The position numbers and the translations under genes are program-made. A model generated the notes under the pieces. It ran no database searches. It saw only the letters and a program-made list of their open reading frames with translations, and was not told where the DNA came from. A DNA stretch of 64,000 nucleotides from assembly GCF_002727125.1 (NCBI RefSeq), contig NZ_NHOA01000008.1, forward strand, positions 2,658 to 66,657, in the 5' to 3' direction. Below, piece after piece: positions 1 to 64,000 of this stretch. Each line of letters opens with the position of its first letter. Position 1 is the stretch's first letter. This DNA is from Halorubrum persicum (GTDB lineage: Archaea; Halobacteriota; Halobacteria; Halobacteriales; Haloferacaceae).

Positions 1-214
1 CGAGCGCGACGAACTCGTTGAACGGCTCCGTCCGCTCGATCTGTACGTCCCCGCCGTGCGTCTCGCGCAGCCGGAGCGCGAGGAACGCGGCGTACACCGT
101 CTCGTCGAGCAGCGCCGCCCGCCCGAACCGCCGCGCGACCGCCTCCTCGTGGCGGCGACACAGGTTTCGGAGGCCGGTGCGAGCAGCCGCCGAATACGTC
201 ACGACCAGCAGCAC
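1..214 (-). CDS. Conserved haloarchaeal protein, C-terminus cut by window edge
   Basis: The minus strand stays open from a GTG at 214 to the window edge. The product begins VLLVVTYSAAARTGLRNLCR and continues with an Arg-rich segment and ETVYAAFLALRLRETHG, which reads as a soluble alpha/beta protein. It lies in the same frame as the gene before it, 51 bases after that gene's stop, and is probably the third gene of an mcm-led transcript. I recognise it only as a haloarchaeal protein usually found near mcm. Function is unknown, and the C-terminus is outside the window. Confidence 0.65.
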   Translation of the reverse strand, partial: MLLVVTYSAAARTGLRNLCRRHEEAVARRFGRAALLDETVYAAFLALRLRETHGGDVQIERTEPFNEFVAL

Positions 215-265
215 GAACGCGCCTGATCGGCTCCGGAACTTATCGGTTCCGAACCGGTACGCCGA

Positions 266-574
266 TCACACCCGTTCCACGTCGAATTCGGGGACTGAGT
301 CGCCGTTCCCACCTGTCGAATCAGATAAACGATCGCCGCCGGAGAGCGCGAGCACGCGCTCTCGGGCCGCCGGCGCCGAGGGCGCGACCACGACCGTCCC
401 GTCGACCGCGTCGTCGCCGACCGCGCGGAACACGTCGTCGTCGCCGTCGAACTCGGTGGCGTACGTCCGGAGGACCGCCGCCACGCGCCGCTCGGTGTCG
501 GCGAGGTCGGCGTCGCCGTTCTCGAACGCGCGGAGCGCGTCCTCGACGTTCCGTATCGCGGAGATCCGGTCCAT
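266..574 (-). CDS. Small conserved haloarchaeal protein directly behind mcm
   Basis: 102 residues, acidic and without membrane segments or cysteines. The start codon immediately follows the mcm stop codon with no spacing, so translation is very likely coupled to mcm. The N-terminal part (MDRISAIRNVEDALRAFENG, then DADLADTERRVAAVLRTYAT) looks helical. Residues 50-80 are richer in Val and Ala. I know no biochemical function. The tight coupling suggests a role linked to replication or simple co-expression; that is inference. Confidence 0.75.
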   Translation of the reverse strand: MDRISAIRNVEDALRAFENGDADLADTERRVAAVLRTYATEFDGDDDVFRAVGDDAVDGTVVVAPSAPAARERVLALSGGDRLSDSTGGNGDSVPEFDVERV

Positions 575-3500
575 CTACGTCGTCCGGAGGTGGCCCTGCT
601 TGGGTTCGTACACTTCGCCCTTGGTCCGGAGCTTCTCGATCTCTTGTTCGGCCTTCCCCGGATCCATCCCGATCTCGCCGGCGCGGTCGAGCACCTCGTC
701 GACGGGTGCGCCCTCCTCGAACTCCTCCTCGATGTCCGCGATGAGTCCCTTGATGTTCTTGATGCGGTCGCGCTGGCTCTTCGAGGTGCCCGTCTCGACG
801 ACGTCGGCATCGAACTGGCCCGTCTCCGGGTCGACGCCGATGTCCTTGAGACACGACTCGATGATGTCCGTCGCCCGGTCCGCGTCCTCGCGCTCGACGG
901 TGTCCGAGAGACGGACCCGGGCGCTCGCCTCCGAGAGCCTGACCATCGCCTCCAGCTTCCGGGCGGTGACCGGAACCGGCGCGTCCTCGTCGGCGCCCTT
1001 CGAGCGCAAGTCGACGTAGAACTCCTCGATGAGCTCCTTCGCCTCCTCCGTCATCGTCGGGTAACAGGAGCGCTTTGCGTGCGCGATGTATTTCCGCAGC
1101 AGTTCGGCGTCGATCTCCGGGGCGACCTCTTCGGTCACCTCCGCGACTTGGTCCGAGGTGAACTCCGAACTCGCCAGCTCCTCGCGCTGGGTGTTGAGCT
1201 CGCCGGCGTAGTTCGTCTTGATGATGTGTTTCGCCAGTCGGGAGTCGTGCTCCGGATCCGGACTGTCCGTCACCGTGAAGATGAGGTCGAACCGCGAGAT
1301 GAGCGCGGGTTCGAGGTCGATCTGCTCGCCGATCGGCTCGTACTGGTCGAACCGGCCGTACTTGGGGTTCGCGGCGCCCAAGAGGGAACACCGCGCCTTC
1401 AGCGTCGCGTTGATCCCCGCCTTCGAGACGGAGATCTTCTGCTGTTCGAGCCCCTCGTGCATCGCGGAGCGGTCCGAGGAGTTGTGGACGACCAGCCCGT
1501 TCGCAACGAAGTTGTGGGTCTCTTCGACGGTCAGGTCGTACACCCTTGGTCGTTCTCCGTCCCTGATCCGTGCCAGCGTCGACCGCAGTTCCGCCTCGAC
1601 GGCGTCGACCTCTTCCGCGACGGCCTCGCGTAGGTGTCCGAGCCGGTCCGTCTCGACCGCACCCGACAACCACCGTGACACGGTCGCCTGATCCACGTCG
1701 AGCCGAGACGCCACGTCGGACTGACTGATTCCGTAGGCGTCGAGCGCCGCCGACAGTTCTGCCGGCGTTTCGCCGATCGGCTCACGATCGAGCAGGTCAC
1801 GAGCCCGCCGTTCAGCCGTCTCGACCGGACCATCGATGATGTCTGCGAGCCGCTGTCGGAGCACCTCGCCGCGGTGTTCCGTCGACTCCGGGAGGACGGC
1901 CTCGACCGACTCGACTCGGCGCCACTTCACGTCACCGCAGACAAATTCGCGGAGGTCGTCGAGATCGGTCCCTTCGACCGCCGTGAGGATCGCGCGAAGT
2001 CTCTCCGCCGCCGTGCGCCGAACGTCGTCGCTCTCGCCCCACTCGCGAGAGATCTGTTGCTGTGACAGCGCCGTCCCCTCGGCCAACTCGGTCTGCGAGA
2101 CGTGGTACCGCTGTCGCAGTTCCGAGAGCGTTTCCCACGTCACCGTCTCGTCGAGCCGGAGCCGGTCCGTGGCGGCCGTCTCCAGTCGGTCTTCGAACGC
2201 CGCGAGGACCCGGCTCGCACGGTGGAGCGAGACGTTCGCGGCCCCGTTCTCGAAGTCGTGATACGTGCCCTCGTTGAGCCCGCATTCGCTCTGGTGGAGC
2301 CGGAGCGACTCGCGGCATTCCGCGAGCACGTCGTCGATCCGCGGGACCACGTCGAGAATCGTGCGGTCGCCGTCGGCGGCATCGACAACTCGATCGAGCG
2401 CCGCCGCCTTTCGCGTGGCCGTGAACCCGACGACGCGTCGGAACGCAGCGAGTGAGGCGGCGTCGGTCACCGCGAGGTAGTACACGTCCCGGCCCCCGTT
2501 CCGTTCGCGATGCTGGATCTGACTCGACACGCCGAACTGCAAGAGGAGGTTCCGCGTGCCGCGAAGCAGGTCTCGACTCGCCGAGGCCACCCGAACGTTC
2601 CCCGCCGACTCGTCGACGTGCCCCTCGCTGTCGGCGAGCGCGCGAACGAACGCGGCCTTCGCCGCGCGGCTGCCGGCCGAAACGGGGGTCGGGAAGCACT
2701 TCTGGTCATACCGACCGAGGTTCATCCCCGCGTCGAGGACGGCGTCGGCGTGTTCCTTCCCGTTCACTCGGACCGTCTCGACGCCGCCGTCGCGCTTCTC
2801 GCTCGGCGGCCGGGTCGGCTCGGCGTCGAACGCTTCGCGGGCCGCCCGCTCGAAGTCGGCCAGCAGTTCGTCGTCGGCGTTGGTGAACCGGACGCCGTAG
2901 ACGCCCTCGTCTCTGTCGTAGTACACGTTCCCGTCGCCCGAGAGGTACCCGAGGACCCTCGCCATCGCGGCGCCGACGCCGTCAGCGTCGGAGGCCCGTC
3001 CTTGATCGATGACCCCGCTGTCGTCAGCGCTCGTGGCCGCCACCGCTCCGCCGCCGTCTGCCGCCTTCGTCGGAATCTGTCTGGGAACGTACACCCAGTC
3101 GCCGTCGTCGAGCGCGGCCGCCTCGCGCTCCACGCGCTCCCCGTCGTCGAGGATGAAGAACGGATGATCGGCCGTCGCGGTCAGCGACTCGCCCGTTTCC
3201 ATCGTGACCCGAGTGAGCTCCGAGGGCGCGTCGTACTCGTGGACCGCTGAGACCGGGCGCTCGACCAGCCGCCCGTCTTCGTCCATCGTCCAGACGTCGA
3301 GGTCGACGTCGCGGATGTGACGCCCGTTCGAGAGCTCCTCGATCTCACCGTCCTTCGCGGCTTCCCGCGCCAGTTCGTCGATGCGTTCGACGCGTCCGTC
3401 CGCGAGCGAGACCAGCGTGTCGCCCGTGACGCAGTCCATCTTGTCGAGCTCGTCGACCGCGGCGATCCCCTTGTCAGCGAGCACGAGCGCGCCGGCTTCG

Positions 3501-4630
3501 AGCGACCACTGCTGGCCGTCGCCGAAATCGTCTCTTACAGCTGCAGCCGTAAGACCTGCTGCAGATGATCCTTTTCCAGATGTATAAACTGATCTTGGAG
3601 CAATATTCTCGACATAACTGATCATTTGGCTCTTGCCAGTTCCGGGGTCACCGATCAGGAGCATGTGGAGGTCGCCGCGGATCCGCGACCCGTCGGGGAG
3701 GTGTTTGGTGACGCCCGAGAACAGCTGGAGGATCATCGCGAGCTTCTCCTCCTCGTAGCCGTAGATGGCCGGGGCGATGGAGTCGACCATCGCGTCGTAG
3801 ATGTCGTCGCGGTTGGAGAGTTCGATGATCTCGCGTTTGTCCGCCTCGGTGATGTCCATGTCCTCGAACTCCTCGTCCTCGATGGCGATGGAGACGCCGT
3901 CCATGTACAGGTCGAAGATAGCGGACTTCTCGTTCCCCTGCTCGACCTGCTCGATGTGGAGGACGCCGACGCAGGTGACGTGGTCGCCGGGGCTCACCTT
4001 CCCGGTGATGTCGTCGACGATGTCGACGTCGATGTTCTGGGGCGTCTCGCCGCCGCGGAGTCCCTCGGGCGACTCCTGGATGCGGAGCTTCTGCGAGTCG
4101 ACGAACTCCGACTGGTCGAAGTTGACGCGGAAGGGGCCCTGTCGCTCGCAGCCCTGACACTCGTGGGGCTCTTGGAAGCCGCCGTCGCTTTGGGGAATGT
4201 ACGTCATCGTGCCGCAGCGCTGGCACTCGAAGGCGGCCTCGGTCACTTTCGGGCGGACGTCGGTCGCCTTGCGGACGATGCCCTTGATCGAGACGAGCCT
4301 GCCGATGTGGTCGTCGTGGACCCGAATCCCACGGATGTCGATGCTCTCGGGGAGGTTCTCGATCCGAACGTGTGCGCGTGCGAGACTGACGTCTGCGGGA
4401 AGGTCGTAGAGCCGAATCGCTTCTTCGGCGTACTCGCGCATCTGATCCGGCTTCGTGCGGAAGTCCTCCGCGAGGTCGCGGTCGAACTGATAGAGGTCGT
4501 CGTATTCGATGTACAGCGAGCGCTGTTCGTTGGGATATCGCTGCGCAAGCTGTCCGATCTCCTCACGGTAGTAGTTACGGTAGAACTGAATGAACCGCTC
4601 CGTGAGGTCCTGATTCCCGGCCTGAGCCAT
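575..4630 (-). CDS. mcm: Replicative DNA helicase MCM with in-frame intein
   Basis: Archaeal MCM, the hexameric ATP-driven 3'-5' replicative helicase. The 1351-residue precursor contains a 651-residue intein; the ligated protein would be 700 residues, normal for haloarchaeal MCM. The zinc site is C136, C139, C158 and C161. Walker A GDPGTGKS is at 327-334. Walker B AVDELDKMD is at 391-399, directly before the intein cysteine at 400. The extein resumes with SSDRSAMHEGLEQQ, and the arginine finger region follows (LISRFDLIF). A winged-helix C-terminus ends the protein. The ATG at 4630 lies about 27 bases downstream of a weak TATA-like element. Residues about 331-369 use AT-rich codons unlike the rest of the gene. 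Confidence 0.97.
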   Translation of the reverse strand: MAQAGNQDLTERFIQFYRNYYREEIGQLAQRYPNEQRSLYIEYDDLYQFDRDLAEDFRTKPDQMREYAEEAIRLYDLPADVSLARAHVRIENLPESIDIRGIRVHDDHIGRLVSIKGIVRKATDVRPKVTEAAFECQRCGTMTYIPQSDGGFQEPHECQGCERQGPFRVNFDQSEFVDSQKLRIQESPEGLRGGETPQNIDVDIVDDITGKVSPGDHVTCVGVLHIEQVEQGNEKSAIFDLYMDGVSIAIEDEEFEDMDITEADKREIIELSNRDDIYDAMVDSIAPAIYGYEEEKLAMILQLFSGVTKHLPDGSRIRGDLHMLLIGDPGTGKSQMISYVENIAPRSVYTSGKGSSAAGLTAAAVRDDFGDGQQWSLEAGALVLADKGIAAVDELDKMDCVTGDTLVSLADGRVERIDELAREAAKDGEIEELSNGRHIRDVDLDVWTMDEDGRLVERPVSAVHEYDAPSELTRVTMETGESLTATADHPFFILDDGERVEREAAALDDGDWVYVPRQIPTKAADGGGAVAATSADDSGVIDQGRASDADGVGAAMARVLGYLSGDGNVYYDRDEGVYGVRFTNADDELLADFERAAREAFDAEPTRPPSEKRDGGVETVRVNGKEHADAVLDAGMNLGRYDQKCFPTPVSAGSRAAKAAFVRALADSEGHVDESAGNVRVASASRDLLRGTRNLLLQFGVSSQIQHRERNGGRDVYYLAVTDAASLAAFRRVVGFTATRKAAALDRVVDAADGDRTILDVVPRIDDVLAECRESLRLHQSECGLNEGTYHDFENGAANVSLHRASRVLAAFEDRLETAATDRLRLDETVTWETLSELRQRYHVSQTELAEGTALSQQQISREWGESDDVRRTAAERLRAILTAVEGTDLDDLREFVCGDVKWRRVESVEAVLPESTEHRGEVLRQRLADIIDGPVETAERRARDLLDREPIGETPAELSAALDAYGISQSDVASRLDVDQATVSRWLSGAVETDRLGHLREAVAEEVDAVEAELRSTLARIRDGERPRVYDLTVEETHNFVANGLVVHNSSDRSAMHEGLEQQKISVSKAGINATLKARCSLLGAANPKYGRFDQYEPIGEQIDLEPALISRFDLIFTVTDSPDPEHDSRLAKHIIKTNYAGELNTQREELASSEFTSDQVAEVTEEVAPEIDAELLRKYIAHAKRSCYPTMTEEAKELIEEFYVDLRSKGADEDAPVPVTARKLEAMVRLSEASARVRLSDTVEREDADRATDIIESCLKDIGVDPETGQFDADVVETGTSKSQRDRIKNIKGLIADIEEEFEEGAPVDEVLDRAGEIGMDPGKAEQEIEKLRTKGEVYEPKQGHLRTT
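1481..3433 (-). other. Intein with LAGLIDADG homing endonuclease inside MCM
   Basis: Intein residue 1 is Cys (CVTGDTLVSL) and the last residue is Asn (LVVHN), followed by extein Ser, so the splice junctions are intact. Block B is ATADHPFF at 86-93. The two dodecapeptide motifs are LGYLSGDGNV (161-170, Asp167) and VRALADSEGH (263-272, Asp268). Both catalytic aspartates are present, so the endonuclease may be active. Between the endonuclease and block F (RVYDLTVEETHNF, 630-642) are three segments like XRE-type helix-turn-helix: about 378-397, 445-466 and 568-590. The insertion point is in the Walker B motif of MCM, a known type of intein site. Confidence 0.95.
3523..3640 (-). other. AT-rich codon patch inside the MCM extein
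   Basis: Bases 3541-3640 contain 44 G+C of 100, against roughly 65 percent in flanking mcm sequence, although the protein (Walker A downstream part through YTSGKGSSAAGL) is perfectly conserved. Codons such as GGA AAA GGA TCA TCT GCA appear where neighbours use GGC AAG TCC GCC. Ser351 of the YTSGKGSS motif, near the middle of the patch, is at 3580. This looks like sequence from a lower-GC donor. Confidence 0.8.
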
Positions 4631-4711
4631 TACGAAACCCCTTCGTCACCATCACGTATGAACCTCATGCTCGGGGCGGAGGTGGTCCGATCGAGGTAAC
4701 TCGTCGTCGCG

Positions 4712-4765
4712 TCAGGCCTTCCCAACTCGCTCAGGCCTACCCAACTCGCTCAGGCCTTCCCGACG
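4712..4765. repeat. 19-bp tandem repeat at the 3' end of the TRAM gene
   Basis: The unit tcaggccttcccaactcgc occurs at 4712-4730 and, with one change, at 4731-4749. A third partial copy (4750 on) is the true 3' end of the minus-strand gene. Each copy carries the Lys-Ala-stop codons, so the gene end including its TGA has been duplicated downstream. Confidence 0.85.
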
Positions 4766-5112
4766 TACGTCGCGTCCGCCGAGGTGCGGCCGTCGTTGAA
4801 CGAGAGCACCTTCGCGCGTATCACGTCACCTTTCCCCACGTCGCCCGGGATGTCCTCGGTGAAGAGGACGAACCCCTCGACCTTGCCGACGGCGACCTCC
4901 TCGCCCGAGTGGTGGTCGGTGAGTTCGGTGACGCCGAACTCGTACGTCTCGCCGATCGCGACCGGCGGATCGCGCTCTTGGGCGGCCTCGTGGGCGCGCT
5001 TCGACTCGCGCGCCTCCGAGGAGGGGGATCGCAGTCGGCGGACGACGACCAACAGGACGAGCAGGACGATCACGGCGACGGCACCGATGACGACCGGTGG
5101 TAACGGTAACAT
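4750..5112 (-). CDS. Membrane-anchored TRAM-domain protein
   Basis: 120 residues from the ATG at 5112. Residues about 2-26 (LPLPPVVIGAVAVIVLLVLL...) form one transmembrane helix followed by Arg-Arg. A charged linker follows, then a C-terminal TRAM domain, a small beta-barrel that binds RNA (about 55-120, from VAIGETYEFGVTELTDHHSG to SADATYVGKA). TRAM proteins in archaea act on tRNA or as RNA chaperones; a membrane anchor is less usual. The start was chosen because the longer frame upstream is low-complexity Arg/Ser sequence and a TATA element lies 27 bases before this ATG. It is divergent from hel308. Confidence 0.85.
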   Translation of the reverse strand: MLPLPPVVIGAVAVIVLLVLLVVVRRLRSPSSEARESKRAHEAAQERDPPVAIGETYEFGVTELTDHHSGEEVAVGKVEGFVLFTEDIPGDVGKGDVIRAKVLSFNDGRTSADATYVGKA

Positions 5113-5135
5113 ACCTGGCGGTCGACTCGTAGTCA

Positions 5136-5144
5136 CGTAAACGC
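5136..5144 (-). promoter_or_regulatory. TATA element of the TRAM-protein gene
   Basis: Minus-strand GCGTTTACG is centred 27 bases before the ATG at 5112, the distance expected for a leaderless transcript. Confidence 0.6.
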
Positions 5145-5167
5145 CCGGGGTCGACGACGAACGCGCC

Positions 5168-5201
5168 GGTCCGGACCGAGCACATCCCGCCGGTCCGGAC
5201 C
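5168..5201. promoter_or_regulatory. Twin 10-bp palindromes, candidate operator
   Basis: The perfect palindrome ggtccggacc occurs at 5168-5177 and 5192-5201, 24 bases apart (about two helical turns). It lies in the divergent interval between the TRAM gene and hel308. Identical flanking bases (cgcc before, gagc after) extend the repeat. This is an operator-like arrangement; the binding protein is unknown. Confidence 0.45.
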
Positions 5202-5312
5202 GAGCGCGTCGGGCCGACCGCATGAGAAACGCCTTTGCGCTTGAGGCCCCCCGTTCGACGTGATGCGAACGACTCTCGGTCGCCGTCGAGTCGCCCACGG
5301 GCGTGGTGCGGC

Positions 5313-7655
5313 GTGAAGGTCGCGGACGCGGTGCCGGAGTTCGCCGACGCCTTCGGGTTCGAGGAGTTCAACCGGATGCAACGCGAGGCGCTGCCGGGGA
5401 TCTTGGAGACCGACCACAACGTGGTCGCCTCCGCGCCGACCGCCTCCGGCAAGACCGCGCTCGCCGAGCTCGCGATCTGCAAGACGCTCTCGGAGGGCGG
5501 CACCGCGCTCTTCGTCGCACCCCTCCGCGCGCTCACAAACGAGAAGGAGAGCGAGTGGGAGCGCTTCGAGGAGCTCGGCTACTCCGTGTACGTCGTCTCC
5601 GGCGAGCGCGACCTGAACCCCCGCCGCGCGGAGCGCGCGGACGTGCTCGTGACGACCCCCGAGAAGGCCGACAGCGCCACTCGAAAGCACGACTCCGGGC
5701 GCTACTCCTTTATCACCGACGTGGACTGCGTCGTCATCGACGAGGTCCACCTGCTCGACAGCGAGAAGCGCGGCGCGGTGCTCGAAGTCACCGTCTCCCG
5801 GCTCCGCCGCCTGCAGGACCCCCGCGTCGTCGCGCTCTCGGCGACGATGCCGAACGTCGCGGACGTGGCCGAGTGGCTCGACGCGCCCGCGGAGACGACC
5901 TACGCGTTCGGCGACGAGTACCGCCCGGTCGACCTGGAAACCGGCGTGAAGACGTACTCGCACGGCTCCAACGCCTTCGCCGACAAGTACCGCCGCCTCT
6001 ACCGCGCGCTCGATCTGGCCGAGCCGCACGTGCGAGAGGACGGGCAGGCGCTCGTGTTCGTCTCCTCGCGACAGGACACGGTGCAGGCCGCGAAGAAGGC
6101 GCGCGACGAGATCACCGACCGAGACATCCCGATCGACTCGCGGGGCGACTACGACTTCCACAACGAGGCGACAGAGCTCACCAACGACACCCTCCGCCAG
6201 TCGGTCACCGACGGCGTCGGCTTCCACCACGCAGGCCTCGGGAAGGAGGACCGCGACCGCGTCGAGGAGTGGTTCAAGCAGGGGAAGATCAAGATCCTCT
6301 TCTCGACGTCGACGCTCGCGTGGGGGGTGAACCTCCCGGCGCGCTGCGTCGTCATCCGCGACACGAAGTACCACGACCCGCTGGAGGGCGAGACCGACAT
6401 CTCGCCGCTCGACGTGCTCCAGATGCTCGGGCGCGCCGGCCGCCCCGGCTACGACGACGTGGGATACGGCTGGGTGGTCTGCGACCGCGCTGACGCCGAC
6501 AAATACCGCGCGCTGCTGAAGGAGGGGAAAGCGATCGAGTCGCGGCTCGCCGCCGAACTGGAGTCGCATCTCAACGCGGAGATCGCGATGGGCACCATCC
6601 GCGGACTGGAGGACGTGATGGCGTGGTTGGAGACCACGTTCTACTACGTCCGCGCGCGGTCGGAGCCGGACGTGTACGACTTCCCGACGCTCCGCGATCG
6701 GGTCCGCGACACCCTCGAATCCCTCGTCGACGACGGGTTCGTCGCGGCCGACGACGAGCTCGCGATCGAACCGACCGCGCTCGGGCGACTCGCCTCGAAG
6801 TACTACCTCCGGCTCGACACGGCCCGGCGGTTCAGCCGGCTCGCCGACCGGGAGACGCTCACGGTCGATTCGGTGTTAGAGACCGTCGCGGCGGCCGGCG
6901 AGTTCGACTCCGTCTCGGCGCGGTCGGCCGAGTCGGACGCGATCGACCGCATCCTCGACGGCCGCGACACCGACCTGGAGGACGGCCACCGCAAGGTGTT
7001 CGCCATTCTGGTCGCCGGGATGGCCGACACGATCCCCTCGGACCTGCGCTCTGACGCGTGGGTGATCCGACAGAACGCGCTCCGACTGCTCGCCGCGCTC
7101 TCGGAGTTCCTCGATCGGTTCGCCGGCCCCCGCGCCGCCAACCTCGCGTGCCGGGTAGAGGCGCGCGTCGAGCACGGCGTCTCCCGCGAGGCGGTCGCGC
7201 TCACCGCGATCGACGGCGTCGGCTCCGGCCGCGCCGAGCGGCTCGCCGACGCCGGGCTCACCTCCCCCGCCGCCGTCGTCGACGCGGGCGCGACGGAACT
7301 CGAACGCGCCGGCATGAGCGGCTCCGTCGCCGAGCGCATCGTCGATGCCGCCCGCGACTGCCCCCGGGTCGACGTTGACTGGGGCGAGTTCCCCGACGCG
7401 ATCGCGGTCGGCGAAAACGAGATGTGCGAGGTCGCCGTGGCCGCCGTCTCCGGGAGCGCTCGCGCGGGAATCAGGGTCACCGTCAACGACGTCGAGATGA
7501 CCGCGACGACGACGTACCTCGACGGCGAGACGACGGTCCCGGTCGGGGTGTTCGGCCCCCCCGACGCCGACGAACTGGAGTTCCTCGTCGAGGTCGTCTT
7601 CCCCGACCTGCCGCTGATGCCCGTCAGGGCCGCGCGGACGGTTCGAGTGGAGTAG
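5313..7655 (+). CDS. hel308: ATP-dependent DNA helicase Hel308
   Basis: Superfamily 2 Ski2-like helicase that unwinds lagging strands at stalled forks. It has 780 residues from the GTG at 5313, the usual length. The Q-motif region is FNRMQREALPGI, motif I APTASGKTA, motif II DEVH, motif III SATMPN, and motif VI QMLGRAGRPGYDD. The C-terminal helix-hairpin-helix (IDGVGSGRAERLADAG) is in domain 5. A C-terminal beta-rich extension of about 100 residues follows. The upstream open frame from TTG 5235 is low-complexity Arg/Pro sequence and is not part of the protein. No TATA box stands at -27; one at about 5231 would give a leader near 50 bases. Confidence 0.95.
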   Translation: MKVADAVPEFADAFGFEEFNRMQREALPGILETDHNVVASAPTASGKTALAELAICKTLSEGGTALFVAPLRALTNEKESEWERFEELGYSVYVVSGERDLNPRRAERADVLVTTPEKADSATRKHDSGRYSFITDVDCVVIDEVHLLDSEKRGAVLEVTVSRLRRLQDPRVVALSATMPNVADVAEWLDAPAETTYAFGDEYRPVDLETGVKTYSHGSNAFADKYRRLYRALDLAEPHVREDGQALVFVSSRQDTVQAAKKARDEITDRDIPIDSRGDYDFHNEATELTNDTLRQSVTDGVGFHHAGLGKEDRDRVEEWFKQGKIKILFSTSTLAWGVNLPARCVVIRDTKYHDPLEGETDISPLDVLQMLGRAGRPGYDDVGYGWVVCDRADADKYRALLKEGKAIESRLAAELESHLNAEIAMGTIRGLEDVMAWLETTFYYVRARSEPDVYDFPTLRDRVRDTLESLVDDGFVAADDELAIEPTALGRLASKYYLRLDTARRFSRLADRETLTVDSVLETVAAAGEFDSVSARSAESDAIDRILDGRDTDLEDGHRKVFAILVAGMADTIPSDLRSDAWVIRQNALRLLAALSEFLDRFAGPRAANLACRVEARVEHGVSREAVALTAIDGVGSGRAERLADAGLTSPAAVVDAGATELERAGMSGSVAERIVDAARDCPRVDVDWGEFPDAIAVGENEMCEVAVAAVSGSARAGIRVTVNDVEMTATTTYLDGETTVPVGVFGPPDADELEFLVEVVFPDLPLMPVRAARTVRVE

Positions 7656-7709
7656 CGCCCCCGGCGTCGGCGAGCGCTCCGCATCGCGCATAAACCTCCG
7701 CTCCGACCG

Positions 7710-7718
7710 CTTTTCACC
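7710..7718 (+). promoter_or_regulatory. TATA element of the zinc-ribbon gene at 7740
   Basis: cttttcacc lies about 27 bases before the ATG at 7740, consistent with a leaderless transcript. Confidence 0.5.
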
Positions 7719-7739
7719 CATACCGGGGCCACCCGCCGT

Positions 7740-8492
7740 ATGCCCGAACGACTCCGCGTGTTCGCAGGCGACTGCCGAGTGACCGAACGCGGCGACCGCT
7801 CCCGGACCCACCGCGGGCGCGTCGTCGTCCTCGTCAAGCCCGACGACACCACGCTCGTCCACGACGCCGACGGCTACCAGCCGGTCGCGTGGCTCACTCG
7901 CCCCGACTCGGTCGTCGTCGAGGGCGACGGCGACGGGTTCTCGATCACCGCCCGCGACGGCTCCCGTCGGCTCCGCGTCGTCGCCGAGGAGGCGACCGCG
8001 AGCCGCGCGCTGCCGGTCACCGAGGCGGGGCTCCCGGTCGGCACCTGCCCGGACGACGGCGGAACGCTGGTGCGCTCGCGCGGCGACGTAACCTGCCTCG
8101 ACTGCGAGACCCGTTGGGGCCTCCCGGCCGGCGCGAGCGTCACCGACGGGGTCTGTGAGGACTGCGGGCTTCCGAAGATCCGGATCGAGCGCGGCGAGCC
8201 GTTCCACCTCTGTCTCGATCCCGCCTGCGATCCCATGGAGGCCGCCGTCAGCGACCGGTTCGACCGCGTCTGGGACTGCCCGGACTGCGGTGGCGACCTC
8301 ACCGTCCAGTCCGCGCCCGGTCGCGTGTACCTCGCCTGCGAACGCCGCCCGGAGTGTGAGACCACCCTCTCGATCCCCTCCGGCGTCGTCGTCGACGAGT
8401 GCGACTGCGGGCTCCCGGTGTTCGAGACGGCCGCCGGTCGCGGCTGTCTGGACGGGAGCTGCGAGCGAGAGGGGCACACGGCGCACGAATAA
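7740..8492 (+). CDS. NucS/DUF91-like N-terminal domain plus topoisomerase-type zinc ribbons
   Basis: 250 residues. The N-terminal 100 (MPERLRVFAGDCRVTERGDR, then RGRVVVLVKPDDTTLVHDA) resembles the N-terminal DNA-binding domain of NucS/DUF91 endonucleases. The nuclease domain itself is absent. The rest has CxxC pairs at about residues 118-121 (CLDC), 138-141 (CEDC), 180-183 (CPDC) and CDC near 220, like the C-terminal C4 zinc fingers of topoisomerase I. A single-stranded DNA binding role is likely. It follows hel308 by 84 bases on the same strand but has its own promoter. Confidence 0.8.
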   Translation: MPERLRVFAGDCRVTERGDRSRTHRGRVVVLVKPDDTTLVHDADGYQPVAWLTRPDSVVVEGDGDGFSITARDGSRRLRVVAEEATASRALPVTEAGLPVGTCPDDGGTLVRSRGDVTCLDCETRWGLPAGASVTDGVCEDCGLPKIRIERGEPFHLCLDPACDPMEAAVSDRFDRVWDCPDCGGDLTVQSAPGRVYLACERRPECETTLSIPSGVVVDECDCGLPVFETAAGRGCLDGSCEREGHTAHE

Positions 8493-8537
8493 ACCGGGAG
8501 GAAACCCGGCGACTCGGGTCGGCCGCGGCGACTCCGC

Positions 8538-9551
8538 CTACTCCGCGAGCTGCTCGCGCCCCGGCGCGATCAGCCGGTCGAGGTACTCCGCGAGCGCGCC
8601 CTTCGCGTCGGCCGGGTGGAGCTCGCCCGACTCCAGCTCCGCCTCCAACGCGTCGTAGCGCTCGTACTCCAGGTTGCCGCCGTACTCCTCGGGGCGCTCG
8701 ACGACGATCGCGTCGAACCGCGGGAACACGTGGTACTCGAACACCTGCAGGACGGGGTTCTCCCGCGCCTCGCCGTCGTCGGTCGGGTCGGGGTCGGCCG
8801 TCGGCGGGCAGTACGCGTCGTTCACTTTCGACTCGATGTCGTCGCGGGAGTCCTCCATCGAGATGGTGACGCCCTCGCTCGAGGACATCTTCCCGCAGCC
8901 GGTGCCCAGATCGGCGATGAGCGGGGTGTGGAGGCTCGTCGGCGGCTCGCGGTCGATGCTCGGCAGCACGTCGCGCGCGAGCATGTGGACCTTGCGCTGC
9001 TCCATCCCGCCGACCGCCAGGTCGACGCCCAGGTACGGGATGTCGAGCGCCTGCATCAGGGGGTACACCGCCTGCGACACCTTCACCGAATCGCCGGACT
9101 TGATCTCGGCCATCGCGCGTTCGGCGCGGGCGAGGGTCGTCTCCAGCTCCAGCGCGTGGAGGTCCAGCGTGTAGTCGTCGTCGAGCTGGAAGTCGGAGCC
9201 GAGCACGAACTGCGTGTTCGACTCGTCGAGCCCGTAGGCGATGAACTGATCGCGCATGCGCTCGGCGGTGTGGCGGATCTCCTCGAACGAGCCCTTGTCG
9301 TTGAGGTAGGCGTGCACGTCGGCGAGCAGCACCGTCACCTCGAACCCGGCCTCCTGGAAGTCGATGAGCTTGTTCGCGGTGAGCATGTGCCCGATGTGGA
9401 GGACTCCCGAGGGCTCGTAGCCGACGTACGCCCGCTTCCCGTCGGGGTCGTCGGCCAGCGCCTCGATCTCCTCCTCGGTGACCACCTCGGCCGCGTTCCG
9501 GGTGATCCGCTCGTAAGCGTCCATACCCCCGACTGCGCGGTTGTCGGTCAT
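8538..9551 (-). CDS. tyrS: Tyrosyl-tRNA synthetase
   Basis: Class I aminoacyl-tRNA synthetase that charges tRNA-Tyr; archaeal/eukaryotic short form. HIGH signature HIGHM follows YVGYEPSGVL, and the second signature is GKMSSSEG. It has 337 residues from the ATG at 9551, or 328 from the ATG at 9524 (MDAYERITRN), which matches the typical N-terminus of relatives. No TATA element clearly decides between them. The stop at 8538 is 45 bases from the convergent zinc-ribbon gene. Confidence 0.96.
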   Translation of the reverse strand: MTDNRAVGGMDAYERITRNAAEVVTEEEIEALADDPDGKRAYVGYEPSGVLHIGHMLTANKLIDFQEAGFEVTVLLADVHAYLNDKGSFEEIRHTAERMRDQFIAYGLDESNTQFVLGSDFQLDDDYTLDLHALELETTLARAERAMAEIKSGDSVKVSQAVYPLMQALDIPYLGVDLAVGGMEQRKVHMLARDVLPSIDREPPTSLHTPLIADLGTGCGKMSSSEGVTISMEDSRDDIESKVNDAYCPPTADPDPTDDGEARENPVLQVFEYHVFPRFDAIVVERPEEYGGNLEYERYDALEAELESGELHPADAKGALAEYLDRLIAPGREQLAE

Positions 9552-9615
9552 ATGACTTCTGGATGCGTGTTGACGGGTGGTGCGGAGTCGGAAAGCGGCG
9601 CCTCGACGCCCCCTC

Positions 9616-11670
9616 CTACTCCTCGGTCTCGGGCAGCGTCCGCCCCGCCCGGTGCTCCGAGATGATCCGGTCGAGGTGCTCCTGTTTCTCCGTCTTCCGT
9701 CGCCGTTCGGCCCGACGCTCCCAGTCGTCGACGGCGGCCGCCACGGCCTCCTCGCTCGCGACCGCCAGCTCGTCGACCTCGCGGACCGGGACCGCGTCGG
9801 CCGGGAGGACCGGTACGTCGTGGTCGAACAACACCTGATCGGCCACCTCAGAGATGTTCCCTTCGCCGCGGACGACCGCCCGCGGGTCCGTCTCCGCCAG
9901 CCGCTCCGCGGTGCGCCGCCCGGCACCGGAGGCGTCGCGGAGGTACACCACGTCGCCGGCGACGAGCCCGTACTCGTCGTCGGCGGTCTCTAAGGCGTCG
10001 AGCGTGAACTGCTCGACCACCTTCACGCTCACGAGCCCCCGGTCGTCGGCCACGTCGTCGAAGTTCGAGTGGTCGAGCCGCCACAGCTCCTTGAGCGTCT
10101 CCACCTTCCCCTCGAGGTCCGCGACCCGCTCGCGCGCCTCGTCGCGCTCGCGCTCCAGCCGGTCAGTCTCGCGTTCGAGCCGCGACACCGCGCGCCGGGT
10201 CCGCGCCTCGATGCGCTCCTCGCGTTTCGCCTCTTCGAGCTCACCCTCCAGCTCGGCGATCCGCTCGTCGCGCTCGGCGAGGTCGCCCTCCAGCGACTCG
10301 GCGTGCGACTCCAGCCGGTCGACGCGCTCGCGGAGCCGGCGGATCGTCTCCTCCTCCTCGGTGCGCTCCGGCGCGGTGGGGTCGGTGTCGTCGGCGCCGT
10401 CCTCGCCCGCTCCGTCGCCGTTCCCATCGTCCTCGCTTAGCTCCGCGACGACGGACTCCACGGAGGCGTCGCCCGCGACGACCCCCGCGATCACCGCCTC
10501 CCGATCGAGCCGGGGCGGGGTCTTCGCGGCGATGCGCTCGAACTGGTCCTCGTGGTCGTCGTAGGCGTACAGCGCCGCCGCCAGCGCGTCGCGCTCGTGG
10601 TCGTTGTCGTAGCCCGCCTCGCGGGTCCGATGGAGCTTCTCGTCCACGGGGAGGTCCGTGGTCGGCCGCCATCCCGCGGCGTCGAAGGAGCGCCGGAACT
10701 TCTCGACGGTCTCCGGCATCGGCTCCACGTCGGCGGCCACGATGATCGGTCGCCCCTGCTCGATGATCCACTCGGTCACGTCCGCCGTGTCCGCGGTCCG
10801 CGAGGAGTACAGCGCGTGGACGGTGCCGTCGAGCCCGACCACGGCGGCCGCGGTGGTCGTCCCCGGGTCGATCCCGACGATCACCCGGTCGCGCCGCTGC
10901 ACGAGCGGCTCGTACTCGATCCCGTCTCGCCGCTCGCGCTCGACCTCGACGCGCACGTCGCCGGCCCGCGAGTTCGAGACGGGGATGTCCTCGGGACGCG
11001 CCTCGACCGTGAACGTCGCGTTCGCGTACCCGCCGTACTTCTCGGTCACGTCGCGCTCGAACTCGAGGTTCGCCTCCTTGAGCTTCGACTGGACCTGCCG
11101 GGTCCGCTTCCGGACGTTCCCGTGGATCCGCCGGGTGTAGCGGTCCTGACTCCACCCGCCCTTTCCGGTCGATCGCCCGCGAGACACTTTCACCGTCGTC
11201 TCGTCGGTGAAGGCGGTCACCTCGTGGCCGACGTTGGCGGCCGCGAGCCGGGCCGACGCCTCCGCCTCCTTCATCGGCTCTTTCCCGTACGGGATCCCGT
11301 GTCTGGAGGCGACCCGCGACAGCGGCTCCGGGCGCTCGGCGCCGGTCACCTGCACCAGCCGCGTGCCGTCGGGGAGCGACTGGAGGAACCCCACGAGCTC
11401 CCCCTTGTCCGCCGCCAGCTCGTAGGCGTTGTCGGTGGCGACGTACAGGGGTTCGCGGTCGTCGATCAGCCGGCAGAGCTTTCGGAACGACACCACGTCC
11501 CGGGTCACCCGCGCCATCGGGCCGTCGGCGTCGGGCGCGTCCGGGTCGTCGTCGTCGACGGGATCCAGGATGACGAGGGCGTAGGAGGGGTCGTCGCCGC
11601 GAACGTCGCCGCTGTGCACGTCGACGCCGAACACCGGCCGGTCGCGGGCGCGGATGGTCCGGGTTGTCAC
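9616..11670 (-). CDS. DUF460/COG2433 RNase H-fold protein
   Basis: 684 residues from the GTG at 11670. N-terminal part: RNase H-like fold starting VFGVDVHSGDV. Middle: a second, RuvC-like segment VIVGIDPGTTTAAAVVGLDG with a probable metal-binding Asp. Residues about 440-550 are a long Glu/Arg coiled coil, and a C-terminal alpha/beta region follows. It is a predicted nuclease family, archaea-specific, with no proven substrate. A TATATA box 27 bases upstream of GTG 11670 would lie inside the coding sequence if the longer frame (to 11706) were used, so the shorter start is preferred. Confidence 0.88.
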   Translation of the reverse strand: MTTRTIRARDRPVFGVDVHSGDVRGDDPSYALVILDPVDDDDPDAPDADGPMARVTRDVVSFRKLCRLIDDREPLYVATDNAYELAADKGELVGFLQSLPDGTRLVQVTGAERPEPLSRVASRHGIPYGKEPMKEAEASARLAAANVGHEVTAFTDETTVKVSRGRSTGKGGWSQDRYTRRIHGNVRKRTRQVQSKLKEANLEFERDVTEKYGGYANATFTVEARPEDIPVSNSRAGDVRVEVERERRDGIEYEPLVQRRDRVIVGIDPGTTTAAAVVGLDGTVHALYSSRTADTADVTEWIIEQGRPIIVAADVEPMPETVEKFRRSFDAAGWRPTTDLPVDEKLHRTREAGYDNDHERDALAAALYAYDDHEDQFERIAAKTPPRLDREAVIAGVVAGDASVESVVAELSEDDGNGDGAGEDGADDTDPTAPERTEEEETIRRLRERVDRLESHAESLEGDLAERDERIAELEGELEEAKREERIEARTRRAVSRLERETDRLERERDEARERVADLEGKVETLKELWRLDHSNFDDVADDRGLVSVKVVEQFTLDALETADDEYGLVAGDVVYLRDASGAGRRTAERLAETDPRAVVRGEGNISEVADQVLFDHDVPVLPADAVPVREVDELAVASEEAVAAAVDDWERRAERRRKTEKQEHLDRIISEHRAGRTLPETEE

Positions 11671-11694
11671 GTGGTCACGTAGGTTGCTGACGCC

Positions 11695-11700
11695 TATATA
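11695..11700 (-). promoter_or_regulatory. TATA box of the DUF460 gene
   Basis: TATATA on the minus strand, 27 bases before GTG 11670, sits in the gap after panB and decides the start of the DUF460 gene. Confidence 0.75.
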
Positions 11701-11742
11701 CCCCACGCCAGGGACGGTGGTTGTGGGGTACGGCGCGGTCGC

Positions 11743-12549
11743 TCAGTACATGTCGTCGAGCTCGGACTCGACGTGCGAGTGCTCTTCTGACGGGAACTCG
11801 CCGGCCGTCACCGCGTCGCGGTACGCCGCGACCGCGTCGAGCATCTCGCTCCGCACGTCGCCGAACCGCTCCGCGAAGGGCGGCGACCACTCGCCGAGCC
11901 CCGCCACGTCGTTGATCACGAGGACCTGCCCGTCGCAGTCCGCCCCGGCGCCGATCCCGATCGTCGGGATCTCCAGCGCCTCGGTCACCGCCGCCGCGAG
12001 GTTCGCGGGGACGTGCTCTAACACGAGCGCGAACGCGCCGGCCTCGGCGTGTGCCCCCGCGAGGTCGACGATCTCCTCGGCGGCGTCCTGATCGGTTCCC
12101 TGTCGCGTGTAGCCGCCGAGCCGGTTGACGTGCTGGGGCGTCAGCCCGAGGTGCGCCATCACGGGGATCCCGACGTCGGCCATCCGCCGGGTCATCTCGA
12201 CGGTGTGGGGGCCGCTCTCGATCTTCACCGCGTCGGCGTTCGCCTCCTTCAGGAGGCGCCCCGCGTTGCGAACCGACTCCGCCTCGTCGACGCCGAAGGA
12301 GAGGAACGGCATGTCGGCGACGACGAGCGCGTCCTCGGTCGCCCGGGCGACCGCGGCGGTCCGGCTCGCGACCTCGTCGAGCGTCACGGGGAGCGTGGAG
12401 TCGTAGCCGAGGGCGGCGTTGCCCATGCTGTCGCCCACGAGGATCACGTCGATCCCGGCCTCGTCGACGACCGCCGCCGTCGGGGCGTCGTAGGCGGTCA
12501 GCATCGTGATCGGCTCGTCGCCCTCCCGGAGTCCCCGCGTCGTGGTCAT
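11743..12549 (-). CDS. panB: 3-methyl-2-oxobutanoate hydroxymethyltransferase
   Basis: Makes ketopantoate from 2-oxoisovalerate and methylene-tetrahydrofolate (or a C1 carrier), the first step of pantoate and CoA synthesis. It has 268 residues from the ATG at 12549 (MTTTRGLREGDEPITMLTAY). The family marks are VGDSMGNAALGYDST (metal-binding Asp and Ser), KIESG, a MAHLGLTPQ segment and the catalytic Glu region LVLEHVPA. The N-terminal extension in the longer frame crosses the TATA element and is rejected. Confidence 0.95.
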   Translation of the reverse strand: MTTTRGLREGDEPITMLTAYDAPTAAVVDEAGIDVILVGDSMGNAALGYDSTLPVTLDEVASRTAAVARATEDALVVADMPFLSFGVDEAESVRNAGRLLKEANADAVKIESGPHTVEMTRRMADVGIPVMAHLGLTPQHVNRLGGYTRQGTDQDAAEEIVDLAGAHAEAGAFALVLEHVPANLAAAVTEALEIPTIGIGAGADCDGQVLVINDVAGLGEWSPPFAERFGDVRSEMLDAVAAYRDAVTAGEFPSEEHSHVESELDDMY

Positions 12550-12572
12550 ATCTCGAACACGCCCGTGCAACC

Positions 12573-12580
12573 CGTTAAAG
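12573..12580 (-). promoter_or_regulatory. TATA element of panB
   Basis: Minus-strand CTTTAACG about 28 bases before the ATG at 12549 supports that start and a leaderless mRNA. Confidence 0.65.
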
Positions 12581-12673
12581 TCGCCGGAATCCGGAACATC
12601 GGACACTTCCGGGCCGCCCTCCCCGCTCCCGCGGACCGTCACCGATTTGCACGTCCGCCACGGACAATTCGTC

Positions 12674-13138
12674 GTGCAACCTGTCGAGCGGGCCGAGTAC
12701 GAGGGCGTCGACTACGGCTGGGTGATGCAGACGACGTTCGTCGTCACCATCCTCGTGGGCGCCCCGATCGTCGCGGTCCTCTCCGCGTTCGTCACCCTCG
12801 ACTCGTGGGGGGCCCGCGCGGCGTTCGCCGTCCGGGTCGGCGCCCCCATCTGGTTCGTCACCGCCGTCGCCGTCGCGGTCTACGCGCGGCGCACCGACGC
12901 GGGGGACGGTGGCGTCGCGGAATCGGACGACGGCCACGCTGTCGACGGCCATGCCACCGACGGCGACGATGGCGACGATAACGCTGATAGCGAGGATGAC
13001 GCCGATAGCGCCGGTAACGCCGACGACGCCGACACCCCCGCCGGCGGCGAAGCCGGTGACGCCGACGCTGCCGAGGAGGGGTCTCCCGGAGGCGGTGAGA
13101 AGGCGGGCGAGCCGACCTCTGGCGACGGCTCCGCCTGA
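12674..13138 (+). CDS. Two-helix membrane protein with acidic low-complexity tail (DUF5822-like)
   Basis: 154 residues from the GTG at 12674. The core GVDYGWVMQTTFVVTILVGA is followed by a second hydrophobic helix (APIWFVTAVAVAVYARR), and the pattern resembles the haloarchaeal membrane family DUF5822. The last 75 residues are nearly all Asp, Gly, Ala, Ser and Glu, predicted disordered. It is divergent from panB. The longer upstream frame would overlap the panB start region antisense and is not supported. Function unknown. Confidence 0.7.
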   Translation: MQPVERAEYEGVDYGWVMQTTFVVTILVGAPIVAVLSAFVTLDSWGARAAFAVRVGAPIWFVTAVAVAVYARRTDAGDGGVAESDDGHAVDGHATDGDDGDDNADSEDDADSAGNADDADTPAGGEAGDADAAEEGSPGGGEKAGEPTSGDGSA

Positions 13139-13176
13139 CGTGCTCCCCGAGGCGCTGTCCGATTACCTGTGAGGGT

Positions 13177-13848
13177 TCACTGATCGATCAGGTCCTCCGC
13201 CCACGCGAACGGGACGCCGGCGCGCTCCGCGGCCACGGCGTCGCGCCGCGAGTCGCCGACGAACAGCGCGCGCGCCGGTTCGGCGCCGAGCCGGTCGACC
13301 GCCGCGAGCACCGACTCCGGCTCCGGCTTGTGGGTGTCGACCGTGTCGCGTCCGACGATCGCGTGGGGGTCCAGCGCCTCGCCGAGCCCGTGGGCCTCTA
13401 CGGCGACTCGGCAGGCCGCCTCACAGTTGAGCGAACAGACGCCGGCGGGGGGTACGTTCCGGCCGCCGTCACTCCGTTCGGCCCCCTCGGTCAGCCGTCT
13501 TCCGAGCGGGAGCAGCATCGAACTGCGCGCGCCCGACCGCTCGTGCTCCGCGATGGCCGCTTCGACGGGATCGCGGATCCCGTACTCCCCGGCGGCTTCG
13601 AGCAGGCCCCACAGCTCGTCGGTCGGGGGGATCCTCGCGTGCCCGGCGTACACCTCGAGGACGGACTCTGCGACCGCGCCCCAGTCGACCGCGAGTTCGA
13701 CGAGGGTCCCGTCGAGGTCGTAGACGACCGCGTCGTACGCGTCGAGGTCGATCGGCCGGTCGACGCTCGGGACGCCGCCGGCCGCGCTTTTCGGGGCGTC
13801 TCCGCCGCTCTCGTCCCCCCCGTTCGCTCGCCCACCGTCGCCCGTCAC
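13177..13848 (-). CDS. HAD-superfamily phosphatase
   Basis: 223 residues from the GTG at 13848, which overlaps the TGA of the acyl-CoA dehydrogenase by 4 bases (GTGA). Motif I is VVYDLDGTLV (nucleophile and acid/base Asp), motif III is a Lys in THKPEP, and motif IV is FVGDSRRDAVAA. This fits the phosphoglycolate phosphatase-like class with a helical cap. Substrate not predictable. The first 35 residues are Gly/Asp-rich. Translation is likely coupled to the upstream gene. Confidence 0.85.
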   Translation of the reverse strand: MTGDGGRANGGDESGGDAPKSAAGGVPSVDRPIDLDAYDAVVYDLDGTLVELAVDWGAVAESVLEVYAGHARIPPTDELWGLLEAAGEYGIRDPVEAAIAEHERSGARSSMLLPLGRRLTEGAERSDGGRNVPPAGVCSLNCEAACRVAVEAHGLGEALDPHAIVGRDTVDTHKPEPESVLAAVDRLGAEPARALFVGDSRRDAVAAERAGVPFAWAEDLIDQ

Positions 13849-15035
13849 TCGCCCAACACCCCCCGAGCGATGATCGTCTTCTGGATCTCCGTCGTCCCCT
13901 CGTAGATCTCCGTTATCTTCGCGTCGCGGTAGAACCGCTCCACGTCGAACTCGGTGGTGTAGCCGTATCCGCCGTGGATCTGGACGGCCTCGTTGGTCAC
14001 CGACATCGCGGTCTCGCTGGCCCGGTACTTCGCTTTCGAGGCCGCGACGCGGTTGTCCTCGCCGGCCTCCGCCTGCCGGCACGCCTCCCGGACGAGCAGG
14101 CGGGCCGCCGAGATGTCAGTCGCCATCTCCGCGAACGTGTGCCGGATCGTCTGGATGTCGCTGATCGGTCCGCCGAACTGCTCGCGCTCCGCGGCGTACG
14201 CCTTCGCCTCGTCGAAGGCCGCCTGCGCGACCCCCACCGCCTGCGACGCGATGCCGATCCGGCCGCCGGTGAGCGTCCGGAAGGCGGCCGAGAGCCCCTT
14301 CCCCTCCTCGGTGAGCCGGTTTGCGGCCGGCACCCGGCAGTCGTCGAAGGAGATCGCGGTCGTGTCCGACGCGCGGAGCCCGAGCTTCTCCTCCTTCTTC
14401 CCGACCGCGAACCCGTCGGTGTCTGCCGGGACGAGGAACTGGGTGATCGACCCGCCGTCGTCCGCGTCCGTCGTCGCCCCCTCGGCGTCCGGGGCGACGG
14501 CCTTCGCGAAGACGATCGCGACCCCGCCCCGCTCCCCGTTCGTGATCCACTGCTTCTCGCCGTTCAAGACGTACTCGTCGGTTTCGGGGTCGTACTCGGC
14601 GGTCGTCGACATCTCCGCCGGGTTCGACCCCGCGTGCGGCTCGGAGAGACAGAACATCCCGACCGGGCGCCCCTCGGCCGCCATCTCCGGGAGCCAGCGC
14701 TCCCGCTGGGCCTCGCTGCCGAACTCGGCGATACAGGAGGTCGCGAGGCAGTGGACGGAGAGCGCGGTCGCGACCGCGAGGTGGCCGTGCGCCAGCTCCT
14801 CGTTGACGATCGCGTAGGTCGTCTCGTCGGCGCCGAAGCCGCCGTACGCCTCGGGCACCGTCAGCCCCGTCAGGCCGAGCTCGGCGAGCCCGTCCCACAC
14901 GTCCTCCGGGAACGACTCGGCCTCGTCGGCCTCGCCGGCCCCGGGCCGGACCTCCTCGGCCGCGAACTCGCGGACGAGGTCGCGGATCGCCTCCTGTTCG
15001 TCGGTGAGCGACGAGCCGACGCGTGCGCCAGTCAT
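13845..15035 (-). CDS. Acyl-CoA dehydrogenase
   Basis: FAD flavoenzyme that forms the alpha,beta double bond of an acyl-CoA. 396 residues from the ATG at 15035 (MTGARVGSSLTDEQEAIRDL). FAD/substrate regions are MFCLSEPHAGSNPA and EKQWITNGE. The C-terminal catalytic region has HGGYGYTTEFDVERFYRDAK and EIYEGTTEIQ. A T-rich TATA element is 28 bases upstream. It lies behind the AIR-synthase gene with only 77 bases between them. Chain-length specificity cannot be read from sequence. Confidence 0.95.
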   Translation of the reverse strand: MTGARVGSSLTDEQEAIRDLVREFAAEEVRPGAGEADEAESFPEDVWDGLAELGLTGLTVPEAYGGFGADETTYAIVNEELAHGHLAVATALSVHCLATSCIAEFGSEAQRERWLPEMAAEGRPVGMFCLSEPHAGSNPAEMSTTAEYDPETDEYVLNGEKQWITNGERGGVAIVFAKAVAPDAEGATTDADDGGSITQFLVPADTDGFAVGKKEEKLGLRASDTTAISFDDCRVPAANRLTEEGKGLSAAFRTLTGGRIGIASQAVGVAQAAFDEAKAYAAEREQFGGPISDIQTIRHTFAEMATDISAARLLVREACRQAEAGEDNRVAASKAKYRASETAMSVTNEAVQIHGGYGYTTEFDVERFYRDAKITEIYEGTTEIQKTIIARGVLGE

Positions 15036-15057
15036 ACCGTTCGATTCGATCTCACAC

Positions 15058-15066
15058 TGAAAAAGG
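15058..15066 (-). promoter_or_regulatory. TATA element of the acyl-CoA dehydrogenase gene
   Basis: Minus-strand CCTTTTTCA is centred 28 bases before the ATG at 15035. Confidence 0.55.
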
Positions 15067-15112
15067 TGAGCGATCGGGTGGGATCGTTCGCGCGGCCACC
15101 GCGGGCCGCCCG

Positions 15113-16138
15113 CTACTCCCACAGCGGGTACAGCTCGTCGCGCGGCGCCTCGTCGATCCGATCGTCGTCGAGGAGGACGGCGCCAGCGTCGTCGTCGGCA
15201 TCGGAACCGCCGCCGGCATCGGAACCGTCCTCATCGACCGCTGTCGCCCGCACCTCGCCGATTTCGCCGGCGTCGATCCCGGCGGCCCCCAGCGCGTCGA
15301 ACGCCTCGTCGACGCGCTCCGGCGGCACCGCGGCCAGCAGCGCGCCGGAGCCGAACGTCGCCAGCGGGTCGACGCCGAGCGCGCCGCAGCAGGCCTCCGT
15401 TTCGGGTCGAATCGGGACCCGCTCGCGCTCCACGGACAGAATGGTCCCGCTCGCGCTCGCGGTCTCGACGAGGGCGGTCAGCAGGCCCCCCTCCGTCGGG
15501 TCGTGCATGGCGCTCGCGGCGTCGCGCACGGCGGCCGCGTCGGGGACGACGCTCACCTCGTCGAGGAACTCGGCGGCCGCGTCGAGGGTCGTGGCCGACA
15601 CGCCCGCCTCGGCGCACTCCTCGCGGAAGTCGGTCGCGAGGATCGCCGTCGCCTCGATCCCGGCGCCCTTCGTGAGCAGGAGCCGGTCCCCCGGCTCGGC
15701 CCCGCCGCTCGACACGAACCGGTCCGTGGTGCCGAGCGCGGTCATCGAGCAGAGCGGGCGCTCCAGCGACGGCAGCACCTCGGTGTGACCGCCGACGATC
15801 GCGACCCCCAGACCGCGGGCGGTCGCGTCCACCTGCTCTGTGACGGTCCGCCGCCGGGCCGGGTCGTCGTCGGGGAGGAAGAGCGTGTGGGTGAGCCACC
15901 GCGGGTCCGCGCCGCTCGCGGCCACGTCGTTGCAGGCGACGTGGACCGCCAGCTCCCCGACGGCGTCCGCCGCCAGCGACAGCGGATCCGCGGCGACGAC
16001 CAGCGTCGACTCCGCGCCGTCGAGGTCGATCGCGGCCGCGTCCTCGCCGTAGGCCGGCCCCGCGTCGACCGCGGCGTCGTCGGCGCCGGTGGCCGCGAGC
16101 ACCTCCGCGAGCGCGTCGGGACCGAGCTTGCCGGTCAT
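15113..16138 (-). CDS. AIR synthase family protein (HypE/PurM-like)
   Basis: 341 residues from the ATG at 16138, overlapping the AlaX-type gene's stop by 4 bases (ATGA). The PurM-fold marks are GEDAAAIDL near the N-terminus, HVACNDVAASGADPRWL, and AIVGGHTEVLPSLERP, with the C-terminal MHDPTEGGLLTAL. This is the pattern of HypE-like ATP-binding AIR-synthase relatives. No hydrogenase genes are in the window, so a HypE role is unlikely; the real substrate is unknown. A Gly/Asp/Ala-rich loop precedes the C-terminus. Confidence 0.85.
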   Translation of the reverse strand: MTGKLGPDALAEVLAATGADDAAVDAGPAYGEDAAAIDLDGAESTLVVAADPLSLAADAVGELAVHVACNDVAASGADPRWLTHTLFLPDDDPARRRTVTEQVDATARGLGVAIVGGHTEVLPSLERPLCSMTALGTTDRFVSSGGAEPGDRLLLTKGAGIEATAILATDFREECAEAGVSATTLDAAAEFLDEVSVVPDAAAVRDAASAMHDPTEGGLLTALVETASASGTILSVERERVPIRPETEACCGALGVDPLATFGSGALLAAVPPERVDEAFDALGAAGIDAGEIGEVRATAVDEDGSDAGGGSDADDDAGAVLLDDDRIDEAPRDELYPLWE

Positions 16139-17439
16139 CGGTCGCGGAGCCACGCGACGACGGCCTCCGGGTCGGCGTCGAGCCCGCCGCCCTGCGCGAA
16201 CGTCGGGCCGCCGCCGCCCCCGCCGCCGAACGCGTCGGTGACGGCGTCCACGACCGCCCCGGCGTCGGGGGCGTCGGCGTCACCGCCCTCCCCCCCTCCG
16301 ATCGCCTCTTCGGCGACGGCGGCGACCACGAACGGCGCCTCCCCCGTACCGACCGCGGCGATGGCGTCGGGCGATCCCTCCGCGGCGAGGACGCGCTGTG
16401 CCGGCTCGCGCAGGTCGTTCGGATCCCCGTCGTCGACCGTCCCGACCGCCCACGTCGCGGCGTCGGCGTCGGCCTCGGTCGTCGGGAGCTCCCGCAGACG
16501 CGCGGCGAGCAGCTCGGTCGTGGCGGCCCGGAGGTCGGCCTCGAGCCGGTCGGCCCGCTCGCGGAGCCGGTCGACCGCGTCCGGGAGGTCCCCGATCCGC
16601 GCGTCGAGGGCGGTCGCGGCGTCGAGCGCCGCCGCGTGGACCGCGGCCTCGTGGTCGATCGCGGTCGGCCCCACCGCGAACTCCACGCGGGTCACGCCCT
16701 CGCCGGGGTTCGACCGGTCGAGGACGGAGATCGGGCCGATCTCGCTCGTGTTTCCGACGTGGGTCCCGCCGCAGGCGGCAACGTCCCAGGTCGGTGCGCC
16801 CGTCCCGCCGCCTTCTCCGCGCTCCCCGTCACGCTCCCCGCCGCGCTCGCCGATCGTCACGACGCGGACCGCCTCGCTCCCGCTCATCGCGCCCTCCTCC
16901 GTCTTGGTGTTGAACGCGATCCCGTCGAGCGCGCGGGCCTCGTCCTCGGGGAGCGTCTCCCACGACACCGGCAACGAGTCCCAGACGGCGCGGTTGGCGA
17001 GCCGCTCCAACTCGACGAGGTCCGCGTCGTCGAGCGGTTCCGCGGTCGTCAGGTCGACGCGCACCTTCGTCTCGGAGATGTCGAAGCCGGCGTAGCCGAG
17101 CTCCTCACAGGTCCGGCGCGCCGCGCCGTAGAGCACGTGCGAGGCGGTGTGCGCGCGGGTGCAGTAGGTCCGGAACGCGTCGTCGACGATCGCGGTGACC
17201 GTCTCGCCGGCTTCGGGGAGGCTCTCGGCGTCGCCGTCGAGAGTGTGGACGACTCGGCCGTCGCGCTCGTCCACGTGTTCGACGAGGGTCCCGTCGATCG
17301 TTCCCCGATCCGCCGGCTGGCCGCCCGACTCGGCGTAGAAGTACGTCTCGTCGAGGACGATCTCTCGGCCGTCGACCGATTCCACCGTCGCCTCGAACTC
17401 CCGAACGTCGGGGTTCCCCGGCGCGCGTGACGCGGTCAT
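16135..17439 (-). CDS. Alanyl-tRNA editing protein, AlaX long form
   Basis: 434 residues. The editing domain of AlaRS without the synthetase core: an N-terminal beta domain (DETYFYAESGGQPADRG), zinc/editing motif HTASH at about 97-101, and the C-terminal zinc motif CGGTHV. Such proteins deacylate Ser-tRNA(Ala) or Gly-tRNA(Ala) in trans. The C-terminal half (coiled coil, then a Gly-rich GGGGGGPTFAQGGG) resembles the DHHA1 oligomerisation domain. A TATA box is 27 bases upstream. The low-complexity Gly/Glu/Arg loop near 205-220 is unusual. Confidence 0.9.
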   Translation of the reverse strand: MTASRAPGNPDVREFEATVESVDGREIVLDETYFYAESGGQPADRGTIDGTLVEHVDERDGRVVHTLDGDAESLPEAGETVTAIVDDAFRTYCTRAHTASHVLYGAARRTCEELGYAGFDISETKVRVDLTTAEPLDDADLVELERLANRAVWDSLPVSWETLPEDEARALDGIAFNTKTEEGAMSGSEAVRVVTIGERGGERDGERGEGGGTGAPTWDVAACGGTHVGNTSEIGPISVLDRSNPGEGVTRVEFAVGPTAIDHEAAVHAAALDAATALDARIGDLPDAVDRLRERADRLEADLRAATTELLAARLRELPTTEADADAATWAVGTVDDGDPNDLREPAQRVLAAEGSPDAIAAVGTGEAPFVVAAVAEEAIGGGEGGDADAPDAGAVVDAVTDAFGGGGGGGPTFAQGGGLDADPEAVVAWLRDR

Positions 17440-17460
17440 TGGCGGTCCCTCGTGGCGGTC

Positions 17461-17470
17461 GGATAAATAG
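17461..17470 (-). promoter_or_regulatory. TATA box of the AlaX-type gene
   Basis: CTATTTATCC on the minus strand, 27 bases before the ATG at 17439; it would drive the AlaX/AIR-synthase pair. Confidence 0.7.
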
Positions 17471-17532
17471 GTGGGCGCATCGCTGATCGGTTACACGCGG
17501 CGCGTGGACAGCGCTCCGATGGGTGGGGGGTG

Positions 17533-17543
17533 CGAAAAATCGG
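17533..17543 (-). terminator. T-run terminator behind dodecin
   Basis: Downstream of the dodecin stop the minus strand reads CCGATTTTTCG, a T5 run typical of archaeal termination. The same string follows the AMMECR1 gene. Confidence 0.4.
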
Positions 17544-17571
17544 ACGGCGCTCGCCGAGGCGCGAACCGATC

Positions 17572-17772
17572 TCAGCCCTCGAGCTCGAACGCGACTTCGA
17601 CTTCCGCCTGGTACTCGCGATCGGCTTCGCCCTTCAGTTCGACGCCGAACTCCTCGACTTCCACCCAGTAGACGTTTTCGAGGGTGTCCTCCGCGCGGTC
17701 GATCGCGTCGTCGGCCGCGTCGTCGAAGCTCTCCTCGCTCGTCCCGATCAGTGTGATCTTTTTAAACACCAT
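17572..17772 (-). CDS. Dodecin, flavin-binding protein
   Basis: 66 residues, the standard dodecin size. It begins [20 protein letters not shown], and [15 protein letters not shown] contains the Trp that stacks on the isoalloxazine ring. Dodecins form hollow 12-mers that store riboflavin or lumichrome in haloarchaea. The start at 17772 is preferred over an upstream CTG-type extension because a strong TATA box lies about 30 bases before it. Confidence 0.93.
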
Positions 17773-17798
17773 GTCGCGTGCTAGTTGCACGCACGGCG

Positions 17799-17807
17799 AT
17801 ATAAAAG
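17799..17807 (-). promoter_or_regulatory. TATA box of dodecin
   Basis: CTTTTATAT on the minus strand, about 30 bases before the ATG at 17772. Confidence 0.7.
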
Positions 17808-17848
17808 CAGGTGGAACTCCCCGACGACGCGCGACTCCGTCGTCGCGG

Positions 17849-18187
17849 TCAGGGGCTCCCGGGAGCGCCCTCCATCACCGCGAACTCCTCGCCGCCGGCC
17901 TCGATGCCGATCACCGCCCAGTCGTACGGGGGCTTGGCGGAGACGAGCCGGTCTCGGAGGTCGCCGGCCCGATCGCGCCACGTGACGAAACAGCGGAGCT
18001 GCGGTGTCTCGCCGCCGTCGGCCAGATACGGGTCCAGATCGTCGTTCTCCATGCATAACACGGTCACGAGCACGCGCCGCCATTTCCGCTCCGCGACGAA
18101 CTCCTGTCCGCCCTCGGAGACGGTGTACCCGAGTTCGCGAAAAACGTCTCTGGCCTCCGTCGTCGGTGGGATGCTCGCAGTGGCCAT
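17849..18187 (-). CDS. Conserved haloarchaeal protein, 112 residues
   Basis: Begins [20 protein letters not shown] followed by [19 protein letters not shown], a mixed alpha/beta soluble protein. The middle has a [16 protein letters not shown] segment and the C-terminus ends with [20 protein letters not shown] element stands about 29 bases upstream of the ATG. It resembles a family found only in haloarchaea (possibly DUF7116). No function can be assigned. Confidence 0.75.
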
Positions 18188-18212
18188 CTACTCCGACGTT
18201 GGCCGGCTTCCG

Positions 18213-18220
18213 TGATAAAC
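18213..18220 (-). promoter_or_regulatory. TATA element of the 112-residue gene
   Basis: Minus-strand GTTTATCA about 29 bases before the ATG at 18187. Confidence 0.6.
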
Positions 18221-18301
18221 TTTCTCACGATTCGGGCCGTCTGCGATCGGCCCGATGCGCTCGTCCCGGCTCGCCGCGTTCCCCCGGCTCGTCGCCCTCT
18301 C

Positions 18302-18547
18302 TCACTCGTGGGCGGCGTCCCACTCGTCCGGTTTCCGCAGGTTTCCGCACTCCGTACACTGGATCCGCCCCATGGTGTCCATCGCGGTGTCGAACGACCC
18401 GCAGTTGCCGCAGCGGTACCCCCACCGCGAGGAGCCGTCGGGGTCCGCAAACACGACGTAGAACGGGCCCTCGGCGCCCCGTTCGACCCGCGTCCGGTCG
18501 GTGTACACCCGTTCGCCGTCGCCCGTCGTCGACGCGTCGAGACTCAT
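18302..18547 (-). CDS. Small zinc-ribbon protein
   Basis: 81 residues with two CxxC pairs (YRCGNCGSFD near 44-53 and IQCTECGNLRKPDEW near 62-76), so a single four-cysteine zinc ribbon. It begins MSLDASTTGDGERVYTDRTR. It is well conserved in haloarchaea but uncharacterised. A TATA box is 28 bases upstream and it is its own transcription unit. Confidence 0.8.
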   Translation of the reverse strand: MSLDASTTGDGERVYTDRTRVERGAEGPFYVVFADPDGSSRWGYRCGNCGSFDTAMDTMGRIQCTECGNLRKPDEWDAAHE

Positions 18548-18570
18548 ACCCGTCCGTATCGGTCGGAACC

Positions 18571-18580
18571 GTTTAAAAGG
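18571..18580 (-). promoter_or_regulatory. TATA box of the small zinc-ribbon gene
   Basis: CCTTTTAAAC on the minus strand, about 28 bases before the ATG at 18547. Confidence 0.65.
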
Positions 18581-18637
18581 ATGACTCGACCGCGGAGCGT
18601 CTCGGCGGGCTCCCCGTCGGCCCCGCCAACGGCCCGC

Positions 18638-19003
18638 CTACGTCCGGAACGACTCGCCGCAGCCGCACTCGGAGACGACGTTCGGGTTCTCGACCTCGAA
18701 GCCCGCGGCCTGCAGGCCGTGCTCGTAGTCGAGCTTGCTCCCGCCGATGTAGTTCCGGCTCGCGGGGTCGACGAACACCCGCAGTCCGTGGTGTTCGACC
18801 ACGAGGTCGTCGTCTTCCGGCTCCGTGTCGAACCGCATCCCGTACGAGAGGCCCGCGCAGCCGCCCTGCTGGACGAACAGCCGGAGCCCCGCCTCCTCCG
18901 TGTCGAGTCCCTCGCCCTCGAGGAGCGAGAGCGCCTCCTCCGCGGCGTCCGGGGTCACTTCGATCGCCGGGTCGTTTCCCGCGTCGACCGTTTCGGTGCT
19001 CAT
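18638..19003 (-). CDS. HesB/IscA-family iron-sulfur cluster assembly protein
   Basis: A-type carrier that passes Fe-S clusters to apoproteins. 121 residues, with the three invariant cysteines C49 (QQGGCAGLSYG), C113 and C115 (SECGCGESF). The longer frame upstream is Arg-rich and would cross the TATA element at 19025-19033, so the ATG at 19003 is used. No isc or suf genes are adjacent. Confidence 0.93.
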   Translation of the reverse strand: MSTETVDAGNDPAIEVTPDAAEEALSLLEGEGLDTEEAGLRLFVQQGGCAGLSYGMRFDTEPEDDDLVVEHHGLRVFVDPASRNYIGGSKLDYEHGLQAAGFEVENPNVVSECGCGESFRT

Positions 19004-19024
19004 GCGAACACGTTCTGTCCGAAC

Positions 19025-19033
19025 GATAAAAAC
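19025..19033 (-). promoter_or_regulatory. TATA box of the HesB/IscA gene
   Basis: GTTTTTATC on the minus strand, about 26 bases before the ATG at 19003. Confidence 0.65.
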
Positions 19034-19202
19034 CCTGCCGGCGCCGGCGGCACGGGCGACACGGCTTTGACTCGGTGGCGAGTGAGTGCGGCGGCGACCC
19101 CGAGCGCGTCGTCCGCGCCTGCGCCGACCGCGACGCGGTCGTCTTCGCCGACCGGTCCCGAGGGCGGTTCGGGCGGTGCCCCCGCGATAGCCGGCAACCC
19201 GC

Positions 19203-20357
19203 TTACCGTCCCCGGTCGCCGTCGCGCGTCGCTTCGGTCGTCCCCTCGGGGACCGACGAGGCAACGTCCGGTCGTCCGTCCGCGACGCCGGGGGCGTGGC
19301 CGTCGGCCGCGGCGGCGACCGTCACGTCGCGCTTCGGGTACGGGATCTCGATGTCGGCCGCGGCCAGCGCCTTGTACAGCGCGCTGTTGAGCTCGTGTTG
19401 GGCGCGCCGTCGGCGCGTCGGCCCCCTCACCCAACAGAGCAGCTCGTACTGCAGCGCCGAGTCTCCGAACGACCGGAGCCGCGCCCGCGGCTTCGGTGAG
19501 TCGAGGACCAGCGACTCCGACTGCACGACCTCGATCGCGAGCGCCTCGAACGCGTCGATGTCGGTCCCGTAGGCGACGCCGATCGGGACCCGGACGCGGC
19601 GGCGGCTCTGCGGCGCGGACTCGTTGGTCACCTTCGCGGCGTTGAGCGCGGCGTTGGGGACCGTCACCAGCACCTCGTCGCGGGTGAGCAGCGTCGTCGA
19701 TCGCACGCCCACCTTGCTCACCGTCCCGGCGGTGCCGTCGTCGAGGACGATGTAGTCGCCGATCTTGTAGGTGTCGTCGAAGTACAGCGCGATGCCGCCG
19801 AAGAAGTTCGCGACGGTGTCCTTCGCGGCGAACCCGACCGCGATCCCGGCGACCCCCGCCGCGCCGAGCAGCGGCGTGATCTCGATACCCCACAGCCACA
19901 GCAGGGTGCCGACGCTCCCGACGAGCACCGCGAGCGTCCAGACGTTCGAGAAGACGGGCGCGAAGTCGAACCGGTTCCCCTCCTCGTTGACCGCGGCGAC
20001 GAGCCGGTTCACGACGGCGTTGGCCGCGTACGCCCACACGAGGACGATGACCGAGAGCGACGGCCGGCCGAAGATGTCGTCGAGCAGCTGCGGGTCTAAG
20101 AGCACCGACTCCCGCACCGCCGGCACCTGCGTGAGCACGAAGACGCCGACGAGCGCCGCGGTGACGACGAGCGGGGCGCGCAGCGAGGAGATGACGATGT
20201 CGTCGTACGCGGAGTCGGTGGTCGAGACGAACCGCCGGGCGAGTCGCAGGACGACGAACTCCATCCCCAGCGCGGCGACGACGGAGACCACGATGACCGC
20301 GACCGTCGCCTCGACCGCGGAGACTCCATCGAACAACGCGGGTAGCGACGGGATCAT
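19203..20357 (-). CDS. Small-conductance mechanosensitive channel, MscS family
   Basis: 384 residues. Four hydrophobic helices lie before the pore; the pore-lining TM3 and beta domain are recognisable in GAAGVAGIAVGFAAKDTVAN and FFGGIALYFDDTYKIGDYI, followed by GTVSKVGVRSTTLLTRDE. It opens under membrane tension to release solutes during hypo-osmotic shock. The last 50 residues are a hydrophilic tail. A TATA-like GGTTATC is about 27 bases upstream. Confidence 0.93.
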   Translation of the reverse strand: MIPSLPALFDGVSAVEATVAVIVVSVVAALGMEFVVLRLARRFVSTTDSAYDDIVISSLRAPLVVTAALVGVFVLTQVPAVRESVLLDPQLLDDIFGRPSLSVIVLVWAYAANAVVNRLVAAVNEEGNRFDFAPVFSNVWTLAVLVGSVGTLLWLWGIEITPLLGAAGVAGIAVGFAAKDTVANFFGGIALYFDDTYKIGDYIVLDDGTAGTVSKVGVRSTTLLTRDEVLVTVPNAALNAAKVTNESAPQSRRRVRVPIGVAYGTDIDAFEALAIEVVQSESLVLDSPKPRARLRSFGDSALQYELLCWVRGPTRRRRAQHELNSALYKALAAADIEIPYPKRDVTVAAAADGHAPGVADGRPDVASSVPEGTTEATRDGDRGR

Positions 20358-20380
20358 GCCTTCGAGACGCCGCTACGGGA

Positions 20381-20388
20381 GATAACCG
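20381..20388 (-). promoter_or_regulatory. TATA element of the MscS gene
   Basis: CGGTTATC on the minus strand, about 27 bases before the ATG at 20357. Confidence 0.5.
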
Positions 20389-20461
20389 TTTCTGCGCTGT
20401 CGACGGCTCGCGGCCGACGCTCTCGGCTCGCGGGTGGCGCTCTTGGCCTGCGGCGACGCTC

Positions 20462-20499
20462 CCGGCTACTCGAACCGCTTCCGGCTACTCGAACCGTTT
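20462..20499. repeat. 19-bp tandem duplication of the hisD 3' end
   Basis: ccggctactcgaaccgctt (20462-20480) repeats with one change at 20481-20499. The second copy is the real hisD end (Lys-Arg-Phe-Glu-stop); the first repeats the same codons and stop downstream. Confidence 0.85.
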
Positions 20500-21762
20500 C
20501 CGGACGCTCTCGGCGTGCGCCTCCAACCCCTCGGCCTCCGCGAGCGTCGTGACCGTGTCGGCGAGGCCGTCGAGCCCGTCGCGGTCGAGCCGCTGGACCG
20601 TCGACGACCGGAGGAAGGTGTCGACGGAGAGGCCGCCGTAGCGCTTCGCGCCGCCGTTCGTCGGCAGCACGTGGTTCGTCCCGGTCGCGTAGTCGCCGGC
20701 GGCGACCGGCGAGTACGGCCCGAGGAACACCGAGCCCGCGTTCGAGATCCGGGAGAGCAGCGCCTCGTCGTCGTCGGCGACGATCGAGAGGTGCTCGGCC
20801 GCGTATTCCTCGGCGAACAGCACCGCCTCGGGCATCGACCGGGCGCGGAGGACGCCGGAGGCGTCGTTGTCGAGGGCGGCCCGGATCGTCTCCTCGCGCT
20901 CGCGGCCCGCGGCCTGCTCGTCGACCGCCTCGGCCACCGCCTCGGCGAGGGCGGCGTCGTCGGTGACCGCGACCACCGAGGCGTTCGGGTCGTGTTCCGC
21001 CTGCGCGACGAGATCGGCCGCGACGAGGGCGGGATCGGCGGTGCCGTCGGCGAGCACGAGCACCTCGCTCGGGCCGGCGAGGAAGTCGATCCCCACGTCG
21101 CCCTGCACGACCGCCTTCGCGGCGGTGACCCACTTGTTGCCCGGGCCGACCACCTTCTGCGCGTTCGTCACGGTCTCCGTGCCGTACGCGAGCGCGGCGA
21201 TAGCCTGCGCCCCCCCGACCTGGTACACCGCGTCGGCGCCGGCCTCGTGGATCGCCGCGAGCGTCACCGGGTTCAGATCCTCCGCCGGCGGGGTCGCGAC
21301 CGAGACGTGTTCGACGCCGGCCACGGTCGCCGGGATCACGCCCATCAGCGCGCTGGAGGGGTACGCCGCCGCGCCGCCGGGCACGTACACCCCCGCGCGG
21401 TCGAGCGGGCGGAACCGGCGCCCGAGCTCGCGGTCGCCGAACGTCTCGCGCCAGTCCTCGGGGCGCTGTCGCTCGTGGAACGCGCGGATGTTGGCGGCCG
21501 CCTCGCGGACCGCGTCGAGCACCGGGTCGTTCGCGTCGTCGAGCTCGGCGTGCGCGCGCTCGGCGTCGTCCGTCACGTCGATGTTGCCGACGGTCACGCC
21601 GTCGAACTCCTCGGAGAACTCCCGCAGCGCCACGTCCCCCTCCTCGCGCACCCGACCGACGATCTCGCTCACGTCGTCGCGGACCGCGTCGACGCCGGCG
21701 TCGCGCTCGAAGAAGGCGCGGCGCTCGGCCGGCGAGAGGTCGGCGACGGTTCGTACGTCCAT
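20485..21762 (-). CDS. hisD: Histidinol dehydrogenase
   Basis: Last two oxidations of histidine synthesis, L-histidinol to histidine with NAD and zinc. 425 residues from the ATG at 21762. Signature regions are DRAGVYVPGGAAAYPSSALM, QVGGAQAIAALAYGTETV, VGPGNKWVT, and the zinc/catalytic segment FLAGPSEVLVLAD with QAEHDPNA. ATGTNHVLPT lies near the C-terminus. No other his genes are in the window, as is common in haloarchaea with scattered his genes. Its 3' end is tandemly duplicated. Confidence 0.96.
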   Translation of the reverse strand: MDVRTVADLSPAERRAFFERDAGVDAVRDDVSEIVGRVREEGDVALREFSEEFDGVTVGNIDVTDDAERAHAELDDANDPVLDAVREAAANIRAFHERQRPEDWRETFGDRELGRRFRPLDRAGVYVPGGAAAYPSSALMGVIPATVAGVEHVSVATPPAEDLNPVTLAAIHEAGADAVYQVGGAQAIAALAYGTETVTNAQKVVGPGNKWVTAAKAVVQGDVGIDFLAGPSEVLVLADGTADPALVAADLVAQAEHDPNASVVAVTDDAALAEAVAEAVDEQAAGREREETIRAALDNDASGVLRARSMPEAVLFAEEYAAEHLSIVADDDEALLSRISNAGSVFLGPYSPVAAGDYATGTNHVLPTNGGAKRYGGLSVDTFLRSSTVQRLDRDGLDGLADTVTTLAEAEGLEAHAESVRKRFE

Positions 21763-21781
21763 ACCCGCACTGGGAGCCGGG

Positions 21782-21790
21782 GTCAAAAGG
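21782..21790 (-). promoter_or_regulatory. TATA element of hisD
   Basis: CCTTTTGAC on the minus strand, about 26 bases before the ATG at 21762. Confidence 0.55.
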
Positions 21791-21825
21791 GCGTTCCGAC
21801 TCTCACTCCGACGGTCGGGCCGTTC

Positions 21826-22035
21826 TCACTCGAGCGGTCGGATCCCGATCACGTCCAGCGCTGCGAGCGCGACCAGCCCGACCAGCAGCGCGGCGGCGGC
21901 GAAGAGGATCGGCGCCGACAGCGCCACGGCGACCTCGTAGGGGGCGAGGAGGCGGGTCGTCCCCCGGACGACGAACGACAGGAAGACGAGCCCGAACGCG
22001 GCGAGCGCGAGGCCGACGAACCGAGATCTGTTCAC
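21826..22035 (-). CDS. Small two-helix membrane protein behind phytoene synthase
   Basis: 69 residues from a GTG, 12 bases after the crtB stop. Two hydrophobic helices (FVGLALAAFGLVFLSFVV and ALSAPILFAAAALLVGLVAL) are joined by RGTTRLLAPYEVA. It is probably co-transcribed with crtB. There is no homology I can name; a membrane partner of carotenoid synthesis is possible but only inferred from position. Confidence 0.65.
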   Translation of the reverse strand: MNRSRFVGLALAAFGLVFLSFVVRGTTRLLAPYEVAVALSAPILFAAAALLVGLVALAALDVIGIRPLE

Positions 22036-22047
22036 GGTATCTCCGAG

Positions 22048-23013
22048 TCAGTCGGACTGGGGGATCCCCGGTCCGTGCGGCCCGTGTTCGCGGTGTTCGT
22101 GGGTGGAATCGAAGCCGCCGCACATCTCGTAGAACACCGCCTCGGGGTCCTTGTTCCACTGCCACTTCCAGCGGGTCCGGACGAGCAGGGAGATCTTGCG
22201 AGTGAACGACAGATCCGGCGTCGTCGACACCGTGTCGTACCCCAGATCCCGGATCAGCCGGTGGTGGTCCGCGTACAGCACCGCCGCGAGCAACACCGCC
22301 AGCTGGCAGTCCTCGGGGAGGTACTTGATCCCCGCGACGCCCTCCTCGTAGAGGCGCTCGGTCCGGGCGAGCTCCTCGCGGATCGCGGCCGACACGTTGT
22401 CGTCGAACTCGAGGTTCAGGATCTGCTCCTCGCTCACGCCGTGCCGGCGGAGCGTCTCCAGCGGGAGGTACACCCGGTCGCGCTCGACCACGTCCTCGCG
22501 CACGTCCCGGATGAAGTTCGTCATCTGGAACGCCTCGCCGAGCTTCGTCGCGTGGGGGAGCGCCCTCGCCTCGGCCTCCTCGTCGAGCTCCATGATCGCC
22601 GTCATCATCCGACCGACGGCGGCCGCGGAGCCGTCCATGTACGTCTCCAGCTGGTCGTACGTCTCGTACCGGTCGGTGTCGATGTCGCTCGCCATCGCGT
22701 CGACGAACGCGTGCACGTCCCCGTCCGGGATGCCGTGTTCGTCGCACACCGCGGCGAACGCCTCCAACACCGGGTCGTCCGTCTCCGCTTCGCCCAGCGC
22801 GGCCCGGCGGAGCCGGTCGAGCTCCGCCCGCTGTTCGTCCGGCGGCGCGGTCTCCTCGGCGTCGACGACTTCGTCGGCGATCCGGAAGAAGCCGTACAAC
22901 ACGTAGGTCGGGTGCCGGATCCGCTCCGGGAGCAGCCGCGTCGCGACGTGGAACGTCTTCCCGGTTCGGCGCTGGATCCGCTTCCCCTGGGCAACCTGCG
23001 TTTTCTCTACCAT
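22048..23013 (-). CDS. crtB: Phytoene synthase
   Basis: Condenses two geranylgeranyl diphosphates to phytoene, the first committed step to bacterioruberin and retinal precursors. 321 residues. The two Asp-rich Mg-diphosphate motifs are DEVVDAEE (about 46-53) and the segment FQMTNFIRDVREDVVERD, with RVYLP after it. The C-terminus is His-rich (DSTHEHREHGPHG). No TATA box is at -27; a TGTTATG element about 50 bases upstream suggests a short leader. Confidence 0.95.
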   Translation of the reverse strand: MVEKTQVAQGKRIQRRTGKTFHVATRLLPERIRHPTYVLYGFFRIADEVVDAEETAPPDEQRAELDRLRRAALGEAETDDPVLEAFAAVCDEHGIPDGDVHAFVDAMASDIDTDRYETYDQLETYMDGSAAAVGRMMTAIMELDEEAEARALPHATKLGEAFQMTNFIRDVREDVVERDRVYLPLETLRRHGVSEEQILNLEFDDNVSAAIREELARTERLYEEGVAGIKYLPEDCQLAVLLAAVLYADHHRLIRDLGYDTVSTTPDLSFTRKISLLVRTRWKWQWNKDPEAVFYEMCGGFDSTHEHREHGPHGPGIPQSD

Positions 23014-23060
23014 GCTGACCTCTGACAGTCGGCAGAGGGGGTCGAGAGCGGGTCGCCGAT

Positions 23061-23093
23061 CATAACATACGAGTCGGACTGCAAGAACATAAC
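23061..23093 (-). promoter_or_regulatory. Paired CATAAC repeats upstream of crtB
   Basis: Plus-strand cataac occurs at 23061-23066 and 23088-23093 (minus GTTATG), 27 bases apart. The nearer copy can serve as TATA element for a leadered crtB mRNA; the farther copy may be a regulator site. Confidence 0.35.
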
Positions 23094-23164
23094 AGTTCGC
23101 ACAAGCCGGATCGCTGTCCGGTCGGGGCTCCGCAGCCTGCGATAACCGGCGGTACCGACCGGCC

Positions 23165-23377
23165 TCAGTAGAAAGTGTCCGAGCAGTCGTAGACGACCCC
23201 GTGCGCCGGGCAGACGTACTTGCAGTGACGGTGGTACATCGGCGTCTCGCAGCGGGGACAGGGCCGGCCCCCGCAGTCGGCGGTCGTCTCCCCCTCGGCG
23301 CCGGTTGCCTCCTCCGCTTCGGGGCCGGCCACGTCTCCCGCTTCGGCGCCGGCTACGTCTCCCTCGGCGTCGCTCAT
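23165..23377 (-). CDS. HVO_2523-type small zinc finger protein
   Basis: 70 residues from the ATG at 23377. The C-terminal 35 residues carry CPRCETPMYHRHCKYVCP and HGVVYDCSDTFY, the signature of a conserved haloarchaeal zinc-finger family. The N-terminal half is an Ala/Gly/Glu repeat (AGDVAG, AGPEAEEATG), predicted disordered and longer than usual. Role unknown. Confidence 0.8.
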   Translation of the reverse strand: MSDAEGDVAGAEAGDVAGPEAEEATGAEGETTADCGGRPCPRCETPMYHRHCKYVCPAHGVVYDCSDTFY

Positions 23378-23452
23378 ACCGTGTCGAACGGACGCGGCCG
23401 CCATAACCGCTGTCCTCGACGGAGGCACGCGGGCCGGAGGCCTGCACGCGAA

Positions 23453-24022
23453 TCAGGCGTCCGCCAGCGAGTCGTACACCGACTCCGCGACCGACGGCTC
23501 GCCGAACGGGAGCGTCAACACGCCGCCCCACTCCTCGTCCGTCAGTTCCGACACCGTCGCCTCGTCCAGCGCGACCCGCCTGACCTCGGTCCCGTCGAGG
23601 GTCATCGACACGACGAACCCTTCCGGATCGTCCGTCGCGCCGGCGTCGGCCAGCCCCGACTGTACCGCGTCGATCCCGGCGTCCCCGAGCGAGACGTACA
23701 CGAGGTGTTCGCCGCCGTCGGCGACCACGCCCTGCACGCGGTCGAGGTCGCCCGCGTCGAAGAGCCTCCGCTCGCCGTCGCCCTCGTGGAGCAGTCGCGC
23801 CTCGAACGGGGCCTCGGGATCGACCGGGACGGACCCGGAATCGCCGTTCTCGTCGTCGCTGCCCGTTCCGTCCGTGCCCGTGCCGACCGCGTCACCGCCG
23901 GGGTCGGCTCCGTCCGCGACCGCGTCGCCGTCCGACACCGAGGCGGCGCCGGCGAAGCCGACGGCGCCGACCGCGAGCGCCGCCCCGGCCCCGCCGAGCA
24001 TGCCGCGTCGAGTGAGTTCCAT
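23453..24022 (-). CDS. Tat-exported protein, possible SecD-P1-like fold
   Basis: 189 residues. The N-terminus MELTRRGMLGGAGAALAVGA is a twin-arginine signal with no lipobox Cys. An Asp/Gly/Ser linker (30-65) follows, then a folded region with APFEARLLHEGDGERRLFD and MTLDGTEVRRVALDEATVSE. This last part recalls the substrate-facing P1 head of SecD, but weakly. TATA element 26 bases upstream. Exported and probably free outside the cell or loosely attached. Confidence 0.65.
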   Translation of the reverse strand: MELTRRGMLGGAGAALAVGAVGFAGAASVSDGDAVADGADPGGDAVGTGTDGTGSDDENGDSGSVPVDPEAPFEARLLHEGDGERRLFDAGDLDRVQGVVADGGEHLVYVSLGDAGIDAVQSGLADAGATDDPEGFVVSMTLDGTEVRRVALDEATVSELTDEEWGGVLTLPFGEPSVAESVYDSLADA

Positions 24023-24043
24023 ACGCGACGGTCCCCGCCGGCG

Positions 24044-24052
24044 GTAAAAAGG
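24044..24052 (-). promoter_or_regulatory. TATA element of the Tat-protein gene
   Basis: CCTTTTTAC on the minus strand, about 26 bases before the ATG at 24022. Confidence 0.55.
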
Positions 24053-24110
24053 GTTACACGCCGATTCACACGGCTGATAACGGGGGCGGCGTTCGCTCCG
24101 CGCCCTGTGC

Positions 24111-24689
24111 TCACCGCGACCCGAACGCGACCGAGTCGCGGGTCGCCGTCTCGCCGAACAGCCAGTCGGCGTGATCGACCGCGTACTCGCGGTGGTCCTC
24201 GGTGATGTAGCCGAGCGCGTCCTCGACGACGACGGGGCGATAGTCGCGGAGTCCGGCGCTGCCGGCGGTGTGGAGCACGCAGACGTTCGCGAGCGTCCCG
24301 CAGATCAGCAGGTCGCGGATCCCGTGCGCGTCGAGGTACCCGTCCAGATCCGTCCGGTAGAAGGCGTCGTACGTGTGCTTCTCGACGACGTGATCCTCGC
24401 CGCGCACGTCGAGGTCAGCGAGGAGCTCGGCGTCCCACGACCCCTCGACGACGTGTTCGCCCCACCGGTCGAACTCGTCGTAGTAGTGGGTGTCGTCGAA
24501 CTGCTCGGGCGGGTGCACGTCTCGGGTGTACACGACGCTCGCGCCGGCCTCGCGGGCGCGGTCGACGAGGGCCGTCACCGGCTCGACAGCCGCCTCGCTC
24601 GGCTCGGCGTAGAGGCTCCCGTCCGGGTGACAGAACCCGTTCTGCATGTCGACGACGATCACCGCGGTCTCGGTCGGATCGTACGGCAT
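24111..24689 (-). CDS. Isochorismatase-family cysteine hydrolase, probable nicotinamidase
   Basis: 192 residues from the ATG at 24689. The catalytic triad is visible: D14 (IVVDMQNGF), K104 (VVEKHTYDAFY) and C137 (GTLANVCVLHTA), with the cis-peptide region before the Cys. Nicotinamidases of this family convert nicotinamide to nicotinate; a nicotinate phosphoribosyltransferase lies 2 kb away, which favours that role. TATA element 27 bases upstream. Other hydrolases of the family cannot be excluded. Confidence 0.88.
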   Translation of the reverse strand: MPYDPTETAVIVVDMQNGFCHPDGSLYAEPSEAAVEPVTALVDRAREAGASVVYTRDVHPPEQFDDTHYYDEFDRWGEHVVEGSWDAELLADLDVRGEDHVVEKHTYDAFYRTDLDGYLDAHGIRDLLICGTLANVCVLHTAGSAGLRDYRPVVVEDALGYITEDHREYAVDHADWLFGETATRDSVAFGSR

Positions 24690-24712
24690 GTCCGGGCGTT
24701 GAACGTCCGGGG

Positions 24713-24720
24713 GCAAAAGT
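24713..24720 (-). promoter_or_regulatory. TATA element of the nicotinamidase-like gene
   Basis: ACTTTTGC on the minus strand, about 27 bases before the ATG at 24689. Confidence 0.55.
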
Positions 24721-24788
24721 CATCGTCGCGTCGCCCCCCGCCGCCCGGTTCGGTCGCCACCCGACCCCTGCCCTCGTCGTGGCGTCGC

Positions 24789-24826
24789 CGCCGACAAACT
24801 ACTCGACGCCACCGACAAACTACTTA
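24789..24826. repeat. Short direct repeat in the surface-protein promoter
   Basis: ccgacaaactact occurs at 24791 and again at 24812, 21 bases apart; the second copy runs into the TATA element cttatc. This may be a regulator site or a simple duplication. Confidence 0.5.
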
Positions 24827-24829
24827 TCG
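24821..24829 (+). promoter_or_regulatory. TATA element of the surface-protein gene
   Basis: tacttatcg about 26 bases before the ATG at 24850. Confidence 0.6.
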
Positions 24830-24849
24830 GGTCGGCCGTAATCGCACCT

Positions 24850-26637
24850 ATGCGACGGGTTCTCACCCTCTCCGTCATCGCCGCCGCGATAGCCCTCCTC
24901 TTGATCGGCACCGCCGGGGCCGCCGCCGCGGGACCGGCGGCCGTGGCACCCGGAGACGCCCCCGCCAGCGCGACCGCCGCCGAGTGCGATGTCGGCGACG
25001 GGACGGACATCGTCGGCTGCTGGAACGGCACCCACTACGAGGACGACCTCGCGTTCAACCAGACGGACGGGCTGAACGAGTCGGAGCTGGAGGCGCTGAC
25101 CGACCTGACGATGGCTCGGGTCGAACACGTTCGCGAGCGTCCCTTCCGCGAGGACGTGCCGGTCGAGACCGTCACGCGCTCCGCGTTCACGAACGACTCC
25201 GCGAGCGAGGGCGCGGGCGGGTCGGACGCCGAGTTCCAGCGCTGGAACGACCAGGTGTGGAAGGCGTTGTTCGTCGTCGGCGAGGACGAGAACGCCTCCG
25301 ACGCGATCGACAGCGTCTACGGCGGCGCGGTCTCCGGGTTCTACTCGCCGAGCCAAGACCGGATCGTCCTCGTCGTCCCGGAGGGTGAGGATCCGCAGAT
25401 CGACCCGTCGACGCTGGCACACGAACTGGTCCACGCGATGCAGGACCAGTACCACGACCTCACGCGCCCCCGCTACGTCGGCGCCACGCAGGACGCCGAC
25501 CTCGCGGTCGACGGGATCGTCGAGGGCGAGGCGGTCCACGTCGAGGAGCTGTACGACGCGCGCTGCGCCGCCAACTGGAGCTGTCTCGCCGCGCCCGACT
25601 CCGCCGGCGGGGGCGGCGGAACGACGCCCGACTACAACCTCGGCATCCTCCAGACCGTGCTCCAACCGTACTCCGACGGCGCGCTCTACGCCGCGGAGCT
25701 CGTCGACGAGGGCGGGTGGAGCGCCGTCAACGAGACGATGAACCAGCCGCCGACCGCGACCGCGGAGGTGATCCACCGCGACCCCGACTACGAGACCAGC
25801 GAGGTGGCGTTCAATGACACGGCCACTGACGGATGGGAGACGTATCCGGACCAAGGCGTCAACGGTTCCGACACCGCCGGCGAGGCGTCGATGTTCGTGA
25901 TGTTCTGGTACCAGAGCTGGGAGTACGACTACTCGGTCCTCGATCCGTCGGCAGACGTCCAGGAGAACGTCCAGATCCACACGCGGCCGGACGAGCGGCT
26001 CCGGACCCGGATGAACTACAACTACGCCCACGAGTCGACCGACGGCTGGGCGGGCGACAGGCTGTACCCCTACCGGAACGGCGGCAACGCCACCGCGAAC
26101 GGGAGCGGCGGGAACGCGACCGACGGTGAGGACGGCTACGTCTGGGTGACCGAGTGGCAGACGACCGCGGACGCGGCCGAGTTCCGCGCGGCGTACCTCC
26201 GCATGCTCACCGCCCACGGCGACGCCGAGTACGCCGACGGCGAGGCGTACGACATCGCCGACGGCGACTTCCGCGGGGCCTACGGCGTCGAGCGCGACGG
26301 GACCACGGTGACGATCGCCCACGGTCCGGAGCCGCGAGACGTCCTCGAGCTCCGGCCCGACGCCGGCTTCGACCTCCCCTCGACCGGAGACGACGACGGA
26401 GCCGACCGGGACGGGACCGACGGAGACGGGACTGACGGGGACGATGGAACCGACGGCGGCATCGACGACGCGGACGGGACCGACGGCGGAACCGATGACA
26501 CCCCCGACGGCGACGACGGCGGCTCCGGCGGCCCAGACGCCGCCACCGGTGACGGCGCGCCCGGGTTCGGCGTCACCGCCGCCCTCGTCGGTCTGCTCGC
26601 GACGGTGGCCGTCTTCGCGCGCCGCGTGCGCCCCTGA
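24850..26637 (+). CDS. Hvo_1808-type surface protein with zinc-peptidase motif and PGF-CTERM anchor
   Basis: 595 residues. Sec signal peptide at 1-27 (VLTLSVIAAAIALLLIGTAG). A zinc-peptidase-like motif HELVHAMQDQYHDL starts at 191 (H191, E192, H195), and IVEGEAV at 223-229 supplies a third-ligand Glu (E225), the gluzincin arrangement. Many N-x-S/T sites suggest N-glycosylation. Residues about 515-570 are a Gly/Asp/Thr spacer. The C-terminus has PGF, a hydrophobic helix (VTAALVGLLATVAVF) and RRVRP, the archaeosortase ArtA substrate signal. Cell-surface lipid-anchored protein, possibly a protease; activity not known. Confidence 0.88.
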   Translation: MRRVLTLSVIAAAIALLLIGTAGAAAAGPAAVAPGDAPASATAAECDVGDGTDIVGCWNGTHYEDDLAFNQTDGLNESELEALTDLTMARVEHVRERPFREDVPVETVTRSAFTNDSASEGAGGSDAEFQRWNDQVWKALFVVGEDENASDAIDSVYGGAVSGFYSPSQDRIVLVVPEGEDPQIDPSTLAHELVHAMQDQYHDLTRPRYVGATQDADLAVDGIVEGEAVHVEELYDARCAANWSCLAAPDSAGGGGGTTPDYNLGILQTVLQPYSDGALYAAELVDEGGWSAVNETMNQPPTATAEVIHRDPDYETSEVAFNDTATDGWETYPDQGVNGSDTAGEASMFVMFWYQSWEYDYSVLDPSADVQENVQIHTRPDERLRTRMNYNYAHESTDGWAGDRLYPYRNGGNATANGSGGNATDGEDGYVWVTEWQTTADAAEFRAAYLRMLTAHGDAEYADGEAYDIADGDFRGAYGVERDGTTVTIAHGPEPRDVLELRPDAGFDLPSTGDDDGADRDGTDGDGTDGDDGTDGGIDDADGTDGGTDDTPDGDDGGSGGPDAATGDGAPGFGVTAALVGLLATVAVFARRVRP

Positions 26638-26670
26638 GCCGGAGGTGACCGCCCGGCGCCCCTGAGCCGG
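26628..26670. repeat. Direct repeat across the surface-protein stop codon
   Basis: gcgcccctgagccgg at 26628-26642, containing the stop TGA, recurs exactly at 26656-26670 with period 28. A related string (accgcccggcg) appears again near 26710. Confidence 0.75.
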
Positions 26671-26763
26671 GAGCGACCTCCCGCCGGACCCGCCCGCCGA
26701 CCCGCAGACGACCGCCCGGCGGACCCGGGTGGCTTTTCCTCCCTGGCGGCCGAACCGTCGGGC

Positions 26764-27921
26764 ATGACCGAGTTCGACATCGTCGACGCGGCCGCGATCC
26801 GCGAGGGCCGGGCGACGGACGCGTACTTCGAGCGGACCGAGGCGGCCTTGGAGCACGCGGGGCGAAACCCCCGCGTCGTCGCCGAGGTCACCGCCGACCA
26901 GTTCCCCGACGGCGACTTCGAGCTGTTCGCCGGGCTGAAGGACGCGGTCGCGCTCTTGGAGGGTCGCGCGGTCGACGTCGACGCGATCCCCGAGGGGCGC
27001 CTGTTCGACGGCGGCCCGGTGATGCGGATCGAGGGGCCGTACCTCGCGTTCGCGCGGCTGGAAACCGCTCTTCTGGGGTTCCTCTCGCACGCTTCCGGGA
27101 TCGCGACCGCCGGACTCGACTGCCGCGTCGCGGCGCCGGGGTCGCAGGTGCTCTCCTTCGGCGCGCGCCACGTTCATCCGTCGATGGCGGCGGCGGTCGA
27201 GCGCTCGGCGCTCGCGGCGGGGCTCGACGGGTTCTCGCACGTCGCCGCCGGCGACGTGATCGGCCGGGAGGCGTCGGGGACGATGCCCCACGCCCTCTCG
27301 ATCTGCTTCGGTCGGGGCGAACAGGAGGCGGCGTGGCGCGCCTTCGACGAGGCCGTCGACGAGTCGGTCCCGCGCGTCGCCCTCTGTGACACCTACTCCG
27401 ACGAGGTCGACGAGGTGCTGCGCGCGGTCGCGACGCTCGGCGACCGGCTCGACGGCGTCCGGCTCGACACCACGGGGTCGCGCCGCGGCGACTTCAGACA
27501 CATCGCCCGCGAGGTGGGGTGGGAGCTCGACGTTCGCGGCCACGACGACGTCGACGTGTACGTCTCCGGCGGGCTCGGTCCCGACGACCTCCGCGAGCTC
27601 CGCGACGTGGTCGACGGCTTCGGCGTGGGCGGGTACGTCTCGAACGCCGACCCGGTCGACTTCGCGCTCGACATCGTCGAAGTCGACGGGGAGCTGGCCG
27701 CCAAGCGCGGCAAGCTCTCCGGCGCGAAGGACGTGTATCGCACCGCCGACGGCGCACACGCGGTCGGGCTGGCGGACCGCCCGGCCCCCGAGGGCGCCGA
27801 GTCGCTCATGGAGCCGGTGATCCGCGACGGCGAGGTTGTCGCCGACGACGCGTTCGACCTCGACGCCGCGGCGGAGCGCGCGCTCGCCGACGCAGCGGCG
27901 GTGGGATACGGGACGGAGTAA
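26764..27921 (+). CDS. pncB: Nicotinate phosphoribosyltransferase, archaeal type
   Basis: Converts nicotinate and PRPP to nicotinate mononucleotide in NAD salvage. 385 residues. Family marks are SFGARHVHPSMAAAVER, RLDTTGSRRGDFRHI and the phosphate-binding YVSGGLGPDD. The C-terminal region (AKRGKLSGAKDVYR) matches the archaeal subfamily rather than the quinolinate enzyme NadC, which is shorter. It is 120 bases after the surface-protein gene, in a GC-rich gap with repeats and no clear TATA box. Confidence 0.9.
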   Translation: MTEFDIVDAAAIREGRATDAYFERTEAALEHAGRNPRVVAEVTADQFPDGDFELFAGLKDAVALLEGRAVDVDAIPEGRLFDGGPVMRIEGPYLAFARLETALLGFLSHASGIATAGLDCRVAAPGSQVLSFGARHVHPSMAAAVERSALAAGLDGFSHVAAGDVIGREASGTMPHALSICFGRGEQEAAWRAFDEAVDESVPRVALCDTYSDEVDEVLRAVATLGDRLDGVRLDTTGSRRGDFRHIAREVGWELDVRGHDDVDVYVSGGLGPDDLRELRDVVDGFGVGGYVSNADPVDFALDIVEVDGELAAKRGKLSGAKDVYRTADGAHAVGLADRPAPEGAESLMEPVIRDGEVVADDAFDLDAAAERALADAAAVGYGTE

Positions 27922-27929
27922 GGGGGCGT

Positions 27930-27940
27930 CGAAAAATCGG
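27930..27940 (-). terminator. T-run terminator behind AMMECR1, convergent with pncB
   Basis: The minus strand reads CCGATTTTTCG just past the AMMECR1 stop, the same string found behind dodecin. Confidence 0.4.
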
Positions 27941-27954
27941 GTCGGTTGCGGCCG

Positions 27955-28557
27955 CTACAGCTCTTCGACCGCGCCGCCGTCGGCGCGCTCTCGGAACACC
28001 TGTCCCTCGATGAGCGTCACCATCGTCTCGTCGTCCTCCCACGCGTTCGGCGCGAGCTTGGCCTTCCGGCAGGCGCGCGAGAGGAACTCGGCGCCGGACC
28101 AGCCGTTCTCGACGGGAACCGTCGGGTAGAGCCAGCCGTGCGAGTTGCCGCCGTCGACGGCGACGCCGTGGGTGCCGACCTCGAGGTCGGCGAGGGGATC
28201 GTTGGTGAGCACCGTGTTCGAGACGACGAACACGGAGACGGTGATGTTGTCGAGCTCCTTCGGTTCGACCTCGGAGCCGCAGGAGTCGCCGGAGGCGGCC
28301 TTGATCGCGGCCTCGACGATGGCGTGACCGAGCTGATCGGAGGTCTCCCACGCGCCGGCGCAGCCCCGGAGCCGCCCCCTCCCTCGTGTGGACTCCAGCC
28401 GGACGAACGCCCCGGTTCGGGCGTAGAACGCCTCGCGCATACTGCCGGGTTGTTCTCGCTGCCCGTGTCGGACGAACGACTCGACCGCCTCCCGCGCGAG
28501 TTCGACCGCTCGTGCACCGTCGTCGTACGACAGCTGAACGGTCTGAGCCTCGGACAT
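27955..28557 (-). CDS. AMMECR1 family protein
   Basis: 200 residues. The family core is LRGCAGAWETSDQLGHAIVE (variant of the LRGCIG motif) with AAIKAASGDSCG, then DNITVSVFVVSNT and LYPTVPVENGW. AMMECR1 proteins are conserved from archaea to humans; archaeal members are related by genomic context to MEMO/radical-SAM partners, and biochemical function is not settled. Neither partner is adjacent here. It is convergent with pncB. Confidence 0.92.
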   Translation of the reverse strand: MSEAQTVQLSYDDGARAVELAREAVESFVRHGQREQPGSMREAFYARTGAFVRLESTRGRGRLRGCAGAWETSDQLGHAIVEAAIKAASGDSCGSEVEPKELDNITVSVFVVSNTVLTNDPLADLEVGTHGVAVDGGNSHGWLYPTVPVENGWSGAEFLSRACRKAKLAPNAWEDDETMVTLIEGQVFRERADGGAVEEL

Positions 28558-28734
28558 GATAGTCCCTTACGTTGCTGACGACTTGAACGCTTCCCTTGGG
28601 GACTCGCCCGCTCACCCCCGCTTATCTGGGAGATACGGGGGGCGATCGATCCCTCCGTGGCGTCGGTCTCGCCCGCGTCAGTCCCCGCCGACCGAACCGC
28701 TTATTCGCTGGCGCCGGCTACACGCGACCGGACA
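28558..28734. other. Intergenic region between AMMECR1 and RNase P RNA
   Basis: 177 bases with no gene. It holds a TATA-like cttattc at 28700-28706, at the right distance for the RNase P RNA, and a cttatc at 28621-28626 of unknown use. Nothing else seen. Confidence 0.5.
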
Positions 28735-29109
28735 GAGGGAGCCCGACTCCCGTGCCTCTGGCATGAGGAAAGTCCCCCCACCGGCCGGACAGGCGACCGG
28801 GCACACGCCCGGAGTCGGAGACGGCTGGCTCTGGAACAGCAACGACACCCCCCGCCCCGACCTGTGAGTCGCGTTCGGTCGCTTCGGCGACCGGCGGCGT
28901 TCGCGGGGTCACCCGCGAACGCGCGAACCGACCCGCAAGGGAAGGGAGCTAACCCGACGAGGGCGCGTGGGTTTCCCACGTTATCGACGGGCGGGAACGG
29001 ATGGAACGGCGAATCCTCGCCGGTGCAAGTCCGCGCCACAAGGTAGTCCGGCCACGGCGCGGACGCTCAGCCGAATGTCGGGACGAACCGAAGGGGGCTT
29101 ACTCCCCTC
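28735..29109 (+). ncRNA. rnpB: RNase P RNA, archaeal type A
   Basis: The catalytic RNA that removes tRNA 5' leaders. Universal blocks are gaggaaagtcc (28765-28775), ggtgcaagtccgcgccacaa with aggtagtccg after it, and gaaccgaagggggcttac near the 3' end. P1 pairs gagggag (28735-28741) with ctcccctc (29102-29109), P2 pairs agccc with gggct, and P3 is the hairpin cgtgcctctggcatg. Length about 375 nt. Ends are placed by P1 and may be off by about 10 bases. Its protein partner Rpp29 is also in this window at 52.6 kb. Confidence 0.94.
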
Positions 29110-29154
29110 AGTCCGCCTCTGCTCGCGAGCCGTGCGTGTCGCCGCCGCGATCAC

Positions 29155-30099
29155 CTACAGGCCGAGGAGCGCCGCGCCCGCTTGGCCCGCCTGACCCGCG
29201 TTCTCCACCTCGGGACCGTAGGTGATGGCGACGTACGCGATCGTCAGGAGGAGGCTGTTGTACAGCCCGTGCATCAGCGCGACGACCGCGAGGTTCTCGG
29301 TGTACTCGTACACCGCGCCGAAGATCAGGCTCGGGACGAAGAGGATGCTGATCGAGGTCAACACCGCGCTCGCGCCGCCGCTCAGCGAGACGACGTGGGC
29401 GGGCGCGAAGACGGCGGCGGCGAGGAGGATGGCGGGGGCCGCGGAGAGCGCCTCTCGCGCGCGGCTCTGGATGACCCCGCGGAACAGGAGCTCCTCGCAC
29501 GGCCCCACGACGAGGAACATGGCCGCGATCATCAGCGGCATGATCGACGGGTTGTCCAAGGTCATCTGGGCGCCCTGGTTCTGGGCCGGCTCCGTTCCGA
29601 AAAGCAACACGAGCGAGCTGAGCACGAGCGCCAGGGCGATCATCCCGACCGCGCCGAACACGGCGAGCACGAGTTCGACCACGGTCGGCCGTCGGACGCC
29701 GAGGTACGCGACGATCTCCTCGCGACTCAGGCCGCGCCACCGCAGGTAGCCGAGGCTGACGCCGACGAACGCGAGGACCTGTCCGGCGACGAACGGCACG
29801 ACGAACGAGACGAGGAGCGAGGGTTGCCGCCCGGTGAGCGTCGCGACGCCGAAGATGATCCCCCCGGCGACCGTGGTGACGGCGAGGAGACCGAGAATGC
29901 CCGCGACGCCCAGTCCGAAGGCGACGCCGACCGCTCGCAGCGGCGACCCGCCGTCCGTCTCGTCGGGGGGGTCACCCGTGTCGACCGCCGTGCGGGCGGT
30001 ACCGGGCTCGCCGCCGTCGCTGGCCGCGGGGTCCGCCGGCTCGTCGCGCTCACGCCCGCCGCGGCCGGATTCGGTGTCGGGGTCGGAGGGATCGCTCAT
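29155..30099 (-). CDS. CPBP-family intramembrane metalloprotease (Abi)
   Basis: 314 residues, about eight hydrophobic helices after a 55-residue Asp/Gly/Pro-rich cytoplasmic N-terminus. The Rce1-type catalytic signatures are CEELLFRG (EExxxR), FAPAHVV and LMHGLYN. Such proteins cleave prenylated or other membrane proteins or act in self-immunity; substrate unknown. It is convergent with RNase P RNA, 45 bases apart. TATA-like GCCTTTCAG 28 bases upstream. Confidence 0.92.
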   Translation of the reverse strand: MSDPSDPDTESGRGGRERDEPADPAASDGGEPGTARTAVDTGDPPDETDGGSPLRAVGVAFGLGVAGILGLLAVTTVAGGIIFGVATLTGRQPSLLVSFVVPFVAGQVLAFVGVSLGYLRWRGLSREEIVAYLGVRRPTVVELVLAVFGAVGMIALALVLSSLVLLFGTEPAQNQGAQMTLDNPSIMPLMIAAMFLVVGPCEELLFRGVIQSRAREALSAAPAILLAAAVFAPAHVVSLSGGASAVLTSISILFVPSLIFGAVYEYTENLAVVALMHGLYNSLLLTIAYVAITYGPEVENAGQAGQAGAALLGL

Positions 30100-30121
30100 C
30101 GGGCCCCGTACGGACCGATCG

Positions 30122-30130
30122 CTGAAAGGC
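30122..30130 (-). promoter_or_regulatory. TATA element of the CPBP protease gene
   Basis: GCCTTTCAG on the minus strand, about 27 bases before the ATG at 30099. Confidence 0.45.
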
Positions 30131-30214
30131 CTGTCCGTCGTCGGCGCGATCGCCGGACCGGGTTGCCGTCGCCGCGCCCGCCGGAATCGACCGGTCGCCG
30201 CCCCTGCCCCGGCT

Positions 30215-30760
30215 TCATCGGTGGAGCAGTTCGTACCACAGCACGGCGGTCACGGTCCGCCCGTCGCGGAGCCCCTCGTCGACGACGGCCTCGAGGAGGT
30301 CGTCGTACGGCACCGTCTCGACCGCGATCGACTCGTTGTGGTCGAGGTCCTGCTCGGCGGCCGGCTCGCAGCCGGTCGCGAGGAAGTGGTGGTGGACCGA
30401 GTCCGCCAGCCCGTTCGTCGGCTCCACCGTCGTCAGGCGCTCGAAGGAGCCGGCCTCGTACCCCGTCTCTTCGGCGAGCTCGCGGGCGGCGGCGCGTTCG
30501 AGGTCGTCGGCGTCTTCGGGCTCCACCGACCCCGCGGGGAGTCCCCGGTTGACCCGGCCGACCGCCTGCCGCCACTCGTCGATGACGACCGCGTCGCCGT
30601 CGGGCGTCAGCGGGAGCACCACGACCGCCGGCGGCTCGTCGACGTAGTGGTACCCGTCGGTCTCGCCGTCCGGGAAGCGCACTTCGTCGCGCCGCACGTC
30701 GAAGCCGGGGCAGGTGTAGTCGATGTCGGTGCCGAGGGTCTCCCACGCCAGGTCGTCCAT
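30215..30760 (-). CDS. Nudix hydrolase, ADP-ribose pyrophosphatase-like
   Basis: 181 residues from the ATG at 30760. The Nudix box runs from GSVEPEDADD to ARELAEETGY; its RELAEETGY half is canonical, while the earlier Glu is replaced by Asp. The upstream PLTPDGDAVVIDEWRQAVGR is typical of NudF-type enzymes that split ADP-ribose. TATA element 28 bases upstream. Substrate specificity is inferred. Confidence 0.9.
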   Translation of the reverse strand: MDDLAWETLGTDIDYTCPGFDVRRDEVRFPDGETDGYHYVDEPPAVVVLPLTPDGDAVVIDEWRQAVGRVNRGLPAGSVEPEDADDLERAAARELAEETGYEAGSFERLTTVEPTNGLADSVHHHFLATGCEPAAEQDLDHNESIAVETVPYDDLLEAVVDEGLRDGRTVTAVLWYELLHR

Positions 30761-30782
30761 GCGTCGGCGTCGGCGCTCGAGC

Positions 30783-30791
30783 ACCTAAATC
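30783..30791 (-). promoter_or_regulatory. TATA element of the Nudix gene
   Basis: GATTTAGGT on the minus strand, about 27 bases before the ATG at 30760; it decides the start over a longer frame. Confidence 0.6.
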
Positions 30792-30845
30792 CCCGCACTC
30801 GGCCGCGGCGTGTCGGCTCGGATTCGGCGACGGCCCGACGGTCAC

Positions 30846-32273
30846 TCACGACCAGTCGCCGAGCGACGCCTGTCCGTCGGCCGTGCGTCGGTCGGCCTTC
30901 CCGCCGTCGTCCGCGTCGGTGCCGTCCGGCTCGCCGCCGACCCAGTCGGTGAGCTTGCCGCCGTCGCCGTCGGTGGCGGGTGACCGGGGCTCCGAGCCGC
31001 GTTCGCGGTCGCGTCCGTCGCCGCCCGAATCAGCCCCGCCGCCCCCCGCGTCGAACCCGCCGAGCGTCGCCTGATCGCTCTCCGCGAAGTCCAGCTTCGA
31101 GACGCGCACGCCGAGCTTCCGAACCCGGTCGCCGGCGAACTCCTCGAGGAGGTCCAGCGCCACCGACTCCACGAGGTCGGGGTCGTCGACCGGTCCGGGG
31201 AGGCTCCGGGCGCGGGTGTTCACCTCGTAGGGGGGCTCGACCGCCTTGATCCCGATAGTGCGGTACAGACACCCCCGCTCGCGGGCGCGGCGGGCCACGT
31301 CGGCGGCCAGCGCGCGCACCGTCTCCCGCTTGCGCTCCTCGTCCGCCGTCGTCGACAGCGACGACTCCCGCGAGAGGCTCTTGGGCAGCCCCGTGGGCGT
31401 GACCTCTCGGTCGTCCTCCCCCCGCGCCCGCCGGTAGAGCTCTCGCCCCCGATCGCCGAGCGCATCTCCGAGGCGATCTGGGTCGGCGGCGGCGAGATCG
31501 CCGGCGGTCTCGATCCCCATCTCCGCCAGCGTCCGCTCCGTCACCGGGCCGACGCCGTGGATCTCGGCGGTCGGCAGCGACGCGAGGAACGGCTCGACCT
31601 CGCCCGGCGGCACGACGACCAGCCCGTCCGGCTTGTCGGCGTCGCTGGCGACCTTCGCGGTCGACATGTTCGGCGCGACGCCGACGCTCGCGGGCACCCC
31701 GGCCTCGCGCTCGATGCGCTCCTTGACGTGCCGGGCGTACCCCTCCGCCAGCGTCCGGGTCTCGGCGGGGCCGGCCGCGGCGCTCGGCGGGGGGTCGGCC
31801 GGCGTGCCCGCGGCGTCCCACGCGGTCCGGTCGGTGACGTCGAGGTACGCCTCGTCGACGCTCACCTCGCGGAGCACGTCGGCGCAGTCGCGGAGGACGG
31901 CCTTCACGTCGCCGGCGACCTCCTTGTAGAAGTCGAGGTCGACGGGGAGGTACCGGCCCGCCTCGCCGGGATCGGGCGCGTCCGGGTCGGCGGGGTCGGC
32001 GTTCGCCCGCCGCGGGAGCAGCTCCAGCGCCTCCGAGATCGGCATCGCGCTCTCGACGCCGTGCGCGCGGGCCTCGTAGCTCGCGGTCGCGACCGCGCCG
32101 ATCGTCTCCCCGGCCTCGTAGCCCATGCCGACGACGAGGGGTTCGCCCGCCAGCTCGGGGCGGCGCAGGCGCTCGCAGGAGGCGTAAAAGCAGTCCATGT
32201 CGACGTGGAACACGACGCGGTCGCTCCCGTCGTCGTCGTCCGCGTCGGTCCCGGGGAGCGTTCCGCCCGCCAT
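30846..32273 (-). CDS. dinB: DNA polymerase IV, Y family
   Basis: Translesion polymerase. 475 residues. The palm motifs are FHVDMDCFYASCE (D25, D27) and REVSVDEAYLDVT. The helix-hairpin-helix region is IHGVGPVTERTLAEMG, and the little finger follows. The last 75 residues are a disordered Gly/Asp tail holding three short clamp-binding-like motifs: QATLGGF (401-407), KLTDWV (440-445) and, at the very end, QASLGDWS (468-475), the best PCNA-interacting box. TATA element about 29 bases upstream. Confidence 0.95.
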   Translation of the reverse strand: MAGGTLPGTDADDDDGSDRVVFHVDMDCFYASCERLRRPELAGEPLVVGMGYEAGETIGAVATASYEARAHGVESAMPISEALELLPRRANADPADPDAPDPGEAGRYLPVDLDFYKEVAGDVKAVLRDCADVLREVSVDEAYLDVTDRTAWDAAGTPADPPPSAAAGPAETRTLAEGYARHVKERIEREAGVPASVGVAPNMSTAKVASDADKPDGLVVVPPGEVEPFLASLPTAEIHGVGPVTERTLAEMGIETAGDLAAADPDRLGDALGDRGRELYRRARGEDDREVTPTGLPKSLSRESSLSTTADEERKRETVRALAADVARRARERGCLYRTIGIKAVEPPYEVNTRARSLPGPVDDPDLVESVALDLLEEFAGDRVRKLGVRVSKLDFAESDQATLGGFDAGGGGADSGGDGRDRERGSEPRSPATDGDGGKLTDWVGGEPDGTDADDGGKADRRTADGQASLGDWS

Positions 32274-32297
32274 CGCCCGGGGGTCCGCGCCGCGCGG

Positions 32298-32307
32298 CCT
32301 TAAGAAT
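32298..32307 (-). promoter_or_regulatory. TATA element of dinB
   Basis: ATTCTTAAGG on the minus strand, about 29 bases before the ATG at 32273. Confidence 0.55.
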
Positions 32308-32420
32308 CAGCCACGCGGGGCGGTAGTGAAGCGGAACCGCGGCGGCCGGACGAGCGGAGGAGGCGCCGCGGCGGCGACCGGACGAGCGCCGTCCTCACCG
32401 CTGATAACCGAGACGACATT

Positions 32421-32430
32421 CGTTTATCCG
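32421..32430 (+). promoter_or_regulatory. TATA element of the LOV kinase gene
   Basis: cgtttatccg about 26 bases before the ATG at 32451. Confidence 0.65.
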
Positions 32431-32450
32431 GAGAGCGCGAAGACAGGGCC

Positions 32451-34229
32451 ATGTCCGAACGGATCGACGTGTTGCACGTCGACGACGACCCGTCCGTGCT
32501 GGACCTCACGGAGGCGTACCTCGAACGCGAGCTGGAGTCCGTCGCGGTGACGAGCGTCACGGAGCCGGCGACCGCCCTCGACGCGCTCGAAGCGCAGCAG
32601 TTCGACTGCGTCGTCAGCGACTACGATATGCCCGGCACGGACGGGCTGGAGCTTTTCGAAGCCGTCCACACGGACCACCGCAAGCTCCCGTTCGTTCTCT
32701 ACACCGGCAAGGGGTCCGAGGAGATCGCCAGCCAGGCGCTCAACGCGGGCGTCACCGGCTACTTCCAGAAGGGCGGCCCCGAGCAGCTCCGACGGCTCGC
32801 GAACCGGGTCGAGCAGGCGGTCGCGGAGCACCGGACCCGCGAGATCGCCGACCGCTACTCGACGGTCATCGACGCGCTCGGCTACCCCGTCTACGTCGTC
32901 GACGAGACCGGCGTCTTCCGGTTCGTCAACGAGCCGTTCGCGGAGCTGACCGGCTACGACCGCGAGGAGATCATCGGGAGCAGGCCGGAGCTCATCAAAG
33001 ACGCCGCGGCGGTCGACGAGGCCGAGCGCCGACTCGGTCGGGTCCTCTCGAGCTCCGGCCCCGACGTCGAGCGCTTCTCGGTGGACATCGTCCCGAAGGG
33101 GGGCGATCCGATCCCCTGCCGAGACCACATGGCGGCGCTCCCGTACGAGGGTACGTCGTTCGAGGGGAGCGTCGGCATCCTCCGGAACGTCTCCGACGAG
33201 CGCGCCCGCCGCGAGGAGCTGGAGACGAAGACGCGGGCGCTCGACGAGGCCCCCGTCGGCATCACGATCACCGACCCGGCCCTGCAGGACAACCCGATGG
33301 TGTACGTCAACGACCGGTTCGTCGAGATGACCGGCTACGGCCGCGGGGACGCGGTCGGCGTCAACTGCCGGTTCCTGCAGGGGGACGACACCGATCCGGC
33401 GCCGGTCGCCCGGCTCCGCGAGGCGATCAATGCCCAGGAGCCGGAAAGCGTCGAGCTGCTGAACTACCGGAAGGACGGCACGCCGTTCTGGAACCGCGTC
33501 AGCATCGCGCCGATCTGCGACGACGACGGCTCCGTCTCCGAGTGGGTCGGCTTCCAGGAGGACATCACGGCGTTCAAGCAGCGCGAGACGGCGCTCGAAC
33601 ACCAGAACGAGCGGCTCGACGCCTTCGCGAGCATCGTCTCGCACGACCTCCGGAACCCCCTCAACGTCGCGCAGGGGAGGGTCGATCTGGCGCGAACGAC
33701 CGAAGAGCCGTCTCACCTCGACGCCGCGGCCGACGCGCTCGACCGGATCGAGTCGATCGTCGAGCACACCCTCACGCTCGCCCGCGAGGGCGAGACCGTC
33801 GGCGACCCGGAACCGGTCGCGATCGCCGAGGTCGCCGCCGACAGCTGGGAGACGGTCGACACCGGCTCGGCCTCGCTGTCGGTCGAGTCGGACGACGAAA
33901 TCATGGCCGACCCGGACCGGCTCCGGAACCTGTTCGAGAACCTCGTCCGCAACAGCGTGGAACACGCCGGCGAGGAGGTGCGCATCTGCGTCGGCGACCT
34001 CTCGGACGGCTTCTACCTCGAGGACGACGGCCCCGGAATCCCCGAGCCCGTTCGCGACGCCCTCTTCGAGCCCGGAGAGAGCGGCGTCGACGGCAACACC
34101 GGCTTCGGGCTGGCGATCGTCCAGGAGATCGCCACCGCCCACGGGTGGACCGTCGAGGCGGTCGACGCGGTCGACGGCGGCGCGCGATTCGAGATCCGCG
34201 GCGTCGGACGCCCTCCGTCGCCGGCGTAA
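32451..34229 (+). CDS. REC-PAS-LOV hybrid histidine kinase, probable blue-light sensor
   Basis: 592 residues. The receiver domain (1-120) has the acidic pocket D11-D13, phospho-acceptor D57 in VVSDYDMPG and K107. PAS domain at about 131-250. A second PAS at about 260-375 carries GVNCRFLQG with Cys306, the flavin-adduct cysteine of LOV photoreceptors, plus NPMVYVNDRF and NYRKDGTPFWN. HisKA has SIVSHDLRNPL (His398). The HATPase has NLFENLVRNSVEH and DDGPGIP, and GNTGFGLAIV is the last ATP-binding box. No membrane segments, so cytoplasmic. Predicted to sense blue light or redox through FMN; the output partner is not in the window. Confidence 0.93.
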   Translation: MSERIDVLHVDDDPSVLDLTEAYLERELESVAVTSVTEPATALDALEAQQFDCVVSDYDMPGTDGLELFEAVHTDHRKLPFVLYTGKGSEEIASQALNAGVTGYFQKGGPEQLRRLANRVEQAVAEHRTREIADRYSTVIDALGYPVYVVDETGVFRFVNEPFAELTGYDREEIIGSRPELIKDAAAVDEAERRLGRVLSSSGPDVERFSVDIVPKGGDPIPCRDHMAALPYEGTSFEGSVGILRNVSDERARREELETKTRALDEAPVGITITDPALQDNPMVYVNDRFVEMTGYGRGDAVGVNCRFLQGDDTDPAPVARLREAINAQEPESVELLNYRKDGTPFWNRVSIAPICDDDGSVSEWVGFQEDITAFKQRETALEHQNERLDAFASIVSHDLRNPLNVAQGRVDLARTTEEPSHLDAAADALDRIESIVEHTLTLAREGETVGDPEPVAIAEVAADSWETVDTGSASLSVESDDEIMADPDRLRNLFENLVRNSVEHAGEEVRICVGDLSDGFYLEDDGPGIPEPVRDALFEPGESGVDGNTGFGLAIVQEIATAHGWTVEAVDAVDGGARFEIRGVGRPPSPA

Positions 34230-34289
34230 CGGGGCGGAACCGGTCGGAGCGGGGCGCGGAACCGGAACGATCCCCGGCGTTCGCAAACG

Positions 34290-34298
34290 CCTTTGAAC
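34290..34298 (+). promoter_or_regulatory. TATA element of the MFS transporter gene
   Basis: cctttgaac about 27 bases before the ATG at 34320. The upstream TTG at 34293 falls inside it, so the shorter start is used. Confidence 0.55.
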
Positions 34299-34319
34299 TT
34301 GCGGGTGTACCCACGGTCA

Positions 34320-35636
34320 ATGGGGTTGGTCTCCGGCGTCGTCGACACCGACCGCCGAGTCATCGTGCTCGCGCTCGCCCGGATGGTCGGCGCCGCCGGC
34401 AACTCCTTTCTCATCGTCGTCCTGCCGCTGTACATCGCGAGCGACTTGGTCGACATCGACTCGCTCCTCGGGACGGCGGTCGGGGTCGGCGCGGCGTCGG
34501 TGACGCTGACCGAACCGCTGCTCATCGGGCTCGTGCTCTCGCTGTTCGGCTTCCTCAACAGCCTCTCGCAGCCGCTCACCGGGCGACTCTCTGATCGGAC
34601 GGGCGTGCGCCGCCCGTTCGTGTTGGCCGGCATCCTCCTGCTGGGGACCGCGAGCGGGCTGTACACGATCGCGGACGCCTACTGGCAGCTGATCGCGCTC
34701 CGCGCGGCGCAGGGGTTCGGCGCGGCCCTCATCATCCCGTCGACGGTCGCGCTGGTCAACGAGTACGCCGCGAGCGACGCCGACCGCGGCGGCAACTTCG
34801 GCGTGTACAACACGTTCCGGCTGATCGGCTTCGGCTTCGGGCCGGTCGTCGCCGGCGCCGTCGTCTCGCGGGGGCCGTACGACCTCTCCGCGATCGGGGT
34901 ACCGGTCCTCGACGGGTTCGACGCGGCGTTCGTGGCCGCCTGCGCCGGCGCGTACCTCAGCTTCGCGCTCGTCTTCCTCCTCGTGCGCGACGCCGCCGAG
35001 TCGAGCGAGGCGAGCGACGACCTCTCGATCCGCGTCCGCGGCGAGGGGCGCCTGCTCGATCCGGTGTTCGCGCTCGGGCTGGCGACGGTCGCGATGGGGA
35101 TCTGCATCGCGCTGTTCGCGACCCTTCAGACGCAGGTGAACGCTCGGCTCGACCAGCCGCCGGTGTGGTTCGGCCTCCAGTTCGCGGCGGTCACCATCGC
35201 GAACGTGCTGTTTCAGGTGCCCGTCGGGCAGGCCAGCGACCGGATCGGGCGTCGCCCCTTCCTGTTGGCCGGCTTCGTGCTGCTCGCGCCCACGACGCTC
35301 CTGCAGGGGATCGTCACCGACCCGCTGGTGATGACGCTCGTCCGGTTGGCCCAGGGCGTCGCCGTCGCCTGCGTGTTCGCGCCGTCGCTGGCGCTCGCGG
35401 GCGACCTCGCGCGGGAGGGCGAGTCCGGCACGACGCTGTCGGTGCTCACGATGGGGTTCGGCTTCGGAGTCGCGGTCGGGCCGCTGGCGTCCGGCTGGCT
35501 CTACGGCTTCGGCTTCGTCGTTCCCTTCGCGGCCGGCGCCGCGCTCGCCGTCGTCGCGCTCGTGACCGTCGTGACGCAGGTCGAGGAGACCCTCGGGGCG
35601 GGGAAGGACGCTTCGACCCCGTCCGCGGCGGACTGA
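34320..35636 (+). CDS. Major facilitator superfamily transporter
   Basis: 438 residues with about 12 hydrophobic helices and a central loop (DAAESSEASDDLSIRVRGEG). The MFS loop 2-3 motif is GRLSDRTGVRRPFV, and its repeat in the second half is GQASDRIGRRPFLL. Likely an exporter or drug/sugar porter driven by ions; substrate unknown. Single transcription unit. Confidence 0.92.
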   Translation: MGLVSGVVDTDRRVIVLALARMVGAAGNSFLIVVLPLYIASDLVDIDSLLGTAVGVGAASVTLTEPLLIGLVLSLFGFLNSLSQPLTGRLSDRTGVRRPFVLAGILLLGTASGLYTIADAYWQLIALRAAQGFGAALIIPSTVALVNEYAASDADRGGNFGVYNTFRLIGFGFGPVVAGAVVSRGPYDLSAIGVPVLDGFDAAFVAACAGAYLSFALVFLLVRDAAESSEASDDLSIRVRGEGRLLDPVFALGLATVAMGICIALFATLQTQVNARLDQPPVWFGLQFAAVTIANVLFQVPVGQASDRIGRRPFLLAGFVLLAPTTLLQGIVTDPLVMTLVRLAQGVAVACVFAPSLALAGDLAREGESGTTLSVLTMGFGFGVAVGPLASGWLYGFGFVVPFAAGAALAVVALVTVVTQVEETLGAGKDASTPSAAD

Positions 35637-35638
35637 TT

Positions 35639-35646
35639 CATATAAG
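35639..35646 (+). promoter_or_regulatory. TATA box of the zinc-ribbon membrane gene
   Basis: catataag about 28 bases before the GTG at 35671. It begins two bases after the stop of the MFS gene. Confidence 0.65.
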
Positions 35647-35670
35647 TTCCCGACGACCGAACCGCGGACC

Positions 35671-35949
35671 GTGTCCCGCGACCGCGTCCACTGCGTCGAC
35701 TGCCGGGAGCCGATCCCGAGCGACGCGCGGATCTGTCCCCACTGCGAGACCGTCCAGCCGTCGCCGCTCCTCGACGTCGGCGTCGTCGTCGCCGGGGTGT
35801 TCGCGTTCGTCTTCGGCGCCATCCTCGCGCTGATGACGCTGGGGACGACCCGCATGCTCGGACTCGGACTGATCGTGGTCGGGTTCGGCCTCGCCGTCGG
35901 CGGCTACACCCGACACGTCGATCGGCAAGCGGGGCGTCGCAGCCGGTGA
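35671..35949 (+). CDS. Zinc-ribbon two-helix membrane protein
   Basis: 92 residues from GTG. Zinc ribbon with VHCVDCREP (C8, C11) and ICPHCETVQ (C22, C25), followed by two transmembrane helices (LLDVGVVVAGVFAFVFGAIL and LGLGLIVVGFGLAVGGY). The start is fixed by the TATA box. Architecture common in haloarchaea; function unknown. Confidence 0.8.
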   Translation: MSRDRVHCVDCREPIPSDARICPHCETVQPSPLLDVGVVVAGVFAFVFGAILALMTLGTTRMLGLGLIVVGFGLAVGGYTRHVDRQAGRRSR

Positions 35950-36019
35950 CGGCGTCTGGCTGGCGGAGTCGCTCCCCCGTCGTCCCGTCGTCGCCCCGTC
36001 GTCGCCCCGTCTCGCGACG

Positions 36020-36026
36020 TTTTAAG
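36020..36026 (+). promoter_or_regulatory. TATA element of the polytopic membrane gene
   Basis: ttttaag about 28 bases before the ATG at 36051. Confidence 0.6.
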
Positions 36027-36050
36027 TCGGACCGCGGGCCACGTGGTGAC

Positions 36051-36734
36051 ATGATCACGCCACTCTCCGCCGGACTCGTCGTCGCGGGCCTGCTCCTCGC
36101 GTTCGTCGGGGCTGCGGTGTCCGTCTACGCCGTCACGCTGACCGGGATCCTCGTCGGCGCCGGTGCGGGCTACCTCGCCGCGCCGACCGTCGCCGGGGTG
36201 ATCGCGGTCGACGGGCTGGCGCTGGCCGGCGCGGCCGCCGCGCTCGGCGCCGCGGTGGGCGGCTTCCTCGCGTACGCCGGGCTCTCCTTCGCGGTCGTCG
36301 CCATCGGAGGGCTCGTCGGCGGCTTCGCCGGGCGGTTCGCGGTCGGCCCGATGTACGCGGCCGACGCGGCCGGGATCGAGGGGACCCTCCTCCTCGTCGG
36401 CGCCACGCTCGCCGGCGTCGCGGTCGGCGCGCTGTTCGGGTTCGTGATGAGCCGGACGACGCTCGTCGTCTCCACGGCGTTCATCGGCGCGGCGTTCGCG
36501 TCGCGGTCGATCACTCCCGCGACGCTGGACGCGGCGACCGCGGAGACGGCGATCGAACCGCTGCTGTTCGACGTGAGCGCCCCCGCGTTCCTCGCCGTGT
36601 TCGCCCTCGGCGCGCTCTCCCAGCTCGGCCTCTTCAAGTTCGGCTACGTGACGAAGCTCGTCGCCCTGCTCCCCGGCGCGCGTCGGTGGACCGCCGGCGA
36701 CGACGACACCGCCGAGGGCGCCGGAGGCACCTGA
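36051..36734 (+). CDS. Polytopic membrane protein of unknown function (DUF4203/TMEM198-like)
   Basis: 227 residues with about seven Ala/Gly/Val-rich helices, starting MITPLSAGLVVAGLLLAFVG. A conserved-looking FAGRFAVGPMYAAD loop follows the fourth helix. The pattern recalls TMEM198/DUF4203 proteins but similarity is by composition only. Single transcription unit, convergent with the hydroxyacyl-CoA dehydrogenase. Confidence 0.75.
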   Translation: MITPLSAGLVVAGLLLAFVGAAVSVYAVTLTGILVGAGAGYLAAPTVAGVIAVDGLALAGAAAALGAAVGGFLAYAGLSFAVVAIGGLVGGFAGRFAVGPMYAADAAGIEGTLLLVGATLAGVAVGALFGFVMSRTTLVVSTAFIGAAFASRSITPATLDAATAETAIEPLLFDVSAPAFLAVFALGALSQLGLFKFGYVTKLVALLPGARRWTAGDDDTAEGAGGT

Positions 36735-36766
36735 TCGCGCCGGGGTACCGCTCCGCCGCCTGCCCG

Positions 36767-37624
36767 CTACTCGTATTCGTAGAACCCTTTCCCCGTCTTC
36801 TTCCCGAGGTCGCCGGCCTCCACCTTCCGCTTGACGAGGTACGCCGGCTTGTAGCGATCGCCGAGCTCGGCGTGGAGCGTCTCGCTGGCGTCCAAGACGA
36901 CATCGAGCCCGATGTGGTCGGCGAGTTCGAGCGGCCCCATCGGCACGTTCGTGCCGAGCCGCATCCCGCGGTCGATGTCCTCCCTGTCGGCGACGCCCTC
37001 GTCGTACGCGCGAACGCCCTCGTTGATCCACGGCATCAGGATGCGGTTCGTGACGAAGCCGGGCTTGTCGTCGGCCTCCCACGTCTCCTTGCCGAGACCC
37101 TCCGCGAAGTCGTGTGCGAAGTCGACGACGGAGTCGGCGGTGCGCTCCCCCACGACGACCTCCACGCCGTCCATGATCGGGACCGGGTTCATGAAGTGGA
37201 GGCCGATCACGTCGCTCGCGCGCTCGGTGGCGCTCGCGATGCTCGTGATCGACAGCGTCGACGTGTTGGTGGCGAGGACGACGTCGTCGTCGGTCACCTC
37301 GTCGAGGTCGGCGAAGATGTCGCGCTTCACGTCCAGATCCTCGACGGCGGCCTCGACGACCGCGTCCGCCTCCGCGAGCGCGTCCAGATCGGCGGCTCCC
37401 TCGATCCGGTCGCGGATCGTCTCGGGGTCCTCGTCGAGTCGGTCCTTCCCGTCGAGTCGGGCGAGGCTGTCGTCGATGGCGTCGAGCCCGCGCTCGACGT
37501 ACGCCGGCTCGATGTCGCGCATCACGACCTCGTAGCCGGCGGTCGCGGCGACCTGCGCGATCCCGTTGCCCATCGTGCCGGCCCCGACCACGCCGACGGT
37601 GTCGATGTCGGATAGCTCCCGCAT
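36767..37624 (-). CDS. 3-hydroxyacyl-CoA dehydrogenase
   Basis: NAD-dependent oxidation of 3-hydroxyacyl-CoA in fatty acid degradation. 285 residues, the single-domain HbdA length. Rossmann motif TVGVVGAGTMGNGIAQ at the N-terminus. Catalytic region NTSTLSITSIA and GLHFMNPVPIMDGVEVV (His and Asn), C-terminal LGKKTGKGFYEYE. The start at 37624 is favoured by a TATA-like element. An acyl-CoA dehydrogenase for the preceding step lies 22 kb away. Confidence 0.95.
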   Translation of the reverse strand: MRELSDIDTVGVVGAGTMGNGIAQVAATAGYEVVMRDIEPAYVERGLDAIDDSLARLDGKDRLDEDPETIRDRIEGAADLDALAEADAVVEAAVEDLDVKRDIFADLDEVTDDDVVLATNTSTLSITSIASATERASDVIGLHFMNPVPIMDGVEVVVGERTADSVVDFAHDFAEGLGKETWEADDKPGFVTNRILMPWINEGVRAYDEGVADREDIDRGMRLGTNVPMGPLELADHIGLDVVLDASETLHAELGDRYKPAYLVKRKVEAGDLGKKTGKGFYEYE

Positions 37625-37859
37625 GGAGGTCGCTGCCGCGCCGCGGGTGGTAAGTATTGCGGCTCCGCGGTCGCGCCCCGCCGGTCCGGGTGTCCGTTCA
37701 CCTTGTCTGGTAGATAAGTAACTATCTGAGTAGTAAGTATGCCTACGGTGGGATGCGCTGAAGATGCGGGCGAAACGCGCGGAAACCACCGAATTCATTT
37801 CTTCACGTCTTGCGGGACGACCATAGCGTTTTTTATTGATGTAACGGGAGTACGAACTG
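37625..37859. other. Divergent promoter region between hydroxyacyl-CoA dehydrogenase and aldolase
   Basis: 235 bases without a gene. It holds a minus TATA (GCAATACTTA, 37651-37660), a plus T-rich TATA (37829-37837), and an AT-rich stretch at about 37709-37740 with the inverted repeat agata-agtaac-tatct. The latter may be an operator between the two units. Confidence 0.5.
37829..37837 (+). promoter_or_regulatory. TATA box of the aldolase/FBPase operon
   Basis: ttttttatt about 27 bases before the ATG at 37860. Confidence 0.65.
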
Positions 37860-38663
37860 ATGCTTCCTCACGCCGCCGACAACATCTCGCGGAACGGAAA
37901 GTCGCTCATCTTGGCCTACGACCACGGGCTCGAACACGGGCCGGTCGACTTCGAACCGAATCCCGACACGGCGGATCCCGAGCGGATCTTCGATCTCGCC
38001 ACCCACGAGGCTGTCACGTCGCTGGCCGTCCAGAAGGGGCTCGCCGAGGCGTACTACCCGGATTACGAGGACGACGTGAACCTCCTGTTGAAGCTCAACG
38101 GGACCTCGAACCTCTGGCGCGGCGAGCCCGACAGCGCGGTCAACTGCACGGCCGAGTACGCCGCGGGGCTGGGCGCCGACGCGATCGGGTTCACCGTCTA
38201 CGGGGGTTCGAACCACGAGGTCGAGATGGCCGAGGAGTTCCGGCGGGCCCAGGAGGGCGCTCGCGAGCACGACATGGCCGTCGTCATGTGGTCGTACCCC
38301 CGCGGCCAGGGGCTCCGCAACGACGGGAGCCCGGACGTTATCTCGTACGGCGCGCGGCTCGGCCTGGAGCTCGGGGCCGACGTGGTGAAGGTGAAATACC
38401 CCGGCTCCGCCGAGGCGATGGGCCACGCGGTCGAGATGGCCGGACCGGCCGACGTCGTGATGTCCGGCGGAACGATGCGCGACGACAAGGCGTTCCTCCG
38501 GAACGTCTCGAACGCCATCGACGCCGGCGCCACCGGCATCGCGGTCGGCCGAAACGTCTTCCAGCGCGACCAGCCGGAGCGCATCCTCGACGCCCTGGAG
38601 GCCGTGATCTTCCAGGAGGTCGACCCGGCCGAGGCGCTGGCGATCGCCGAGAGCGACGACTGA
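37860..38663 (+). CDS. Class I archaeal fructose-bisphosphate aldolase / DhnA family
   Basis: 267 residues. DhnA-type TIM barrel with AYDHGLEHGPVDF near the N-terminus and the Schiff-base lysine K177 in DVVKVKYPG. Members either cleave fructose 1,6-bisphosphate or make the DKFP-route precursor of aromatic amino acids. The next gene, overlapping by one base (TGATG), is FBPase, which strongly favours the gluconeogenic aldolase role. TATA box 27 bases upstream. Confidence 0.92.
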   Translation: MLPHAADNISRNGKSLILAYDHGLEHGPVDFEPNPDTADPERIFDLATHEAVTSLAVQKGLAEAYYPDYEDDVNLLLKLNGTSNLWRGEPDSAVNCTAEYAAGLGADAIGFTVYGGSNHEVEMAEEFRRAQEGAREHDMAVVMWSYPRGQGLRNDGSPDVISYGARLGLELGADVVKVKYPGSAEAMGHAVEMAGPADVVMSGGTMRDDKAFLRNVSNAIDAGATGIAVGRNVFQRDQPERILDALEAVIFQEVDPAEALAIAESDD

Positions 38664-39550
38664 TGGCGTCCCCCGACCCGGTCGTCGAGGCGATCTTCGA
38701 CGCGGTTGCGGCCACCGCCCCCGAGATCCGCGCCGCGCTTCCCGGCCGCCGCGTCAAGAGCGGGACCGACAACCCCTCCGGCGAGAGCGTGATGGCCGGC
38801 GACCTGTACGCCGACGAGCTGCTCGGCGACGCGTTGACCGCGGTCGACGGCGTCGGCTCGTTCGTCAGCGAGGAGCGGGAGGCGGCGGTCGACGCGGGCG
38901 GCGCGGTCGGCAGCGGCGACGGCGACGCGTACGCCGTCGCGATCGACCCCCTCGACGGCTCCTCGAACCTCCGGTCGAACAACGCGATGGGCACCGTGGT
39001 CGGCGTCTACGACGCCCCGCTCCCCGCGACCGGGCGCGACCTCGTCGCCGCCGGGTACGTGCTCTACGGCCCGATCACGACGATGGTCGTCGCCGACGAC
39101 TCCGGCGTTCGCGAGGAGGTCGTCGAGGCCGACGACGGGTCGGTCTCCCGCTCCGTCGTCGAGGATGACCTGCGGCTCCCCGACGACCCGCTCGTCTACG
39201 GGTTCGGCGGGCGCGTCCCCGACTGGCCCGACGCGTTCACAGCCTTCGCCCGCGAGATCGAAGACGAGCTGAAGCTCCGGTACGGCGGCGCCATGGTCGG
39301 CGACGTGAACCAGGTGCTCACCTACGGCGGGATCTTCGCCTATCCCGCCCTCGTCGACGCGCCCGAGGGGAAACTCCGGCTCTCCTTCGAGGCGAACCCC
39401 ATCGCCTACATCGTCGAGCAGGCGGGCGGGGCCGCGACCGACGGCGACACCGACATCCTCGACATCGAGCCCGAGGGCGTCCACGACCGCGTTCCCCTCT
39501 ACGTCGGCAACGGGGAGCTGGTCGACCGGCTGGAGACGGCGCTGGACTGA
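38663..39550 (+). CDS. fbp: Fructose-1,6-bisphosphatase, class I
   Basis: Hydrolyses fructose 1,6-bisphosphate in gluconeogenesis. 295 residues. Metal-binding signature DPLDGSSN at 95-102, preceded by the acidic SEEREAAVD segment, and a C-terminal EANPIAYIVEQAGG typical of FBPase. Start overlaps the aldolase stop, so the two are translationally coupled. Confidence 0.94.
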   Translation: MASPDPVVEAIFDAVAATAPEIRAALPGRRVKSGTDNPSGESVMAGDLYADELLGDALTAVDGVGSFVSEEREAAVDAGGAVGSGDGDAYAVAIDPLDGSSNLRSNNAMGTVVGVYDAPLPATGRDLVAAGYVLYGPITTMVVADDSGVREEVVEADDGSVSRSVVEDDLRLPDDPLVYGFGGRVPDWPDAFTAFAREIEDELKLRYGGAMVGDVNQVLTYGGIFAYPALVDAPEGKLRLSFEANPIAYIVEQAGGAATDGDTDILDIEPEGVHDRVPLYVGNGELVDRLETALD

Positions 39551-39613
39551 GTCGGGCGGCCCGCGGTCCCTTCTGCACCCGACTCCCCGCGCTGGCCGGA
39601 GTTGCATGGAAAA

Positions 39614-39622
39614 CTGTTTACG
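39614..39622 (+). promoter_or_regulatory. TATA element of the carboxylase beta gene
   Basis: ctgtttacg about 27 bases before the ATG at 39645. Confidence 0.6.
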
Positions 39623-39644
39623 ATTGTCCGCAAATCTTGCGCGC

Positions 39645-41477
39645 ATGAATGTCCACGTCGGCGCGGCGGCGACGCCGGAGGAGGCCGAGGCGATCGCGAA
39701 ATCCCTCGCCGAACACCTCGGCGTCGACGTCGACGTCCACGTCGGGGAGAGCGCGGAGCCCGCGGCGAGCGCGTCACCCCCCGAGGTCGAGTACCCGCTC
39801 GACGACGACCTCGGTCCCACGGACCGCGAGCGCGCCCTTCGGGCCGAGATCGACGACATCCTCGAGGGCGGCCCCGAGAAGTACCGCGACCGGCTCCCCG
39901 AGCAGGGGAAGCTGTTCGTCCGCGACCGCCTCGACCTCTGGTTCGGCGGCGAGGGCGGGACGCGCGGCGCTGGCGACGCGGGCGCGTCTGACGGCGGCCC
40001 GGCCGGGGTCCACTTCGAGGACGGGAAGTTCGCCGCGTTCGACGACTGGCACCCGAACGCGCCGGGACGAGCGGGCCGTGGAGGGGCGGACGAGGACGGC
40101 GAGGGCGACGGGGAGAGCGGCGACCGCCTCCCCGGCGACGGCCTCCTCACCGGCGCGGCCGAGTTCGAGGGACGCGACGTGCATTTCATGGCCAACGACT
40201 TCACCGTGAAGGCGGGGTCGATGGCGGCGAAGGGCGTCGAGAAGTTCCTCCGGATGCAGCAGCGCGCCCTCAAGACGGGGAACCCCGTGCTCTACCTGAT
40301 GGACTCCTCGGGCGGCCGGATCGACCAGCAGACCGGCTTCTTCGCCAACCGCGAGGGGATCGGGAAGTACTACTACAACCACTCGATGCTCTCCGGGGCG
40401 GTGCCGCAGATATGCGTGCTGTACGGCCCCTGCATCGCCGGCGCGGCGTACACCCCCGTCTTCGCCGACTTCACCGTGATGGTGGAGGGGATGTCCGCGA
40501 TGGCCATCGCGTCCCCGCGGATGGTGAAGATGGTCACGGGCGAGGAGATCGAACTGGACGAGCTGGGCGGCCCCCGCGTCCACGCCGAGGAGTCCGGCTC
40601 CGCGGATCTGGTCGCCCGCGACGAGGAGCACGCCCGCGAGCTCGTCGCCGACCTGATCGGCTACCTCCCCGACAAAGCCGGCGAGAAACCGCCGAGAGCC
40701 GAGACGAAGTCGCCGAAGTTCTCGCCCGACGGCATCGACGAGCTGATCCCGGAGTCGCCGAACCGCCCCTACGACGTGCGCGACCTGCTCGACCGGATCG
40801 CCGACGCCGAGTCGGTGTTCGAGCTGAAGGAGGGGTACGGCGAGGAGATCGTCACGGCGTTCTGCCGGATCGACGGACGCCCCGTCGGCGTCGTCGCCAA
40901 CGACCCCGCGGTCCGATCGGGCGCCATCTTCCCGGACGCGGCCGAGAAGGCCGCCGAGTTCATCTGGACCTGCGACGCCTACGAGATCCCGCTGCTGTAC
41001 CTCTGTGACACGCCCGGCTTCATGGCCGGCTCGCAGGTCGAGACGGACGCGATCTTGGAGAAGGGGAAGAAGATGATCTACGCCACCTCCTCCGCGACGG
41101 TGCCGAAACAGACCGTCGTCGTCCGGAAGGCGTACGGCGCGGGGATCTACGCGATGGGCGGGCCCGCCTACGACCCCGAGAGCGTCATCGGGCTCCCCTC
41201 CGGCGAGATCGCGATCATGGGGCCGGAGGCCGCGATCAACGCCGTGTACGCGCGGAGGCTCGCCGAGATCGACGACCCCGAGGAGCGCGCCGAGACGGAG
41301 CAGCGGCTCCGCGAGGAGTACCGCGAGGACATCGACATCCACCGGATGGCGAGCGAGGTCGTCATCGACGAGATCGTTCCCCCCTCGACGCTCCGGGAGG
41401 AGCTGGCCGCCCGCTTCGCGTTCTACGAGGACGTGGAGAAGGATCTGCCGGACAAGAAACACGGGACCGTCCTCTGA
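39645..41477 (+). CDS. Acyl-CoA carboxylase beta (carboxyltransferase) subunit
   Basis: Transfers CO2 from biotin to an acyl-CoA (propionyl- or methylcrotonyl-type). 610 residues from the ATG at 39645, longer than usual because of a 50-residue N-terminal module and a Gly/Asp/Glu insertion near 140-165. Crotonase-fold regions are LMDSSGGRIDQQTGFFA, GPCIAGAAYTPVFAD and LCDTPGFMAGSQVE. The biotin-carrying subunit is not adjacent. The TATA element rules out the longer frame at 39606. Substrate is not certain. Confidence 0.92.
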   Translation: MNVHVGAAATPEEAEAIAKSLAEHLGVDVDVHVGESAEPAASASPPEVEYPLDDDLGPTDRERALRAEIDDILEGGPEKYRDRLPEQGKLFVRDRLDLWFGGEGGTRGAGDAGASDGGPAGVHFEDGKFAAFDDWHPNAPGRAGRGGADEDGEGDGESGDRLPGDGLLTGAAEFEGRDVHFMANDFTVKAGSMAAKGVEKFLRMQQRALKTGNPVLYLMDSSGGRIDQQTGFFANREGIGKYYYNHSMLSGAVPQICVLYGPCIAGAAYTPVFADFTVMVEGMSAMAIASPRMVKMVTGEEIELDELGGPRVHAEESGSADLVARDEEHARELVADLIGYLPDKAGEKPPRAETKSPKFSPDGIDELIPESPNRPYDVRDLLDRIADAESVFELKEGYGEEIVTAFCRIDGRPVGVVANDPAVRSGAIFPDAAEKAAEFIWTCDAYEIPLLYLCDTPGFMAGSQVETDAILEKGKKMIYATSSATVPKQTVVVRKAYGAGIYAMGGPAYDPESVIGLPSGEIAIMGPEAAINAVYARRLAEIDDPEERAETEQRLREEYREDIDIHRMASEVVIDEIVPPSTLREELAARFAFYEDVEKDLPDKKHGTVL

Positions 41478-41525
41478 CCCCGGCGAGACGGTTCTTTTGC
41501 GCCGCGCGTGGGAAGCGGTCCGCCC

Positions 41526-42071
41526 CTACAGCGCCGCCATCTCGGCGCCGAGCAGTCCGAGAGCGCCCCCGAACCCGAGCGCCACCGCGATCCCGACCGC
41601 CAGCAGCGCGCCGACGTACGCGGCGGAGCCGACGAGCGACGCCGCGGCGAACCGCGGGGCCGAGACGGACGAGGCGTTCGCGGTCGGGACGGCGAGCCAG
41701 CCGCGGGTGCCGGGGACCGCGTTCGAGGCCGCCACCGCCGGGAGCCCCCACCGGTCGAACCAGCGCCCCGCGCCGTCGAGCCGCCCCTCGCCAACCGGCA
41801 CCACCGCGAGCGACGTGGGGTCGACGCCGAACCGACGGACGGCCACGAAGACGGCCGACTGGCCGACGGTCGCGCCGACCACCGCCGCGGCGAACACCGG
41901 CAGCACCGCGACCGCCTCGACGCCGACAGCGACGATCGCGGCGACGAACAGCGTCCGCGCCGGGAGCACCTTCCCGACGAGGGCGCCCTCCAGCGCGAAC
42001 ACGACGAAGACCGCGACGGCGCCGTAGCTGTCGACGAAGGCGAGTGCGGCCGCCGCGTGGGAACCGAACAC
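41526..42071 (-). CDS. DedA/VTT-domain membrane protein
   Basis: 181 residues from a GTG fixed by a TATA element 27 bases upstream. Five to six hydrophobic helices. The VTT-type motif is SNAVPGTRGWLAVPTA, equivalent to the F/Y-x-R-x-x-PGxR signature of DedA proteins. DedA proteins move lipids or keep proton homeostasis; role in archaea unknown. Convergent with the carboxylase gene. Confidence 0.85.
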   Translation of the reverse strand: MFGSHAAAALAFVDSYGAVAVFVVFALEGALVGKVLPARTLFVAAIVAVGVEAVAVLPVFAAAVVGATVGQSAVFVAVRRFGVDPTSLAVVPVGEGRLDGAGRWFDRWGLPAVAASNAVPGTRGWLAVPTANASSVSAPRFAAASLVGSAAYVGALLAVGIAVALGFGGALGLLGAEMAAL

Positions 42072-42091
42072 GGCTCCCGTCGGTCGCCACC

Positions 42092-42100
42092 ACGTAAAAC
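42092..42100 (-). promoter_or_regulatory. TATA element of the DedA gene
   Basis: GTTTTACGT on the minus strand, about 26 bases before the GTG at 42071. Confidence 0.6.
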
Positions 42101-42182
42101 TCTTCCACCGTGAACAGTGCGCTCAGGGCACATACCTCGATTTTTGCCCCGGAGCCCGCCGGAACGGAGCCCTCCGCAGGTG

Positions 42183-42190
42183 GGTATTTA
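42183..42190 (+). promoter_or_regulatory. TATA box of the peroxiredoxin gene
   Basis: ggtattta about 27 bases before the ATG at 42214. Confidence 0.65.
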
Positions 42191-42213
42191 CCGCCCGGCG
42201 CTCACGTGACCCC

Positions 42214-42741
42214 ATGATCGACACCGGCGTCACGGCACCCGACTTCATCGCGCCCGCGGCCGTCGGCGGAACGGCGACCGAGCTGGAGCTGTTCCGGCTC
42301 GTCGACCGACACGACGCCGTCGTCTGCTGTTTCGCGCCCGCGAACTTCGTCCCGACCTGTACCGCCGCCCTCGCCGCGGTGCGGGACGCGGGCTGGCACG
42401 CCCGCGACGACCTCGCCGTCGTCGCGGTCACCGGCGACTCGCTGTACGCGGGGTTCGCGTACGCCGACCAGTTCGACCTCCCCTTCCCGATCGCCTCCGA
42501 CTTCCACGGGGGCGTCGCGGAGTCGTACGACCTGCTCGCCGACTCGTGGGAGGGCCACTCGGACATCCCCCGGCGGGCCGTGGTCGTCGTCGACGGCGAC
42601 TGGACGGTGCGGTTCGCCGAGGCGACGACCGACGCGCTCGACCGTCCCGCGCCCGCGCCCGTCCAGAACGCGACCGCGGCGCTCCGAGAACTGGGGATCG
42701 ACGCCGACCGGCCGCGGGTGAACTACGACGGGCCGTGGTGA
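42214..42741 (+). CDS. Peroxiredoxin / redoxin-domain protein
   Basis: 175 residues of thioredoxin fold, AhpC/TSA type. The peroxidatic site APANFVPTC has Cys49, slightly displaced from the canonical PxxxTxxC. Two further cysteines (C38, C39) precede it and could form the resolving partner. The fold is confirmed by VVAVTGDSLYAGFAYADQF and FPIASDFHGGVAESYDLL. Cytoplasmic peroxide reduction is likely. Confidence 0.85.
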   Translation: MIDTGVTAPDFIAPAAVGGTATELELFRLVDRHDAVVCCFAPANFVPTCTAALAAVRDAGWHARDDLAVVAVTGDSLYAGFAYADQFDLPFPIASDFHGGVAESYDLLADSWEGHSDIPRRAVVVVDGDWTVRFAEATTDALDRPAPAPVQNATAALRELGIDADRPRVNYDGPW

Positions 42742-42779
42742 CCCGGGCGCGGTGGTTGTCACCCCCCGCGCCGCGGGGG

Positions 42780-42787
42780 TTATTTCA
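42780..42787 (+). promoter_or_regulatory. TATA element of the Gfo/Idh/MocA gene
   Basis: ttatttca about 27 bases before the ATG at 42811. Confidence 0.6.
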
Positions 42788-42810
42788 CCTCCCCGCGTCG
42801 ACGTTCCGAC

Positions 42811-43908
42811 ATGGAAGCCGACTTCGCGGACTACCTCGACGAGTTCACGCGCCGAGACTGGGAGACCCTCGATCCGGACGCCGTCACCGATCCCGTCCGG
42901 ATCGCGGTCGTCGGCCTCGGCTGGTTCGCCCGCGACTGGGCGTTGCCGGGGATCGCCCGGTCGCCGTACACCGAGGCGACCGTCGTCACCGACGTGGACG
43001 CCGACGCGGTGGAGGCGGTCACCGCCGAGCGCGACCTGATCGGCGTCACCCCCGAGGAGTTCCGGTCCGGCGTCGCCGCCGACGCGTACGACGCGGTGTA
43101 CGTCGCGACGCCGAACGCGACCCACCTGGAGTACGTTCGGGCCGCCGCGGAGCAGGGGAAGGCGGTCCTCTGTGAGAAGCCGCTGGAGGCGACGCTGGAG
43201 CGCGCCCGCCGGCTCGTGGCCGCGTGTCGGGACGCCGGCGTTCCCCTGATGGTCGGCTATCGGATGCAGACCGACCCCGCCGTCCGGCGGCTCCGAGAGC
43301 TCCTCGACGCGGGCGTCGCCGGGGAGGTGATCCACGTCCACGCGACGATGTCGCAGACGATGCTCGGCGAGCTCGGCGGCGACCACGACCAGTGGCGGCT
43401 CGATCCGGAGCTCTCCGGCGGCGGCGCGCTCATGGACCTGGGCGTCTACCCGCTCAACACGACCCGGTTCGTGCTCGGGGCCGACCCGCTGCGCGTCTCC
43501 GGGCGGACCAAAACGCGCCACGAGGCGTTCGCCGGCGTCGACGAGCACGCCACCTTCCGGCTGGAGTTCCCGGACGGCGTCGACGCGCTCTGTTCGGTGA
43601 GCCAGAACGCCCAGCACGCGAGCCGATTGGAGGTCGTCGGGATGGAGGCCAGGCTGATCCTCGATCCGGCGTTTTACGAGCGCGAGGACCGCGGGTTCGC
43701 CGTCGTCCGCGAGGGCACCCGCGTGGACGTGGACTTCGATCAGGTCCACCAGATCGAAGAGGAGTTCGCGTACTTCGGCCACCAGCTGCTGGCGGACGAG
43801 CCGTTCCACCCGGACGGCGAGCACGCCCTCACGGACGTGCGCGCGCTGGACGGAATCTACGAGTCGGCCGAGACCGGCCGCCCGGTCACCCTCGACGACG
43901 CCGCCTGA
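42811..43908 (+). CDS. Gfo/Idh/MocA oxidoreductase, D-xylose 1-dehydrogenase-like
   Basis: 365 residues. NAD(P)-binding Rossmann start IAVVGLGWFARDWALPG, catalytic Lys in VLCEKPLEATLERA, and the C-terminal domain with GGGALMDLGVYPLNTTRF and FEYFGH-like EFAYFGHQLLADE. The whole length resembles the D-xylose 1-dehydrogenase described in haloarchaea (oxidative pentose degradation), though sugar specificity cannot be fixed. TATA element 27 bases upstream. Confidence 0.9.
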   Translation: MEADFADYLDEFTRRDWETLDPDAVTDPVRIAVVGLGWFARDWALPGIARSPYTEATVVTDVDADAVEAVTAERDLIGVTPEEFRSGVAADAYDAVYVATPNATHLEYVRAAAEQGKAVLCEKPLEATLERARRLVAACRDAGVPLMVGYRMQTDPAVRRLRELLDAGVAGEVIHVHATMSQTMLGELGGDHDQWRLDPELSGGGALMDLGVYPLNTTRFVLGADPLRVSGRTKTRHEAFAGVDEHATFRLEFPDGVDALCSVSQNAQHASRLEVVGMEARLILDPAFYEREDRGFAVVREGTRVDVDFDQVHQIEEEFAYFGHQLLADEPFHPDGEHALTDVRALDGIYESAETGRPVTLDDAA

Positions 43909-43920
43909 CGCCGAGGACCG

Positions 43921-44754
43921 TTACTGCTCGATCCCGTACACGTCGCTCGTCCAGTCGCGGGCCGGGGTGTCGTACACCGGCTCGTCGCGGTCGCGCTCGT
44001 CGAGCTGCCGGCGGTCGGCTTCGTCGAGCTCCCAGTCGAGGTCGGCGTTGGCCCGGACGTGCTCCGGGGTCGACGACCGCGGCAGCGCGACCACGTCGTT
44101 GTCGAGCGCCCACCGGAGGACGACCTGCGCCGGACTCTTGTCGTACGTCTCTGCGAGCTCGGCGACGACCTCGTCGCCGAACACGTCCGTCCGCGCGAGC
44201 GGGGCCGCCGCCTCGATCACGGTGTCGGACTCGCGGCAGTAGTCGACGAGGTCGGGGCGCTGGAACCACGGGTGGAACTCGATCTGGTTGACCGCGATCG
44301 GCACGTCCGAGACGTGGTGGGCGCAGCTCAGCTGATACGCGCTGAAGTTCGAGACGCCGACATCGCGGACGAGCCCCCGCTCGCGGAGCTCGGCCATCGC
44401 CCGGAGCGTCTCTCGCAGCGAGATCGCGGGGTTGGGCCAGTGGATGAGATACAGGTCGACGTAGTCGGTGCCGAGCCGGTCGAGCGACGCCTCGCACGAC
44501 GCGATCACCGATTCGTAGTTGAGGTTCTTCGCGAGCACCTTCGAGGTGAGGAACACGTCGTCGCGGTCGTACTCCGCGAGCGCGTCGCCGATCGCCGCCT
44601 CGTTGTGGTACCCCTCGGCGGTGTCGATGTGCGCGTAGCCGGCGTCGAGCGCCGCGCGGACGCTGTCGCCCGTCTGGTCGCCGAGGTCGTAAGTGCCCAG
44701 TCCGAGCGCCGGCAACTCGGCGCCGCTCGGGAGCGTCTTGGTTGGAACGGTCAC
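43921..44754 (-). CDS. Aldo/keto reductase
   Basis: 277 residues from a GTG at 44754 (VTVPTKTLPSGAELPALGLG). AKR family signatures are GYAHIDTAEGYHNE (Asp, Tyr), a catalytic Lys in LTSKV, DLYLIHWPNP (His), and GVSNFSAYQL. NADPH-dependent carbonyl reduction; substrate unknown. It is convergent with the xylose-dehydrogenase-like gene with only 12 bases between them. A GTTTCAA element is about 30 bases upstream. The longer frame to 44946 has an Arg/Pro-rich, non-family N-terminus. Confidence 0.92.
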   Translation of the reverse strand: MTVPTKTLPSGAELPALGLGTYDLGDQTGDSVRAALDAGYAHIDTAEGYHNEAAIGDALAEYDRDDVFLTSKVLAKNLNYESVIASCEASLDRLGTDYVDLYLIHWPNPAISLRETLRAMAELRERGLVRDVGVSNFSAYQLSCAHHVSDVPIAVNQIEFHPWFQRPDLVDYCRESDTVIEAAAPLARTDVFGDEVVAELAETYDKSPAQVVLRWALDNDVVALPRSSTPEHVRANADLDWELDEADRRQLDERDRDEPVYDTPARDWTSDVYGIEQ

Positions 44755-44861
44755 GGGGAACGGGTTCGGCGGATCGCCGATTGAAACTACCGGTCGGGGA
44801 ACCGCGTGCGGTGGCGCGCGCCTGTGAGCGCCATTCGGGCGCGAACAGCGCGTGCGAGGGA

Positions 44862-44889
44862 GTCGCGAGCGCGTGTCAGCGCTCGCGAC
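44862..44889. repeat. Perfect 11-bp inverted repeat
   Basis: gtcgcgagcgc and gcgctcgcgac flank a 6-base loop (gtgtca), giving a very stable hairpin between the aldo/keto reductase and tRNA-Gly. Confidence 0.85.
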
Positions 44890-45005
44890 GAGGCTGGGGA
44901 GGCGTGAGGTGCCGTGCGGTGGGCGCGTGAGGCCGGATTTGTCCACACGTTGGCCGCGACTAACACGGATCTCTCTCAGAGTCGACTTGCGTAGTTAGGA
45001 ACCGC

Positions 45006-45092
45006 ACCGGCCGAGACTCCGCGCGAGCGCAGCGAGCGGGGAGTCAGGGCGGCGCACGACCAAAGGGAGTGCACCGGCCGAGATTTGGACTC
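45006..45092. repeat. 87-bp direct repeat, copy 1, ending in a tRNA-Gly 3' fragment
   Basis: Matches 45184-45270 at all but four positions. Its last 22 bases (gcaccggccgagatttg and on) copy the 3' acceptor and T-arm of the tRNA with one mismatch, then diverge. Confidence 0.85.
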
Positions 45093-45144
45093 AGAATCAG
45101 ACGTGCTCGCTCACTGCGTTCGCTGCGCGCGACTGATAGCGTTC

Positions 45145-45178
45145 AAATCACTCGGTGATTTCTCTCACTACGTTCGAG
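45145..45178. repeat. Two adjacent palindromes between the direct repeats
   Basis: aaatcac-tcg-gtgattt (45145-45161) is a perfect inverted repeat. It is followed by tttctc and gagaaa arms ending near 45181. Confidence 0.7.
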
Positions 45179-45183
45179 AAAGA

Positions 45184-45270
45184 CACCGGCCGAGACTCCA
45201 CGCGAGCGCAGCGAGCGGGGAGTCAGGGTGGTGCACGACCAAAGGGAGTGCACCGGCCGAGATTTGAACT
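45184..45270. repeat. 87-bp direct repeat, copy 2, running into tRNA-Gly
   Basis: Second copy, 178 bases from the first. Its last 22 bases are the real 3' end of the tRNA gene. Confidence 0.85.
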
Positions 45271-45319
45271 CGGGTTGCAACCATGGCAAGGTTGCGTGAT
45301 ACCACTACACTACCGGTGC
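45249..45319 (-). tRNA. tRNA-Gly(GCC)
   Basis: 71 nt on the minus strand. The acceptor stem pairs gcaccgg with ccggtgc, discriminator A, no encoded CCA. The anticodon stem caacc/ggttg encloses loop ttgccat with anticodon GCC. T-arm gagttcaaatctc. It reads GGC and GGU, heavily used here. No intron. Confidence 0.96.
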
Positions 45320-45350
45320 GTGCTTCGCATCTGCACATAGCCCGAGTCGG

Positions 45351-45360
45351 AGATATAAGG
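45351..45360 (-). promoter_or_regulatory. TATA box of tRNA-Gly
   Basis: CCTTATATCT on the minus strand, about 36 bases before the mature 5' end, allowing a leader near 10 bases that RNase P would remove. Confidence 0.65.
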
Positions 45361-45454
45361 GTTCCGAACGACGGTCGCCGACGCAGCCGATCCCCGCCTC
45401 GGCCGTCGGAAGCGTCATCGGTCCCGCGACCAAGGCGAACACGAGACGATCCCC

Positions 45455-46735
45455 ATGACGCGTCACCCCACTGTCGCCGACAGGCGCACCGTGCTCCGAG
45501 CGACCGGCGGTCTGACGGCGATCTCGCTGGCCGGCTGTCTCGGTGAGGGCGGCGACGACGACGGCCTGTCCGACGGCGACGGCAACGGCGGTGACAGCGA
45601 CGACGGCGCGCCCGTCGCGCCCGACGACGGCGCCGACGTCGAGTACGCCGTCGAGCGCGTCGCGGAGGGGTTCGAGAACCCGTGGGGGCTCGCGTTCCTC
45701 CCCGAAGACGGGCGACTGCTGGTCACGGAACGCACCGGGCGGCTCTCGCTCGTCGATCCCGAGAGCGGCTCTCGCTCGACCGTCGAGGGAGCCCCCGAGG
45801 TCCACGTCGCCGGACAGGGCGGGCTGCTCGACGTCGCGGTCCATCCCGCGTACCCGGACGACGCGCGCGTGTATCTCACGTACGCCGCGACGAACGACGC
45901 CGGCGAGTCGGCGACCCACGTCGGGAGCGGGCGACTCTCCCTCGCGGACTCCGGGCCGCCCGCACTCGACGCGTTCGAGGCGGTCCACGTCGCGGAGCCG
46001 TTCGTCGACTCCGACCTCCACTTCGGCTCGCGGGTGACGTTCGGCTCGGACGGCGCGCTGTTCGTCACGGTCGGCGACCGGCGCGACACCGAGTTCGGAC
46101 CCGACCACGTCTCGCAGGACCGGGCGAACGAGCTCGGCTCGACCCTCCGGCTGACGCCCGACGGCGACGCTCATCCCGACAATCCGTTCGTCGACGATCC
46201 GGCGGCGGCGGACGCGATCTACAGCTACGGTCACCGGAACCCGCAGGCGATGGCGGTGCGTCCCGAGACGGGGGGGATCTGGCAGTGCGAGCACGGCGAG
46301 GAGGACGGCGACGAGATCAACGTCGTCGAGCGGGGCGGCAACTACGGCTGGCCGGTCGCCAGCGAGGCGTGCCGGTACGGAACGGACGAACGGGTCGCGC
46401 CGAGCCACCGCGAGCGTGGCGACGTCGTCGCTCCGGTCCACTACTGGCCCTGCGGCTCCGGCGGCTTCCCGCCGAGCGGCGCCGTCTTCTACGACGGCGA
46501 CGCCTTCCCCGCGTGGCGGGGCGACCTGTTCGCGGGGACGCTCGCCGGGCAGTACCTCGGTCGGTTCACCGTCGACGGCGCGGGCGCCCCCGACGCCGCG
46601 GTGACCGAGCGCGATCCCCTGCTCGACGACCAGGGATGGCGGATCCGGGCGATCGCGGTCGAGCCCGCCACGGGACACCTCTACGTCGCGGTCGACGACG
46701 GGGACGCGCCGATCGCGCGGATCGTCCCGCCTTGA
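45455..46735 (+). CDS. Tat lipoprotein, PQQ-type sugar dehydrogenase (GDH-B/Yli family)
   Basis: 426 residues. Twin-arginine signal DRRTVLRATGGLTAISLAGC with lipobox LAGC (lipid-anchored Cys near residue 28). An acidic linker (30-60) is followed by the six-bladed soluble-GDH beta-propeller: GFENPWGLAFLPEDGRLLVT, GQGGLLDVAVHP, YGHRNPQAMA and NVVERGGNYGWP. Family members oxidise aldose sugars using PQQ or act as adhesin-like binders; cofactor use is not proven in archaea. Single unit beside tRNA-Gly. Confidence 0.9.
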   Translation: MTRHPTVADRRTVLRATGGLTAISLAGCLGEGGDDDGLSDGDGNGGDSDDGAPVAPDDGADVEYAVERVAEGFENPWGLAFLPEDGRLLVTERTGRLSLVDPESGSRSTVEGAPEVHVAGQGGLLDVAVHPAYPDDARVYLTYAATNDAGESATHVGSGRLSLADSGPPALDAFEAVHVAEPFVDSDLHFGSRVTFGSDGALFVTVGDRRDTEFGPDHVSQDRANELGSTLRLTPDGDAHPDNPFVDDPAAADAIYSYGHRNPQAMAVRPETGGIWQCEHGEEDGDEINVVERGGNYGWPVASEACRYGTDERVAPSHRERGDVVAPVHYWPCGSGGFPPSGAVFYDGDAFPAWRGDLFAGTLAGQYLGRFTVDGAGAPDAAVTERDPLLDDQGWRIRAIAVEPATGHLYVAVDDGDAPIARIVPP

Positions 46736-46910
46736 TCCGGTCGCCGGTGTGAGCCATCCGCCCCAAGCTCTGACGTGAGTCGGCCTGTGACGACCGCACG
46801 GATCCGCCGGCCCTCACGCTCGACCGTGTGACTCCGTCCCTCGATCCTCGGACGAAAAACCCCCGCCAGACCCCGTGTGAACGCTCCACAGCCCGAAATC
46901 GGGACCGCTA
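46736..46910. other. Intergenic region before the ribosomal supercluster
   Basis: About 175 bases without a gene. The only signal is the TATA element at its right end. Confidence 0.5.
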
Positions 46911-46920
46911 CCCTTTTAGG
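46911..46920 (+). promoter_or_regulatory. TATA box of the ribosomal protein supercluster
   Basis: cccttttagg about 40 bases before the first ATG (46957), giving a leader of roughly 13 bases. It is the only clear promoter seen for the run through SecY. Confidence 0.6.
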
Positions 46921-46956
46921 CTGCCGTCCGAAATCGAGGGGTACAGTCTCGCCACG

Positions 46957-47823
46957 ATGCGTACCGAAGACGGACCCACGATCTGCATTCCGTCTTCGGT
47001 CGTCCGGGAGGCCGAGGACGATCGCGAGGCGACTCGCAAACTCGGCTACGTCGCCCGTGCGGCGGCGGTGTTCCGGGCGGATCGACTGGTCGTCTTCCCC
47101 GACAGGGAAGGCGAGCGGCGACGGGGCGGCGAGTACGTTCGGACCGTGCTGGGGTACGCCGCGACCCCTCCGGAGCTCCGAAAGGATCTCTGGGGGGAGC
47201 ACGACGAACTCCGGTACGTCGGCGTGCTCCCGCCGCTCCGCGTGCCGTGGCGGACCGGCTCGACCCCTAGCGGGGAAGAGTCGAAAACACAGGGACTCGT
47301 GACCGAGGTCGGACCTGAAGGCCGCGTCCGGGTCAATTCCCCGCTGCGGGAACACCCGATCTCCCTGCTCGTGCCCTCCGGAATGGAGGTCGAGCAGGGG
47401 GAGCGCGTCACCATCAGGGTCTCTTCGAGAGAACCGGTCCGCGCCCGCATCACCGGGAAGCCGGAGGACGGTTTCCAGGTCGTGGAAGCGGACCTGTCGG
47501 AAGCGCTCGCCGGCGACGGCTTGGCCGTCGCGACGTCGCGGCACGGGGAGGAACTCTCCGTCCCGCGGCTCGGCACCATCGTCTCGGACGCGCGGGAGGC
47601 CGGCGGATACACCGTCGCCTTCGGCGCGCCCGAGCGAGGGCTTCCGGAGATGCTCGGGCTTTCGCCCGACGGCATTCGGGCGGCCGTCGCCGACGGCCGC
47701 TCGGTCGAACCCGATCCGGGGTTCGACCTCTGGCTGAACACGATCCCGGCACAGGCGAGCGAGGTCGTCCGGACGGAGGAGGCTCTGTTCGTGACTCTCG
47801 GCTCGCTCACACTCACGGAGTAA
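46957..47823 (+). CDS. SPOUT-class RNA methyltransferase, first gene of the supercluster
   Basis: 288 residues from the ATG at 46957. COG2106-type: an alpha/beta-knot fold with an inserted OB-like domain (residues about 100-175). N-terminus TICIPSSVVREAEDDREATR; C-terminal knot region GGYTVAFGAPERGLPEMLGL and WLNTIPAQASEVVRTEEAL. Members methylate rRNA (uridine N3 suggested). Conserved directly before uL3 in haloarchaea; the gap to rpl3 is 4 bases. The longer frame from 46828 spans the promoter and is rejected. Confidence 0.85.
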   Translation: MRTEDGPTICIPSSVVREAEDDREATRKLGYVARAAAVFRADRLVVFPDREGERRRGGEYVRTVLGYAATPPELRKDLWGEHDELRYVGVLPPLRVPWRTGSTPSGEESKTQGLVTEVGPEGRVRVNSPLREHPISLLVPSGMEVEQGERVTIRVSSREPVRARITGKPEDGFQVVEADLSEALAGDGLAVATSRHGEELSVPRLGTIVSDAREAGGYTVAFGAPERGLPEMLGLSPDGIRAAVADGRSVEPDPGFDLWLNTIPAQASEVVRTEEALFVTLGSLTLTE

Positions 47824-47827
47824 ACAC

Positions 47828-48844
47828 ATGCCACAACCAAGCCGACCACGAAAAGGCTCGCTGGGCTACGGCCCGCGTACCCGCGCAGACCGAGAGGTTC
47901 CGCGCATTCGCTCGTGGCCCGACGACGACGGAGCCCCCGCACTGCAGGGGTTCGCCGGCTACAAGGCCGGTATGACGCACGTCGTTATGGTCAACGACGA
48001 GGCCAACTCGCCGCGTGAGGGGATGGAAACGTCCGTTCCCGTCACCGTCGTCGAGACGCCGCCGATGTACGCGGTGGCCCTGCGCGCCTACGAACAGACG
48101 CCGTACGGAAAGAAGCCGGTCGAAGAGGTCTGGGCGACCGAGTTCCACGAGGAGCTCGACCGCGCGCTCGACCTTCCGGCGGAAGACACCTTCGAGGAGG
48201 ACGCCGACGAGCTGCGCGCGCTGCTCGACGAGGGCGCGGTCGACGACGTCCGCGTCATCACTCACACCGTCCCCTCGGAGCTCGCGAACGTGCCCAAGAA
48301 GAAGCCCGACATCATGGAGACCCGAGTCGGCGGCGGCTCCCTCGAGGAGCGCGTCGACTTCGGACTCGACCTGATCGAGGAGGGCGGCGCCCACGAGTTC
48401 GGCGACGTCTTCCGCGCGGGTCAGTACACCGACGTGTCGGGTATCACGAAGGGGAAGGGGACCCAGGGTCCCGTCAAACGCTGGGGCGTCCAGAAGCGGA
48501 AGGGTAAGCACGCCCGCCAGGGATGGCGGCGCCGGATCGGCAACCTCGGTCCGTGGAACCCCTCCCGCGTTCGCTCCACCGTCCCCCAGCAGGGGCAGAC
48601 CGGCTACCACCAGCGCACCGAGCTCAACAAGCGCCTCATCGACTTCGGCGAGGGCGACGACGCCTCCGTCGACGGCGGCTTCGTCAACTACGGCGAGGTC
48701 GACGGCGACTACGCGCTCATCAAGGGCTCGCTGCCCGGTCCGGACAAGCGCCTGCTTCGGTTCCGCCCGGCCATCCGGCCGAACGACCAGCCGCGCCTCG
48801 ATCCCGAGGTCCGGTACGTATCCACCGCATCCAACCAGGGATAA
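47828..48844 (+). CDS. rpl3: 50S ribosomal protein uL3
   Basis: 338 residues, normal for haloarchaea. N-terminal PQPSRPRKGSLGYGPRTRA and the internal extension around GVQKRKGKHARQGWRRR reach the peptidyl-transferase centre. Two long acidic helices (about 100-140) reflect salt adaptation. Starts 4 bases after the methyltransferase stop. Confidence 0.97.
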   Translation: MPQPSRPRKGSLGYGPRTRADREVPRIRSWPDDDGAPALQGFAGYKAGMTHVVMVNDEANSPREGMETSVPVTVVETPPMYAVALRAYEQTPYGKKPVEEVWATEFHEELDRALDLPAEDTFEEDADELRALLDEGAVDDVRVITHTVPSELANVPKKKPDIMETRVGGGSLEERVDFGLDLIEEGGAHEFGDVFRAGQYTDVSGITKGKGTQGPVKRWGVQKRKGKHARQGWRRRIGNLGPWNPSRVRSTVPQQGQTGYHQRTELNKRLIDFGEGDDASVDGGFVNYGEVDGDYALIKGSLPGPDKRLLRFRPAIRPNDQPRLDPEVRYVSTASNQG

Positions 48845-48847
48845 TCC

Positions 48848-49594
48848 ATGAACGCAACAGTACACGACCTGGACGGCGGGGACGCGGGCAGCGTCGAGCT
48901 GCCGGCGATCTTCGAGACCGCGTTCCGACCGGACCTCATCGGTCGGGCGGTCTCCGCCGCACAGGCTAACCGGAAACAGGCCTACGGTGCCGACGAGTTC
49001 GCCGGGCTGCGAACCCCCGCGGAGTCGTTCGGCTCCGGACGCGGGCTCGCACACATCCCGCGCTCCGAGAACGTCGCTCGACGCGTCCCGAACGCCGTGT
49101 CGGGCCGCGCCGCGCACCCGCCGAAGGCCGAGAAGGACCAGACGAAGAGCCTGAACGACAAGGAGCGACAGTTCGCCATTCGGTCGGCCATCGCGGCCAC
49201 CGCCGACGCCGAGCTGGTCGCCGAGCGCGGTCACGCGTTCGACGAGGACCTCGACCTGCCGCTCGTCGTGAGCGACGAGTTCGAGGACCTCCAGAAGACC
49301 CAGGAGGCCCTGGGCGTGCTCGAAGCCGTCGGCGTCGACGCCGACATCGAGCGCGCCGAGGAGGGTCGCTCCGTCCGAGCCGGCCGCGGGAAGACCCGCG
49401 GTCGCAAGTACAGCCAACCGAAGTCCGTGCTCGTCGTCACCAGCGAGGAGCCGTCCCGCGCCGCCCGGAACCTGTCGGGCGTCGACGTCGCGACCGCGCA
49501 GGAGGTCAACGCGGAAGACCTCGCGCCGGGCGCGCACCCGGGTCGACTCACGCTGTGGACCGAGAGCGCCGTCGAGGAGGTGGCCGACCGATGA
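48848..49594 (+). CDS. rpl4: 50S ribosomal protein uL4
   Basis: 248 residues. The loop that lines the exit tunnel is GRAAHPPKAEKDQTK, and the RNA-binding GRGKTRGRKYSQPKSVLVVT lies in the C-terminal half. Three bases separate it from rpl3. Its stop overlaps the start of rpl23. Confidence 0.97.
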   Translation: MNATVHDLDGGDAGSVELPAIFETAFRPDLIGRAVSAAQANRKQAYGADEFAGLRTPAESFGSGRGLAHIPRSENVARRVPNAVSGRAAHPPKAEKDQTKSLNDKERQFAIRSAIAATADAELVAERGHAFDEDLDLPLVVSDEFEDLQKTQEALGVLEAVGVDADIERAEEGRSVRAGRGKTRGRKYSQPKSVLVVTSEEPSRAARNLSGVDVATAQEVNAEDLAPGAHPGRLTLWTESAVEEVADR

Positions 49595-49845
49595 ACTCCA
49601 TCATCGAGCACCCGATCGTCACCGAGCAGGCGATGAACGAGATGGACTTCAAGAACAAGCTGCTGTTCCTCGTCGACGTCGACGCGACCAAGCCCGAGGT
49701 CCGCGAGGAAGTGCAGGACCGGTACGACGTCTCCGTCACGGACGTGAACACGCAGGTGACCCCGCAGGGCGCGAAGAAGGCCACCGTCACGCTCTCCGAG
49801 GACGACGACGCAACCGAGATCGCATCGCGCATCGGGGTGTTCTGA
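49591..49845 (+). CDS. rpl23: 50S ribosomal protein uL23
   Basis: 84 residues, starting MNSIIEHPIVTEQAMNEM. Lies at the tunnel exit and binds SRP and the Sec channel. ATGA overlap with rpl4. A Shine-Dalgarno ggaggtg ends 7 bases before this ATG and rules out a longer start at 49555. Confidence 0.96.
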   Translation: MNSIIEHPIVTEQAMNEMDFKNKLLFLVDVDATKPEVREEVQDRYDVSVTDVNTQVTPQGAKKATVTLSEDDDATEIASRIGVF

Positions 49846-49846
49846 G

Positions 49847-50569
49847 ATGGGACGACGAATCCAAGGACAGCGGCGTGGACGCGGCGGCCCGACGTTCCGG
49901 GCCCCGTCCCACCGCTACAAGGCGGAACTGTCGCACAAGAAGCTCGAAGACGTGGACACGATCACCGGCGAAATCGTCGGGATCGAACACGACCCCGCTC
50001 GCTCGGCTCCGCTCGCGGAGATCGAGTTCGGGGACGACGACCGTCGACTCGTGCTCGCGCCGGAAGGCGTGCGCGTGGGCGAGACGATCCAGGTCGGCGT
50101 GAGCGCGGAGATCAAGCCCGGGAACACGCTCCCGCTGGCGGAGATCCCCGAGGGCGTCCCGGTGTGTAACGTCGAGAGCAACCGCGGGGACGGCGGGAAG
50201 TTCGCGCGCGCCTCCGGCGTGTCGGCGACGCTTCTCACCCACGACCGCGATGTCGCGGTCGTCCAGCTCCCCAGCGGCGAAGTGAAGCGACTCGACCCGC
50301 AGTGCCGCGCCACGATCGGCGTGGTCGCCGGCGGCGGTCGGACGGAGAAACCCTTCGTCAAGGCCGGTAACAAACACCACAAGATGAAAGCGCGCGGGAC
50401 CAAATACCCGCGCGTGCGCGGCGTCGCGATGAACGCCGTCGACCACCCCTTCGGTGGCGGTGGTCGCCAACACCCCGGCCAGCCGAAGTCCGTCTCGCGG
50501 GACGCCCCGCCGGGACGCAAGGTCGGTGACATCGCATCCAAGCGCACCGGACGAGGTGGCAACAAATGA
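49847..50569 (+). CDS. rpl2: 50S ribosomal protein uL2
   Basis: 240 residues. Two SH3/OB-like barrels and the conserved C-terminal [20 protein letters not shown] near the peptidyl-transferase centre. One base after the rpl23 stop. Ends in an ATGA overlap with rps19. Confidence 0.97.
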
Positions 50570-50991
50570 GTTCAGATTACCGCACCGGCCGCGAGGGCAA
50601 GGAGTTCGCCTACCGCGGTCACTCGCTCGACGAGCTGCAGGAGATGGACGTAGAGGATGTCGCGGAACTGCTCCCCGCACGCCAGCGGCGAAGCATCGTT
50701 CGCGGACTCGGCACCGAACAGCAGAAGCTGCTGGAGACGGTCCGAAGCCGCGACAAGGAGACGACGGCGGACAACCCGATCCGGACGCACCTGCGCGACA
50801 TGCCGGTCCTGCCGGAGTTCGTCGGCGTCACCTTCTCCGTGTACAACGGACACAGCTTCGAGCGCGTGCAGGTCGAACCCGAGATGATCGGTCACTACCT
50901 CGGCGAGTTCCACCTGACTCGAAGCACCGTCGAACACGGTCAGGCCGGCATCGGCGCGACCCGGTCCTCGAAGTTCGTGCCCCTCAAGTAA
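50566..50991 (+). CDS. rps19: 30S ribosomal protein uS19
   Basis: 141 residues with the archaeal N-terminal helical extension. Core [20 protein letters not shown] and [15 protein letters not shown]. Contacts the 30S head and uS13. Start overlaps the rpl2 stop. Confidence 0.97.
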
Positions 50992-50994
50992 CCC

Positions 50995-51459
50995 ATGGGA
51001 ATCAACTACAGCGTCGAGGCCGACCCGGAGACCACCGCCAAGGGGATGCTCCGCGAGCGGCCCATCAGCGTGAAGGACAGCAAGGAGATCTCCCGGGAGA
51101 TCAAAGGCGAGACGGTCGCCGACGCCGAGGAGTTCCTCCAGGAAGTCATCGACGAGGAGACGTCGGTGCCGATGCGCCAGCACAACGCCGGCGCGGGCCA
51201 CCGCTCCGACATCGACGGCTGGGACGCGGGACGGTACCCCGAGAAGGCCGCCAAGGACTTCCTGAAGCTCCTGGAGAACGTCAAGCACAACGCGGACGAA
51301 CAGGGGTTCGACGGCGACGGGATGGTCATCAAACACGTCGCTCCCCACAAGGTCGGCGAACGACCCGGCCGGAACCCGCGAGCCGCGGGTGCCACCGGGT
51401 GGAACACCACCCTCGCCGACGTCGAGCTCATCATCGAAGAGCCGGAGGCTGACGAATAA
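50995..51459 (+). CDS. rpl22: 50S ribosomal protein uL22
   Basis: 154 residues, typical of archaea. The long beta-hairpin that lines the exit tunnel is [20 protein letters not shown], with the core [18 protein letters not shown]. Its stop TAA overlaps the start of rps3 by one base. Confidence 0.97.
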
Positions 51460-52403
51460 TGGCTGACGAACACCAATTCATCGAGGACGGCCTGCGCCGT
51501 TCACAGATCAACGAGTTCTTCGCGGACGAGCTCGGCCGCGCCGGCTACGGCGGCATGGATGTCGCCCAGACGCCGATGGGCACGCAGATCGTCCTGAAGG
51601 CCGAAAAGCCCGGCATGGTGATCGGGAAGGGCGGGAAGAACATCCGCAAGATCACCACCGAGCTCGAGGACCGCTTCGACATGGACGACCCGCAGATCGA
51701 CGTTCAGGAGGTCGACGAGCCCGACCTGAACGCTCAGATCGTCGCGGACCGTCTCGCGAACGCGCTGGAGCGCGGCTGGTACTTCCGGAAGGCCGGACAC
51801 ACGACGATCGACCGGATCATGGACGCGGGCGCGCTGGGCGCCGAGATCGTCCTGAGCGGGAAGGTCACTGGCGCGCGTTCGCGCGTCGAGAAGTTCAACC
51901 GCGGCTACATCAAGCACAACGGTGAGCCCGCGGAGGAGGTCGTCGATCACGGCCAGGGCGTCGCGGTGATGAAGCTCGGGACGATCGGCGTCAACGTGAA
52001 GATCATCCCGCCGGGCGCGCAGCTCCCGGACGACTTCGACATCCGCGAGGACGCCGAGGTCCCGGAGGTCGAACAGGCGGCGGTCGACGTCGACGCCGAC
52101 GAGGGCGTCGAGTCGCTGCTCGAGGAGGAGCCCGAGGAGGTGCCCGACGTGGGCGCCGACGACGACGTCGAGGTTCCCGACGAGGACCCGAGCGATCTCA
52201 TCGACGAGGAGGTCGTCGAGGAGGTCGTCGAGGAGACCCAGGAGACGGCCACGGAGGCGACCGACGTCGCTGCCGAGGAGCCGGTCGGCGACGAGAACGT
52301 CGACGCCGACGACGTCGAGGAGCTCGACGAGGAGATCGAGGCGGAAGCCGCGGACCTCGTCGCAGAGATGGAAGCCGCGGACGAAGACGAGGAGGACGAA
52401 TAA
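51459..52403 (+). CDS. rps3: 30S ribosomal protein uS3 with long acidic tail
   Basis: 314 residues. KH domain with GKGG at 56-59 ([16 protein letters not shown]), then the C-terminal uS3 domain to about residue 195. Residues 196-314 are a tail with 58 acidic residues of 119 and a single basic one. This tail is far more acidic and longer than in most uS3 proteins, and is probably disordered. Confidence 0.97.
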
Positions 52404-52616
52404 ATGGCGATCCTCTACACCGACGAGATCCGCGACATGACGGCGGCCGAGCGTCAGGTCGAGCTCGAGGAGCTCGAGACCGAGCTGCTCAACTCGAAGG
52501 CGCAGCGCGCCGCCGGCGGCATGCCGGAGAGTCCGGGCCGCGTCAAGGAGCTCAAGAAGACGATCGCGCGGATCAAGACGATCCAGGCGGAAGAAGGCGA
52601 CTTCGACGACGAATAA
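52404..52616 (+). CDS. rpl29: 50S ribosomal protein uL29
   Basis: 70 residues, two antiparallel helices ([20 protein letters not shown] and [20 protein letters not shown]). Directly follows the rps3 stop. Confidence 0.96.
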
Positions 52617-52618
52617 CG

Positions 52619-53077
52619 ATGATCTCCCCCGACACACTCGTACGGCACGAACTCGTCGGCCTCCCGGTTCGGGTGGCCGACGCCGACAGCGACGCCCACG
52701 TGGGCATCGCCGGTCGCGTGCTGTCCGAGACGTTCGGCACCCTCGTGGTGCGAACGGGGTCGGGGGACAAACGCGTGCCCAAGTCGGGCACGACGTTCGA
52801 GTTCGCGGTCGTCGATCGACCGACCGCCCGCACAGATGAAGCCGCCGACGACGGTCAGTCGTCGGGGTCCGCGTCCCAACTCGGGTCGGATACTACGGGG
52901 GTCCGCCCCCGTCAGTCTGGCCCGTCCGGATCCACAAGCGTCGTCACCGGTGACGACGCGGGTCCGGCGAGCCACCGCGGCGAGTGCAAAGACGCGGTCT
53001 ACGCGACGGTGGATGGCGAGCGGTTACGGCATCGGCCCGCCGAACGCACCGAACAAGGTGTCACACAATGGCGATAG
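52619..53077 (+). CDS. rnp1: RNase P protein component 1 (Rpp29/Pop4)
   Basis: 152 residues. Binds the RNase P specificity domain with Rpp21. N-terminal SISHELVG-like RHELVGLPVRVADADSD, core GIAGRVLSETFGTLVVRTG and KRVPKSGTTFEFAV. A disordered segment (about 68-122, rich in Ser, Gly, Asp) separates the core from the C-terminal DAVYATVDGERLRHRPAERT. This insertion makes it longer than the usual 95-100 residues. It overlaps rps17 by 10 bases. Confidence 0.94.
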   Translation: MISPDTLVRHELVGLPVRVADADSDAHVGIAGRVLSETFGTLVVRTGSGDKRVPKSGTTFEFAVVDRPTARTDEAADDGQSSGSASQLGSDTTGVRPRQSGPSGSTSVVTGDDAGPASHRGECKDAVYATVDGERLRHRPAERTEQGVTQWR

Positions 53078-53412
53078 GAATCGACGTACCCACGCCTCCG
53101 GAGCCAGACAACCCGGAGGATTACGACTACGAGAAGTGCCCGTTCCACGGGCAGCTCTCCGTCCGCGGCCAGACCCGTGAGGGAACGGTCGTGTCGACGG
53201 ATATGGAAAAGACCGTCATCGTCGAGCGAGAGTACGACGTGTTCGTACCGAAATACGATCGGTACATGAAGCGTCGGTCGCGCATTCCGGCCCACGTGCC
53301 GGGCGTGCTCGACTCGCTCGAAGTCGGTGACGAAGTGAAAATCGCGGAGACGCGACCGCTCTCGAAGACGAAGTCCCACGTCGTCGTCGAGAACCTGTCG
53401 GGTGATCTGTGA
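53068..53412 (+). CDS. rps17: 30S ribosomal protein uS17
   Basis: 114 residues from [22 protein letters not shown] fold [20 protein letters not shown] and [17 protein letters not shown]. The start overlaps the rnp1 stop by 10 bases in another frame. Confidence 0.96.
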
Positions 53413-53810
53413 TGGAGGCGCTCAAGGCCGACGTCACGCAGGGGCTCTCGAAGGGCTCGCTCATCACGTGCGCCGACAACACCGGCGCCCGTGAGCTGAA
53501 GGTGATCTCCGTGTCGGGCTACTCCGGCACGAAGAATCGCCACCCGAAGGCAGGTATCGGCGACAAGGTGACCGTCTCGGTCACCAAAGGGACCCCGGAG
53601 ATGCGGCGGCAGGTGCTGGAGGCGGTCGTCGTCCGCCAGCGCAAGCCGATCCGCCGTCCGAACGGCACGCGCGTGAAGTTCGAGGACAACGCGGCCGTCA
53701 TCATCGACGACCTCGAGGAGCCGCGGGGCACGGAGATCAAAGGCCCCGTCGCCCGCGAGGTCGCCGAACGCTTCGGGAGCATCGCCTCGACCGCGACGAT
53801 GATCGTCTAA
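53412..53810 (+). CDS. rpl14: 50S ribosomal protein uL14
   Basis: 132 residues starting [20 protein letters not shown]. Conserved [15 protein letters not shown] and [25 protein letters not shown] overlap with rps17; the GTG 3 bases earlier is not needed. Confidence 0.96.
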
Positions 53811-53812
53811 TC

Positions 53813-54169
53813 ATGACGAAACAGCCACGCAAACAGCGAAAACGGTCGGAGACCGCGCCGCTCCACGAGCGGCAGAACCAGGTCCGGGCCACCCTCACGG
53901 ACGACCTCCGCGAGGAGTACGGCCAGCGGAACGTCCGCGTCAACGCCGGAGACACCGTCGAGGTGCTTCGCGGCGACGCGGCCGGCACGGAGGCCGAGGT
54001 CATCTCGGTCGACCTGTCCGCAGAACGGATCACCGTCGAGGACGTCACCGTCGCGAAGGCGGACGGGGAAGAGGCTCCCCGCCCCATCCCGGCGAGCAAC
54101 GTTCGGGTGACCGAGCTGGACCTGGAAGACGAGCGCCGGGAGGCGCGGCTCCAGGAGGATAACGAATGA
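53813..54169 (+). CDS. rpl24: 50S ribosomal protein uL24
   Basis: 118 residues. KOW motif in [21 protein letters not shown]-terminal basic/acidic tail. Ends in ATGA overlap with rps4e. Confidence 0.95.
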
Positions 54170-54891
54170 CGCGACATCAGAAGCGACTGGCAGTACCGAA
54201 CTCCTGGCCGGTCGAGCGGAAGACGAACACGTTCACCGTCAAGGCCGGCGCCGGCCCGCACGGTGAGGCGGGCGTTCCGCTCGTCGTCCTGCTGCGGGAC
54301 GTGCTCGGCTACGTCGACTCGACGAAGGAGGCGCGCTACGCGCTGAACAACGACTCGGTCCTCGTCAACGGGGACGCCGTCTCGGACGAGCAGCGTCCGA
54401 TCGGGATGTTCGACATCCTGGCGTTCCCCGAGCGCGGGGAGTTCTTCCGCGTCTTCCCCGACGAGGGCGGTCGGCTCGCGCTGACTCCCGTCGACGAGGA
54501 GGCCGCCGGTAGCCGACTCGGAAAGATCACGAACAAGTCCGTCGTCCCCGGTGGCGACGCGCAGCTGACGCTCCACGACGGGACCAACGTCCTCGTGGAC
54601 GCCGACACCGAGTACGACACGAAGGACTCGATCGTCGTCGACAACGAGTCGAAGGAGATCGTCGCCCACTTCGAGTACGAAGAGGGCGCCCTGGTCACCG
54701 CCGTCGCCGGTCAGCACGCCGGCCGTATCGGCGAAGTGGCCGACATCGACGTGACGCTCGGCTCCGGCTCGAACACGGTCTTCGTCGGCGACGACGAGGA
54801 CGGCTACGAGACGGTCGAGGAGTACCTCGTCGTCATCGACGAGAACTTCACCGGCGACGACGCCGACGAGGCGGGTGATTCGGATGAGTGA
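54166..54891 (+). CDS. rps4e: 30S ribosomal protein eS4
   Basis: 241 residues. S4-like domain with [20 protein letters not shown], then the eS4 central barrel and a C-terminal KOW ([19 protein letters not shown]). Archaea/eukaryote-specific. The C-terminal EAGDSDE is acidic. Overlaps rpl5 by 8 bases. Confidence 0.96.
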
Positions 54892-55408
54892 ATCCGAGAG
54901 CGCCCCCCACGAGATGCGCGAGCCGTACCTGGAGAAGGTCGTCGTCCACATGGGCGTCGGTCAGGGCGGTGAGCCGCTCGCGGACGCCGAGGAGATCATC
55001 GAAGCGATCACGGGCCAGCAGTCGGTCCGGACCACTTCGAAGCGCACCATCGCCGAGTTCGGGATCCGCAAGGGCGACCCGATCGGCGTCAAGGTGACGC
55101 TGCGGGACGAGGACGCACACGAGTTCCTCGCGACCGCACTCGACATCGTCGACGTCTCGCAGAGACAGTTCGACGACACCGGCAACCTGAGCTTCGGGGT
55201 CGAAGACCACACCGACTTCCCGAGCCAGGAGTACGACCCGAGCATCGGCATCTACGGCCTCGACGTGACGACGACGATCGTCCGTCCCGGCTACCGCGTG
55301 TCGAAGCGGGACAAGGCGACGGCGTCGATCCCCGCGAAACACCGGATGACCGCCGAGGACGCGGCCGCGTTCCTCGAAACGAACTTCGACGTTGAGGTAA
55401 CGGAATGA
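54884..55408 (+). CDS. rpl5: 50S ribosomal protein uL5
   Basis: 174 residues from [20 protein letters not shown]. Binds 5S rRNA with uL18. Core [15 protein letters not shown] and [20 protein letters not shown]. The stop overlaps rps14 (ATGA). Confidence 0.96.
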
Positions 55409-55578
55409 GCGAAGCGAACAACGACACGGGCGAGCACGCGTCGAAACGCACCGACTCCCGGCACACCTGCCGGCGGTGCGACCGCGAGCAGGGGCTCGTC
55501 GGCAAGTACGACATTAACCTCTGCCGGCAGTGTTTCCGCGAGGTCGCCCGAGATATGGGATTCGAGAAGTACAGCTGA
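55405..55578 (+). CDS. rps14: 30S ribosomal protein uS14, zinc-binding short form
   Basis: 57 residues, short enough to be missed by length filters. Translation starts [20 protein letters not shown]. Zinc ligands are C22, C25 (TCRRC), C40 and C43 (LCRQC). The C-terminus ends MGFEKYS. Overlaps rpl5 by 4 bases; 2 bases before rps8. Confidence 0.96.
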
Positions 55579-55580
55579 TC

Positions 55581-55973
55581 ATGACGGGAAACGATCCATT
55601 CACCAACGCACTGGCCGGCATGGACAACGCCGAGAGCGTTGGCCACCTGTCGTACACGGTTGAGCCCGCCTCCAACATCATCGGCTCCGTCCTCGAGGTC
55701 CTCTACGACCGCGGGTACGTCGACGGCTTCGAGTACGTCGACGACGGGAAAGCCGGGAAGTTCGAGGTCGAACTGAAAGGAGCGATCAACGAGTGTGGCG
55801 CCGTCAAGCCCCGCTACTCCGCGGGTGCCGACGAGTTCGAGAAGTGGGAGAAGCGATACCTCCCCGCCCGTGACTACGGGACGCTCATCGTCACGACGAG
55901 CCACGGCGTCATGAGCCACTACGAGGCCCGCGAAGCGGGTATCGGCGGCCAAGTGATCGCATACGTCTACTAA
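55581..55973 (+). CDS. rps8: 30S ribosomal protein uS8
   Basis: 130 residues from MTGNDPFTNALAGMDNAE. C-terminal rRNA-binding core GTLIVTTSHGVMSHYEAREA. The open frame upstream of this ATG belongs to rps14 in another phase. Confidence 0.96.
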   Translation: MTGNDPFTNALAGMDNAESVGHLSYTVEPASNIIGSVLEVLYDRGYVDGFEYVDDGKAGKFEVELKGAINECGAVKPRYSAGADEFEKWEKRYLPARDYGTLIVTTSHGVMSHYEAREAGIGGQVIAYVY

Positions 55974-55975
55974 CA

Positions 55976-56509
55976 ATGAACAGAGTCGAAATTGACATTC
56001 CGGACGACGTCTCCGCCGAGACCGACCACCTCGAACTCACCGTCGAGGGTCCCAACGGGAGCGTTACGCGACGCCTCTGGTACCCCGACGTCGAGGTCAC
56101 GGTCGAAGACGGTGTCGTCGCGATCGCCTCCGAGAACGATGACGCGAAGACGAACGCCACGGTTGGCACCTTCGAGAGCCACGTCGCCAACATGATCCAC
56201 GGCGTCACCGACGGCTGGGAGTACACGATGGAAGTGTACTACGCCCACTTCCCGATGCAGGTGACCGTGGAGGGTGACGAGGTCGTCATCGAGAACTTCC
56301 TCGGCGAGCGAGCACAGCGACGCACCCCGATCCGCGGGGACACGGACGTACAGATCGACGGCGAGACGGTCACGCTTTCGGGCTCCGACAAGGAGGCCGT
56401 CGGGCAGACCGCCGCCGACATCGAACAGCTGACGAAGGTGACCGACAAGGACACGCGCGTCTTCCAGGACGGCGTGTACATCGTCGAGAAACCCACCGGA
56501 GGTGCCTAA
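55976..56509 (+). CDS. rpl6: 50S ribosomal protein uL6
   Basis: 177 residues, two alpha/beta repeats typical of uL6. ANMIHGVTDGWEYTMEVYYA and ENFLGERAQRRTPIRGDTDV mark the rRNA-contact regions. Separated from rps8 by 2 bases. Confidence 0.96.
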   Translation: MNRVEIDIPDDVSAETDHLELTVEGPNGSVTRRLWYPDVEVTVEDGVVAIASENDDAKTNATVGTFESHVANMIHGVTDGWEYTMEVYYAHFPMQVTVEGDEVVIENFLGERAQRRTPIRGDTDVQIDGETVTLSGSDKEAVGQTAADIEQLTKVTDKDTRVFQDGVYIVEKPTGGA

Positions 56510-56512
56510 CCA

Positions 56513-57223
56513 ATGGCCGAAGAACTGGAAGACATCAGCGGTGTCGGTCCCTCGAAGGCGGACGCCCTTCGCGCGGCCGGCTACGAGACGGTCGAGGACG
56601 TGAAGGCCGCCTCCCAGTCGGAGCTCTCCGAGGTCGACGGCGTCGGCAACGCGCTCGCAGCGCGTATCAAGGCCGACGTCGGCGGGCTGGAGGTCGACGA
56701 GGAGGCGGACGCGGAGATCGAAGACGAGACGGACGAGGAGGAGGCAGCCGAGGGGGCCGCCGCCGACGAGGACGTCGAGACGGAGCTTCGCCCCCGCGGT
56801 CACGCCGACAAGACGCCGGAACTGGACGACGAGACCGCTCGCGCGCTCGCACAGAAGCACCGCGAGGGGAAACCGCAGTTCAACCGGCAGGATTACCACA
56901 AGAAGAAGCGCATCCCGACGTCGTGGCGCAAGCCGCGCGGCGGGCTCTCCAAGCAGCGTCGCCGCATGAAGGCGAAGGGCCCTGTCGTCGAGGCAGGGTT
57001 CCGCTCGCCGAAGGCGTCGCGCGACCTGCACCCGAGCGGCTTCGAGGAAGTCCGCGTGCACAACACGGACGACCTCGAGGGCGTCGACGGCGACACGCAG
57101 GCGGTGCGGATCGCCTCGAAGGTCGGCGGTCGCAAGCGCGAACTGATCGAAGACGAGGCGGAGGAGCGCGGCATCCGCGTGCTGAACCCGACCTACGTCG
57201 AAGTGGAGGTCAACGATGAGTGA
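56513..57223 (+). CDS. rpl32e: 50S ribosomal protein eL32 with helix-hairpin-helix extension
   Basis: 236 residues. The N-terminal 60 form an HhH domain ([37 protein letters not shown]), a haloarchaeal addition. An acidic linker follows and then eL32 from about 105 ([20 protein letters not shown]). A Shine-Dalgarno ggaggtg ends 8 bases before the ATG. Overlaps rpl19e by 8 bases. Confidence 0.96.
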
Positions 57224-57677
57224 TCTGAAGGCGCAGAAACGGCTCGCAGCGGACGAGCTCGACGTCGGCAAGGGCCGCGTCTGGCTCGACCCCGAGGCAC
57301 AGGAGGAGATCGAGGACGCCATCACGCGAGAGGACGTCCGCGAGCTCATCGACCAGGGCACCATCCGCGCGAAGGACGCGAAGACGAACTCCCGCGGTCA
57401 GGCCCGCGAGCGAGCCGAGAAGCGCTCGTACGGCCACAAATCCGGCGCCGGTACCCGGAAGGGGAAGGCCGGCGCGCGACAGAACACGAAGGACGACTGG
57501 AAGGCCCGGATCCGCGCGCAGCGCGCCCGCCTGAAGGAACTCCGCGACGACGAGGACGTGCTCGACGCCACCGAGTACCGCACGCTCTACAACAAGGCGA
57601 GCGGTGGCGACTTCGAGGACGTCGCGCGGCTGGAGGCGTACATCCAGACGCAGTACGGTTACGAGGTGACGGACTAA
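57216..57677 (+). CDS. rpl19e: 50S ribosomal protein eL19
   Basis: 153 residues. Helical basic protein: [41 protein letters not shown] Shine-Dalgarno ggaggt (57205-57210) is 5 bases before the ATG. One-base overlap with rpl18. Confidence 0.96.
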
Positions 57678-58234
57678 TGGCGACAGGACCACGATACAAG
57701 GTGCCGATGCGGCGCCGCCGCGAGGTCCGGACGGACTACCACCAGAGGTTGCGCCTGCTGAAATCGGGCAAGCCTCGCCTGGTCGCTCGGGTGAGCAACG
57801 CTCACGTCAGGGCGCAGCTGGTCACTCCCGGATCCGACGGCGACGAGACCCACGCGGCCGCCTCCAGCGAGGAGCTCGGCGAGTACGGCTGGGACGCCCC
57901 CACGGGCAACCTCCCCAGCGCGTACCTCACCGGTTACCTCGCGGGCGCCCGCGCCGTCGACGCCGGCCTCGACGAGGCCGTCCTCGACATCGGGCTCAAC
58001 ACGGCGACGCCCGGCAACAAGACGTTCGCAGTACAGGAAGGAGCGATCGACGCCGGCCTCGAGATCCCGCACAACGACGACGTGCTGGCCGACTGGTCGC
58101 GCACGCGCGGCGAGCACATCGCCGCGTACGCCGAGCAGCTCGACGAGCCGCTGTACAGCGGCGATTTCGACGCCGCCGACTTACCCGAGCACTTCGACGA
58201 CGTGCTCGCCACAATCCAGGAGGACCATGAGTAG
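57677..58234 (+). CDS. rpl18: 50S ribosomal protein uL18
   Basis: 185 residues. 5S rRNA-binding; [20 protein letters not shown] then [18 protein letters not shown]. Overlaps rps5 by 8 bases. Confidence 0.96.
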
Positions 58235-58874
58235 ACACAACGACGGCTGGGAACCGCGGACGCGACTCGGCCGCAAGGTACAGGACGGCGACATCTCGTC
58301 GATGGAACAGGCGCTCGACTCCGGTCTCCCCATGAAGGAGGCCGAGATCGTCGACCAGCTCCTCCCGGGGCTGGAAGACGAGGTGCTGGACATCAACATG
58401 GTCCAGCGCATGACCGACTCCGGCCGCCGCGTGAAGTTCCGCTGCGTGGTCGCCGTGGGCAACCGCGACGGCTACCTCGGCTACGCGCAGGCCCGGGACG
58501 ACCAGGTCGGCGGCGCCATCCAGAAGGCGATCGACGTGGCGAAGCTGAACATCATCAAGGTCGACCGTGGCTCCGGGTCCTGGGAGGACCAGCCCGGCGG
58601 CACGAACTCCCTCACCCGCAAGGCCGAGGGGAAGGCCGGCTCCGTCACCGTCGAGATCCAGCCCGCCCCGCAGGGGCTCGGGCTGGCCGCGGCGGAGACG
58701 GTCCGGAACATCCTGGAGCTCGCCGGCGTCGAGGACGCCTGGACGAACTCCGACGGCAACACCCGCACGACCGTGAACCTCGCGAAGGCGACGTTCAACG
58801 CGCTGGAGAACGCGGCGCAGTCCCGCACTCCGCAGCACGCGCGTGAAGTCCACTACGACGAGGTGAGCGAGTGA
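58227..58874 (+). CDS. rps5: 30S ribosomal protein uS5
   Basis: 215 residues. dsRNA-binding fold [20 protein letters not shown] and the C-terminal [21 protein letters not shown] Shine-Dalgarno aggagg (58218-58223) is 3 bases before the ATG. TGATG overlap with rpl30. Confidence 0.97.
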
Positions 58875-59338
58875 TGCAAGCGATCGTGCAGCTCCGCGGC
58901 GACGTGAATCTCGAGTACGGCGTCGAGGACACCCTCGACATGCTGAACATCGGGCGCGTCAACCACGCGACGTTCGTCCCCGAGACGGAGTCGTACCGCG
59001 GCATGATCACCAAGGTGAACGACGTCGTGGCGTTCGGGGAACCGAGCGTCGAGGCGGTCGCGTCCACTATCGCGCGACGCGGCGAGCCCTTGGAGGGCTC
59101 GGCCGACATCGACGACGAGTGGATCGACGACAACACCGACTACGCCGATCTCGAGGCGCTGGCCGAGGCGCTCGTCGACGAGGAGACGACCCTGCGCGAT
59201 CAGGGCCTCTCGCCGACGCTCCGGCTCCACGCCCCCCGCGGCGGTCACGAGGGAATCAAGCACCCCGTGATCGAGGGCGGCGAACTCGGAAAACACAGCA
59301 CTGAGGAGATCGACGGTCTCCTGGAGGCGATGCGATGA
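58874..59338 (+). CDS. rpl30: 50S ribosomal protein uL30
   Basis: 154 residues, archaeal-length uL30. Ferredoxin-like core [20 protein letters not shown] with LNIGRVNHATFVPET, and the C-terminal RLHAPRGGHEGIKHPVIEGG. Overlaps rpl15 by 4 bases. Confidence 0.96.
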   Translation: MQAIVQLRGDVNLEYGVEDTLDMLNIGRVNHATFVPETESYRGMITKVNDVVAFGEPSVEAVASTIARRGEPLEGSADIDDEWIDDNTDYADLEALAEALVDEETTLRDQGLSPTLRLHAPRGGHEGIKHPVIEGGELGKHSTEEIDGLLEAMR

Positions 59339-59832
59339 CGAGCAAGAAACGTCGACAGCGCGGCTCCCGAACGCACGGCGGCGGAACGCACAAGAACCGG
59401 CGCGGCGCCGGTCACCGCGGCGGTCGCGGTGCGGCCGGCCGCGCGAAACACGAGTACCACAACTACCCGCCGCTCGGGAAGTACGGCTTCAAGCGACCCG
59501 AGGGGACGCAGACCGAGGTCCTCGAAGTGAAGGTCCAGAAGCTCGACGAGGACGCGGCGCTGTACGCCGCGGACGACCTCGCCGAGGAAGACGGCGACGC
59601 GTACGTCATCGACGCGCGCGACGTCGTCGAGGACGGTCACGAGGCAGACGTCGTGAAGGTGCTCGGTGGCGGTCAGGTTCGGAGTGAGCTCCGCGTCACG
59701 GCCGATGCGTTCACCGCCGGCGCGGTCGAACTCATCGAGGAGGCCGGCGGCGAGGCGACGCTCTCCGAGCGCGCCGAGGAGGCCGCTGACGAACCGGAAA
59801 ACACTTCCGACGACGAGGACGACGAGGCGTAA
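59335..59832 (+). CDS. rpl15: 50S ribosomal protein uL15
   Basis: 165 residues. N-terminal Gly/Arg-rich rRNA-threading region RRQRGSRTHGGGTHKNRRG and GHRGGRGAAGRAKHEYH. The C-terminal tail is acidic (EPENTSDDEDDEA). Three bases before secY. Confidence 0.96.
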   Translation: MTSKKRRQRGSRTHGGGTHKNRRGAGHRGGRGAAGRAKHEYHNYPPLGKYGFKRPEGTQTEVLEVKVQKLDEDAALYAADDLAEEDGDAYVIDARDVVEDGHEADVVKVLGGGQVRSELRVTADAFTAGAVELIEEAGGEATLSERAEEAADEPENTSDDEDDEA

Positions 59833-59835
59833 CCA

Positions 59836-61311
59836 ATGAGTTGGAAGGAGGTCGCTGAACCGCTGCTCACGCGGATGCCCGTCGTGGAGCGACCCACAGG
59901 TCACGTTCCGTTCAAACGGAAGCTCATGTGGACGGCCGGCATCCTGGTCGTCTACTTCTTCCTGACCAACATCAACCCGTACGGGTTGGCAGTGGGCCAG
60001 GGGTCTGACTTCTTCGGGCAGTTCCGATCGGTGCTCGCCGGGTCGTCCGGTTCGTTGTTGCAGGTCGGTATCGGGCCAATCGTCACGGCGTCCATCGTCC
60101 TCCAGCTGTTGGGCGGTGCGAACCTGCTCGGACTCGACACCGACGACCCGCGCGACCAGGTCCTCTACCAGGGCCTCCAGAAGCTGCTGGTGGTCATCGT
60201 CACGGCGCTGACGGCAGCGCCGATGGTGTTCACCGGTGAGTTCCTCCCCGAGGATCCGGCCGTCGCGCAGGCGCTCGGCATCGGGGCGTTCGGCGTCGAA
60301 GCGCTGATCTTCGTGCAGATCTTCATCGGCGGCGTCCTCCTTCTGTTCATGGACGAGATCGTGAGCAAGTGGGGCGTCGGCTCCGGTGTCGGGCTGTTCA
60401 TCATCGCGGCCGTGAGCCAGCAGATCGTCGGCGGGTTCTTCAGCTTCTCGGCGCTCGGCGCGTCCGGGTTCTTCGCGAGCTGGTACGGCATCATCGTCGG
60501 TGACGTGCCGGTGTCGCTCTCGCCGTTCACGGCGGAGGGGCTCCAGAACCTGCTGTTCGATCCGGGGAACATCTTGGCGCTTTTCACCACGCTGTTCATC
60601 TTCGGGATCGTCGTGTACGCGGAGTCGGTCCGCGTCGAGATCCCGCTGTCACACGCGCGGGTGAAGGGCGCTCGCGGACGCTTCCCGGTGAAGCTCATCT
60701 ACGCGTCCGTCCTGCCGATGATCCTCGTTCGCGCGCTGCAGGCGAACATCCAGTTCGTCGGCCAGCTCCTCTCCTCGCAGTGGGCGGGGATGCCGGGGTG
60801 GCTCGGCGTGTACAGCGATCAGGGCCAGCCCATCTCCGGGCTGTTCTACTACCTGAACCCGATCCAGGCTCGCACGGACTGGATGTGGTTCCTCGGTGAG
60901 ATTCCGGCGTCGGTCGAGCCGTGGATGATCGCGGTTCGACTGCTCATCGACCTCACCTTCATGGTCGTCGGCGGAGCGATATTCGCCATCTTCTGGGTCG
61001 AAACCACCGGCATGGGCCCGGAGGCGACGGCGAAGCAGATCCAGAACTCCGGGATGCAGATCCCCGGATTCCGCCGGAACCCGCAGGTCGTCGAGAAGGT
61101 CATGGAACGGTACATCCCGCAGGTGACCGTCATCGGCGGCGCCCTCGTCGGGCTGCTCGCCGTCATGGCGAACCTGCTCGGCACCATCGGCCAGGTCTCC
61201 GGAACCGGGCTGCTGCTCGCGGTCTCCATCACGTACAAGCTGTACGAGGAGATCGCGGAGGAGCAGCTGATGGAGATGCACCCGATGATGCGCCAGATGT
61301 TCGGCGAATAG
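59836..61311 (+). CDS. secY: Protein translocase subunit SecY
   Basis: 491 residues with ten transmembrane helices, the channel of the Sec translocase. Signatures are the plug region after TM1, VGSGVGLFIIAAVSQQIVGG near TM5, and VKLIYASVLPMILVRALQAN in the TM7 region. The long cytoplasmic loops TM6-7 and TM8-9 that bind ribosomes are present. Last gene of the supercluster here; adk, which often follows in haloarchaea, is not seen. Confidence 0.97.
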   Translation: MSWKEVAEPLLTRMPVVERPTGHVPFKRKLMWTAGILVVYFFLTNINPYGLAVGQGSDFFGQFRSVLAGSSGSLLQVGIGPIVTASIVLQLLGGANLLGLDTDDPRDQVLYQGLQKLLVVIVTALTAAPMVFTGEFLPEDPAVAQALGIGAFGVEALIFVQIFIGGVLLLFMDEIVSKWGVGSGVGLFIIAAVSQQIVGGFFSFSALGASGFFASWYGIIVGDVPVSLSPFTAEGLQNLLFDPGNILALFTTLFIFGIVVYAESVRVEIPLSHARVKGARGRFPVKLIYASVLPMILVRALQANIQFVGQLLSSQWAGMPGWLGVYSDQGQPISGLFYYLNPIQARTDWMWFLGEIPASVEPWMIAVRLLIDLTFMVVGGAIFAIFWVETTGMGPEATAKQIQNSGMQIPGFRRNPQVVEKVMERYIPQVTVIGGALVGLLAVMANLLGTIGQVSGTGLLLAVSITYKLYEEIAEEQLMEMHPMMRQMFGE

Positions 61312-61330
61312 GGACCACAATGTGTCCCCA

Positions 61331-61340
61331 GCGTTTATTT
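61331..61340 (+). promoter_or_regulatory. TATA box of the RHH/integrase operon
   Basis: gcgtttattt about 28 bases before the ATG at 61364. It lies 20 bases after the secY stop and starts a separate, lower-GC unit. Confidence 0.7.
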
Positions 61341-61363
61341 AGTGAGTCCGTGTAGCCGCCGGT

Positions 61364-61984
61364 ATGCCAGATGGGGCTCACAAGAAGGTCAAACTCAACG
61401 TGAGAGTCACTTCCAGTAAGAAAGAGGAGTGGCTGGACAGTTTGAATGATGATGAAAACCTTTCATCACTCGTTCGTCGTGCGGTCGACAGGGAGATTAA
61501 TAACGAGTATATCCCAAAGAAAGCGATCAATAATCTCTCTGGGAATACTGGCCAGGCCGACGTTGATCTCTCACCACTTCTGGATCAAATCGATGATCTC
61601 CAACGCTCCGTGACCTCTGTTGAAAACAAGATCGATACGATCTCTGTGGCTCAAGCAGACGAGGGAGAGGACGAAGACATAGAAGAACTCGCTATGGATC
61701 TTCTCCCCCGCCTTCCTACATACCCTAATGATATTCCCAACGATGTACTCGAAGGTATGGGTGGGATTGGTGAACGAAGTCCACGAGAATTTATTTTGTA
61801 CATAATGGAAGCACGCCAAGAAATCTCCCATCTCTCTATTGACGGGAGTGCTCAAAGGTTCTCATCCGAAATAAGGGAGCCAACATACCTCGTCAAAGAG
61901 GCACTCTGCTATCTCGAAAACAACACGACAGAGAACGTGCACAGCGCAATCATTGATGGTACCCGTCACTGGATGCGACTATGA
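61364..61984 (+). CDS. Ribbon-helix-helix protein upstream of the integrase
   Basis: 206 residues. Residues 8-45 (HKKVKLNVRVTSSKKEEWL then DDENLSSLVRRAVDREINN) have the strand-helix-helix pattern of RHH DNA-binding proteins. Residues 65-95 are a short coiled coil (LLDQIDDLQRSVTSVENKID). The C-terminal part is helical. AT-rich codons differ from the ribosomal genes. The ATGA overlap with the recombinase suggests a regulatory or excision partner. Function not known; annotated by pattern only. Confidence 0.75.
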   Translation: MPDGAHKKVKLNVRVTSSKKEEWLDSLNDDENLSSLVRRAVDREINNEYIPKKAINNLSGNTGQADVDLSPLLDQIDDLQRSVTSVENKIDTISVAQADEGEDEDIEELAMDLLPRLPTYPNDIPNDVLEGMGGIGERSPREFILYIMEARQEISHLSIDGSAQRFSSEIREPTYLVKEALCYLENNTTENVHSAIIDGTRHWMRL

Positions 61985-63105
61985 GAAACGACAAAGGCCA
62001 GTACGCGAGTCCCGCAGATAAACAGATTTCGGGGGAAATGGAAGAGCTACTCGGACGTTACCTCGAAAGCTTACGGGAGCAAAAAGACCGGACAAAGGAT
62101 TCGACGGTCAATACACGTCGGCGTGAAGTACGATACTGGTTAGCCTTCTGCGAATCGAACGACATCGACCCCCTTGCTGCCACTACCGAGGATGTCAGAG
62201 GGTATATCCAATTGAATTCTAATCTGGCCGATACGACTGTTGGTTCGTACTATCGGTCAGTACAATCGTTTTACAGCATCGTTGCGAATGACGCCAGAGA
62301 CGATCAGCTTGAGCTCGTTAATGGACATCCTTGTGAGGATAGTAATACGATTGATCTGAAGGATGATTATAACATCTATGAAAATAAAGCCGAGTACAAG
62401 ATCCAGCATGACCTCACTGCGAGCAATAGTGATGAATTGCGGGAAGGTACGAGTGAGGTTCTAGCACTCAAGCCGGAACAGGTGGAGTCTCTGTTTGATG
62501 CCGTCCCGGGGAAAACGCCTCAAGCAAAGCTTCGAAACGAGATCGCCGTCCGGTTAAACTGGTATACCGGATGTCGTAGTGTGGAACTGTCGCGCCTAAA
62601 GATTGAGAATATCGACTGGGAAGAATGCAGTATTGATGTTAGGAGCGCAAAATTAAGCGTGAAAGAAAACAGCGGATTGATTCGGCGCGATGTGTACTTC
62701 CCAGAGGAGTTCAGGTTCCAGTTAAAACGGTGGTGTGAAAGAATCCGGCACGCATTTTCGGCAGAAGCTAAGCCGGATTCTGGGAATATCCTCGTCACAA
62801 CTCATAACGATGAGATGTCTGGTCCACAGATCAATGATGTCGTCAAGAAAGCAGCTCGGAACGCAGAGGTCCAGCGACCGCTACGCCCGCCTAATCCTGA
62901 TCCAGATGACGAAGTCAAAGAGTGGTTTGTAACCACCCATCGTATCCGGCGATCTGCGATTTCACACTGGGTGAACGATTGTGAGTCATTGGGTCTTCAC
63001 CAGGTGAGAAGAATCGCCGGTCATGCTCGTATTGAGCAGACGATGGAATATGTTGAGGATGACGATGAACAGATAGCAGTAGACTATCAGAAGGCGATGC
63101 GGTGA
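61981..63105 (+). CDS. Tyrosine recombinase / integrase (XerC/D-like)
   Basis: 374 residues. N-terminal SAM-like DNA-binding region (TVNTRRREVRYWLAFCESND and on to about 105). The catalytic domain carries R199 (YTGCRSVELSRL), Lys near 224 (RSAKLSVKE), H320-xx-R323 (TTHRIRRSAISHW), H348 (AGHARIEQTM) and nucleophile Y357 (MEYVEDD). All key residues are intact, so it is probably active. Low GC against its surroundings marks it as acquired. It would integrate or excise the element to its right, beyond the window. Confidence 0.94.
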   Translation: MRNDKGQYASPADKQISGEMEELLGRYLESLREQKDRTKDSTVNTRRREVRYWLAFCESNDIDPLAATTEDVRGYIQLNSNLADTTVGSYYRSVQSFYSIVANDARDDQLELVNGHPCEDSNTIDLKDDYNIYENKAEYKIQHDLTASNSDELREGTSEVLALKPEQVESLFDAVPGKTPQAKLRNEIAVRLNWYTGCRSVELSRLKIENIDWEECSIDVRSAKLSVKENSGLIRRDVYFPEEFRFQLKRWCERIRHAFSAEAKPDSGNILVTTHNDEMSGPQINDVVKKAARNAEVQRPLRPPNPDPDDEVKEWFVTTHRIRRSAISHWVNDCESLGLHQVRRIAGHARIEQTMEYVEDDDEQIAVDYQKAMR

Positions 63106-63584
63106 ACCGCCTCGGGGTCAAGCCCCAAGGCACTCGGCCTGTTCCGCCTGTAGACCTCGACCCTGTCGAACTGGAAGAACTTGACGACGACGAGAATCTT
63201 CGTCAACTAGCACGTAATAGTATCTATACGTGGGAGTTTACGAACCGTCCCGGAGACCCGATTCATCCACGTCACCAGTCCGGGTACCTACCAACTACGG
63301 ATACCAGTCACGCTGAGGTCAGGGATGGCTCTACAGGTCCAGTCGTTCGTTCCGGATCAGGAGTAGCGTACTCGCTGGCTTCAGTAGCGTCAGAACCGGC
63401 TAATGGCTTATTGAACCAGCAGGGTGTCGATTGTGATGGCGTACAGCGATCGCTACTGATTACTCCACGTAAGTGCCTCAACGGTTGGAAATTCGTGCTT
63501 CGCTGTCTGAGGTGGGTTGTAGTACCGGGATTCGATCTCGTAGTAGCCGAATTCAGGTGGGATCCGGGCACACGCTCGTGCTAA
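63102..63584 (+). CDS. Doubtful open frame overlapping the integrase stop
   Basis: 160 codons from a GTG that overlaps the integrase stop by 4 bases (GTGA). The first part reads VNRLGVKPQGTRPVPPVDLD and then EELDDDENLRQLARNSIYTW, which looks coding. Its last 130 bases lie antisense to the PIN-domain gene and the C-terminus is Cys/Trp-rich in an unlikely way. It may be a degraded gene, a readthrough of an old insertion sequence, or chance. I do not recognise it. Confidence 0.3.
   Translation: MNRLGVKPQGTRPVPPVDLDPVELEELDDDENLRQLARNSIYTWEFTNRPGDPIHPRHQSGYLPTTDTSHAEVRDGSTGPVVRSGSGVAYSLASVASEPANGLLNQQGVDCDGVQRSLLITPRKCLNGWKFVLRCLRWVVVPGFDLVVAEFRWDPGTRSC
63110..63130 (+). terminator. Hairpin directly after the integrase stop
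   Basis: cctcgggg and ccccaagg pair (one mismatch) around a tcaag loop, GC-rich in AT-rich surroundings, starting 5 bases after the stop. It could end the operon or be the end of an old insertion sequence. Confidence 0.4.
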
Positions 63585-64000
63585 TCGTTCATCCGCTGTG
63601 TGAGTGATAACACGGATTCGAGCGTTCTGCTCAAACAACCGGACCGCTAACGCAACTACCGACGCGTCCCGCCAGTTATTCGTTACTGGATACTTGCTCT
63701 GCTGGTTCAGGAATTCGTCTGTAAGATGTTGCGCCTGTTCGACTGGATTAGTGACTGATTCAAACGCATCATCTCGATTCCCAACGAGTGGTATCGCAAC
63801 CCGAATCCATCCGTCTTCAACGCCGTCATCAAGATAGGGATTCACCGGCGGCTCCGCCCCGTAGTCCGTCAGTTCACGGTAAATGGGCGATGGAACCCAC
63901 AGTTCTGTTCCAGCCTGTTCAACCGCGTCCTTGAGCGACTGGACGTGTGGACTCGAAGATTGCCCCAGACTGCGAAAAATCACCGTATCTACGATATTTG
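63453..64000 (-). CDS. PIN-domain nuclease, N-terminus cut by window edge
   Basis: At least 182 residues; the frame stays open to base 64000, so the start is outside. It reads NIVDTVIFRSLG (first catalytic Asp), then YRELTDYGAEP (Glu), NNWRDASVVALAVRLFEQNA (Asp) and THTADERLARAC (Asp), the four acidic residues of PIN/VapC RNases. An antitoxin would be expected upstream, beyond the window. AT-rich like the integrase; convergent with it. Confidence 0.75.
   Translation of the reverse strand, partial: NIVDTVIFRSLGQSSSPHVQSLKDAVEQAGTELWVPSPIYRELTDYGAEPPVNPYLDDGVEDGWIRVAIPLVGNRDDAFESVTNPVEQAQHLTDEFLNQQSKYPVTNNWRDASVVALAVRLFEQNARIRVITHTADERLARACARIPPEFGYYEIESRYYNPPQTAKHEFPTVEALTWSNQ

Follow-up and report, generated by a model that had tools for sequence, protein, structure and literature searches.

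A stack of hairpin cassettes behind a Halorubrum tRNA-Gly gene, one of many at haloarchaeal tRNA 3' ends

The tRNA-Gly(GCC) gene in the window (the whole stretch of 64,000 nt that was analysed) is followed by three short hairpin units, each of which closes with a copy of the tRNA-Gly 3' end (13 nt, 24 nt and 13 nt). This array is one of many tRNA hairpin-cassette stacks in haloarchaea and not the scar of one large element. With a probability of roughly 0.5, we read it as an alpha-beta-alpha array of miniature non-coding att-site cassettes that accreted at the tRNA-Gly 3' end and were inserted, exchanged and lost through tRNA-specific tyrosine recombinases acting in trans.

The array at the window locus

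The anchor gene lies on the minus strand at 45248..45319 and was detected by ARAGORN and by the Rfam tRNA model (RF00005, 65.4 bits). Read along the tRNA-Gly strand, from 45319 to 45248 for the gene itself, the order is alpha (45247-45183), beta (45182-45069) and alpha (45068-45004), and the flank beyond the second alpha leads to an aldo/keto reductase-like gene. The first alpha (45183..45247, minus strand, 65 bp) is a short unit with the hairpin GACTCC..GGAGTC; its last 13 nt, at 45183-45195, copy the tRNA 3' end with 1 mismatch. The beta unit (45069..45182, minus strand, 114 bp) is a long unit and consists of an inverted copy of the tRNA-Gly T-arm (45141..45157, minus strand; CACCGAGTGATTTGAAC on the tRNA strand), a core and a 24-nt direct copy of the tRNA 3' end (45069..45092, minus strand, 1 mismatch). 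The core, AGTCGCGCGC...GAGCACGTCT at 45099..45134 on the minus strand (G000:C52:47756-47791), was located by pattern search and is common to other tRNA loci. The second alpha (45004..45068, minus strand, 65 bp) is a near copy of the first and ends in a 13-nt copy at 45004-45016 (0 mismatches in 13). At the window locus alone, the inverted T-arm has an ungapped score of 9, which is within the range of other tRNAs (maximum 10). The surroundings are haloarchaeal: a search with the sugar-dehydrogenase-like neighbour gene returned 28 loci, 25 of them from Halorubrum or haloarchaeal MAGs and the remaining 3 bacterial at 41-45% identity. The second tRNA-Gly(GCC) gene of this genome (G000, contig C29, locus L085) is followed by one alpha unit nearly identical to the window alphas, which suggests exchange between the two loci. 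Against phage records, the window locus matched 18 entries, all from Streptomyces phages, of which 17 are labelled tRNA-Gly and the last has no annotation; among the plasmid records, none of the matches listed (20 of 34) reached at least 80% query cover.

The original prediction described two 87-bp repeats 178 bp apart. The repeat is real and measures 88 nt (45005-45092 and 45184-45271, 95% identical, 179 nt from start to start), the gap between the copies being 91 bp. One repeat is made of the last 24 bases of the tRNA and the first alpha, the other of beta's 24-nt copy and the second alpha. The second repeat therefore does end in the gene and the first in the 24-base copy, as had been proposed; also borne out were the presence of only one real gene, the other copy diverging 5' of the T-loop, and the short acceptor/T-stem copies at the start of each repeat, which are the 13-nt ends of the alphas. 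The inverted T-arm copy between the repeats and the recurrence of the same architecture at many tRNA genes were both absent from that description. A repeat of 88 nt at 95% identity is not chance, and the sequence differences between the two copies argue against duplication during assembly. Repeats of 90 bp are described as artefacts in some draft haloarchaeal genomes in the available passages of PMC7911831. Because the same arrays occur in assemblies of one or two contigs (G026 and G054 with one each, G019 with two), an artefact was rejected as the general cause. At one H. saccharovorum locus (L109), a duplicated stretch broken by N resembles the kind of artefact described in those passages.

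Two origins had been put forward for the repeats, a decayed attL/attR pair and a tandem duplication of the flank. Direct repeats of the tRNA 3' end, as expected of an attL/attR pair, are present, and islands with integrases occur at other Halorubrum tRNAs; element genes or their remnants are absent from between the repeats, which are separated by only 91 bp. The same kind of unit lies at 12 of the 45 tRNAs of this genome, at many tRNAs of its relatives and in other families of the order. When three SNJ2-like integrases were used as tblastn queries, no relative was found in the window or in 25 orthologous tRNA-Gly loci, some of which stop at contig ends. A single integrated island at tRNA-Gly that lost its interior is thus disfavoured by the surveys of the genome and of the genus, and we consider it highly improbable. 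Tandem duplication fared better in part: because the first and third units are near-identical, some of the repeat may be plain duplication. The proposal that the copied part of the tRNA serves as an attachment core also stood, since this part corresponds to known integrase targets and elements with tyrosine recombinases lie at tRNA 3' ends elsewhere in Halorubrum.

Units at tRNA 3' ends across haloarchaea

We surveyed the genes found by the Rfam tRNA model in four genomes, G000 (the genome of the window), G026, G019 and G054, the last of which belongs to another family than Halorubrum. The last 30 nt of each gene were searched in its own 400 nt downstream and upstream, with ungapped scoring (+1/-2) and a threshold of 13. 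Raw downstream matches were obtained for 13/45, 23/46, 15/47 and 25/43 genes, respectively. The first gene of each tandem tRNA-Asp pair was scored negative in G000, G026 and G019, and no further downstream match was confined to another tRNA gene. With neighbouring tRNAs so discounted, 12/45, 22/46, 14/47 and 25/43 genes, or 73 of the 181, have a copy of their own 3' end downstream. Raw upstream matches numbered 1, 1, 2 and 0 and all came from neighbouring tRNA genes (Asp pairs; Pro before Phe), leaving 0/181 upstream copies in the four genomes. A partial copy of a different kind, of the first 50 nt of tRNA-Val(CAC) (5' not 3', score 38), was seen upstream of that gene on contig C20 of G000 (L084). 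The downstream copy in G000 fits its own tRNA better than all tRNAs for other amino acids in 11 of 12 cases, the exception being Pro(TGG), where a real Phe gene lies within the searched stretch. Three further haloarchaeal families were sampled from the 30 best-scoring loci (G055, G056 and G058, with 10, 8 and 10 tRNAs); downstream copies were found for 6/10, 4/10 and 2/8 tRNAs and upstream copies for 0/28. Elsewhere in the phylum, none of the 58 sampled non-haloarchaeal tRNAs (best-scoring loci plus 20 stretches picked by hand from the listed matches) had such a copy, the 2 formal matches both lying inside a neighbouring tRNA-Gly gene, and the 6 haloarchaeal tRNAs within that set gave 2 matches.

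The anatomy of the units was compared over 148 distinct examples from the four surveys, 28 sampled tRNAs and the tRNA-Gly locus in named Halorubrum species. With 26 nt compared, the tRNA copy starts at -21 to -26 in 95 of the 148 (mode -23/-22, the T-loop edge), at -18 to -20 in 3 and at -13 to -17 in 50 (mode -14, in the T-stem). The first two groups are called long units (98, median length 120 nt) and the third short units (50, median 82 nt). In the available passages of PMC8371274, integrases are described as targeting the anticodon loop, T-loop and 3' end of tRNAs, and the SNJ2 att site as 14 nt; those of PMC7911831 describe a 13-bp att at tRNA-Pro in Hrr. coriense. The two main classes of copy start fit these integrase sub-sites and the 13-14 nt att of haloarchaeal pleolipoviruses, as far as these sources describe them. 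Units form palindromes in which the inverted arm tends to match the tRNA that they follow. The inverted copy spans -21 to -10 (medians) in long units, with a score of at least 7 in 89/98, and -12 to -2 (medians) in short units (43/50). Its fit to the own tRNA exceeded the mean of the other tRNAs in 69 of 76 genome-tRNA cases, and its specificity is moderate: the own tRNA was in the top tenth for 38 of the 98 long units, the median share of other tRNAs that scored as well was 0.18, and mono-shuffled unit bodies matched the inverted-arm score in 11% of trials on average. In some Tyr and Phe units (L175, L142 and L276, by eye among the matches listed), tRNA-body-like pieces from the anticodon arm to the T-stem precede the hairpin, which gives these units the look of tRNA copies with a break in the T-arm.

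The beta core pattern was present in 43 of 52 Halorubrum genomes, and its reversed control gave no match. All 18 core matches (4, 9 and 5) in three tRNA-mapped genomes sit behind a tRNA on the same strand. Thirty fetched loci held 31 core matches, 25 of them behind an intact tRNA, 5 behind a tRNA 3' fragment and 1 behind a tRNA-Ala cut by the contig end. Two of the fragment cases lie behind the 3' half of tRNA-Gly(TCC); in the other three, the fragment is 13-16 nt long and has an integrase-like gene before it. These three integrase-like frames are all above the PF02899 cut-off, with one above that of PF00589 and two slightly below it. For this one pattern and core family, the dispersed distribution of a MITE or REP was not found, with 18/18 and 31/31 matches at tRNA ends, fragments or the cut tRNA. 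The original prediction had named relatives that all carry the same two repeats, or a repeat dispersed genome-wide, as counting against it; not all relatives carry the same two repeats (they have 0 to 3 units), and the unit family does recur genome-wide, with its core only at tRNA 3' ends or fragments. Two beta-core patterns run against viral contigs gave 0 and 3 matches, and the 3 loci had no tRNA by ARAGORN and no tRNA end around the matches; carriage by viruses was therefore rejected. Imperfect hairpins with an arm complementary to the target could also arise by single-strand transposition through an HUH-type enzyme (IS200/IS605 or REP-associated), with the inverted arm as a guide that pairs with the target. 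This we hold to be very unlikely, as the beta core is found only at tRNA 3' ends or fragments and, to our knowledge, long direct copies are not a hallmark of that family.

The stem that flanks the core covaries. Over 38 distinct flank pairs, the Watson-Crick fraction across four stem pairs was 0.72; 2000 shuffles averaged 0.39 and reached 0.55 at most. The first four pairs were paired in 0.95, 0.95, 0.71 and 0.26 of cases, so that only three are well paired, and the second was T-A in 18, C-G in 12 and G-C in 6 of the 38. Cores with a 16-nt interior, such as the window core, have the apex GC-GA-XX-GNA-YY-GA-GC, a motif that we take to be very stable in single-stranded DNA, and XX/YY was matched in most of 16 distinct cores (GC/GC 7, AC/GT 5, CC/GG 1). 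This covariation would suit RNA elements, that is, hairpins transcribed behind the tRNA and processed as tRNA-like pieces or small RNAs, as has reportedly been proposed for the E. coli tyrT (RtT) repeats. Long units also fold more stably on the tRNA strand in 73 of 97 cases. However, 45 of the 50 short units had their more stable fold on the other strand, and the outer arms of long units contain more A.C than G.T mismatches (24 versus 11), the opposite of what RNA pairing on the tRNA strand would give. In an Rfam scan, only tRNA scored above the gathering threshold and RtT RNA was not matched, and the presence of arrays varies from species to species. For the outer arms, mismatch type and strand folding thus give no support to RNA pairing on the tRNA strand as the main constraint, although the long units fold better there, and we find it quite unlikely that the units are RNA elements.

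Variation between relatives, a foreign cassette and proviruses

The tRNA-Gly locus was read in 25 relatives. One sequence stops 12 nt behind the tRNA and one holds an N run; the others range from 0 units to alpha-beta-alpha. For example, alpha-beta-alpha is present in H. sodomense, beta-alpha in strain GN11 and in H. salipaludis, beta in H. coriense and alpha in H. tebenquichense, and units are missing from H. lipolyticum and H. kocurii. At tRNA-Leu(CAA), G019 is 94 bp longer than G000 with flanks matching on both sides, a clean pair of occupied and empty sites. In G026, the first hairpin of the G019 cassette sits directly behind this tRNA, which also fits an unequal exchange. At tRNA-Arg(CCT), the alpha that directly follows the tRNA in G019 and G026 is separated from it in G000 by a beta. 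Array pairs among these three genomes were matched by anticodon; clean empty sites are few, since flanks matched in 12 of the 62 pairs and in none of the other 50, and just 8 of these 12 were in register. The missing matches may reflect flanks that evolve fast or loci that are not orthologous.

One cassette is foreign to its array. The tRNA-Lys(TTT) array of G026 holds an Arg-type alpha that is 88.5% identical over 96 nt to the tRNA-Arg(CCT) stretch of the same genome. At the left joint, letters that the two tRNAs share (TTCGAATCCC) lead the Lys-array copy into the Arg end; at the right joint, the unit stops at ATCCC and the Lys end follows. This arrangement is the product that would be expected from recombination at the T-loop and T-stem, and homologous recombination over the common letters could also have produced it. 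It is the single clear case among the loci scanned, the other matches displayed being mostly isoacceptors or chance. At six loci in G054 and G058, picked by eye from 18 displayed matches of which the rest were doubles or inverted arms, a beta copy is split at -14/-13 by a further two-hairpin unit.

These data also bear on an origin by tandem duplication, unequal crossing-over, gene conversion and template switching at tRNA ends, with no site-specific enzyme and with inverted copies made by snap-back copying. Identical tandem units were seen at several loci (Lys in G026, Phe and Tyr in G019, among the matches listed) and show plain duplication, and the near-identical first and third units of the window, the hairpins swapped at tRNA-Leu(CAA) and the scarcity of clean empty sites among the array pairs point the same way. 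Repeat-mediated deletions are reported for Haloquadratum in the available part of PMC3119063. On the other hand, enzyme-free copying would not lead us to expect unit boundaries clustered at two tRNA positions, copies on the downstream side only, a core common to different tRNAs or the Arg cassette within the Lys array. We regard this explanation as doubtful overall, with some weight nonetheless.

Integrase-bearing elements use the same boundaries as the units. In G062 (L341, G062:C18:7800-21200), tRNA-Arg(TCT) is followed by ~12 kb of provirus with a Rep-like and an integrase-like gene; at the far end of this provirus are a 13-nt tRNA fragment and, adjoining the fragment, a beta unit. A second provirus remnant starts directly behind the 22-nt copy of that unit. 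The left ends of the two, one behind the tRNA and the other behind the unit copy, are 73% identical over 113 nt, and the Rep-like fragment of the remnant is 90.5% identical over 232 aa. Either, then, a provirus integrated at the copy, or a provirus was there first and the unit later went in between it and the tRNA. In G027, ~21 kb separate a tRNA-Tyr gene from its fragment and unit, and in G016, ~8 kb lie between tRNA-Gly(TCC) and its 3' half; the G016 stretch contained no relative of the three SNJ2-like integrases. An integrase adjoins the tRNA fragment at loci of G062, G067 and G027. Beside the window array, where an SNJ2-type provirus would have an integrase next to its att site, no tyrosine recombinase was found. 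A Phage_integrase match in the window, at about 62467-63069 on the plus strand (G000:C52:65124-65726; 58 bits, in a 382-aa frame), is ~17 kb from the array, and this frame too was without a tblastn match to the three queries. Phage_integrase matches numbered 15 in G000, 6 in G026 and 6 in G054, a few of them being parts of one gene.

A cassette model and its relation to known systems

In the model that we favour, a cassette begins directly behind a tRNA 3' end and closes with a new copy of that end; therefore, the tRNA remains whole and a new target is provided. Site-specific recombination would insert, exchange and remove cassettes, at the T-loop for long copies (about 22-24 nt) and at the T-stem/acceptor for short ones (about 13-16 nt), with homologous recombination between repeats assisting. 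The enzymes would be tyrosine recombinases encoded elsewhere, on proviruses, on plasmids or by the host, the intermediate would presumably be circular or folded, and the differences between relatives would include gains. Site-specific recombination is the most likely source because the copies have preferred start points, the duplicated part of the tRNA is the one that integrases restore, one foreign cassette was found and the boundaries are shared with proviruses. Against the model count the absence of a recombinase beside the window array, the scarcity of clean empty sites, the plain tandem duplications, the moderate specificity of the inverted arm, the two beta-core patterns having no real match in viral contigs, and the size of a cassette circle, which would have to be tiny at about 80-120 bp. 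Least well explained is the inverted arm, as ordinary integration would not predict one. The palindrome may allow folded DNA to present a double-stranded version of the target; alternatively, the inverted arm may neutralise the extra tRNA end by pairing with it.

SNJ2-type and other pleolipovirus proviruses at tRNAs share with the units the target and a similar short copy (13-14 nt as printed in the available passages of PMC8371274 and PMC7911831), and they join at the cassette boundaries. In contrast to the G062 provirus, with its ~12 kb and its integrase, the units carry no gene, and their median lengths are 82 and 120 nt. Haloarchaeal and bacterial PATEs, MITEs and REPs are likewise short, palindromic and non-coding but are dispersed, unlike the beta core. 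The E. coli tyrT/RtT repeats, which are reportedly 178-bp units at one locus, also stand in tandem behind a tRNA gene and each hold a tRNA 3' end; they differ in that the haloarchaeal arrays occur at 73 tRNA genes in four genomes, with no Rfam match to RtT.

In form, the arrays resemble the attC cassette arrays of integrons, where tandem units each close in a palindromic site and vary in order and number between relatives, and where the folded strand of attC rebuilds a double-stranded target. In contrast to integrons, the window array has no adjoining integrase and no cassette gene, and its outer arms match the host tRNA; neither an integron integrase nor an attI was found beside the array, the only Phage_integrase match listed for the window being the distant one given above. 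It is conceivable, and in our judgement unlikely, that the arrays belong to an integron-like haloarchaeal system that lacks cassette genes, in which folded palindromic cassettes would rebuild a double-stranded T-arm target, a tyrosine recombinase would dock them at tRNA genes, and arrays would grow, shrink and swap between tRNAs. No paper recognised as describing tRNA hairpin-cassette arrays was found in the literature searched, which was covered in part and with few subscription journals.

If this reading is correct, a quarter to over half of the tRNA genes in the four surveyed haloarchaea would be docking sites for gene-less mobile DNA, and the arrays would be a natural record of integrase activity at tRNA genes. 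Folded attachment sites are known from integrons and phage CTX, and the haloarchaeal units would offer a testable case beyond these two. For annotation, they would carry the warning that short tRNA repeats need not mark a lost island.
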